Source: an uncultured Gammaproteobacteria bacterium
Lineage (GTDB): Bacteria; Pseudomonadota; Gammaproteobacteria; Pseudomonadales; Azotimanducaceae
NCBI GenBank assembly: GCA_913050035.1
Contig: CAJXAC010000023.1
Location: 1 to 33,410, forward strand
Direction of reading: 5' to 3'
DNA: 33,410 bases
The notes under the pieces are model-generated. The model searched no databases, had not been told where the DNA came from, and was given only the letters and a program-made list of their open reading frames with translations. The stretch's first letter is position 1, and every line of letters starts with the position of its first letter. A program made the translations under genes and the position numbers. This document shows positions 1-33,410 of this stretch, in pieces.

Positions 1-42
1 ATTTGCAGTACCCATTGTGCTGATAGGTCACAGGAGGGGACT

Positions 43-924
43 ATGGCACGTTGGGAAAGCAATCAACCAAGTATTCCGGATTGGTTCTGGCAAGCGGTGG
101 ACACCGAAGCCGAGAGCCGCATGGTTGAAGTGGACGAGTGTGATGTTGCCTACCGATTCTATCCCTCCCCGGGAAAGCCAGGCCTTTTGCTGATCCACGG
201 CATGAATGCACACTCGCGGTGGTGGGATTTTATCGCACCCCAATTGCTCGATAAGTTTGCTGTTGCGGCGATGGACCTCACGGGCATGGGCGACTCGGAT
301 TATCGCTATAAATATTCTGCGGCGACCTATGCTGACGAAATTGTTGCGGTATTGGATGATGCTGGGTTTGCTGACGACGCGCTAGTTGTCGCCCATAGCT
401 TTGGTGGGTACATGGCTGTGAAGGCTGCGAATATCTATCGCGAGCGGTTTCGTGGTCTGGTTTTAGTCGATTCAGGCATTCGTCATCCAGACGATCCGAT
501 TCCCGACCGACCGATGATGGGTGGCATGCAGGGCAAGGTCTATCCGGATCGCGAGACAGCGTTAATGCGTTTTCGCCTGCAACCGCCGCAGCCCTGCGAA
601 AACGAATACATCTTGCAGTATATCGCTCGTAACTCATTGATGCGCGTGGATGGCGGATGGGCGTGGAAATTTGATGAGGATCTGCTCACTACACTGACCG
701 AAGTCGAGCGCCAACCTGAGGACTACACCGATCTCACAGTGCCGGTTGGAGTGATCTATGGTGCAGACAGCGAGCTTTTTTCACGGCGCACTCTGGAATA
801 TATGCAGGAGTTGATTCCCCAAGACTTTCCCTACGAGGAAATTTCTCAGGCCCAGCATCATGTGTTTCTAGATCAGCCTTTGGCATTTATCGATTCGTTA
901 CACAATATCGTCGACAAATTGTAA
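43..924 (+). CDS. alpha/beta hydrolase fold protein
   Basis: A 293-residue single-domain alpha/beta hydrolase with no signal peptide, so probably cytoplasmic. The family hydrolyses esters, amides, epoxides or lactones; the substrate here cannot be told from sequence. Visible are the oxyanion-hole segment LLIHG (49-53), the nucleophile elbow AHSFGG with Ser119, a likely acid Asp242 in YGADSELF, and the C-terminal histidine pair 272-273 in QHHVFLDQP, so the catalytic triad looks complete. The segment after strand 6 (about 150-220) is the variable lid. The ATG at 43 follows a strong ribosome binding site (AGGAGGGG at about 32-39). The next gene on the same strand is a TonB-dependent receptor 450 bp away with its own leader, so co-transcription is uncertain. 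Confidence 0.85.
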   Translation: MARWESNQPSIPDWFWQAVDTEAESRMVEVDECDVAYRFYPSPGKPGLLLIHGMNAHSRWWDFIAPQLLDKFAVAAMDLTGMGDSDYRYKYSAATYADEIVAVLDDAGFADDALVVAHSFGGYMAVKAANIYRERFRGLVLVDSGIRHPDDPIPDRPMMGGMQGKVYPDRETALMRFRLQPPQPCENEYILQYIARNSLMRVDGGWAWKFDEDLLTTLTEVERQPEDYTDLTVPVGVIYGADSELFSRRTLEYMQELIPQDFPYEEISQAQHHVFLDQPLAFIDSLHNIVDKL

Positions 925-1376
925 AAGCCTCTGATCCACGGATAGGTAACTAATACCGCTTAGCAGCAACGGCGGTAGCCATTTGATGGCTTCATAAGCG
1001 TGTCTGGCTGTAAATTGGACGGTCATGATTCATCTACGGTGGGTGGTTTAAGTCAGAATTTTGTCTTATTAGGGTTGAAAGATTTTTGTGTATTTTCTGG
1101 CAGATTTGTCACCAAAAGTACCCGTTGTGTAAATAAGTAACACTTAAATCTTCAGTTTTCGGTCCCCGAAGATATTTTGTTAAGTAACAGTTGACGCTCT
1201 GAACGCCAATTGTTAGAAGTTGTGGTGGAGGGGGTTAATTTCCGATTACGGCAAATTGAATCACCTGTTGGGTAGGCGGTTTTGTGGAGGAATCGCTGTC
1301 CCATTGGAAAGAAGCTAAACGAGAGGGTTTTGGGACGGAGCCGTTCCAGGGACCAATCCGGAAATAGGGGAACAAA
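925..1376 (+). promoter_or_regulatory. long leader/promoter region of the TonB-dependent receptor gene
   Basis: A 452-bp gene-free stretch. A possible sigma-70 promoter is TTGACG (1191-1196), a 17-bp spacer, then TAGAAG (1214-1219), which leaves a leader of roughly 150 nt. Short inverted repeats are present: AGCCA/TGGCT (977-981 and 987-991), and TTCGG/CCGAA (1158-1162 and 1166-1170), which overlaps an alternative pairing ATCTTC/GAAGAT (1148-1153 and 1168-1173). No known riboswitch core was recognised and no open frame in it looks like a gene. The promoter is a pattern match only. Confidence 0.35.
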
Positions 1377-4300
1377 GTGAGAAAATCCAAAATGCTTTTG
1401 GCGAGCGCATTGCTCGCAATTGCGCCTGGTTCGCAGGTAATTGCTGCGGAAGAGGACGCAGCAATCGAAGAAGTGGTTGTCACGGGTTCCTATCTGAAGC
1501 GTAGCGCGGCTGATTCGCCGTCTCCGCTTTCGGTAGTCACCTCAGCTGACATTGAAGATATTGGTGCTGCGGACGCCGCGGAAGTGATCGCATCGATGCC
1601 TTGGAACTCAGGCTCGCAAACACGTGCGGCGACTTTTCAGGGCGAGGGCGCTGATGGCCGTATGAGCATGAACTTGCGCAACCTGGGTAATGGCGCAACG
1701 TTGCCGCTGGTAAACGGCAGGCGTCAGGTTCCATCTTGGTACAACGGCCGCGGTAACGCGTCGACTAATATCAACGCATTGGTGCCAACCATCGCGATTG
1801 AACGAATTGAGGTGGTAAAGGATGGTGCCTCAGCATTGTATGGCTCTGATGCGGTTGCAGGTGTTGTTAACTTCATCACCAAGCGTGATTTCGAAGGTTT
1901 AGACTTCACATATCAGTACACCTCGGATGAAAATACTGGCCAAGGTGATACGGGCACACTGAGCATGCTTTGGGGTGTTCAGGGTGATCGCGGTGGAATT
2001 ATCGCCGCTGCGTCGACTATGGATCGTGCCGAAATCAATGTCGCCGATGACTATGAGCGATTTGGCGGCAGTACCCTTTCGTCGACTGGTCAACCTGGGC
2101 GTTTATTGCCTATCGCGGGTCAGACGATTACGTGGGCGGCCCACGGTCTTAATCCGGGTCAACAGGTTGGTGCGAATGATGAAACATCGCTAAACAACCT
2201 GCCACGGGCAGCCGATGGCTCAAGCTACGGTCAGGCGGACGTTAACTGTGAGGACGCCGCGGCGTTTACTCGAGGTAACGGTGGAGCGCTTGCTAACTTT
2301 GCCAATCGCTGTGTCTACGACTATGGCTCGTTCTTCTCGATTCAGGCTGCTGAGAAACTGCAGAATATGTTTGTCGCGGGTCACTATGATGTGACGGATA
2401 CGCTTACGGCTACCTTCGAATTCGCTTCGAATAGCTCTGAGTTCAATCGCTTGAATTCTTTGAACCCGAATGCGCCTGCATTGACGATTCCTACTGGCAC
2501 TAGCTACATCGATGCCAATGGTGACGTGCAGTTTGCGCCTAACCCTGGCAGTGTAGAAGATGCATTCCGACGAGGTATCGAGCCTATCAACTACGCTAAC
2601 CTAACCCGTTTGCAAGGTTACACTGCGGAGCAGAATGGCACCGCGATTCGTCCGATGAAAACCTTCACCGACGTCAATCGTAGTGACCAACGTCTTGCTA
2701 TCGGTTTGGAATGGGATGTTGAAGTTGCCGGTAACCCATGGGTGGTAACAGCGAATGTCACGGCTAGTGATCACAGCTCTCAGGTTGCTCAGGTGCAGGA
2801 TACTTTGTCGACTCATATGGAACTGGCTTTGAACGGTTACGGTGGTCCAAACTGTGATCTGGTAAATGGTGTTCCTGGAGACGGTAATACTTCGTACGCT
2901 GCTTCCGGAGGCGATTTCGGAGCAGGGTCTTGTTACTTCTTTAACCCGTTTGGTAACAGTGCATGGGAGCGTGATGGCACCCAAGGCTTCTCAAATGGCG
3001 AGTTGACTAACCCGCCAGAACTCTATGAATGGCTGATCGGGCGTGCGAGTAGCGACAGTGACTTTGGTCAACGCGTCTTTGACGTTGTTGCAGCTGGAGA
3101 CCTATTCGATACGGCTTCAGGCCCAGTAGGTTTGGCTGTTGGTGTACAGCGACGTATTGATACTGGCCAGGTCGTTCTTGACTCATCCCTAACGTCAGAC
3201 AACCTTGACTTCGTTTTTGGTGCTGATGATTGGAAGGGCACCCTTACAACCACAGCAGCGTTTGCCGAGGTTGCGGTCCCTGTTGGCGATATGATCGAAG
3301 TCAACCTTGCCGCCCGCTACGAAGAGTTCGACGAAATCGGCGAAGACTCTGTGGATTCGAAAATCTCAGTAATCTTCCGCCCGACTGATTCGTTAACCTT
3401 GCGCGCGTCTGGGGGTAGTTCTTTCCGTGCACCGTCATTGCAGCAATCTTTTGGTGCGCTGACCACGGTAGCCAACCAGGCTGACCTGGTTGGTGGTACG
3501 ACGTTTAAGCCATCGATTACCAAGGGTAATCCAAATCTTAAGCCCGAAACTGCTGACAACATCAACGTCGGATTGTCGTGGATTCCACAGGAAGGTCTGC
3601 TGGAAGGCTTGTCTATTGATGTCGACTACTATCAGTACGATTACGTTGACATCATGACACGTGAAAACAGCGCAGCGCTGCTTGCAGCGGACAACGCAAT
3701 AATTCAAGCCTATGCTGATGCAAATGGGGTAAGCCTCGCAGATGCTGCCGTCGCTTCGGCGCGTAACCATGATCAGGTTATCCGGAATTCTTCCGGCATC
3801 TTGTTGCGTTTGTTGCCGAACTTCTCCAACGCAGATTCTGCTGAGGTGAGTGGTGTGGATGTAACCTCTTCCTACAGCTTCGATAATAGCTGGGGTAACT
3901 GGCGCGTAGGTCTGCAGGCTGCATGGATTGGCACCTACGATGTTAAGGTGGGCTCAACCACATTTGATGCAGTTGGCTCTTACAACTTCACGACACCTGT
4001 TGCTCGTCCGTTGCCTGAGTGGAAGGTCAATGGCACCGTCTCCTGGAGCATGGACAACCATCGAGTCTTCATGTTGGCGCGCTACATCGATGAAGTCGAC
4101 GAAGATATTCCTGCCGGTACGGCTGGGTTCTTCAAGGCGGTAACAGCTATTGCTGGTAACCAGTCTACGGCTGATCAAATGGCCGATGGCAAGATCGACA
4201 GCATGCTGACCGTTGATTTGCAGTACAACTACTCCTTCGGCGAAGTTGCTTTCCTAAGCGATTCCAACGTAACGGTGGGTCTGCAAAACATCTTTGATGA

Positions 4301-4397
4301 AGTGGCACCGGTTGTATCGTATGTAACTGCATACGATCCTACGTTGCACGATGGACGTGGACGACTATTTTTCTTAAGAGTGGGTGGTTCGCTCTAA
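1377..4397 (+). CDS. TonB-dependent outer-membrane receptor
   Basis: A 1006-residue outer-membrane receptor that would import a scarce ligand (siderophore, cobalamin, sugar or peptide type) using TonB energy. Residues 1-24 form a signal peptide ending near VIAA. A TonB-box-like EEVVVTG follows at 31-37. The plug domain spans roughly 45-165 and includes LPLVNGRR and a KDGASALYGSDAVAGVVNF stretch typical of plug domains. The rest is a long beta-barrel with alternating aromatic strands, ending in RLFFLRVGGSL. The start is GTG at 1377, with AGGGG 6-9 bp upstream and the signal peptide following at once. The gene ends in a strong terminator. The barrel lacks features that would name the ligand; it resembles the large receptors abundant in marine and oligotrophic proteobacteria. 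Confidence 0.92.
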   Translation: MRKSKMLLASALLAIAPGSQVIAAEEDAAIEEVVVTGSYLKRSAADSPSPLSVVTSADIEDIGAADAAEVIASMPWNSGSQTRAATFQGEGADGRMSMNLRNLGNGATLPLVNGRRQVPSWYNGRGNASTNINALVPTIAIERIEVVKDGASALYGSDAVAGVVNFITKRDFEGLDFTYQYTSDENTGQGDTGTLSMLWGVQGDRGGIIAAASTMDRAEINVADDYERFGGSTLSSTGQPGRLLPIAGQTITWAAHGLNPGQQVGANDETSLNNLPRAADGSSYGQADVNCEDAAAFTRGNGGALANFANRCVYDYGSFFSIQAAEKLQNMFVAGHYDVTDTLTATFEFASNSSEFNRLNSLNPNAPALTIPTGTSYIDANGDVQFAPNPGSVEDAFRRGIEPINYANLTRLQGYTAEQNGTAIRPMKTFTDVNRSDQRLAIGLEWDVEVAGNPWVVTANVTASDHSSQVAQVQDTLSTHMELALNGYGGPNCDLVNGVPGDGNTSYAASGGDFGAGSCYFFNPFGNSAWERDGTQGFSNGELTNPPELYEWLIGRASSDSDFGQRVFDVVAAGDLFDTASGPVGLAVGVQRRIDTGQVVLDSSLTSDNLDFVFGADDWKGTLTTTAAFAEVAVPVGDMIEVNLAARYEEFDEIGEDSVDSKISVIFRPTDSLTLRASGGSSFRAPSLQQSFGALTTVANQADLVGGTTFKPSITKGNPNLKPETADNINVGLSWIPQEGLLEGLSIDVDYYQYDYVDIMTRENSAALLAADNAIIQAYADANGVSLADAAVASARNHDQVIRNSSGILLRLLPNFSNADSAEVSGVDVTSSYSFDNSWGNWRVGLQAAWIGTYDVKVGSTTFDAVGSYNFTTPVARPLPEWKVNGTVSWSMDNHRVFMLARYIDEVDEDIPAGTAGFFKAVTAIAGNQSTADQMADGKIDSMLTVDLQYNYSFGEVAFLSDSNVTVGLQNIFDEVAPVVSYVTAYDPTLHDGRGRLFFLRVGGSL

Positions 4398-4411
4398 AGA
4401 AAATTTTCGAC

Positions 4412-4443
4412 AAAGCCCCCTCGAATCGAGGGGGCTTTTTTTT
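4412..4443 (+). terminator. rho-independent terminator of the TonB-dependent receptor gene
   Basis: A near-perfect inverted repeat, AAAGCCCCCTCGA (4412-4424) against TCGAGGGGGCTTT (4426-4438), followed directly by a run of T to 4443. It lies 15 bp after the receptor stop codon. The structure is the classical GC stem plus U-tract; the A-run on its left side would let it work weakly in reverse too. Confidence 0.92.
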
Positions 4444-4582
4444 GGGTAGAATTAAATGCTTTGCGACGTGTTAGGCTGTGCGAACGTGCAATTCGTCACC
4501 TACACAAATGTTTGGGTAAGTTGATTCACAAGGCGTTAAAACCTACCTAAACTTCAATTTCTACAACCGCCTAGGTAAATCC

Positions 4583-5095
4583 ATGAAGCTGTATTCTTTT
4601 TTGGTCGCGTTGGCCCTTCTAGTCAGCGCAAATAGTTATGCGGAGCAAACATCCCCATGCTCGCAAATCGCTGACAAGGCGGAGCGACTAGAGTGTTTCG
4701 ATCGGGAATTCCCCAGTGAGATTAAGGCATCCGCAAAGACGTTACCTTCGGCAGAGGCATCCCAAACGACAGTCGTCAGCACTCCAGAACCGATTGCTGA
4801 TGTGGTAGCCGCTGACCAGTCCGCGCAAAAACCCAAGGAAAAAATGTCTCTTGGCGGTCTGTTTGATTGGAAGAGCCAGCCAGAGGTGGAGACTGAGATC
4901 GCTGCAATTCGATCCGGGTCCAAGCAGCGCATGGTATTCCGGTTAGCAAACGGCCAAATTTGGATGCAATCTACTCCCCGGGCTTTGCCTTTTAAGGCCG
5001 GTGATAAAGTGACCATTAAGAGCGGTAGGATAGGTGGGTACATCATGCGTTCTGCAAGTGGAACCAGTTCCCGCGTTAAACTTATTGAGGGATAA
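4583..5095 (+). CDS. secreted protein of unknown function with N-terminal Cys pair and C-terminal beta domain
   Basis: A 170-residue protein I cannot name. Residues 1-20 are a signal peptide (hydrophobic core LVALALLVSA, cleavage after SYA). The mature N-terminus has CSQIADKAERLECFD (26-40), with Cys26 and Cys38. This short pattern also occurs at the start of type VI secretion-associated VasI/TagO-like proteins and many other small periplasmic proteins. A Ser/Thr/Ala/Pro-rich linker covers about 45-85. The C-terminal 60 residues (NGQIWMQ...GDKVTIKSGRIGGYIM) look like a small beta-barrel ending in VKLIEG. No type VI genes are nearby. The ATG is chosen because the signal peptide starts there; the ribosome binding site is weak (AGGT). 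It follows the receptor terminator, so it needs its own promoter in 4444-4582. Confidence 0.75.
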   Translation: MKLYSFLVALALLVSANSYAEQTSPCSQIADKAERLECFDREFPSEIKASAKTLPSAEASQTTVVSTPEPIADVVAADQSAQKPKEKMSLGGLFDWKSQPEVETEIAAIRSGSKQRMVFRLANGQIWMQSTPRALPFKAGDKVTIKSGRIGGYIMRSASGTSSRVKLIEG

Positions 5096-5271
5096 GGTAG
5101 CTCGACCGTTGAACGGTATTACCGTTCCTACTACTAGGAGAGGGGCACTGTTTTCTGTCCCGAGTGAGGCTGCTGGCTCCAGAGCCATTGACTGCGAGGG
5201 GCTCCAGCGCCCGTGGAACACCCTGGCGCTGAAGGTGACGTGATAAATTGACTCGAACAAATCTAGCGAGC
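5096..5271. repeat. intergenic region with two inverted repeats between convergent genes
   Basis: This stretch separates two convergent genes. It holds a perfect 17-bp inverted repeat, GAACGGTA-T-TACCGTTC (5111-5127), and a second hairpin, CAGCGCC (5205-5211) against GGCGCTG (5225-5231), with an inner GTG/CAC pair around a GAA loop (5213-5221). Neither has a T-run after it, so they are not standard intrinsic terminators. No credible coding frame is seen. They may act as transcript-end structures or protein sites; the role is unknown. Confidence 0.5.
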
Positions 5272-7644
5272 TTAAGAGCGTTCGTCCTTCTCCATTTGTT
5301 CAATTGATGGGATCAGGGTGATTCGAAATACTGCATTGGCGTTGATTGCTTGCTTGGAAAACAGCATTGGCAAGTCTTCGTCATTTGCCCAGTTCTCTAG
5401 CAGGTTATTATAAAATCTAGATCTTGGATCACCAGACTGCCCCGGTGCATTGGTCATGCGTGCCGCATCCCAATTCCCCACATCGACAACCATGCGAAAT
5501 GAGGCGCCGCTGCGTACTAGAAAATCTTTTGCACGGAAGCCAGTGTTGTTCGTTGTATTACTGCTGCCACCACGTCCGTGCTCCGTCATCGTTAATGTCC
5601 TGCGGACATCGTCTGATACAAGATTCAGCAGTGGGTGATGAAATTCAGTCCGGTGTAAGTCACCCCAGCGCCACTGCTTCGGATTATTGCCGAGCAGTTG
5701 TTGGGTTTCTGCCCAAGCTTTCGGTAGCGTCGCGTAGGCCTGTTGTTTGCCTTGTGGGGTAGATAACAGACTGAGCGCGGTGAGGGTATCGAGGCTCGGC
5801 GCCATTTGGGTGTCAATGCCATCATCGATTAAGCGCATTAATGCCGGCTCTAGGTGACGGTGATACCAGACATTCCATAACGCTGCTGCAGCTGAATCTC
5901 GGTCTAAAACAGCGTTCCATCCTGCGAGTAAGGCGCCGCCCTGGGGCACTTCTGTACGAAGCTCCGGTAAGCCCAGCAAAATTTCTCTGGCAAAAATCGA
6001 GTGATAGTCGCGCTGCAAATCGGTGGAGTCTTGCAGGCTGTGTTGATCTTGGCGCTCTAACACTTCCCACAGTCGCTTGTAGCGCCATGGCGCGGACCAT
6101 TCAAATCCGACCCGAAATTTATCAATAGGATAGTCTTCTGGCAGGCTCATTGCGTTTGCTGTGCCGCTAAAACCGCGTTTTGGATTATATTCCTCGGGCA
6201 GCACATCCATATCGAAGTACCCGTCCCACTCATAGCTGCCGTCGCCGGGCACGGGCAGCAGACCATCCCAATTGTCGCGCTTAGGAAAACGCCCGGCCGG
6301 TTTGTAGCCAATATTGCCGTCAATGTCTGCATAGACCTGGTTCTCGGAAGGCGCACCCCATCGATTCAGGGCACCGACGAAAGTGCGGAAGTTCTGTGCA
6401 CGCATGTACTCGATGCTGCCGAAATATGGAGCCATGCCGGGTTCCAACCAAGCCGCGCGTACCGCAAAAAAATGATTGTCAGTTGCGGCCACTACTGGGC
6501 CGTGACGGGTGAACTGTAAGTCCACCGTGCGAGCGTGCTCGCCGTTTATATTGATGCTCTCCTGCACCGTCTGCAGCGGCTCTTGCCGCCCTTGATAGAC
6601 GTAGCCGGAACCCCTGCGCTCGTAAATGTACAGATCTTCCTGATCAATGGGGAAGATCGTTAAACCAAACGCTATCCTTTCATTGTGGCCAATTGAAATG
6701 CCCGGTAGCGCCGGTTCGCCTGCGCCAATAACGTTTATACCCGGAGCATTCAGATGGGCGATATAGCGTAGTGAGGGCACCGCATGGCCACGATGGGGGT
6801 CATCTGCCAGTATGGGTCGCCCCGTGGCGGTTCGCTCGCCACTTACCACCCAATTGTTGCTGCCCATGTCACCTCGGTAGTCTTGATATGCCGTGGTTGC
6901 AATGGCGTCTCGTGCATTAGAGCGGCCGCCCATAGCGTCAGCAAAGTCCACGGGACTCTTTGCCAAGAAATAGAGATCTAATACGTTATCGGGAATAGCA
7001 CAGGGGTCTAATCCGTCGGGTATTTCAGTTACCCAGCTTGGCTCGAGTACTTTCCAGCTTGCGGCAAGGTCTAATTTGTCTTGGCAGGCGAGCCGTGCGC
7101 GCCAGACTTCGGTGGCAACGTTGCGCCATAAGCCGTTACTGCGTATGCGTACCACATCTTCAGCAGCCCATTTTGCCGGCGCATATCCTAGCAGCGTGAA
7201 CTCTGGGGGCAGCAGATTGGCATGTTTTTCGGTTAGATCGATATAGGCGTTAATTCCAGCTGTAAAGGCTTCAGTGATTTTCTTTGCATCATTGCCATAA
7301 GCCAGCCACTCGCTGTACATATCACCCCGGTACAGGAACAGGCGAGCTGCCCGATCTTGATTAACATAGGCAGAACCCAGTACCTCTGACAGACGACCGA
7401 GTCCGCGCCGGCGCCAGGTGTCAATCTGCCAAAGCCGGTCTCGAGCCGCGTTAAAACCCTGAACAAAAAAAGCGTCATAGTGGTCATTAGCATAGATGTG
7501 TGGCACGCCCCATTGGTCCACGATAATTTCTGCAGGTTTGGTCAATCCCGCCACGGTATACCGAGCGTTCTGATCAATTTTGGCTGTTGCAGCATGGGTG
7601 TATACGCTGATCACTAGTGCGCTAATAAAAACGACTATTCGCAT
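5272..7644 (-). CDS. penicillin acylase family Ntn-hydrolase (penicillin G/AHL acylase-like)
   Basis: A periplasmic N-terminal-nucleophile amidase precursor of about 790 residues. The family self-cleaves into alpha and beta chains and hydrolyses the side-chain amide of penicillins, N-acyl-homoserine lactones or related acyl amides; the substrate here is not deducible. From the chosen start, 1-21 is a signal peptide (ending THAATA) and the alpha chain follows, with RDRLWQIDTWRRRGLGRLSE (68-87). The spacer runs to GDMG, and the beta chain starts at Ser262 (SNNWVVSG), the predicted nucleophile and cleavage point, followed by ADDPH. The ATG at 7644 is preferred over a frame extension to 7710 because a GAGGAG site lies just upstream, the signal peptide begins there, and the extension would run into the nrdB terminator. 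Confidence 0.9.
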   Translation of the reverse strand: MRIVVFISALVISVYTHAATAKIDQNARYTVAGLTKPAEIIVDQWGVPHIYANDHYDAFFVQGFNAARDRLWQIDTWRRRGLGRLSEVLGSAYVNQDRAARLFLYRGDMYSEWLAYGNDAKKITEAFTAGINAYIDLTEKHANLLPPEFTLLGYAPAKWAAEDVVRIRSNGLWRNVATEVWRARLACQDKLDLAASWKVLEPSWVTEIPDGLDPCAIPDNVLDLYFLAKSPVDFADAMGGRSNARDAIATTAYQDYRGDMGSNNWVVSGERTATGRPILADDPHRGHAVPSLRYIAHLNAPGINVIGAGEPALPGISIGHNERIAFGLTIFPIDQEDLYIYERRGSGYVYQGRQEPLQTVQESININGEHARTVDLQFTRHGPVVAATDNHFFAVRAAWLEPGMAPYFGSIEYMRAQNFRTFVGALNRWGAPSENQVYADIDGNIGYKPAGRFPKRDNWDGLLPVPGDGSYEWDGYFDMDVLPEEYNPKRGFSGTANAMSLPEDYPIDKFRVGFEWSAPWRYKRLWEVLERQDQHSLQDSTDLQRDYHSIFAREILLGLPELRTEVPQGGALLAGWNAVLDRDSAAAALWNVWYHRHLEPALMRLIDDGIDTQMAPSLDTLTALSLLSTPQGKQQAYATLPKAWAETQQLLGNNPKQWRWGDLHRTEFHHPLLNLVSDDVRRTLTMTEHGRGGSSNTTNNTGFRAKDFLVRSGASFRMVVDVGNWDAARMTNAPGQSGDPRSRFYNNLLENWANDEDLPMLFSKQAINANAVFRITLIPSIEQMEKDERS

Positions 7645-7708
7645 AGTGGTGCTCCTCAATTGCGGTTCTTGTCTCCGCCGATGATTATTCCATGAAAAAC
7701 GCTGGCGC

Positions 7709-7736
7709 AAAAAAAACCCCGCATCGCGAGGTTTTT
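7709..7736 (-). terminator. rho-independent terminator of nrdAB
   Basis: Read on the minus strand, the stem AAAAACCTCGC / GCGGGGTTTTT has a GAT loop (7712-7736) and runs into a U-tract ending near 7709. The single non-Watson-Crick position is a U-G wobble in the minus-strand RNA but a C-A mismatch in plus-strand RNA, so the minus direction is favoured. It lies 23 bp after the nrdB stop. Confidence 0.88.
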
Positions 7737-7758
7737 CTTGCAGCTTTAAAAGCTAAGG

Positions 7759-9030
7759 CTAGTCCCAGGTCAGTGCACCACCGGTTTGATAATCGGTAAC
7801 GCGGGTTTCGAAAAAGTTCTTTTCCTTTTTCAGGTCCATAATTTCAGACATCCATGGGAATGGGTTCTTCGCCCCAGGAAACTGCTCTGACAGGCCAATT
7901 TGCGCTAACCGGCGATTAGCAATGAACTGCAAATACTCTTCCATCATGTTGGCGTTCATGCCGAGGACGCCTCTGGGCATGGTGTCTCGTGCGTAGGCAA
8001 TTTCCAGTTCTGTGCCTTCCAGAACCATCGCGCGTGCCCACTCTTGCATATCTGTTTGCCACAGCTGGGGGTTTTCTAGTTTGATCTGGTTGATTACATC
8101 AATGCCGAAGTTAACGTGCATGGATTCATCGCGCAGTATGTATTGGAACTGCTCTGAGGTACCGGTCATTTTGTTGCGACGGCCCATAGACAGAATTTGA
8201 GTAAATCCACAGTAGAAGAAGATGCCTTCTAATACACAGTAGTAGGCGATCAGGTTCTTCAGTAACGCTTTGTCTGTTTCTAACGTTCCGGTGTTGAAGG
8301 TTGGATCGTTTATTTCTTGGGTGTATTTCAATGCCCAAGACGCTTTCTTAGCGACAGCAGGCACTTCGTGATACATGTTAAAGATTTCGCCTTCATCCAT
8401 GCCCAACGACTCAATACAGTATTGATACGCATGGGTATGGATTGCTTCTTCAAAAGCCTGTCGTAGCAAATACTGGCGGCACTCTGGGTTAGTAATTAGA
8501 CGATAAATTGCCAGCACTAGATTATTTGCAACCAGTGAATCAGCGGTGGAAAAGAATCCGAGGCTGCGTTTTACGATTGTTCGCTCGTCGTCACTGAGCC
8601 CGTCTTCGGATTTCCACAACGCAATGTCTGCGGTCATATTTACTTCTTGGGGCATCCAGTGGTTGGCACAACCATCGAGGTACTTTTGCCATGCCCACTC
8701 GTATTTAAAGGGCACGAGCTGATTCAGGTCCGCCCGGCAGTTGATCATAGCTTTTTGATCAACGGTGACACGCTCACGGCTTTCGTTGCCTGCAAACTCA
8801 GCGGATACTGCTACTGGCGCTTCAGGTGCGGGCTCGCTAGCGACTACCGTGGGTGTTACCACCGGGGCTGGTTCCACGGATTCCATAACTTGGGGTGCCT
8901 CCGGCGCAACAGGCGTTGCTACTTGAGGTGGTGTAGCCGGTTGCTCGGACTTGTTGAGTGTTTGCAGTGCCGCGTCATTAACGACGGCGGCTTCTTCTGC
9001 ATTGTTTTCGTAATCATCCCAACTCAGCAT
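7759..9030 (-). CDS. nrdB: class Ia ribonucleotide reductase, beta (radical) subunit
   Basis: The small subunit of aerobic ribonucleotide reductase, which holds the di-iron tyrosyl radical used by NrdA to make deoxynucleotides. At 423 residues it is longer than E. coli NrdB because of an Ala/Pro/Val-rich N-terminal extension (about 30-85). Iron-ligand candidates are Asp164 (STADS), Glu195 and His198 (FEEAIHTH), Glu268 (VLEGIFF), Glu302 and His305 (RDESMH). The radical Tyr is Tyr202, four residues after His198 as in the E. coli enzyme. Tyr414 sits in the flexible C-terminal tail that contacts NrdA. It follows nrdA by 20 bp with an AGGAG site and ends in a clear terminator, so nrdA-nrdB form an operon. 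Confidence 0.97.
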
Positions 9031-9050
9031 GATTTAACTCCTAAACGATA

Positions 9051-12029
9051 TTACTGGCATGCTTCACAATCTGGATCATCCAGAGAGCAAGCCATGGGTA
9101 CTGGTGCTGCGTCGCCGAGCTCCAGATCTGCACCGCTTACCGGTTCAACTGCCGGTGGTGTAGGTTCTGGCGCAGCTGCTTCGGCGGCGACACTGGGTGT
9201 TGTGGTTTGTGAGGAAACCGCATTTAGCGTGCCGCGGTCCAGTGTGGATTTCTCCGTGCTGGTAGCGCTTAAGGCACGCAAGTAATAGGTTGTTTTCAGG
9301 CCGCGTAACCACGCCATACGATAGGTGATGTCGAGTTTTTTGCCCGATGCACCGGCAATGTACAGGTTTAGTGACTGCGCCTGATCAATCCATTTTTGCC
9401 GTCGGCTGGCTGCGTCTACGAGCCAGCGGGGTTCGACTTCGAATGCGGTCGCATATTTTTGCTTCAGCTCTTGAGGGATTCGCTCAATGGCTTGCATGCT
9501 GCCGTCGTAGTACTTCAAGTCGTTAACCATGACCTTGTCCCATAACCCGAGGCTCTTTAAATCACGCACCATGTAGGGGTTCACCACGGTGAATTCACCC
9601 GACAGGTTCGATTTGACGTAGAGATTCTGGTACGTCGGTTCAATGGACTGGGATACTCCTGTGATATTGGCAATGGTCGCTGTTGGTGCGATCGCCATGA
9701 CGTTGGAATTACGCATACCGTTGATCTGCACTTTGCTGCGCAACGCACTCCAATCTAATTTGCTGGATAAATCGACCTCTAGGAAGCCTTCGCCACGTTC
9801 TGCTTGCAGCAATTTCAGCGAGTCGATGGGCAAAATGCCGCGACTCCACAACGAACCTGCAAAGCTCGCATAAGCTCCACGCTCTTTGGCGAGGTTGCTT
9901 GAGGCGTCAATGGCGTAATAACTGATCGCCTCCATAGAAGTATCCGCAAATTCTACTGCGGCGTCAGAACCATAAGCTAAACCTAGCTTGTACAAGGCAT
10001 CTTGGAAGCCCATGAGGCCCAAGCCCACAGGTCGGTGGCGCATGTTTGATGTACGCGCCTGATCAACCGAGTAATAGTTAATGTCGATGACATTATCGAG
10101 CATGCGTACGGCAGTACGCGTGGTCTGTTCTAATTTGTTGAGATTCAGCTCGCCGTTCTCGATGTGCTGTACTAGGTTGATTGAACCCAGATTACATACA
10201 GCAATTTCGTCAGCGGACGTATTCAGAGTGATCTCAGTACACAGGTTTGACGAGTGCACTACACCGGTATGTTGTTGTGGCGAACGCACGTTGCAGGTGT
10301 CTTTAAAGGTAATCCACGGATGCCCTGTCTCAAACAGCATAGACAACATCTTGCGCCATAGGTCGGCCGCTTTGATGCGCTTAAATAGCTTCAGTTGACC
10401 GTTACGTGTTTGCTCTTCGTACGCCAAGTAGCGTTGCTCAAAGGCTTTGCCATAAAGGTCATGCAAATCTGGTGCGTCAGCGGGCGACAGTAATGTCCAT
10501 TCCCCATCTTCAGTAACCCGTTTCATGAATAGATCCGGGATCCAGTTTGCAGTGTTCATGTCGTGGGTGCGGCGACGGTCATCGCCGGTATTTTTACGCA
10601 GCTCTAGGAATTCTTCGATATCCAAGTGCCAAGACTCTAGATAGGCGCAAACTGCGCCCTTGCGCTTACCACCCTGATTGACCGCAACGGCGGTATCGTT
10701 GACAACCTTAAGGAAGGGCACGACACCCTGAGACTTACCATTGGTGCCCTTAATGTAAGTACCCAGTGCGCGCACTGGCGTCCAGTCATTACCCAAGCCA
10801 CCGGCCCACTTGGACAACATGGCGTTGTCTTGGATTGCACCATAAATGCCATGTAGGTCGTCTGGTACTGTAGTTAAGAAGCATGAAGACAATTGCGGCC
10901 GCAACGTACCGGCGTTGAATAACGTTGGTGTTGAGCTCATATAGTCGAATGAACTGAGTAGATTGTAGAACTCTATAGCGCGCGCGCAGGGGTCGTCTTC
11001 TTCTGCTGCCAGCCCCATAGCTACTCGCATAAAGAACACCTGCGGCAGTTCAATGCGGACATCGTTGGAGTGGATGAAGTAACGGTCGTATAACGTTTGC
11101 AGACCCAAATAGGTAAATAGATGGTCTCGCTCGGGCAGCAGCGCTGCGCCCAGACGATCTAAATCGAAGTCGGCAAGGTGTGGCGCCAATAACTCCAGCT
11201 CAATACCCCGGGCAATAAATTGCTTCAATGCTTGGGGGTAAACTGTTGTCATTTGCCCTTGGGTAGCGCTTTGTTGAGCGCCACTGCCGTCCACGTTGAG
11301 GAACGTCAGTGCTTCAGTGCGCAGTTCGTCTAATAACAGTCTGGCACTTACGTAGGTATAGTTTGGCTCTTCTTCAACTAAGGTTCGTGCCGTAATCAAC
11401 ACGGAGGTAGCAACATCTGCAGCGGAGATACCGTCGTACATGTTGTTCAAAGAATCACCAATGATGCGCTCTGCATCAACGTCGCTTAAACCTTCACATG
11501 CTTCAGTAACAATAGTGCGGATCCGGGCCACATCTAAAGGTGCTGTACTGCCATCGTTGAGGACCACGGATATGCCAGCAAATTTTTCATCTGTGGGCAT
11601 CGCTTGTGCCACAGGTCCACGCTCTTGGGCTCGTTGTTCTCTATATAAGACGTAAGAACGCGCTACTTTGTGTTCGCCCGAGCGCATTAACGCCAGTTCT
11701 ACTTGATCCTGAATCTCTTCTATATGCAGGGTGCCACCAGACGGCAAGCGTCGCTTGAACGTGTTGGTCATTTGATCGGCAAGGTTCACAACCAGTTCGC
11801 GTATACGCGGCGACGCAGCGGCAGTGCCGCCTTCTACCGCTAAGAACGCCTTGGTCATGGCGACCGCGATTTTATCTTGGGTATAAGGAACCACCGTGCC
11901 ATTGCGTTTGATGATTTTAAGTTGCCCTGGCGCGGTCGCTGTCAGTGATGGCGACAGCGGTGGGGCTTCTGCTTGTTGATTCTGAGCGGTGGGTTGGGGT
12001 GTTAGGCCGGTCTGCGTTTCCATTTGCAT
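9051..12029 (-). CDS. nrdA: class Ia ribonucleotide reductase, alpha (catalytic) subunit
   Basis: The 992-residue catalytic subunit reducing ribonucleoside diphosphates. An N-terminal ATP-cone (about 36-130, IIKRNGTVVPYTQDKI) is followed by a second, degenerate cone-like segment (about 152-240), an arrangement known from Pseudomonas-type NrdA. Active-site residues are Cys383 (LSSCFL), Asn595-Cys597-Glu599 (NLCTEI) and Cys612 (AVCNLGS). The paired Tyr of the radical path lie near PTYQNLY. The C-terminus carries an Ala/Pro-rich linker and then CSLDDPDCEACQ, whose CxxC is the thioredoxin/glutaredoxin-reduced pair. Two starts in frame, ATG 12029 and ATG 12023, are equally possible; the only Shine-Dalgarno-like sequence is GAGAG about 13-20 bp upstream. 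Expression is probably controlled from the elements at 12215-12320. Confidence 0.97.
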   Translation of the reverse strand: MQMETQTGLTPQPTAQNQQAEAPPLSPSLTATAPGQLKIIKRNGTVVPYTQDKIAVAMTKAFLAVEGGTAAASPRIRELVVNLADQMTNTFKRRLPSGGTLHIEEIQDQVELALMRSGEHKVARSYVLYREQRAQERGPVAQAMPTDEKFAGISVVLNDGSTAPLDVARIRTIVTEACEGLSDVDAERIIGDSLNNMYDGISAADVATSVLITARTLVEEEPNYTYVSARLLLDELRTEALTFLNVDGSGAQQSATQGQMTTVYPQALKQFIARGIELELLAPHLADFDLDRLGAALLPERDHLFTYLGLQTLYDRYFIHSNDVRIELPQVFFMRVAMGLAAEEDDPCARAIEFYNLLSSFDYMSSTPTLFNAGTLRPQLSSCFLTTVPDDLHGIYGAIQDNAMLSKWAGGLGNDWTPVRALGTYIKGTNGKSQGVVPFLKVVNDTAVAVNQGGKRKGAVCAYLESWHLDIEEFLELRKNTGDDRRRTHDMNTANWIPDLFMKRVTEDGEWTLLSPADAPDLHDLYGKAFEQRYLAYEEQTRNGQLKLFKRIKAADLWRKMLSMLFETGHPWITFKDTCNVRSPQQHTGVVHSSNLCTEITLNTSADEIAVCNLGSINLVQHIENGELNLNKLEQTTRTAVRMLDNVIDINYYSVDQARTSNMRHRPVGLGLMGFQDALYKLGLAYGSDAAVEFADTSMEAISYYAIDASSNLAKERGAYASFAGSLWSRGILPIDSLKLLQAERGEGFLEVDLSSKLDWSALRSKVQINGMRNSNVMAIAPTATIANITGVSQSIEPTYQNLYVKSNLSGEFTVVNPYMVRDLKSLGLWDKVMVNDLKYYDGSMQAIERIPQELKQKYATAFEVEPRWLVDAASRRQKWIDQAQSLNLYIAGASGKKLDITYRMAWLRGLKTTYYLRALSATSTEKSTLDRGTLNAVSSQTTTPSVAAEAAAPEPTPPAVEPVSGADLELGDAAPVPMACSLDDPDCEACQ

Positions 12030-12111
12030 CGGTATAAATTCTCTCTCTTAAGTGCTTGCGGTATTTGACCGTTCACACACTCCCTAGTTTTAGTTGTTTA
12101 ATTTCGGTTAT

Positions 12112-12172
12112 GTTCGCTTGTTCGCTTGTTCGCTTGTTCGCTTGTTCGCTTGTTCGCTTGTTCGCTTGTTCG
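12112..12172. repeat. octanucleotide tandem repeat, (GTTCGCTT)x7 plus five bases
   Basis: Seven perfect head-to-tail copies of GTTCGCTT (AAGCGAAC on the minus strand) from 12112 to 12167, followed by GTTCG. The array lies in the presumed nrdA leader, 83 bp upstream of the nrdA start and downstream of the candidate promoter and operator elements. There is no sequence variation between copies, which points to recent slippage or gene conversion. Confidence 0.97.
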
Positions 12173-12214
12173 TGGCAGGTACGTGCTTTCGGCGCCACTG
12201 CAGAGCTACATTAA

Positions 12215-12320
12215 TTTGACTCAGTCAAAGTTTTAAACCCCTACATATAGGGTTTCTGAAAGTCAGACCCACAAGATAATGGGTTAACAAATCCTTTGCA
12301 AGAAAAAGTCTGTGGATAAC
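12215..12320 (-). promoter_or_regulatory. nrdAB control region: candidate NrdR boxes, DnaA box and palindrome
   Basis: Four elements stand out. A perfect DnaA box (TTATCCACA on the minus strand) is at 12311-12319. A palindrome CCCTACATATAGGG at 12239-12252 and a weaker one, CCCACAAGATAATGGG, at 12268-12283 have centres 30 bp apart, resembling the paired NrdR repressor boxes in front of ribonucleotide reductase genes. TTTGACTCAGTCAAA (12215-12229) is a perfect 15-bp palindrome. Candidate promoters overlapping them on the minus strand are TTGTGG (12269-12274) with CTATAT (12245-12250), 18-bp spacer, or TTGCAA (12296-12301) with TATCTT, 17-bp spacer. In E. coli nrdAB is controlled by both NrdR and DnaA; assignment here is by pattern only. 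Confidence 0.55.
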
Positions 12321-12502
12321 CTGTTTACAGCTTTGGGTAAGTTTGTGACTAAGGTATGAGCAAGTAGAAAAACTGCCAGAACGCTGTTTTTTGTCCCTTT
12401 TCTCGCGGTTTTTTGCGTTCTGAAACAGCTTTAGACCCGTTGCAGACAATCCTTTAGCATTAACGATACGACTCACCGGTGTTGACTAAAGGGGACAATT
12501 TT

Positions 12503-14002
12503 TTGAATTACATCATGGCTCTTGATCAGGGTACCTCTAGCAGTCGCGCAATTATTTATAACGCTACTGGTGAGGTCGTGACAGTCGCCCAAACGGACAT
12601 TGACCTGTTTTTCCCGGCCGATGGCTGGGTAGAACAAGACCCTGAGCAGCTTTGGCAGTCCATACTCACCGTAGGTCGGCAAGCTATTGCGCAGTCAGGG
12701 CTGGCCGCCGATGCAATCAAAGCGATTGGCATTACCAATCAACGTGAAACAACTCTGCTATGGGAGCGTGCGACCGGTAACTGTGTCCATAATGCCTTGG
12801 TATGGCAGGATCGGCGGACTGCAGCCCTGTGCCAACAGATGGCTACGGACACTCTCGCCGACGGTAAACCGTTAGCCGAGTCGATTAGCGATATTACCGG
12901 CCTCATTATCGACCCCTATTTTTCCAGTACGAAACTGGGCTGGTTGCTCGATAACGTTGCCGGTGCTCGTGAAGCGGCCCGTGGTGGGCGACTGTGTTTT
13001 GGCACGGTAGATAGTTTCTTGCTTTGGAAATTCAGCAAAGGTCAGCGTCATTTAACCGACGCGACTAATGCGAGTCGAACTCAGTTGTTTGATATCAATG
13101 CTCAGGTTTGGAGCGAAGAACTGCTGGCTTACTTTGATATCCCTCAGGCGATCCTGCCCGAGGTTATGGACAGTGCCGGGCATTTTGCGGTGGCCGATCC
13201 GGAATGGTTCGGAGCGCCAATCCCGATAACAGGTGTAGCGGGCGATCAGCAAGCCGCGTTAATCGGCCAAGCCTGCTTTAGCGCGGGAATGTCCAAGAGC
13301 ACCTACGGTACAGGTTGTTTTGCCATGACTAATACCGGTGCAGAGCGGCCTCACTCGAAGCGGCGCCTACTGACGACCGTTGCTTATCGCATTGCTGGGC
13401 AAACCTGTTACGCGCTGGAGGGCAGTATTTTTGTCGCTGGTGTAGCGATTAAGTGGCTGCGCGACCAACTCAGTTTGATTGACAATGTGGCTGAAACCCA
13501 GGCTGCTTTTGAGCGCTGTCAGGGCGACAGCAATGGCGTTGTTGTGGTGCCAGCGTTTACTGGCTTGGGTGCCCCGCATTGGCAACCAGATGTGCGTGGA
13601 TTGATTACCGGCTTAACCCTCGACAGCAGCCGTGATCATGTCATCACGGCCACATTACAAAGTGTGGTGTTGCAAACAGCCGAATTACTGCGGGCCATGG
13701 CTGGTGACGGTGCTGTGGTCAAAACGCTGCGAGTAGATGGCGGCATGGTGGTCAATGACGCTCTGTGTCAATTTCTGGCCGATATTTTAGATGTTCAGGT
13801 ACAACGCCCGCAGGATGTTGAGACCACGGCGAAGGGTGCGGCGGTATTGGCGGCCTTAGGCAGCGGCCAACTCGCAGATCTCCAAGACGCTGCCAGTGCT
13901 TGGCAACTGGATCAAACCTTTACCGCCATGATGCCCCAGGAGCGACGGCAGCAGTTGTTGGACAACTATGCCCGAGCGGTGACGCAAGCCTTATCAGGCT
14001 AG
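12503..14002 (+). CDS. glpK: glycerol kinase
   Basis: A FGGY-family kinase of 499 residues that phosphorylates glycerol to glycerol 3-phosphate with ATP in the cytoplasm. The N-terminus MNYIMALDQGTSSSRAI matches the ATP-binding phosphate loop of GlpK. NQRETTLLWERATG, the GVAGDQQAALIGQ segment and STYGTGCF are family signatures, as is the C-terminal RVDGGMVVND. The TTG at 12503 is preferred: AAAGGGGA lies 8 bp upstream and the resulting length equals the family norm. GTG 12479 precedes that site and ATG 12515 is too far from it. It stands alone without glpF or glpD in the window. It converges with argF, with overlapping stop codons. Confidence 0.95.
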   Translation: MNYIMALDQGTSSSRAIIYNATGEVVTVAQTDIDLFFPADGWVEQDPEQLWQSILTVGRQAIAQSGLAADAIKAIGITNQRETTLLWERATGNCVHNALVWQDRRTAALCQQMATDTLADGKPLAESISDITGLIIDPYFSSTKLGWLLDNVAGAREAARGGRLCFGTVDSFLLWKFSKGQRHLTDATNASRTQLFDINAQVWSEELLAYFDIPQAILPEVMDSAGHFAVADPEWFGAPIPITGVAGDQQAALIGQACFSAGMSKSTYGTGCFAMTNTGAERPHSKRRLLTTVAYRIAGQTCYALEGSIFVAGVAIKWLRDQLSLIDNVAETQAAFERCQGDSNGVVVVPAFTGLGAPHWQPDVRGLITGLTLDSSRDHVITATLQSVVLQTAELLRAMAGDGAVVKTLRVDGGMVVNDALCQFLADILDVQVQRPQDVETTAKGAAVLAALGSGQLADLQDAASAWQLDQTFTAMMPQERRQQLLDNYARAVTQALSG

Positions 14003-14928
14003 GATAGTGTTGGGGTGGCGCCGTTGTGACCCAGCAGGAGAAACTCGACCAAGGCTTTTTGGCTGTGCAGGCGGTTGCCGGCTTCTTGCCATACAACCGA
14101 GCGTGGATCATCGAGCAAGGTGGAACTGATTTCCTCACCCCGGTGCGCGGGCAGGCAGTGCATAAATAGGACATCGGACTTGGCCTGATCCAGCAGCGCC
14201 TCGTTCACCTGATAAGGTTCGAATATTTCTCTGCGCTGGGCTTCCTGACCTTCGTGCCCCATCGAAGACCATACATCGGTAACCACCAGATCGGCATCAG
14301 CCACCGCTTCGCTAGCGGTCTCCACTCGCTGTGCATTGTGGCCGTTGGCGAGAATGTCGGCGTTAGGCTGATGCGCGTCCGGGCAGGCTATACGCAGTTC
14401 AAAGTCCCATTGGGTGGATGCGTTAATGTAGGAGTGGCACATATTATAACCGTCGCCAAGGAATGCGACGCGCTTACCCTTTATCGAGCCGCGTAGTTCT
14501 TCGAAGGTCTGTACATCGGCTAGCAGTTGGCATGGATGCAGGAGTGAACTCATGGCGTTAATGACAGGGATGCTGGCGTAGTCGGCCAGAGTTTGCATAT
14601 CGCTTTGCTCGAGGGTTCGGATCATGACGATGTCGACCATTTCCGACAGCACCCGAGCAAGGTCTTCTATCGGCTCGCCGCGGCCCATCTGGCTGTCCTT
14701 GGTGCTCAAGAAAACAGCATGCGCGCCCAGTTGTGCCAAGCCTGCTTCGAACGCTAAGCGCGTACGTGTGCTACTCAGTTGCATAATAACGGCGGCTGTG
14801 CGGCCGACTAGCGGTTGATAAACGTCACCGCGCGCGTGCATTTCGCGGAACGTCTTAGCGCGCTCAATGAGGCTGCCCAGTTCGGCTTTGGAAAAGTCCA
14901 ATAACGATAAAAAATCCCGCTTTGACAT
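13999..14928 (-). CDS. argF: ornithine carbamoyltransferase
   Basis: The anabolic enzyme joining carbamoyl phosphate and ornithine to give citrulline in arginine synthesis. About 309 residues. The carbamoyl-phosphate site SSTRTR is at 52-57, HPCQ at 131-134, and the ornithine/catalytic HCLPAHRGEE lies near 260. ATG 14928 is preferred; a GTG two codons earlier (14934) is possible and the ribosome binding site is weak for either. It is the second gene of an argD-argF pair (32-bp gap), which fits one arginine operon. Its TAG stop overlaps the glpK stop in a shared CTAG. Confidence 0.96.
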   Translation of the reverse strand: MSKRDFLSLLDFSKAELGSLIERAKTFREMHARGDVYQPLVGRTAAVIMQLSSTRTRLAFEAGLAQLGAHAVFLSTKDSQMGRGEPIEDLARVLSEMVDIVMIRTLEQSDMQTLADYASIPVINAMSSLLHPCQLLADVQTFEELRGSIKGKRVAFLGDGYNMCHSYINASTQWDFELRIACPDAHQPNADILANGHNAQRVETASEAVADADLVVTDVWSSMGHEGQEAQRREIFEPYQVNEALLDQAKSDVLFMHCLPAHRGEEISSTLLDDPRSVVWQEAGNRLHSQKALVEFLLLGHNGATPTLS

Positions 14929-14960
14929 AGTCACAGGTGCTCGAGTTAGGAATGGGGAAT

Positions 14961-16127
14961 TCAGCGGTTTAGCAGCGTGGCGAGTTTACTCACCAATTCG
15001 TCGGCTTCTTCATTGCTTAAGTTAAGAGGTGGCAGCAGGCGCACAATATTGCCTTGGGTGACATTGATCAGAAGTCCATCGTTTAGTGCGTCGCTGACCA
15101 GCGAGGGCACTTCATCATTAAGCTCGACGGCAATCATCATGCCTAGGCCGCGAACCTCTGTTACCGAATTATTGCCAGCTAAGGCCGTTCTAAGACCATC
15201 AACAACGCGCTGACCTTGGATTTTGGCCTGGCTGCAGATGTTTTCTTCTTCGATGACGTCCAGCACTGCATGAGCAGCCGCGCAAGCCAGTGGATTGCCA
15301 CCAAAGGTAGAGCCGTGATTGCCGGGCACAAAAAGTTTTGCCGCCTCACCCCGGGCCAGACATACGCCAATCGGTACGCCATTACCCAGGCCTTTGGCAG
15401 TGGTCACAATATCCGGTAGGCAGTCACTGTGTTGATAAGCAAAGTATTCACCGGTTCTAGCATTGCCCGTTTGTACTTCGTCCAGCATCAACAGCCAGCC
15501 TTGTTGATCGCAAATTTTACGTAGCGCCGGCAGGTAACCACTATCGGGAATATATATGCCGCCTTCGCCGAGAATGGGCTCGACTAAAACCGCCACCACG
15601 CCAGCATTATTGTCAGCAATAGCTTGTATCGCATCGATGTCGTTGAACGGGGCACGAACAAAGCCACCTAGCAGGGGCTCAAAGCCCGCATGCACTTTGC
15701 GGTTGCCAGTGGCCGTTAGCGTAGCCATGGTGCGCCCATGGAAGCTGCCCTCTACCACCACTACCGACGGCGTGTGGTTGCCTGCTCGATTACCTTTTAA
15801 GCGTGCCAGCTTGATCGCGGCTTCGTTAGCTTCCGCACCAGAATTACAAAAGAAAGCGTTATCCATACCGGACAGTGCGCACAGGCGTTGTGCCAGTCGA
15901 GTCTGGTGTGGAATATCGTACAGATTAGACGTATGCAGTAAGGTCTGCCCTTGCTCACTCAGTGCCTGGGCTACTTTTGGATGGGCGTGGCCAAGACCGC
16001 ATACGGCGATGCCGGTTAGGGCGTCCAGATATTGATTGCCCTTATCATCTTGCAGGTAAGCGCCGTTGCCTTTGACGAAGGAAACAGGAAGACGCCCATA
16101 GGTGTTCATTACGTTGCTCATGGCCAT
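14961..16127 (-). CDS. argD: acetylornithine aminotransferase
   Basis: A class III PLP-dependent aminotransferase of about 388 residues, converting N-acetylglutamate semialdehyde to N-acetylornithine. It may also serve as succinyldiaminopimelate aminotransferase in lysine synthesis, as ArgD often does. Visible are YLDALTGIAVCGLGH near the N-terminus, NSGAEANEAAIKLAR, the PLP aspartate in LMLDEVQTG, the PLP lysine in TTAKGLGNG, and HGSTFGGNPLACAAA. Starts at 16127, 16121 and 16109 are all ATG without a good ribosome binding site; 16127 is given but uncertain. The next gene downstream is argF. Confidence 0.94.
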   Translation of the reverse strand: MAMSNVMNTYGRLPVSFVKGNGAYLQDDKGNQYLDALTGIAVCGLGHAHPKVAQALSEQGQTLLHTSNLYDIPHQTRLAQRLCALSGMDNAFFCNSGAEANEAAIKLARLKGNRAGNHTPSVVVVEGSFHGRTMATLTATGNRKVHAGFEPLLGGFVRAPFNDIDAIQAIADNNAGVVAVLVEPILGEGGIYIPDSGYLPALRKICDQQGWLLMLDEVQTGNARTGEYFAYQHSDCLPDIVTTAKGLGNGVPIGVCLARGEAAKLFVPGNHGSTFGGNPLACAAAHAVLDVIEEENICSQAKIQGQRVVDGLRTALAGNNSVTEVRGLGMMIAVELNDEVPSLVSDALNDGLLINVTQGNIVRLLPPLNLSNEEADELVSKLATLLNR

Positions 16128-16165
16128 ATGCAAGATGTGCGATTTGCGCGGGTCTTAAAATGACA

Positions 16166-16187
16166 ACAGGCCGCATAAGCCGCCTGT
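16166..16187 (-). other. hairpin in the patB-argD gap
   Basis: An inverted repeat ACAGGC (16166-16171) against GCCTGT (16182-16187), with one mismatch and an inner GC/GC pair around an ATAA loop. It sits 39 bp upstream of the argD start and 58 bp after the patB stop. On the minus strand it is followed by TGTCATTTTA, a poor U-tract. It could be a weak terminator for patB or part of the argD leader. Confidence 0.4.
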
Positions 16188-16244
16188 CCAAGGGCGAAAC
16201 ACTACTAAAGCATGCGCTAATCTTCAAGTGACGATAAGCGCTGC

Positions 16245-17363
16245 TTAATTGCTCAAAGCCCTGGCTAAACGCTCTAGCCCCTGATTCAGCATGGCGTCAG
16301 GACAGGCAAAGTTAAAGCGTATGTAGTCTGGATGTCCAAATTGGGCGCCATCGGAAATGCCTAAACCGTGGGATTCGAAATGGGCTTCAACATCGTTTAA
16401 TCCCAGATCAGCGATGTTGATCCATGCCAGATAAGTTGCTTCGACCTTGGTCATCCGAGTCCCCGCTACCGTGGCTAAGTTCTCAGCATTAGCACGCAGT
16501 TGTCCCAATAATTGATTCAACCAATCGCTTCGATCATTGAAGGCGGCCTCTGAAGCGACCAAATTCAATGGGCCGATGCCCGGTACCAAGCCCGCTTCTT
16601 GGGCTTGAAACTGTGCTCGCAGGTCGGCGTCGGGTATTACTGCAGCCGCGCAACCCAAACCTGGGATATTGTAGGTTTTCGTCGCGGCAAACAGACTGAT
16701 GGTGCGGTGAGCGATATCCGGTAGCCATTGGGCGACCGGGAGATGCTGAGAATCCTCAGCTAAAACTATATTGCAGTGGATTTCGTCGCTGACCAGGATC
16801 AGGTCATTGCGCTCGATAAAATCAGCCAAGGCCTGCAGTTCGGCAAGGCTATAGGCGCGACCGGTGGGGTTCTGTGGGTTCGCAATCGACACCATTTTGA
16901 CCCCGTCAACCAGCGTTTGCATATGTTCAAGATCCATTTGCCAACGCCCTTGGTCTAGTGCTAGTGGTACCCTCACATCTTGGCGCTGTACGTTGTCGGC
17001 GATCTCTAGAAATGGGTAGTAGACAGGCGTGGGAATCATCACTTTTTCTTCGAGCCCGAGACAACGGGCGGCCATATTCATTCCCGGCACAACCCCAGGA
17101 AGCCATACCACCCACTCTTCCGGGATCGACCACTGGTAATGGTGCTGTAGCCATCCCTGAAAGGCCTCCGTTAGGGTGGCCGGCGGTTTGGTATAGCCGA
17201 TGATTGGATGGTCTAATCGAGCATACAAAGCATCGCGGATAAAAGCGGGCGCGGCAAAATCCATATCGGCTATCCAGAAAGGCAGAATGTCACGTCCAGC
17301 GTATTTGTCCCACTTGGTGCTGTGGCTGTTGCGACGATCAATCAGTTGGTCAAAGTCGTTCAT
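16245..17363 (-). CDS. PatB/MalY-type PLP-dependent C-S lyase (cystathionine beta-lyase-like aminotransferase)
   Basis: A 372-residue fold-type I PLP enzyme of the PatB/MalY branch, whose members cleave cystathionine or cysteine conjugates to pyruvate, ammonia and a thiol. The opening FDQLIDRRNSHSTKWDKY and LPFWIADMDFAAP is diagnostic of this branch. NPQNPTGR (162-169) and SDEIHCN (192-198, Asp193 to the PLP pyridine nitrogen) are present, and the PLP lysine is Lys229 in AATKTYNIPG. Start ATG 17363 gives the expected N-terminus, though the ribosome binding site is weak. It is divergent from grxD across 136 bp. Role in methionine synthesis or sulphur salvage is inferred from family only. Confidence 0.9.
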   Translation of the reverse strand: MNDFDQLIDRRNSHSTKWDKYAGRDILPFWIADMDFAAPAFIRDALYARLDHPIIGYTKPPATLTEAFQGWLQHHYQWSIPEEWVVWLPGVVPGMNMAARCLGLEEKVMIPTPVYYPFLEIADNVQRQDVRVPLALDQGRWQMDLEHMQTLVDGVKMVSIANPQNPTGRAYSLAELQALADFIERNDLILVSDEIHCNIVLAEDSQHLPVAQWLPDIAHRTISLFAATKTYNIPGLGCAAAVIPDADLRAQFQAQEAGLVPGIGPLNLVASEAAFNDRSDWLNQLLGQLRANAENLATVAGTRMTKVEATYLAWINIADLGLNDVEAHFESHGLGISDGAQFGHPDYIRFNFACPDAMLNQGLERLARALSN

Positions 17364-17499
17364 GGTCTATTGGCGTCAACGTGGTGATGGCAGATAATAG
17401 TCCGCTAGCGCTTGTCATGACTATGACCGACTGCAACGACAGGGTAGAATTTTACCGGTCCAAGGCAGTGATCACGCCAGAACAGTAAAGGAACTACTC

Positions 17500-17838
17500 A
17501 TGTCTGAAGAAGTCATCGATACCATCAAACAGCAGATTTCCGAAAACCCGATTATTTTGTATATGAAGGGTTCACCCCAGGCACCACAGTGCGGGTTCTC
17601 AGCGCAAACTGTGCAATGCATGGTAGCTTGCGGGCAACGTTTTGCTTATGTCGATATCCTTAGCAATCCTGATATACGCGCGGCGATGCCCGGCTATGCT
17701 GAATGGCCAACGTTTCCGCAGCTATGGGTTGAAGGCGAACTTGTCGGCGGATGTGACATCGTCACAGAGATGTTCGAGTCCGGTGAGCTTGAAACATTGC
17801 TTACGGATACGACAGCGAAGCACGAAGCGCCGGAGTAG
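17500..17838 (+). CDS. grxD: monothiol glutaredoxin, Grx4 type
   Basis: A 112-residue monothiol glutaredoxin that binds a glutathione-ligated [2Fe-2S] cluster and serves in iron-sulphur delivery with BolA-type partners. The active-site CGFS is at 31-34, preceded by MKGSPQAPQ. The glutathione-binding WPTFPQLWVEGELVGGCDI segment is complete. Start ATG 17500 has AAAGGA 7-8 bp upstream. It converges with rnt. Confidence 0.96.
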   Translation: MSEEVIDTIKQQISENPIILYMKGSPQAPQCGFSAQTVQCMVACGQRFAYVDILSNPDIRAAMPGYAEWPTFPQLWVEGELVGGCDIVTEMFESGELETLLTDTTAKHEAPE

Positions 17839-17849
17839 GCCTCTGCAGG

Positions 17850-17871
17850 CCCGGGGCCTTCGGGTCCCGGG
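17850..17871 (+). terminator. stable UUCG-loop hairpin after grxD (possible terminator)
   Basis: Nine base pairs, CCCGGGGCC (17850-17858) against GGTCCCGGG (17863-17871), close on a TTCG loop with C-G closing, the extra-stable tetraloop arrangement. One pair is G-U in plus-strand RNA but A-C on the minus strand, so it is built for the grxD transcript. No T-run follows, so it may protect or pause the transcript end rather than terminate on its own. Confidence 0.55.
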
Positions 17872-17919
17872 GAGAAGTCGCGCCAAGAATGGCTGGCAAA
17901 CTTGTATATGCGCGACGGA

Positions 17920-18543
17920 TCAGTCGATTGCGCTTGCTGAATCCAGCCAAGCAGTCTGAAAATCCCAGGTGTTGACGATGTGACAGAACAGTTCGGCGGT
18001 TCTGTCCGCGTCGTATGCGGCACCATGAGCCCGCGCCTCACTAAAATCGATATCGGCGCGCCGGCAAGCTTCGCGTAGCACGGTATGACCGTACGCTAAT
18101 GCCCCCAAAGTAGCGGTGTCCAATGCAGTAAATGGATGAAAGGGATTGCGCTTTATCGAGCAGCGCGCGCACGCGGTATTTAAAAAGCCCTGATCAAATG
18201 AGGCATTATGGGCCACGATAATGGCTCGGTGGCAGCCGTGCAGTTTCATCTCTGTGCGGACCAATGAAAAAAATTCTTTCAACACTGTGGTTTCGTCTAA
18301 CGCGTTGCGGTCGGGATCGTCGAGTTCGATGCCCGTAACCTTGAGGCTCGCCGGCTCCACTAACAGGCCGGCCACGGGCTCTACGTTCCAGCTTTCTTGG
18401 CCTTTGATCAGCAGTTGATCGTTCTGCATATGCAAAAAGCTGCATGCCAGTTCAAGAATCGGATTGGTTTGGTGGTCGAAACCACCGGTTTCCAGGTCCA
18501 AAACGACTGGTAGATAGCCACGAAAACGTTGGGAAAGATCCAT
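17920..18543 (-). CDS. rnt: ribonuclease T
   Basis: A 207-residue DEDDh 3'-5' exoribonuclease that trims the 3' ends of tRNAs and other stable RNAs and also degrades single-stranded DNA. Catalytic residues are all present: Asp16 and Glu18 (VLDLETGG), Asp117 (AHNASFDQGF), His173 and Asp178 (HGAAYDAD). The length matches RNase T rather than the epsilon subunit DnaQ. The ATG is at 18543 with only a weak ribosome binding site. It diverges from argG across 128 bp. Confidence 0.95.
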   Translation of the reverse strand: MDLSQRFRGYLPVVLDLETGGFDHQTNPILELACSFLHMQNDQLLIKGQESWNVEPVAGLLVEPASLKVTGIELDDPDRNALDETTVLKEFFSLVRTEMKLHGCHRAIIVAHNASFDQGFLNTACARCSIKRNPFHPFTALDTATLGALAYGHTVLREACRRADIDFSEARAHGAAYDADRTAELFCHIVNTWDFQTAWLDSASAID

Positions 18544-18671
18544 GGCTAAATACTAACAGGATCCCAGCGCCTAGGGAGACTTGATAAGACAACAGCGTTT
18601 GGGTGCATAGCGCCGGCTTGCATAACCCGAAGCATCGCATAAGATGGCGCCCGAATTTTGAGGGTGCGCGT

Positions 18672-19889
18672 GTGGCAGAAAAAAACAAGATCGTTTTGGC
18701 TTACTCCGGAGGCTTAGACACTTCGGTGATTTGTCGTTGGTTACAAGAAACCTACGCTGCGGAGGTGATTACTTTTACCGCGGATATCGGGCAAGGGGAG
18801 GAGGTAGAACCTGCGCGCGAGAAAGCTAAGGCCATGGGGGTCGAAAAAATTTACATCGAGGACCTCACTGAGGACTTTGTTGCGAATTATGTGTACCCGA
18901 TGTTCCGTGCTAACACGGTGTACGAGGGCGAGTATCTTCTGGGTACAAGTATTGCGCGTCCGTTAATCACCCGCCGCTTGGTGGAGATTGCCCGTGAAAA
19001 TGGAGCCTATGCGGTATCTCATGGGTCTACTGGTAAGGGTAATGACCAAGTGCGGTATGAGCTTGGGGCCTACGCCTTGGATCCGGACATTAAGGTTATT
19101 GCACCCTGGCGTGAGTGGGACTTGAATTCCCGTGAGGCGTTAATGGACTTCTGTGAAAAACATCAGATCCCGGTTGACTATAAACGTGGCGACAAATCCC
19201 CTTACTCTATGGATGCCAATTTATTGCACATTTCATACGAGGGTGGTGGTCTCGAGGACCCGGCAAAGGAAGCTGACGCGGGTATGTGGCGTTGGACTGT
19301 CGCGCCTGAGGATGCGCCAGATGAGCCAGGCATCATTGAATTAACGTATAAAAACGGTGACCCCATTGCGTTGAATGGCAATCCACTAAGTCCTGGGGCA
19401 ATGTTGCGTGAGCTGAATCGATTGGGCGGTATTCATGGTATCGGGCGTTCAGACATTGTTGAAAATCGTTTTGTCGGGATGAAGTCTCGCGGCTGTTACG
19501 AAACCCCTGGTGGTACGATCTTGTTGCGTGGACACCGAGCCATGGAATCCATTACTTTGGATCGCGAAGTCGGGCATCTGAAAGATGAACTGATGCCCAG
19601 ATACGCCAAGCTGATTTATAACGGCTATTGGTGGGCGCCTGAGCGCAAGGTGCTGCAGGCTCTCATCGACGAGTCCCAGACCGTAGTCAACGGCCACGTT
19701 ACTCTGAAGCTGTATAAAGGTTCGGTCAGTGTATTAGCAAGACGTTCTGACGACAGCTTGTACGATGCCGATGTGGTGACCTTTGAAGACGACCAAGGCG
19801 CTTACGATCAGCGGGATGCCGGTGGATTTATTAAGTTGAACGCGCTGCGCCTGCGGCTCGGCGCCAAGCGTGGGCGTGATTATTCCTAA
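18672..19889 (+). CDS. argG: argininosuccinate synthase
   Basis: A 405-residue ATP-dependent ligase joining citrulline and aspartate, the step after ArgF. The N-terminal P-loop [10 protein letters not shown] and the [16 protein letters not shown] segment that binds ATP and citrulline are intact. GTG 18672 is the start: GAGGG lies 7 bp upstream and the protein then begins at the family position ([13 protein letters not shown]). An upstream in-frame extension to 18603 has no such support. murI follows 37 bp later on the same strand. Confidence 0.97.
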
Positions 19890-19926
19890 GTGCGCCTGAT
19901 CTCTGCGTATCGCGAGGAGATAGGCC

Positions 19927-20733
19927 ATGATTGATGCAAAACTGCCAATAGGTGTCTTCGATTCCGGTATGGGCGGGCTTACTGTACTGCGTGCCTTGCA
20001 GGCTGCCATGCCCGGTGAATCCTTCATTTACCTTGGTGACAGTGCGCGCCTTCCCTACGGCAATAAAACTCCAGAGACAGTGCAGGAGTATGCGCTGCAG
20101 GCATCTGCGGCCTTAGTTGAGCGCGGTATCAAGGCCTTAGTGATTGCCTGCAATACCGCCTCTGCAGCAGCGCTGCCGCTGTTAGCTAAGGCATACGCGC
20201 CCTTGCCAGTATTTGGTGTTATTGAACCCGGTGCCCAGGCTGCAGCAAGTGCCGCCGCTGACGCTGAGGTGTTGGTGCTGGCGACTGAAGGCACGGTTAT
20301 GGATGGTACTTATCAACGTGCGCTGCTGGCAGCCAACCCCGATCTCAGTGTCTATGCCAGAGCCTGTCCCCTCTGGGTGACTTTGGCGGAGCAGGGCTAT
20401 GCCGAAGATTCACAAGAGTCTGGGATGGTGGCTGATGCTGTGCTCAGCCATGCATTGCGGGGATTTCGGCATCGGCGGCTGGTCTTGTTATTGGGTTGCA
20501 CCCACTTCCCGGTATTCCGGCATAAGTTGGCCGCTCTGTTAGGCGACGCTGCAGTCATTGTGGACTCGGCGCAAACCACTGCTCTGCAGGTTGCAGAAGC
20601 GCTTAAGTCCGATAATGCCGGGGCTTCAGGTGACGTAACGTTTCTGGCAACCGACGGTGCTGAGCGGTTTCGTCGGGTGGGTGCTTATTTCCTAGGCAAA
20701 CCGATTGGTGCCGTTGAGTTGGTGAAGATTTAA
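19927..20733 (+). CDS. murI: glutamate racemase
   Basis: A 268-residue cofactor-independent racemase supplying D-glutamate for peptidoglycan. Two catalytic cysteines are seen, Cys75 in ACNTAS and Cys191 in LGCTHFP. FDSGMGGLTVL (11-21) contains the substrate-binding Asp-Ser, and LPYGNK is conserved. ATG 19927 has AGGAG 9 bp upstream. It may be co-transcribed with argG. It converges with nth with only 3 bp between stop codons. Confidence 0.96.
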   Translation: MIDAKLPIGVFDSGMGGLTVLRALQAAMPGESFIYLGDSARLPYGNKTPETVQEYALQASAALVERGIKALVIACNTASAAALPLLAKAYAPLPVFGVIEPGAQAAASAAADAEVLVLATEGTVMDGTYQRALLAANPDLSVYARACPLWVTLAEQGYAEDSQESGMVADAVLSHALRGFRHRRLVLLLGCTHFPVFRHKLAALLGDAAVIVDSAQTTALQVAEALKSDNAGASGDVTFLATDGAERFRRVGAYFLGKPIGAVELVKI

Positions 20734-20736
20734 CCC

Positions 20737-21372
20737 CTAGGTTGATACTTTGTCTTTGAACTCGCACAAGTCCTCGATCACGCAGGCGCCGCAGCGGGGA
20801 GTGCGCGCTACGCAAATATAACGGCCGTGCAAAATCAGCCAATGATGCACGTTGACCTTAAATTCGTCCGGTACAACCTTCAGCAGTTTTTCCTCGACTT
20901 GGCGCACATTTTTGCCAGGCGCCAGCTTGGTGCGGTTAGAGACGCGAAAAATATGCGTGTCTACCGCAATCGTCGGATGGCCGAAGGCAGTATTAAGCAC
21001 AACGTTCGCGGTTTTGCGTCCAACCCCAGGCAGCGCCTCTAACAAGGTTCTATCTTCTGGGACTTTACTGTCGTGTTCGTCGATTAAGATTCGGCAGGTC
21101 TTGATGACATTTTCGGCCTTGGTATTAAACAGCCCGATGGTTTTAATGTGTTCTTTTAGGTCGCGTAATCCCAGAGCGTAGATGGCTGCTGGCGTATTGG
21201 CTTTGGCAAATAGAGGGCCGGTGGCCTTATTCACGCTGACGTCGGTGGCCTGGGCAGAGAGCATGACAGCGATCAACAATTCGAACTCGGAGTTGTATTG
21301 CAACTCTGTAGTGGGCTGCGGATTTTCGGCTTGCAGCCGGCTCAGCATGGTGTGGCGTTTTTCTTTGTTCAT
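20737..21372 (-). CDS. nth: endonuclease III (base-excision repair)
   Basis: A 211-residue bifunctional DNA glycosylase/AP lyase removing oxidised pyrimidines. The helix-hairpin-helix LPGVGRKTANVV carries catalytic Lys120, and Asp138 is in VDTHIFR. The [4Fe-4S] loop has Cys187, Cys194, Cys197 and Cys203, the same numbering as in E. coli Nth. AGGA stands 9-10 bp upstream of the ATG. It lies 33 bp after the DUF924 gene and is probably the last gene of the metG-rnf operon. nth next to rnf genes is also the order in E. coli and Pseudomonas. Confidence 0.97.
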   Translation of the reverse strand: MNKEKRHTMLSRLQAENPQPTTELQYNSEFELLIAVMLSAQATDVSVNKATGPLFAKANTPAAIYALGLRDLKEHIKTIGLFNTKAENVIKTCRILIDEHDSKVPEDRTLLEALPGVGRKTANVVLNTAFGHPTIAVDTHIFRVSNRTKLAPGKNVRQVEEKLLKVVPDEFKVNVHHWLILHGRYICVARTPRCGACVIEDLCEFKDKVST

Positions 21373-21405
21373 CCGTTAGTCCTATGACTGTGCATTGGCC
21401 CGGGG

Positions 21406-21948
21406 TTAAAAGCTTGCCCCGGGCTGTCGTAAAAATATCTCTTCTGCTGGCGTTGAAGACCGCCCTAAAGCTGCGTTGCGGTGGGGAAATCGGCCAAATT
21501 TATTGATCACATCAAAATGTCGTTGCGCTGATCGTAGATTGCCGGTTTCTGCTATCGTTGCAAACAATTTAACACTGTTGCGTTGCTGCTCTAATGACTC
21601 CGCGTGCATAAACGGCATGTATAAAAATGCCCTTTTGATCGGCGGCAACGCTTGGTCCAGCCCCAGTTTAATGGTGTTCTCAGCAAGTTTTAGGGCAATG
21701 TTGTCCGATGCATAGGCACTGGCCTGATTGCGGAATAAATTCCGCGAAAATTGATCGAGCACAATAATTTCCGCCAGCCGACCGTCCACATCACTGCGCC
21801 AATGGGCTAAACCACCGCTGCTGGCGGTGCGGTGTGTGGCGCCGAAACGCTGGCGTAGCTTTGTATCGAAGGCTAAATTTTTGCGCCACCACTGGGCTTG
21901 CGAGATTTCTTCAAACCAGAATGTTAGAACCTGTTGGGGCTGGATCAT
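21406..21948 (-). CDS. DUF924 family protein
   Basis: A 180-residue, probably all-helical cytoplasmic protein of the DUF924 family, whose biochemical role is not established. Signatures are VLTFWFEE near the N-terminus, WWRKNLAFDTKLRQRF, IIVLDQFSRNLFR in the middle and KRAFLYMPFMHAESLEQQ. The ATG overlaps the rnfE stop by 4 bp (ATGA), so it is translationally coupled to the rnf operon. Whether it serves the Rnf complex is unknown. Confidence 0.88.
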   Translation of the reverse strand: MIQPQQVLTFWFEEISQAQWWRKNLAFDTKLRQRFGATHRTASSGGLAHWRSDVDGRLAEIIVLDQFSRNLFRNQASAYASDNIALKLAENTIKLGLDQALPPIKRAFLYMPFMHAESLEQQRNSVKLFATIAETGNLRSAQRHFDVINKFGRFPHRNAALGRSSTPAEEIFLRQPGASF

Positions 21949-22619
21949 TTTTCGTAATCAATGGTCTTTGCAGGAACAGCGTTGAGATCACGGGCCGGGG
22001 GTGTAAGGAATTTAGCCAAGCCCTGCACCAAGGCAAAGAGTAGGCCAGCGAGCAAGAAAGCACCGGGTGGGAAAAGAGCCAACGGCAGGGGCGCGGTACT
22101 CGTTAAATCGATCACCCAACTGCTTGCGGCGGGGCCGAACAGTAAGTCCATTTCGCGCAATAACGTGCCATAGCCCAAAATTTCGCGAACGCCGCCCAAT
22201 ATCAGCAAAGCGATAGCAAAACCCACCGCGGTACCCAGAGCGTCGAGAACTGCAGCGCCGACAGGTTGGCGACTGGCAAACGCTTCGGCACGTCCTAGGA
22301 TCATGCAATTGGTAACAATGATTTGTACAAACAACGCTATACGCAGATACAGGGTAAATGCGAACGCCTCTAAAACCATCACTGTGATTGTGGTGAAGGT
22401 GGCAATGATCAGCACAAAACAGGGCAATCTCGCTACGTCAGGTATACGGTGACGCAACAGTGAGATGGTTATATTTGATCCCAATAAGACAAAGCCGCTG
22501 GCCAGCGCTAAGCCGAGCGCGTTAACTACGCTATTGCTCACGGCCAATAGCGGGCATAGGCCCAGCAATTGTGCCCAGGCGGGATTATTTTCCAGCACGC
22601 CGCGATTGAACGTATTCAT
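21945..22619 (-). CDS. rnfE: Rnf electron transport complex, membrane subunit E
   Basis: A 224-residue integral membrane protein with about six hydrophobic helices, homologous to RnfA and NqrD. In the family, RnfA and RnfE sit inverted to each other and share a membrane-embedded iron-sulphur cluster. The matching cysteines are Cys22 (LLGLCPLLA) and Cys105 (VTNCMILG). It overlaps rnfG and the DUF924 gene by 4 bp each (ATGA). Confidence 0.94.
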   Translation of the reverse strand: MNTFNRGVLENNPAWAQLLGLCPLLAVSNSVVNALGLALASGFVLLGSNITISLLRHRIPDVARLPCFVLIIATFTTITVMVLEAFAFTLYLRIALFVQIIVTNCMILGRAEAFASRQPVGAAVLDALGTAVGFAIALLILGGVREILGYGTLLREMDLLFGPAASSWVIDLTSTAPLPLALFPPGAFLLAGLLFALVQGLAKFLTPPARDLNAVPAKTIDYEK

Positions 22620-23194
22620 TGCGCATGCTCCTTGGTGGGTGACAGCTGATCACTACAAAACTGGGTCTGGGCGTCGCTATCCATATATTGGGCAAGGGAA
22701 TCGGCGACACGCTTTAAAGCATTGTGGGTGATTGTTGCGCCGCTCAGTGTGTCAGCCGTCTGCCACTCTGTAAGGGTCCAGTTGTCTCGGTCGGGTAAGT
22801 AGTCGCTTCGCTCATGGTCGATAAAGTCACCGATACCTGGAGTTTCGAGATGGTTTAGAACCCTGAGTTTAATAACGCTTGGTAGATCGCCTTCGAAGGT
22901 TTGCCAGTAGGCTAAGAATTCGATGGGACCGGCATAACCGTTCTCGCTGAGTCGAAGCAGCCACCAATCGGTGCAGGCGCTGAGCGTATCTCCGCGCCAG
23001 GATTCTAGTGTTTTAAGTTCAATGCGTTGTTCGGGCAGCAGTAAACTGTTCATCAACGCCCGCGCTTGCTCCTGACGTTGAGTCTCTATACGCGGCGCGG
23101 TGATTCCATTAACCCATACCAGAGCGGTGCCGCAAAAACCTGCGATGAGCACCAGACTGACGAGGCTGCGCCAGTTCAGCGCGGGGCTAGTCAT
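22616..23194 (-). CDS. rnfG: Rnf electron transport complex, FMN-binding subunit G
   Basis: A 192-residue subunit with one N-terminal membrane helix (about 8-30) and a periplasmic FMN-binding domain. The covalent-FMN motif SGATIT is at 151-156, with Thr154 the expected attachment residue. HLETPGIGD (115-123) matches the conserved HxETPGxGD segment of the family. It overlaps rnfD by 8 bp and rnfE by 4 bp. It is slightly shorter than E. coli RsxG. Confidence 0.94.
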   Translation of the reverse strand: MTSPALNWRSLVSLVLIAGFCGTALVWVNGITAPRIETQRQEQARALMNSLLLPEQRIELKTLESWRGDTLSACTDWWLLRLSENGYAGPIEFLAYWQTFEGDLPSVIKLRVLNHLETPGIGDFIDHERSDYLPDRDNWTLTEWQTADTLSGATITHNALKRVADSLAQYMDSDAQTQFCSDQLSPTKEHAQ

Positions 23195-24119
23195 GGGCGC
23201 TCCGTGGCGGCCGCTGGTGTATTCGATTCAGCAGTGGAGTAGTGCAATTGGCCAATAAAATCGCAAAGGCAATGCCGTCTGGAAGGCTGGCGCCGGTGCG
23301 GATAATGAACAAGATAGCGCCGATCAAACAGCCAAATAGAATTTGATGTCGAGGGTTTGCAGGGTGCGTAACCGGGTCAGTGGCAAAGAAGAATGCGGCA
23401 GCGACGGTGCCGCCAGCAGTCCAGTGGAACCATGGAGACCCGAGACTTTGGGATGATCCTTGGTCGTAGGTCGCCGCGGCGAGCACGCCAACGGTCAACA
23501 ACACCGCGGTGGGTATACGCCAGCTTATGATGCGTCGAAACAGCAGCCATAGACCACCACAAAAAAACAGGCCGGCCGTGATAGTGGCTTGGTGCTGGGC
23601 AACGGCAACGCCGGGCATGAACTCAGCTACAGTGGTGCCGCCGCGATAACGAAAATCGCTCAGTAGAGTAGCTCCGCTGAGGCTGTCGACGCCGACGGTT
23701 GGATAACTCGCCAGCAGTGCCGGAAACGACAACAAAATCACTGCGTAGCCGACCATCGCCGGATTGAATACGTTCTGTCCCAAGCCCCCGTAGGCATGTT
23801 TTGCGAGGCCAATGGCGGCTAGGGCGGCCACGGCCAATACGCTAATTGGTAAGTCCGGTGGCAAACAAACTGCGATCAACCAGGCCGTTAACAGTGTGCT
23901 GCCATCGCCTAGATGGCGATTAAGTTCTCTCGGTAACTGCGCAGGTCGTTGCAGCAGCACTATGCCGACTTCGATGAGCGCACAGAAAATGCTCAAAACT
24001 ATGCCATTGAGCAATACGCCAATGCCGAGGAAGTAAGCCTGAGCGATCAGCCCGGGAACTAATGCCGCCAGAACGGTATACATGATCGTAGACGTGCGGT
24101 TGCCGGCCATCTTTCTCAC
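23187..24119 (-). CDS. rnfD: Rnf electron transport complex, membrane FMN subunit D
   Basis: A roughly 310-residue polytopic membrane protein (about nine or ten helices) homologous to NqrB. YGGLGQNVFNPAMVGY (110-125) is the family hallmark, and the covalent-FMN motif SGAT ends at Thr151. The GTG at 24119 overlaps the rnfB stop (GTGA); ATG 24110 is an alternative. The N-terminus is about 13-16 residues shorter than typical RnfD and lacks the usual Ser-Pro-(Tyr)-His stretch before the first helix. Confidence 0.93.
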   Translation of the reverse strand: MRKMAGNRTSTIMYTVLAALVPGLIAQAYFLGIGVLLNGIVLSIFCALIEVGIVLLQRPAQLPRELNRHLGDGSTLLTAWLIAVCLPPDLPISVLAVAALAAIGLAKHAYGGLGQNVFNPAMVGYAVILLSFPALLASYPTVGVDSLSGATLLSDFRYRGGTTVAEFMPGVAVAQHQATITAGLFFCGGLWLLFRRIISWRIPTAVLLTVGVLAAATYDQGSSQSLGSPWFHWTAGGTVAAAFFFATDPVTHPANPRHQILFGCLIGAILFIIRTGASLPDGIAFAILLANCTTPLLNRIHQRPPRSAHD

Positions 24120-25045
24120 CCGCTTGGCTTTTGCTGTCTTTGTCCGTCGTCGAGTTGAGCCCGGACCCCTCGACGCCGTTGCAGTCGCTGGGCGCGACGC
24201 TGTTGAGCGGACTGGCTGCGCTGCAAAGCGCGCTCCTGGTGATCGATATAGCGCTGTTTAATGGCGACTTTGTGATCGTGATTCTGTCGCTCGTAAGCAT
24301 CGATGCGTTTCGCCTGAGTAAATATCTCAGCCAAATTGATATTACTCGGGCACACGCGGTCACAAAGTCCGCATTCGATACAGCTCTGCAGTCCAAGGTC
24401 GGCTGCCGCAGACCATGCCGCGCCTTGGGCAAGCTTAAATAATTGGTCGGGTACTAAGCCGCGCGGGCAGACGTCTATGCATTGGGCGCAATTGATGCAG
24501 CCGCGGCTACCAGCGGCCAGTTCCGCTGCTTGGGGCGCTGGCGCTTCATGCACACTCACTAGACTGATGCAATCCACAGGACAAGCAGGAATGCATAGCT
24601 CGCAGCCTGTGCAATCCTGAGCAATGACGGTATGCATGAAACCGTTAGCGCCGACGATTGCATCTACCGGGCAGGGCGGTAAACACAGCGCGCAGCCAAT
24701 ACATTTAGTCTCATCGATAACAGCAACCACTGTCTCTGGTTGCGCGGTGGTGAACTGCTCAAGCGGCGCGTCTTGACCCATAAGATCGCGTAGTTGGGTG
24801 ACCAGTTCTGGCCCGCCCGGGGGACACAGGTTGATGGCGGCACCGCTGGCTACAGCCTCGGCATAGGGCATGCAGCCAGGATAGCCACACTGCGCACACT
24901 GGGTTTGCGGCAGCAGTGCATCAATTTCGTTGGGTAAGCTGTGCTCGTCATGGGGCAGTCGCCGGCGCAAAGAGGCGACGGCCAGGGCGAGCGCCAGCAA
25001 GGTAATGACCAATAGTGTTGGGGTTAGCGCGCCAGCAACTATCAT
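24116..25045 (-). CDS. rnfB: RnfB fused to the C-terminal ferredoxin domain of RnfC (no NADH module)
   Basis: A 309-residue protein against about 190 for normal RnfB. Residues 1-165 are RnfB: a membrane anchor (about 4-27), the four-Cys domain with Cys50, 53, 58 and 74, and two ferredoxin motifs, Cys115/118/121/125 and Cys145/148/151/155. After a short Ala/Pro linker (166-180), residues 182-275 match the C-terminal part of RnfC: Cys183/186/189/193 in CINCAQCIDVCP and Cys222/225/228/232 in CIECGLCDRVCPSN, then an Arg/Gln-rich helical tail. The RnfC portion binding NADH and FMN is absent, and no separate rnfC lies between rnfA and nth. ATGA overlap with rnfA and GTGA overlap with rnfD show an intact operon. 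Alternative readings are a deletion-born relic or an assembly deletion. Confidence 0.88.
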   Translation of the reverse strand: MIVAGALTPTLLVITLLALALAVASLRRRLPHDEHSLPNEIDALLPQTQCAQCGYPGCMPYAEAVASGAAINLCPPGGPELVTQLRDLMGQDAPLEQFTTAQPETVVAVIDETKCIGCALCLPPCPVDAIVGANGFMHTVIAQDCTGCELCIPACPVDCISLVSVHEAPAPQAAELAAGSRGCINCAQCIDVCPRGLVPDQLFKLAQGAAWSAAADLGLQSCIECGLCDRVCPSNINLAEIFTQAKRIDAYERQNHDHKVAIKQRYIDHQERALQRSQSAQQRRAQRLQRRRGVRAQLDDGQRQQKPSG

Positions 25046-25620
25046 ACGATCAGGCCCTGGAATCCCATGAAGGCAAGACTCATTAGGCCCGCGCTAATTA
25101 ACGCGATTGGGGTGCCTTTGAAGGCATCGGGCAAATTTGACTGTTGCAGTTGCTCGCGCATGGCGCCAAATAAAACCATGACCAGGGTAAAGCCTGCGGC
25201 GGCTCCAATGGCGTAAAACAACGTTTGCAGCAGTGACAAGTCTTGGCCTATCGCTAATAAACTGACCCCGAGCACTGCACAATTACTGGTTATCAGCGGC
25301 AGGTATACTCCAAGCAGTTGTTGGAGCACTGGGGATGATGCGCGCAAGTACACTTGCACCAGTTGTACGAGTCCTGCGATGACCACGATAAATAGAATAA
25401 TGCGCAGATATTCCAGACCGAGGGGCAGTAACACGCCGTTATATAGAATATGGGTGCTGACCGCGGCCAGACTCAATACGAATGTTGTGGCCAGACCGGT
25501 GGCAAAAGCGGTGTCATAGCTTTTAGTAATGCCCATAAAGGGACAGAGCCCAAGGAACTGCGCGAGCACGAAGTTGTTGACCAATAGGGCCCCGAGCAAT
25601 ATCAGACTTAAATCCGTCAT
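25042..25620 (-). CDS. rnfA: Rnf electron transport complex, membrane subunit A
   Basis: A 192-residue membrane protein with about six helices, paired with RnfE. Cluster cysteines are Cys26 (FLGLCPFMG) and Cys114 (LITSNCAVLG). The length equals that of E. coli RsxA. It starts the rnf genes 31 bp after metG and overlaps rnfB by ATGA at 25042-25045. Confidence 0.96.
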   Translation of the reverse strand: MTDLSLILLGALLVNNFVLAQFLGLCPFMGITKSYDTAFATGLATTFVLSLAAVSTHILYNGVLLPLGLEYLRIILFIVVIAGLVQLVQVYLRASSPVLQQLLGVYLPLITSNCAVLGVSLLAIGQDLSLLQTLFYAIGAAAGFTLVMVLFGAMREQLQQSNLPDAFKGTPIALISAGLMSLAFMGFQGLIV

Positions 25621-25651
25621 GCTAGCTCTGGACCTATGTCACGGCGGCGAT

Positions 25652-27658
25652 TTACTTCACCACCATGCCAGGGGTTGCCCCGCTGTCCGGTGATAATAGG
25701 AAAATATCAGCGTCGCCCGGCCCAGCGGCCAGCACCATGCCTTCGGAGACGCCAAAACGCATTTTGCGCGGCGCTAGGTTGGCGACCACTACGGTCAAGC
25801 GGTCAACCAGATCATCCGGGGCGTAGGCGGCCTTGATTCCTGAAAACACTTGGCGCTGGTGGTCGCCGACGTCGAGAACCAGACGCAATAATTTGTCGGC
25901 ACCGTCTACGGGTTCGGCGCTAACAATTCTGGCCACACGTAACTCAATCTTATTGAAATCTTCGATACTGATGGGGGCGTCGGTTTTGCTTACTGTTGCT
26001 TGGGCTTGTTCTGGAGCTTGCGGCTCCGGAGCATCGACCAACTTTTCGACTTGTTTGACTTCCATCCGTTGCAGCATGGCTTTAAATGGATTGATGCGGT
26101 GGCTACCCAAATGCGTCGTTAGGTCTGCCCACTGAAAGGGCTCTACAGCAAGGAATTCCTCCGCGCGGCGCGCCGTATCGGGCAGTATCGGTTTGAGAAA
26201 AATCATTAGTGCTCGAAACATTTCCAGCGCTTGACTGCATACCGGCTGCACATCTGCCTTACGCTCAGCATCTTTGATCATATTCCAAGGTTCGTGGGCA
26301 GCAATATACTGATTCGCCAGATCCGCCAGCGCGGTAATTTCCCGCATAGCCTTGCCGAAATTGCCCCGCTCGAAATGCTCCGCAATGCTGTCTGCTGCAT
26401 TAGTAAATTGTTGCATCAGCGACGGATCATGGAGTTCAGCGCTGAGTTCGCCATCGAAATGTTTGACCAAGAAGCCTGCGGTGCGGCTGGCAATGTTGAT
26501 GACCTTGCCCACCAGATCGGCATTCACGCGCTGGACAAAGTCGTCCAGGTTAATGTCCAGATCATCTGCTGAATCACTGAGTTTGGTGGCGTAATAGTAA
26601 CGCAGATATTCAGGGTTCAGATGTTCTAGATAGCGCTGCGCCAGAATGAAAGTGCCGCGTGATTTAGACATCTTCGTACCGTTAACGGTTACGAAGCCGT
26701 GGGCATGAATGCGGCTTGGGGTGCGAAATCCCGCACCGTCTAGTACCGCAGGCCAAAATAAGGCATGAAAATTCACGATGTCCTTGCCAATGAAGTGGTG
26801 CACCTCGGCGCTGCTGTCTTGCCCCCAGAAACTGTCGAAGTTCAGATCCTCGCGCTGGTCACAGAGATTTTGCAGACTCGCCATATAACCGATAGGCGCG
26901 TCCATCCACACATAAAAATACTTATCCTCGGTTCCGGGGATAGTAAAGCCGAAGTAAGGTGCGTCGCGGGAGATATCCCAGGGTCTTAACTCATCATCAA
27001 GCCATTCACTGAGTTTGTTGGCGATTTCTGGCTGTACGCTCCCAGATCGGGTCCACTCGCGTAGAAAATCTGTGTATTTGCCAAGGTCAAAGAAGTAGTG
27101 CTCGGACTCGCGCAGTTCTGGGGCGGTGCCCGAATAGATTGATTTTGGGTTGCCGAGTTCAGTGGCGTTGTAAGTCGCGCCGCAGCTCTCGCAGTTGTCA
27201 CCGTACTGACCTTCGGCGTTGCATTTGGGGCAGTTGCCGATCACAAAACGATCGGCAAGGAATAGGCCTTTTTCTGCGTCATACAGCTGCTCAACGTTCT
27301 CCGTATAAATCAGCCCCTGTTCTTGCAGCCGCGAAAAAATCAGCTCGGAATAATGGCGGTTTTCCTCGGAGTGGGTGGTGTAATAGTTGTCGTACTCGAC
27401 CAAAAACCCATTGAAGTCTGCCAAGTGTTCCTGACGTACCGCGTCCACGAGTTCGGTAGGAGTGATGCCCTCTTGCTCGGCCTTGATCATCGTCGCGGTG
27501 CCATGGGTGTCATCAGCACAGACATAAACGACCTCATGGCCCTGCATGCGCAGAAAACGCACCCAAATATCGGTTTGGATATGCTCAAGCATATGGCCGA
27601 GATGAATTGGGCCATTGGCATTTGGCAGGGCGCTGGTGACAAAAATTTGGCGTTGCAT
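25652..27658 (-). CDS. metG: methionyl-tRNA synthetase
   Basis: A 668-residue class I synthetase charging tRNA-Met. The HIGH-type motif HLGH is at 19-22 and KMSKS at 329-333. The zinc knuckle has Cys143, 146, 156 and 159. The C-terminal domain (about 565-668, [17 protein letters not shown]) is the Trbp111-like tRNA-binding and dimerisation module found in the long, E. coli type of the enzyme. The gene heads the metG-rnf-DUF924-nth run and diverges from mrp/apbC. Confidence 0.97.
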
Positions 27659-27903
27659 GAAGGTCCTAGCTGATCGAACGACTCAAGGGGCGGGAAGATT
27701 ATAAGGTGGATTGTTGCAAGAGTGGTGGCAAAAGTGTGGTGGTCTTACGCGGATGTCGTATAGATAGTGCTAATGGAGTTGGACCGGGCCGCTTAGGGCT
27801 CGGCATCAGGGCAATCCATTGTTGTAAACAGGCAGTCCGTTCTATACCCGCCCCGCGAAGGGCACTACACTAGCGCGCTGACGATTAAGGGCACCGCAGA
27901 TAA
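27659..27903. promoter_or_regulatory. divergent metG / mrp intergenic region
   Basis: A 245-bp region between divergent genes that must hold both promoters. It contains a hairpin CCGGGCC (27784-27790) against GGCTCGG (27797-27803), with one G-T pair and a GCTTAG loop. TACACT at about 27867-27872 could be a -10 element for mrp. No clear operator or small gene was seen. Confidence 0.3.
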
Positions 27904-28917
27904 ATGAAGGTCGAAGAGTTCACAGATCCCTACCTGGGCAAAACCTGGCAAGAATTGGGCGCGCGAATTTTGGCATCGGGCAATCGGATTTCGGTAACGC
28001 TAGGTTATCCGGCGCATGGTTTGCAGGCCCAATTACAGCAGCAACTCGCGGAGTTTTTGGGTGTTGCTGATGTTGATTTAGAACTGCGCTTTGCCGCAGA
28101 TCATGGTCGCGCCTTTAATCAGGTCAAAAACATTGTGCTGGTAGCCAGCGGCAAGGGTGGTGTGGGCAAATCCACTACAGCGGTAAATTTGGCGTTAGCG
28201 TTGGACGCCGAAGGCGCAAAGGTTGGCCTGCTGGATGCCGATATCTATGGTCCCAGCCAAGGCATGATGCTGGGTGTTGAGGAAGGCCGGCGCCCCGACA
28301 TCAAGGATGGCAAATTTTTTGAACCGATCCGTGCCCATGGTCTGAAAGCCATGTCCATGAGTTTTATGATCACCGACAAAACACCCATGGTCTGGCGCGG
28401 GCCTATGGCCAGTGGTGCGTTGCAACAGATCCTTGGTCAGACCCAATGGGGCGATCTGGATTACCTTATCGTAGACATGCCCCCGGGTACCGGTGATATT
28501 CAGCTGACGCTGTCGCAAAAGGCTCCGGTGGCTGGCGCGGTGATTGTTACGACCCCGCAAGATATTGCCTTGCTCGATGCAATGAAAGGGGTGGAGATGT
28601 TCGGCAAGGTGGATATTCCTGTGTTGGGCATTCTGGAAAATATGAGCGTGCATTGCTGTGAAAGTTGTGGCCACATCAGCCACCCCTTTGGCTCTGGTGG
28701 CGGCAGCAAGATTTCTGGCGAGCTCGGTGTGCCATTACTGGGGCAGTTGCCTTTGTCGATAGAGATCCGTCAGCAAGCGGATGGCGGTACCCCAACTGTT
28801 CGAGCTGCGCCAGAATCCGCTGCCAGCGAGTTATATCGCGACGCCGCAAGGCATTTGGCGGCGCGTTTATGGACGCGGGAACAAGCCGCGCCAACGATTC
28901 GCATGGTTGATGATTAA
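27904..28917 (+). CDS. apbC: Mrp/ApbC iron-sulphur cluster carrier ATPase
   Basis: A 337-residue P-loop ATPase of the Mrp/NBP35 family that carries [4Fe-4S] clusters to apoproteins. The N-terminal MIP18/DUF59-like part is short (about 1-65). The deviant Walker A is GKGGVGKS (83-90), [10 protein letters not shown] follows at 111-120 and the switch DMPPGTGD at 191-198. The cluster-binding CxxC is Cys252-Cys255 in [11 protein letters not shown] 27904 gives the family start; its ribosome binding site is weak. It is likely co-transcribed with dcd (50-bp gap). Cluster delivery is relevant to the five-cluster Rnf protein nearby, but a link is inference. Confidence 0.94.
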
Positions 28918-28967
28918 TAGGCGCAAATCGCCGCTGCGGAAATACTGAATTCACTAGAGAGCAAACT

Positions 28968-29531
28968 ATGACCATAAAGTCTGATCGCTGGATCATTGAA
29001 CAAGCTGAAGCCGGGATGATCGACCCATTTGAACCTGGCCAGGTGCGTCACCAGGATGGCAAAAAAGTAATTTCCTACGGCACCTCTAGCTATGGTTATG
29101 ACGTTCGCTGTGGACCACAGTTCAAAGTGTTTACGAATATTCACTCGGCGACGGTTGATCCCAAGGCCTTTGACGCCAAAAGTTTTGTCGATGTCGAAGA
29201 TGATGTGTGCATCATCCCGCCCAACTCTTTCGCCTTGGCGAGCACGGTGGAGTATTTCCGCATACCAGAAGATGTGTTGACTATTTGTCTGGGTAAATCC
29301 ACCTACGCGCGCTGCGGAATCATTGTCAATGTTACGCCGCTCGAGCCCGAGTGGGAGGGACACGTCACTCTAGAGTTTTCCAATACCACGACCTTACCGG
29401 CAAAAATCTACGCTAACGAAGGTGTCGCGCAGATGTTATTTTTTCAATCGGATGAGCGCTGCCAGGTCAGTTACAAAGATCGCGGTGGCAAATATCAAGG
29501 CCAAACAGGGGTGACGCTGCCGAAGACTTAA
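28968..29531 (+). CDS. dcd: dCTP deaminase
   Basis: A 187-residue homotrimeric enzyme converting dCTP to dUTP, feeding dTMP synthesis. [14 protein letters not shown] (35-48) and [10 protein letters not shown] (108-117, with Ser111 and Arg115) are conserved. The catalytic Glu is Glu136 in [20 protein letters not shown] closes the nucleotide site. Start ATG 28968 is preceded by GAGAGC. It converges with purM. Confidence 0.97.
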
Positions 29532-29540
29532 AGCTTCGGC
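29519..29540 (+). terminator. hairpin overlapping the dcd stop codon
   Basis: A perfect 7-bp inverted repeat, GCCGAAG (29519-29525) against CTTCGGC (29534-29540), spans the dcd stop codon. A T-run (CTTTTTG) lies about 10 bp beyond the stem, too far for a standard terminator. It may still end the mrp-dcd transcript inefficiently. Confidence 0.35.
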
Positions 29541-29574
29541 CTTGGTAACGCCTTTTTGTTTACCGCCTCCGAGA

Positions 29575-30624
29575 TTAGGCGATCACAAGCTGGCCGGGTT
29601 GCGCAGGTGTGCCTGCACGGACGATTTCGCCGACGACGACTGGTTGTTCTCCTTGGGCACGCAAAAGATCCACAGCAGTCGCGCTGTCTTGTTCATTGAT
29701 GATTAACAATAGACCCAGACCACAGTTGAACGTGCTAAGCATTTCCGCCTCGCTGATATTGCCGGCCTGTTGCAACCATGCAAATACCTCTGGTCGTTGC
29801 CAGCTGTCGAGGTCGATACATGCCGCATGTTCAGATGCAGTAAAGACTCGGGGAATATTCTCGTAAAAACCGCCGCCGGTTATGTGCACCATGCCATTTA
29901 CGTTGATCTGACTGAGCAATTCGCGCACGGGTTTCACATAAATGCGGGTCGGCGCCAACAAGTCGTCAAGCAAATCTTCATTCGGCACAACGCCTTGACG
30001 CTCTAAAACTTTGCGCACTAAGGAATAACCGTTGCTATGTGGCCCACTGCTTGGCAAGCCTATGATCTTATTGCCGACTTGAATCTGGCTGCCGTCGATG
30101 ATTTTGCGTTTTTCAACGACACCAATGCAGAAGCCGGCTAGGTCGTATTCGCCGTCGCTATAAAAGCCGGGCATTTCAGCGGTCTCGCCACCAGCCAGCG
30201 CGCAGCCTGCTAGATCACAGCCTTTAGCAATGCCTTTGATGACTCGTTCGGCAACGTCAACATCCAGCTTGCCGGTCGCGTAGTAGTCAAGAAACAGAAA
30301 GGCTTCAGCACCGGTGACCAAGACATCGTTGGCACACATAGCTACAAGATCTTGGCCGACGCCGTCATGACGGGCAAAGTCAATGGCGAGCTTTAGTTTG
30401 GTGCCCACACCATCTGTGCCCGTTACCAGTATCGGTTGCTCGTAGCCACTCGGTAATTCGGCCATGGCGGCGAAGCCGCCCAGCCCACCAAGCAGTTCCG
30501 GGCGTCTGGTGGCCTTGGCAGCCGGCGCGATGCGGCGAATCAAATCTGCGCCGGCCTCGATATCGACGCCAGCTTGTTTGTAGGTTAATCCTGGTTGGTC
30601 GCCAGGTGGTTTGGATGCAGACAC
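29575..30624 (-). CDS. purM: phosphoribosylformylglycinamidine cyclo-ligase (AIR synthetase)
   Basis: A 349-residue ATP-dependent enzyme of de novo purine synthesis, forming aminoimidazole ribotide. LTYKQAGVDIEAG at the N-terminus, GGLGGFAAM, the glycine-rich VTGTDGVGTKLKLA segment, MCANDVLVTGAEAFLFLDYYA and GGGFYENIPRV are family signatures. GTG 30624 is chosen since it gives the usual short lead before LTYKQAG; the frame stays open to 30690 without family support. It is divergent from the DUF2066 gene, the order found in Pseudomonas and other gammaproteobacteria. Confidence 0.96.
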   Translation of the reverse strand: MSASKPPGDQPGLTYKQAGVDIEAGADLIRRIAPAAKATRRPELLGGLGGFAAMAELPSGYEQPILVTGTDGVGTKLKLAIDFARHDGVGQDLVAMCANDVLVTGAEAFLFLDYYATGKLDVDVAERVIKGIAKGCDLAGCALAGGETAEMPGFYSDGEYDLAGFCIGVVEKRKIIDGSQIQVGNKIIGLPSSGPHSNGYSLVRKVLERQGVVPNEDLLDDLLAPTRIYVKPVRELLSQINVNGMVHITGGGFYENIPRVFTASEHAACIDLDSWQRPEVFAWLQQAGNISEAEMLSTFNCGLGLLLIINEQDSATAVDLLRAQGEQPVVVGEIVRAGTPAQPGQLVIA

Positions 30625-30773
30625 TCTCTGATCTCGATAATTTTGCTGCGCAGTGTACAGGGGCGCGAGCGGTGCGTGAATACAAACCACTTTATCTGAA
30701 TGTCAGATGGTGCTCTCAATACCCGCCGGAATTAGCTACACTGCGCGCTGTCCAGATAAAGTTCGTGGAGTTT

Positions 30774-31871
30774 ATGACTCATCTCACCAGCAGTGTTGTT
30801 GCAAAGTACAGGTTCTGTGCGTTTCTGCTCGTGCTGCTGACTGTACCGCTATCTGGTATCGCAGGGATCAGCGATGAACAACTCTATACGGTACAACAGC
30901 CAGTAGATGATCAAAGTCAAAGCAATCGTCAGCAAGCGGCGCGTCAGGCGTTGCTTGAGGTTCTGTCGCGAGTTACGGGTCTAGGTACGATTCCCCGTAA
31001 CCAACAGATTAGTAATGCATTAGCCCAGCCTGACCGCTTTTATAGCGAGTACGTATTCGTTCGTTCTGATAATGCGGGATCTCAGGACGGCGCTGCGGCG
31101 CTGGCGCTGGAGGTCAGATTTCAGGAACAAGCGATATTGGAGTTGGTAAGAGCAGCGCGGTTGCCTATCTGGTGGTCTGGCCGGCCCCTGAGCATGGCTT
31201 GGATGGTGGTGGAGCAAAATGGTCAGCGGTCATTGCTGCGCGATGGCGGCCCGCTGGAACTTGGGCAAGCTCTGCAGCGCCAAGCGCGCAAGCGTGGTTT
31301 GCCGGTGGCGTTACCGCTGCTCGACCTGCAAGATAATCTGCAGGTTTCGCCAGGGATTGTATGGGGTAACTTTCTGCCAACTCTTATCCGCGCAACTGAT
31401 CGCTATGGCATCAATCAGCTTGTCGTGGGTCGGATGCGCGCCCAAAGTGTGGGTGATCAGACACTATACAGTGGCGATTGGCAGGTCGCCTTTGCGGAAG
31501 ATCTAGTGCCGGTAACCATTAATTTCTCAGGTTTGAGTGCCGAGCAGGCGGCAAATGTTGCTACGGAGTTGGCGACCAGTTATTTCGCGCCGGCGATGAC
31601 GGTCTTTGCCGGCGATCAGTTTGACCATACATTGCACGTGGATGAGGTGACCGAAATTGCGCAATACGCCCGAATGATGAAATATTTTCGTCAATTCGAG
31701 TTCGTAGAAGAGGTCACCGTGGCGTCCATCGTTGATGGCAAAATGGCTTTGAATGTCAGCACTGCAGCCAGCGCGAAGTTGTTGTTATCGTTGCTAACCC
31801 GAGACGGTCGGTTAGCAACTCAGGCGAGTGAAGACTACGCCGCGGTGCCAAGTTTGTTGTGGCGTGACTGA
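30774..31871 (+). CDS. DUF2066 family exported protein
   Basis: A 365-residue protein of the DUF2066 family, commonly found between purM and hda in gammaproteobacteria; its function is unknown. ATG 30774 is chosen because it opens a signal peptide (hydrophobic core FCAFLLVLLTVPLSGIAG, about 14-31) and has GGAG just upstream. The mature part begins LYTVQQPVDDQSQSNRQQAARQ, the typical start of the family domain, and includes LPIWWSGRP and a C-terminal beta-rich stretch. The stop overlaps the next start (TGATG at 31869-31873). Confidence 0.88.
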   Translation: MTHLTSSVVAKYRFCAFLLVLLTVPLSGIAGISDEQLYTVQQPVDDQSQSNRQQAARQALLEVLSRVTGLGTIPRNQQISNALAQPDRFYSEYVFVRSDNAGSQDGAAALALEVRFQEQAILELVRAARLPIWWSGRPLSMAWMVVEQNGQRSLLRDGGPLELGQALQRQARKRGLPVALPLLDLQDNLQVSPGIVWGNFLPTLIRATDRYGINQLVVGRMRAQSVGDQTLYSGDWQVAFAEDLVPVTINFSGLSAEQAANVATELATSYFAPAMTVFAGDQFDHTLHVDEVTEIAQYARMMKYFRQFEFVEEVTVASIVDGKMALNVSTAASAKLLLSLLTRDGRLATQASEDYAAVPSLLWRD

Positions 31872-32512
31872 TGCATTATTTGCCTAATGTACTTTCGATT
31901 CTGCGTATGCTGCTGGTGGTGCCCACCGCCTGGTTTCTATGGCACGGCGAAATAGCGCTGGCGCTGGCGCTTATGGCGATTGCAGGAATATCCGATGGCG
32001 TCGATGGCGCGTTAGCACGTCACTACAATTGGCAATCGCACTTGGGTTCTATTTTGGACCCCCTAGCCGACAAAATTTTGGTTGCGGCAACCTTCGTTGT
32101 ATTTACTTTCCAAGGTTATATTCCGTTTTGGCTTGCCGTGCTTACCATTGGCCGTGATTTGATTATCCTCATAGGGGGTTCTCTGTATCGGCTCGCCTTT
32201 GGGCCGTTTGATATCCAACCGAGTTTAGTCAGCAAGGCTAATACCGCCGTGCAGGTAATCACCTTGATCTTAATTATGTTGTATCTGTTACCGGATGCGT
32301 CGGTGCAGTTACCACTGCTAGCTCAAGTGGGTGACTACCTGGGGCGTAGCACAGAACAGTGGGTCGATCCCTATTGTTTATGGTTGTTGGCCATTCTTGG
32401 CGGTGCCTCTGGTCTTCACTACATAGTGATCTGGAGTGGGCGTACCCGGCACCAACTCAATTTGCGTAAGCAGGTTACAGCGCCCGCTCGGGAAGGCAGT
32501 AGCGGCTCTTGA
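31871..32512 (+). CDS. CDP-alcohol phosphatidyltransferase family membrane protein (PgsA-like)
   Basis: A 213-residue integral membrane enzyme with about six helices. The CDP-alcohol phosphotransferase signature is complete: Asp42, Asp45-Gly46, Ala49-Arg50, Gly59, Asp63 and Asp67 in SDGVDGALAR...LGSILDPLAD. It would transfer a phosphatidyl group from CDP-diacylglycerol, most likely to glycerol phosphate, but the acceptor is not proven and the main pgsA may be elsewhere. It is translationally coupled on both sides: TGATG with the DUF2066 gene, and a TTGA overlap with hda. Confidence 0.9.
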   Translation: MHYLPNVLSILRMLLVVPTAWFLWHGEIALALALMAIAGISDGVDGALARHYNWQSHLGSILDPLADKILVAATFVVFTFQGYIPFWLAVLTIGRDLIILIGGSLYRLAFGPFDIQPSLVSKANTAVQVITLILIMLYLLPDASVQLPLLAQVGDYLGRSTEQWVDPYCLWLLAILGGASGLHYIVIWSGRTRHQLNLRKQVTAPAREGSSGS

Positions 32513-33210
32513 GCACGCAATTTACGTTGCCAATTGACAACGCCTATTGTCCAACCATGGACAATTTTGTTGTCGGCGAAAACCGCGAATTGGTCGCGTT
32601 TTTGCGATCGCCAAAAGCTGGGTTCCGAGGCGTCTGGATCAGTGGTCCGCGATCCAGTGGCCGCACCCATTTGTTACAAGCGCATTGCCGTGCGGTGCTG
32701 CAATCTGGTCGTCAGGCGGTTTACCTAGACTTGGCACAGCGGGCACAGGACGCTAGCGCGCAGATTCAACGGGTAATTGATGAGGCCTCTGCTAGCGACG
32801 CCCTCGTGGTGCTGGATAATTTAGGCCAGCTGCAGCGCGATAAGCAGCAAGAGGAGATACTGATGTTGATCTATCAAAGCCTCCATGCGGCGGAAGGGGA
32901 AATGTTGGTCTGTCATGAACAATCAGCCCTGGGAGTAGAGTTCGATCTGCCCGATTTGAACTCGCGTATGCGTGGATTCGCGCACTTTGCGCTTGTGCCA
33001 CTGCGCGACCAGGGTAAAGCTGAAGTGCTTACCCAGCGTGCCCGCGCAAAAGGTTACGATTTGCCAGAAGCGGTTCTAGAGTATTGGTTGCGGCGGGGGC
33101 CGCGAGATTTATCTACCTTAGTCCGCGACTTAGAACGGTTGGATCAGGCCACCTTGACCCATCAACGTTTACTTACCGTGCCTTTGCTCAAACAGGTATT
33201 GGGATACTGA
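32509..33210 (+). CDS. hda: Hda, regulatory inactivator of DnaA
   Basis: A 233-residue AAA+ protein related to the DnaA ATPase domain. With the DNA-loaded beta clamp, Hda stimulates hydrolysis of DnaA-bound ATP to prevent re-initiation. The N-terminus carries QFTLPI (4-9), matching the clamp-binding motif of Hda. The P-loop is GPRSSGRTHLL, VVLDNL is the Walker B region, LPDLNSRM contains the sensor/box VII arginine, and RDLSTLVRDLERLD is the C-terminal lid. TTG 32509 is accepted as start despite a weak ribosome site because the clamp motif is lost from the next start (ATG 32557). It overlaps the preceding stop. Confidence 0.92.
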   Translation: MSTQFTLPIDNAYCPTMDNFVVGENRELVAFLRSPKAGFRGVWISGPRSSGRTHLLQAHCRAVLQSGRQAVYLDLAQRAQDASAQIQRVIDEASASDALVVLDNLGQLQRDKQQEEILMLIYQSLHAAEGEMLVCHEQSALGVEFDLPDLNSRMRGFAHFALVPLRDQGKAEVLTQRARAKGYDLPEAVLEYWLRRGPRDLSTLVRDLERLDQATLTHQRLLTVPLLKQVLGY

Positions 33211-33211
33211 T

Positions 33212-33410
33212 ATGGCTGCTGCGGGGCAACAAGATCAGAGTAGTTCTGGGGTTATTGCCGTGGTCGGCGGTGGCAGTGCCGGACACGTGGTGCCGGCATT
33301 ACCGGTTATTGATCAATTGTTGGCCAGGCAATGGGCAGTGCATTTTATTGGTACCCGTAGTGGCTTTGAAGAAAAGCTCCTGCAAGACCGGGATGTGACT
33401 TTTCACGGCA
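33212..33410 (+). CDS. MurG-like glycosyltransferase, N-terminal fragment (cut by window end)
   Basis: Starting at ATG 33212, 1 bp after the hda stop, an open frame runs off the window (66 codons). The translation has VVGGGSAGHVVPALPVIDQLL, then WAVHFIGTRSGFEEKLL. This matches the N-terminal GT28 fold of MurG (GGTGGHVFPxLAVA...WLGT), which adds GlcNAc to lipid I. The loop reads GGSAGH rather than the canonical GGTGGH. No dcw neighbours (ftsW, murC) are present, so it may be a second, diverged MurG or a related transferase; the rest of the gene is needed to decide. Confidence 0.75.
   Translation, partial: MAAAGQQDQSSSGVIAVVGGGSAGHVVPALPVIDQLLARQWAVHFIGTRSGFEEKLLQDRDVTFHG

Follow-up and report, generated by a model that had tools for sequence, protein, structure and literature searches.

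A headless Rnf variant, apparently evolved more than once, with RnfB fused to an RnfC-type rear domain

Main

Rnf complexes are named for the ferredoxin:NAD reaction. According to the available parts of three reports (PMC12174285, PMC9588780 and PMC11889175), RnfB lies at the entry of a U-shaped electron path that runs through RnfA/E, RnfG and RnfD, and the dicluster of RnfC lies near its exit; the clusters of RnfB and RnfC are at least 25 Å apart, and the C-terminal helix of RnfC contacts RnfB. RnfA and RnfE supply the cysteines of a [2Fe–2S] cluster, and a threonine carries the covalent FMN, as described in the accessible text of two of them (PMC9588780 and PMC12174285). In one structure, the N-terminal arms of RnfD are buried in RnfC.

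Here we analyse a locus that departs from this plan. The window, by which we mean the whole 33,410-nucleotide stretch of DNA under study, comes from an uncultured gammaproteobacterium with a draft genome of 2.6 Mb in 120 contigs (91.67% complete). A sequence-only reading of the window had proposed that RnfC was reduced to its electron-wire domain and fused to RnfB. This proposal was borne out by profile searches, by the lack of a detectable head in the genome and by intermediate forms in relatives. Judged from its profiles, the protein consists of RnfB followed by the rear domain of RnfC, standing in place of both subunits in an otherwise complete Rnf that lacks the NADH-binding head. We consider it highly probable that this anatomy and a working complex hold together. 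In what follows, L denotes a locus, G a genome, f a family and g a genus in our survey.

Anatomy of the fused protein

The fused rnfB–rnfC(tail) gene is an open reading frame of 309 residues at positions 24116–25045 of the minus strand, on which all features below also lie. Among NCBIfam profiles, rnfB (TIGR01944) matched residues 17–168 with 191.6 bits against a cut-off of 68.7, and RsxC (NF003454) matched residues 171–293 with 81.6 bits over profile positions 357–479 of 556. The RnfB profile thus ends at residue 168 and the RsxC match starts at 171, which agrees with the junction previously claimed near residues 166–181. When residues 180–309 were searched alone, the best match was RsxC/RnfC at 83.7 bits and the best RnfB model among the matches listed scored 24.3 bits, so that the rear half corresponds to the rear of RnfC, as had been suggested, and is not an ordinary RnfB tail. 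The long-tailed RsxB model NF005415 (284 positions) covered just the front of the protein. In a PDB search, the front matched RnfB of 8ahx (E = 1e-29), and residues 181–285 matched residues 368–466 of its RnfC (8ahx_C; E = 3e-14).

Besides a profile score above the cut-off, the front half contains an N-terminal helix (residues 4–29, positions 24959–25036), a single-cluster Fe–S domain (residues 45–76, positions 24818–24913; PF04060, 47 bits) with Cys 50, 53, 58 and 74, and a dicluster ferredoxin domain (residues 108–162, positions 24560–24724; PF14697, Fer4_21), all of them parts of RnfB. The helix is predicted to cross the membrane, as the RnfB helix does; AlphaFold2 modelled it with mean pLDDT values of 71, 94 and 81 in blocks over residues 1–30. 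A variable linker that includes the junction (residues 163–181, positions 24503–24559) was delimited from the spacing between the last RnfB and the first RnfC cluster motif. It is followed by an RnfC-derived domain for two [4Fe–4S] clusters (residues 182–245, positions 24311–24502), assigned from the NF003454, TIGR01945 and 8ahx_C matches, and by a long RnfC-derived C-terminal helix (residues 238–304, positions 24134–24334), which AlphaFold2 predicts and which the RsxC profile covers to residue 293. A C-terminal dicluster and a basic helical tail, as found in RnfC, are therefore both present, and profile searches of the fused protein detected no RnfC barrel domain, no FMN/NADH domain and no SLBB domain.

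The five four-cysteine motifs that had been read on this protein were recovered at C50/53/58/74 (C..C....C(15)C) and, in the form CxxCxxCxxxC, at residues 115–125, 145–155, 183–193 and 222–232. Four motifs of the latter form are far from chance: one occurred in 56 of 10,000 shuffles of the protein, and more than one in none of the 10,000. The AlphaFold2 model, built from 17 aligned sequences, had a mean pLDDT of 65. It was weak in the Fe–S parts (approximately residues 100–240) and better in the front, with helix 4–29, and in the C-terminal helix, where pLDDT was 83–96 over residues 251–300 and lower at both ends.

Gene neighbourhood

The gene order on the minus strand is metG, rnfA, the fused gene, rnfD, rnfG, rnfE, a DUF924 gene and nth. 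This order, together with the open reading frames and profile matches of the window, confirmed the earlier statement that rnfC is missing from the stretch between rnfA and rnfE. The names metG (positions 25652–27658, minus strand) and nth are those that we presume for these neighbours from their Pfam classes. The other neighbours scanned in the window are a NUBPL-type iron-transfer NTPase (apbC), a dCTP deaminase (dcd), an AIRS protein and a racemase.

rnfA and rnfD each share 4 nt with the fused gene that lies between them. rnfA (25042–25620, minus) scored 245.8 bits with TIGR01943 (cut-off 229.3) and has the conserved Cys 26 and Cys 114. rnfD (23187–24119, minus) scored 253.4 bits with TIGR01946 (cut-off 207.05), and its translation contains an SGAT flavinylation-type motif, which is also present in a divergent rnfG (22616–23194, minus; TIGR01947, 61.4 bits, below the cut-off of 102, with a match to PF04205). 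rnfE (21945–22619, minus), with conserved Cys 22 and Cys 105, scored 239.8 bits with NF009070 (cut-off 184) and 212 bits with TIGR01948, 1.4 short of the cut-off of 213.4. The gene set rnfA, rnfB, rnfD, rnfG and rnfE of Rnf/Rsx is thus present together, and every member except rnfG scores above at least one cut-off.

All of the window genes scanned beside the operon were ordinary, and none was a candidate partner. No NqrF-like protein was found among the operon proteins scanned, and no cytochrome or added flavin domain among the scanned window proteins. The DUF924 gene (21406–21948) and the end of rnfE share 4 nt; we set this gene aside as a partner because it was matched at the locus in just five close relatives (L032, L033, L034, L037 and L039). 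The loci of relatives were searched with the window genes and Rnf models only. In one fused locus (L038, 9371–12090), three open reading frames of 194, 275 and 400 residues lie between rnfE and nth; by eye these are a putative TetR-type regulator, short-chain dehydrogenase and oxygenase.

Distribution and origin

We surveyed the fused protein at increasing taxonomic distance. Among 37 genomes of the genus, the window's own included, 23 had a single match through both halves, two (G003 and G006) had two match pieces in one frame and one (G031) had a partial match. The remaining 11 had no match, including a genome that is 97% complete (G020), which indicates that some members of the genus do without the fused gene; Rnf may have been lost entirely in some genomes of this genus (g1), such as G020. 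Across 150 genomes of the family, 126 had a match at 1e-12, and a single match spanned both halves in at least 73, three of these with one internal stop. Outside the family but within the order, all 21 genomes examined had RnfB, and in 20 of them the RnfC tail matched separately. Surveys at the strict threshold of E = 1e-52, at which diverged fusions would be missed, returned 12 matches in 390 genomes of the order and 6 in 369 genomes of the class, with the own genome counted in each; one match in each survey (L152 in G351 and L178 in G687, respectively) was a full-RnfC locus and not a fusion. The fused form occurred in genomes of families f15, f44, f47, f139, f156 and f181, and a few fused genomes lay outside the window's family, in other families and orders.

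To sort 84 loci we used two custom HMMs, one for the RnfC front (357 positions) and one for the RnfC tail (118 positions). This yielded 22 loci with full RnfC, 51 RnfB–tail fusions, six with a headless RnfC (no barrel, a remnant of the FMN domain), three with a separate mini-RnfC, one in a single-contig genome with RnfB fused to a truncated RnfC (L219) and one without any of these, counts in which L048 and L198, which share coordinates, are probably one locus taken twice. Truncated heads were seen at L216, L217, L219, L220, L223, L237 and L238. In all classes the tail-HMM match started at position 2–7 and ended at 103–117, except in the fused locus L050, where it ended at 75. The linker between the last RnfB and the first RnfC cluster motif was 24–48 residues long in the 50 of 51 fused loci measured. 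Short rnfC_N matches in L183, L193, L196 and L197 were rejected as alternative-frame translations that overlap the fused gene.

Genus g15 of family f15 contains both states: L228 has a separate RnfB and a full RnfC, and L200 and L202 are fused. The fused proteins are 79–82% identical to L228 over RnfB, lack the first 357 residues of its RnfC (counted in the stop-to-stop frame) and resume at 71% identity from residue 358 of that frame. As read from its genes, this genus shows adjacent rnfB and rnfC reduced in frame. Another genus, g31, contains four of the locus classes. On a tree of the neighbouring genes metG, apbC, dcd and nth, the fused class requires 10 changes, at least six of them forced by supported branches, and an AU test rejected a single clade for the fused form (p = 2.3e-5). 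A tree of rnfA, B, D and E gave the same two counts. The neighbour tree kept 67 and the core tree 76 of the 84 selected loci, the rest having too few genes, and both were quick LG+G4 trees in which single branches need caution. Considering that an excised head is unlikely to regrow, we read this pattern as repeated loss and fusion. The fused form thus seems to have arisen repeatedly, and reacquisition or transfer of the operon could mimic some of this signal.

No NADH head detected

A full-length rnfC elsewhere in the genome would have contradicted the sequence-only reading. None was detected: the sole rnfC match in the own genome (92% complete) was the fused open reading frame itself, which scored 68.5 bits with TIGR01945 against a cut-off of 245.95 and covered positions 361–429 only. 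The same genome had no match to Complex1_51K (PF01512). No rnfC scored above the cut-off in any of 40 genomes of the genus, the own included, and just one did among 46 further genomes with a fused, headless or eroded locus. This is G447, a genome of the fused type, in which a full rnfC of 513 bits lies on another contig (C26:5258–6556), perhaps as part of a second Rnf or as contamination. Of the 40 genomes of the genus, 29 had an nqrF gene above the cut-off, the window's own not among them, so that in most of them NADH could be oxidized by Nqr.

The NADH head might instead be supplied in trans, by an unrelated flavoprotein that uses NAD(P)H, for instance an FNR-type reductase or a different diaphorase, which docks on the dicluster and keeps the complex a ferredoxin:NAD(P) enzyme. 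The dicluster is preserved as if electrons still pass onward, the truncated heads listed above show that intermediates exist, and a candidate FNR-type reductase may exist. However, the scan of window genes flanking the operon showed no such gene, and the lack of a Complex1_51K match in the own genome also speaks against it. We considered nqrF as a gene that might track head loss, and rejected it: it was present in 32 of 48 headless and 12 of 20 head-bearing genomes (Fisher p = 0.78), that is, independently of the head. We regard a head in trans as unlikely.

Selection and cofactor sites

All eight tail cysteines were kept in 51 of 51 fused loci, and the RnfB cysteines in 50–51 of 51. Residue and motif counts for the other subunits cover just the fused loci in which the gene was found. 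There, RnfA kept Cys 26 in 47 of 48 and Cys 114 in 49 of 49; RnfE kept Cys 22 and Cys 105 in 42 of 43 each, and its Cys 67 was not conserved (23 of 43). The motif [ST]GAT was present in all 35 loci with rnfG, which was itself found in 35 of the 51. For RnfD a first motif pattern proved too strict, as 10 of 21 full-RnfC loci passed it; the relaxed pattern [ST]GA[TS] was present in 40 of 46 fused loci (absent in six) versus 15 of 21 full-RnfC loci. The membrane [2Fe–2S] cysteines of RnfA/E and the covalent FMN motifs of RnfD/G are therefore present, and we assign the cluster and FMN sites of described complexes to them.

Within the fused protein, dN/dS of the dicluster came to 0.032 and 0.028 for the two close pairs and 0.108 for a further one, with saturation in two others; metG gave the similar values of 0.044 and 0.033 in close pairs. 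The C-terminal helix evolves fast, with dN/dS of 0.39–0.46 in two close pairs and 0.10–0.28 in three more distant ones. Two arginines, at positions 185 and 243, were each present in 20 of 22 full RnfC proteins versus 14 and 13, respectively, of 51 fused ones, a release that would be expected if both had faced the lost head. The arms of RnfD proved a poor marker of head loss: the median length of the N-terminal arm was 8 in 41 fused loci versus 14.5 in 20 comparison loci, the two ranges overlapped, and several full-RnfC members of the family have short arms too. Low dN/dS in the dicluster and complete retention of the tail cysteines are unlike debris, as is the overlap with both neighbours, and the earlier claim of a maintained gene therefore stands. 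From these comparisons, the fused gene is maintained and under purifying selection.

Some relatives retain parts of the system. L218 (3704–6159, genus g149) has RnfB, a separate mini-RnfC, RnfD and a weak RnfG, with RnfA and RnfE not detected in the locus, and is possibly a one-way relay from cytoplasm to periplasm. L059 (5971–6534) has a lone rnfB-like gene flanked by metG and nth; no further rnf gene was detected there. L224 (3105–5452) has rnfB beside a 574-residue frame that matches parts of RnfD and RnfG, and RnfA, RnfE and RnfC were not found in the locus. We also recorded RseC, which belongs to the Rsx/SoxR-reducing system of E. coli according to the available text of one source (PMC11729352). 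In 68 genomes surveyed, RseC was missing from 33 of 45 fused versus 2 of 15 full-RnfC genomes; scored by the head, it was absent from 35 of 48 head-absent versus 2 of 20 head-present genomes (Fisher p = 2e-6), a strong raw association for which the independent contrasts were too small in number to give proof (six pairs, median p = 0.5). RseC may be tied to the NADH head, which we offer as suggestive only.

These observations bear on the possibility that the complex is decaying, with NADH activity lost first and the fused gene a stage towards loss. The 11 of 37 congeners without a match, the frequent lack of RseC in fused genomes and the relatives with parts only (L059, L224 and L218) would fit such a course. 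It is opposed by the purifying selection and by cysteines conserved across many species, and also by the fact that the same part, dicluster plus helix, was kept each time, with one fused locus, L050, stopping short. Decay is a quite improbable account of the fused gene.

Discussion

Our results describe what is a real and widespread Rnf variant that has apparently evolved repeatedly; its anatomy is firm. Since the electron path starts at RnfB and ends near the RnfC dicluster, a single polypeptide, the fused protein, would carry the wire's two cytoplasmic ends. It is fair to infer that the electron partner at this subunit is something other than NADH. The overall explanation that we think best, at slightly better than even, is a working Rnf pump in which a soluble partner of the ferredoxin or flavodoxin type replaces NAD(H). 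Electrons would run from a soluble carrier to the RnfB clusters, the [2Fe–2S] cluster of RnfA/E, the FMN of RnfG, the FMN and riboflavin of RnfD and the RnfC-type dicluster, or in reverse, and this flow would presumably be coupled to ion movement. As FMN and a nucleotide-binding site are missing, a one-electron carrier would be the simplest partner here: ferredoxin or flavodoxin would dock on the uncovered dicluster in place of NAD(H). With the head gone, the C-terminal helix and the fusion would keep the dicluster seated at RnfD. The likeliest direction, judged by analogy to reverse Rnf, would be the uphill reduction of a low-potential carrier driven by the ion gradient. We give such a carrier-to-carrier mechanism about an even chance. 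The broader proposal, of an NAD-independent Rnf that couples an ion gradient with transfer between two one-electron carriers, uses the membrane potential to boost ferredoxin and evolved several times in Gammaproteobacteria by head excision and fusion of the two cytoplasmic wires, is more tentative and, in our view, less likely than not.

It is also conceivable that no electrons return to the cytoplasm, the dicluster being a brace or an entry point and the exit running via RnfG to a periplasmic or membrane acceptor. Precedents for such an exit include, in the portions available, the multiheme cytochrome of Methanosarcina Rnf, which is expected to feed methanophenazine (PMC12174285), and the single-path NQR/RNF-like clusters (PMC8238504); L218, which keeps RnfB, mini-RnfC, RnfD and a weak RnfG, would also suit it. 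The rnf genes of the window, however, overlap each other, and the scanned proteins include no cytochrome or added flavin domain. We find this exit very doubtful in the window's complex. There is a negligible chance that the locus is an error of assembly or sequencing, or that a second rnfC was overlooked: the window genome is an incomplete draft in many contigs, but the same fusion in many separate records, including L040 and the single-contig genomes G485 and G525, makes an assembly deletion very unlikely, and a full rnfC occurs elsewhere in just the one further genome, G447.

Our full-text literature searches, which left most subscription papers outside their scope, returned no report of an RnfB–RnfC tail fusion in the text they covered; one evolutionary study, in its available part, discarded fused or chimeric Na+-NQR subunit sequences (PMC4014512). 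Scoring Rnf by RnfB alone, as one survey does in its accessible text (PMC8238504), would call fused forms ferredoxin:NAD enzymes. Repeated removal of the NADH module, with a strongly selected Fe–S wire left in place, would detach the core that pumps ions from its NAD partner, and the fused form would offer a minimal Rnf made by nature in which to study how ion movement is driven by electron flow.

Compared with six-subunit Rnf/Rsx (Azotobacter Rnf1, 8ahx; C. tetanomorphum, 7zc6; A. woodii, 9eri), the locus has rnfA, B, D, G and E in the usual order, the residues of the membrane wire and a tail homologous to the Fe–S domain of RnfC, whereas it has no separate RnfC, no FMN/NADH head was found and the RnfC tail sits on RnfB. 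RnfB of A. woodii and clostridia is likewise long, with extra C-terminal clusters, in the part of the source available (PMC12174285); here, by contrast, the added clusters are RnfC-derived by profile, and RnfC is missing. The Rnf of Methanosarcina acetivorans, too, is thought to have an electron partner other than NAD, but unlike the fused form it retains six subunits, RnfC among them, along with an additional multiheme cytochrome, as far as the accessible text describes it (PMC12174285). NQR/RNF-like partial systems are similarly reduced Rnf-type gene sets; in the available account, RnfD/NqrB is fused to an NqrF-type NAD domain and the systems are read as single-path (PMC8238504), whereas here NAD binding is the part that appears lost. 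The operon of the window also differs from Na+-NQR in having no NqrF-type gene. In Na+-NQR, NqrA is likewise an RnfC equivalent without NADH function, according to the accessible parts of two sources (PMC11889175 and PMC4014512), and the two are mirror images: NqrA kept the fold of the head and lost its cofactors, whereas the fused form lost the head and kept the clusters.
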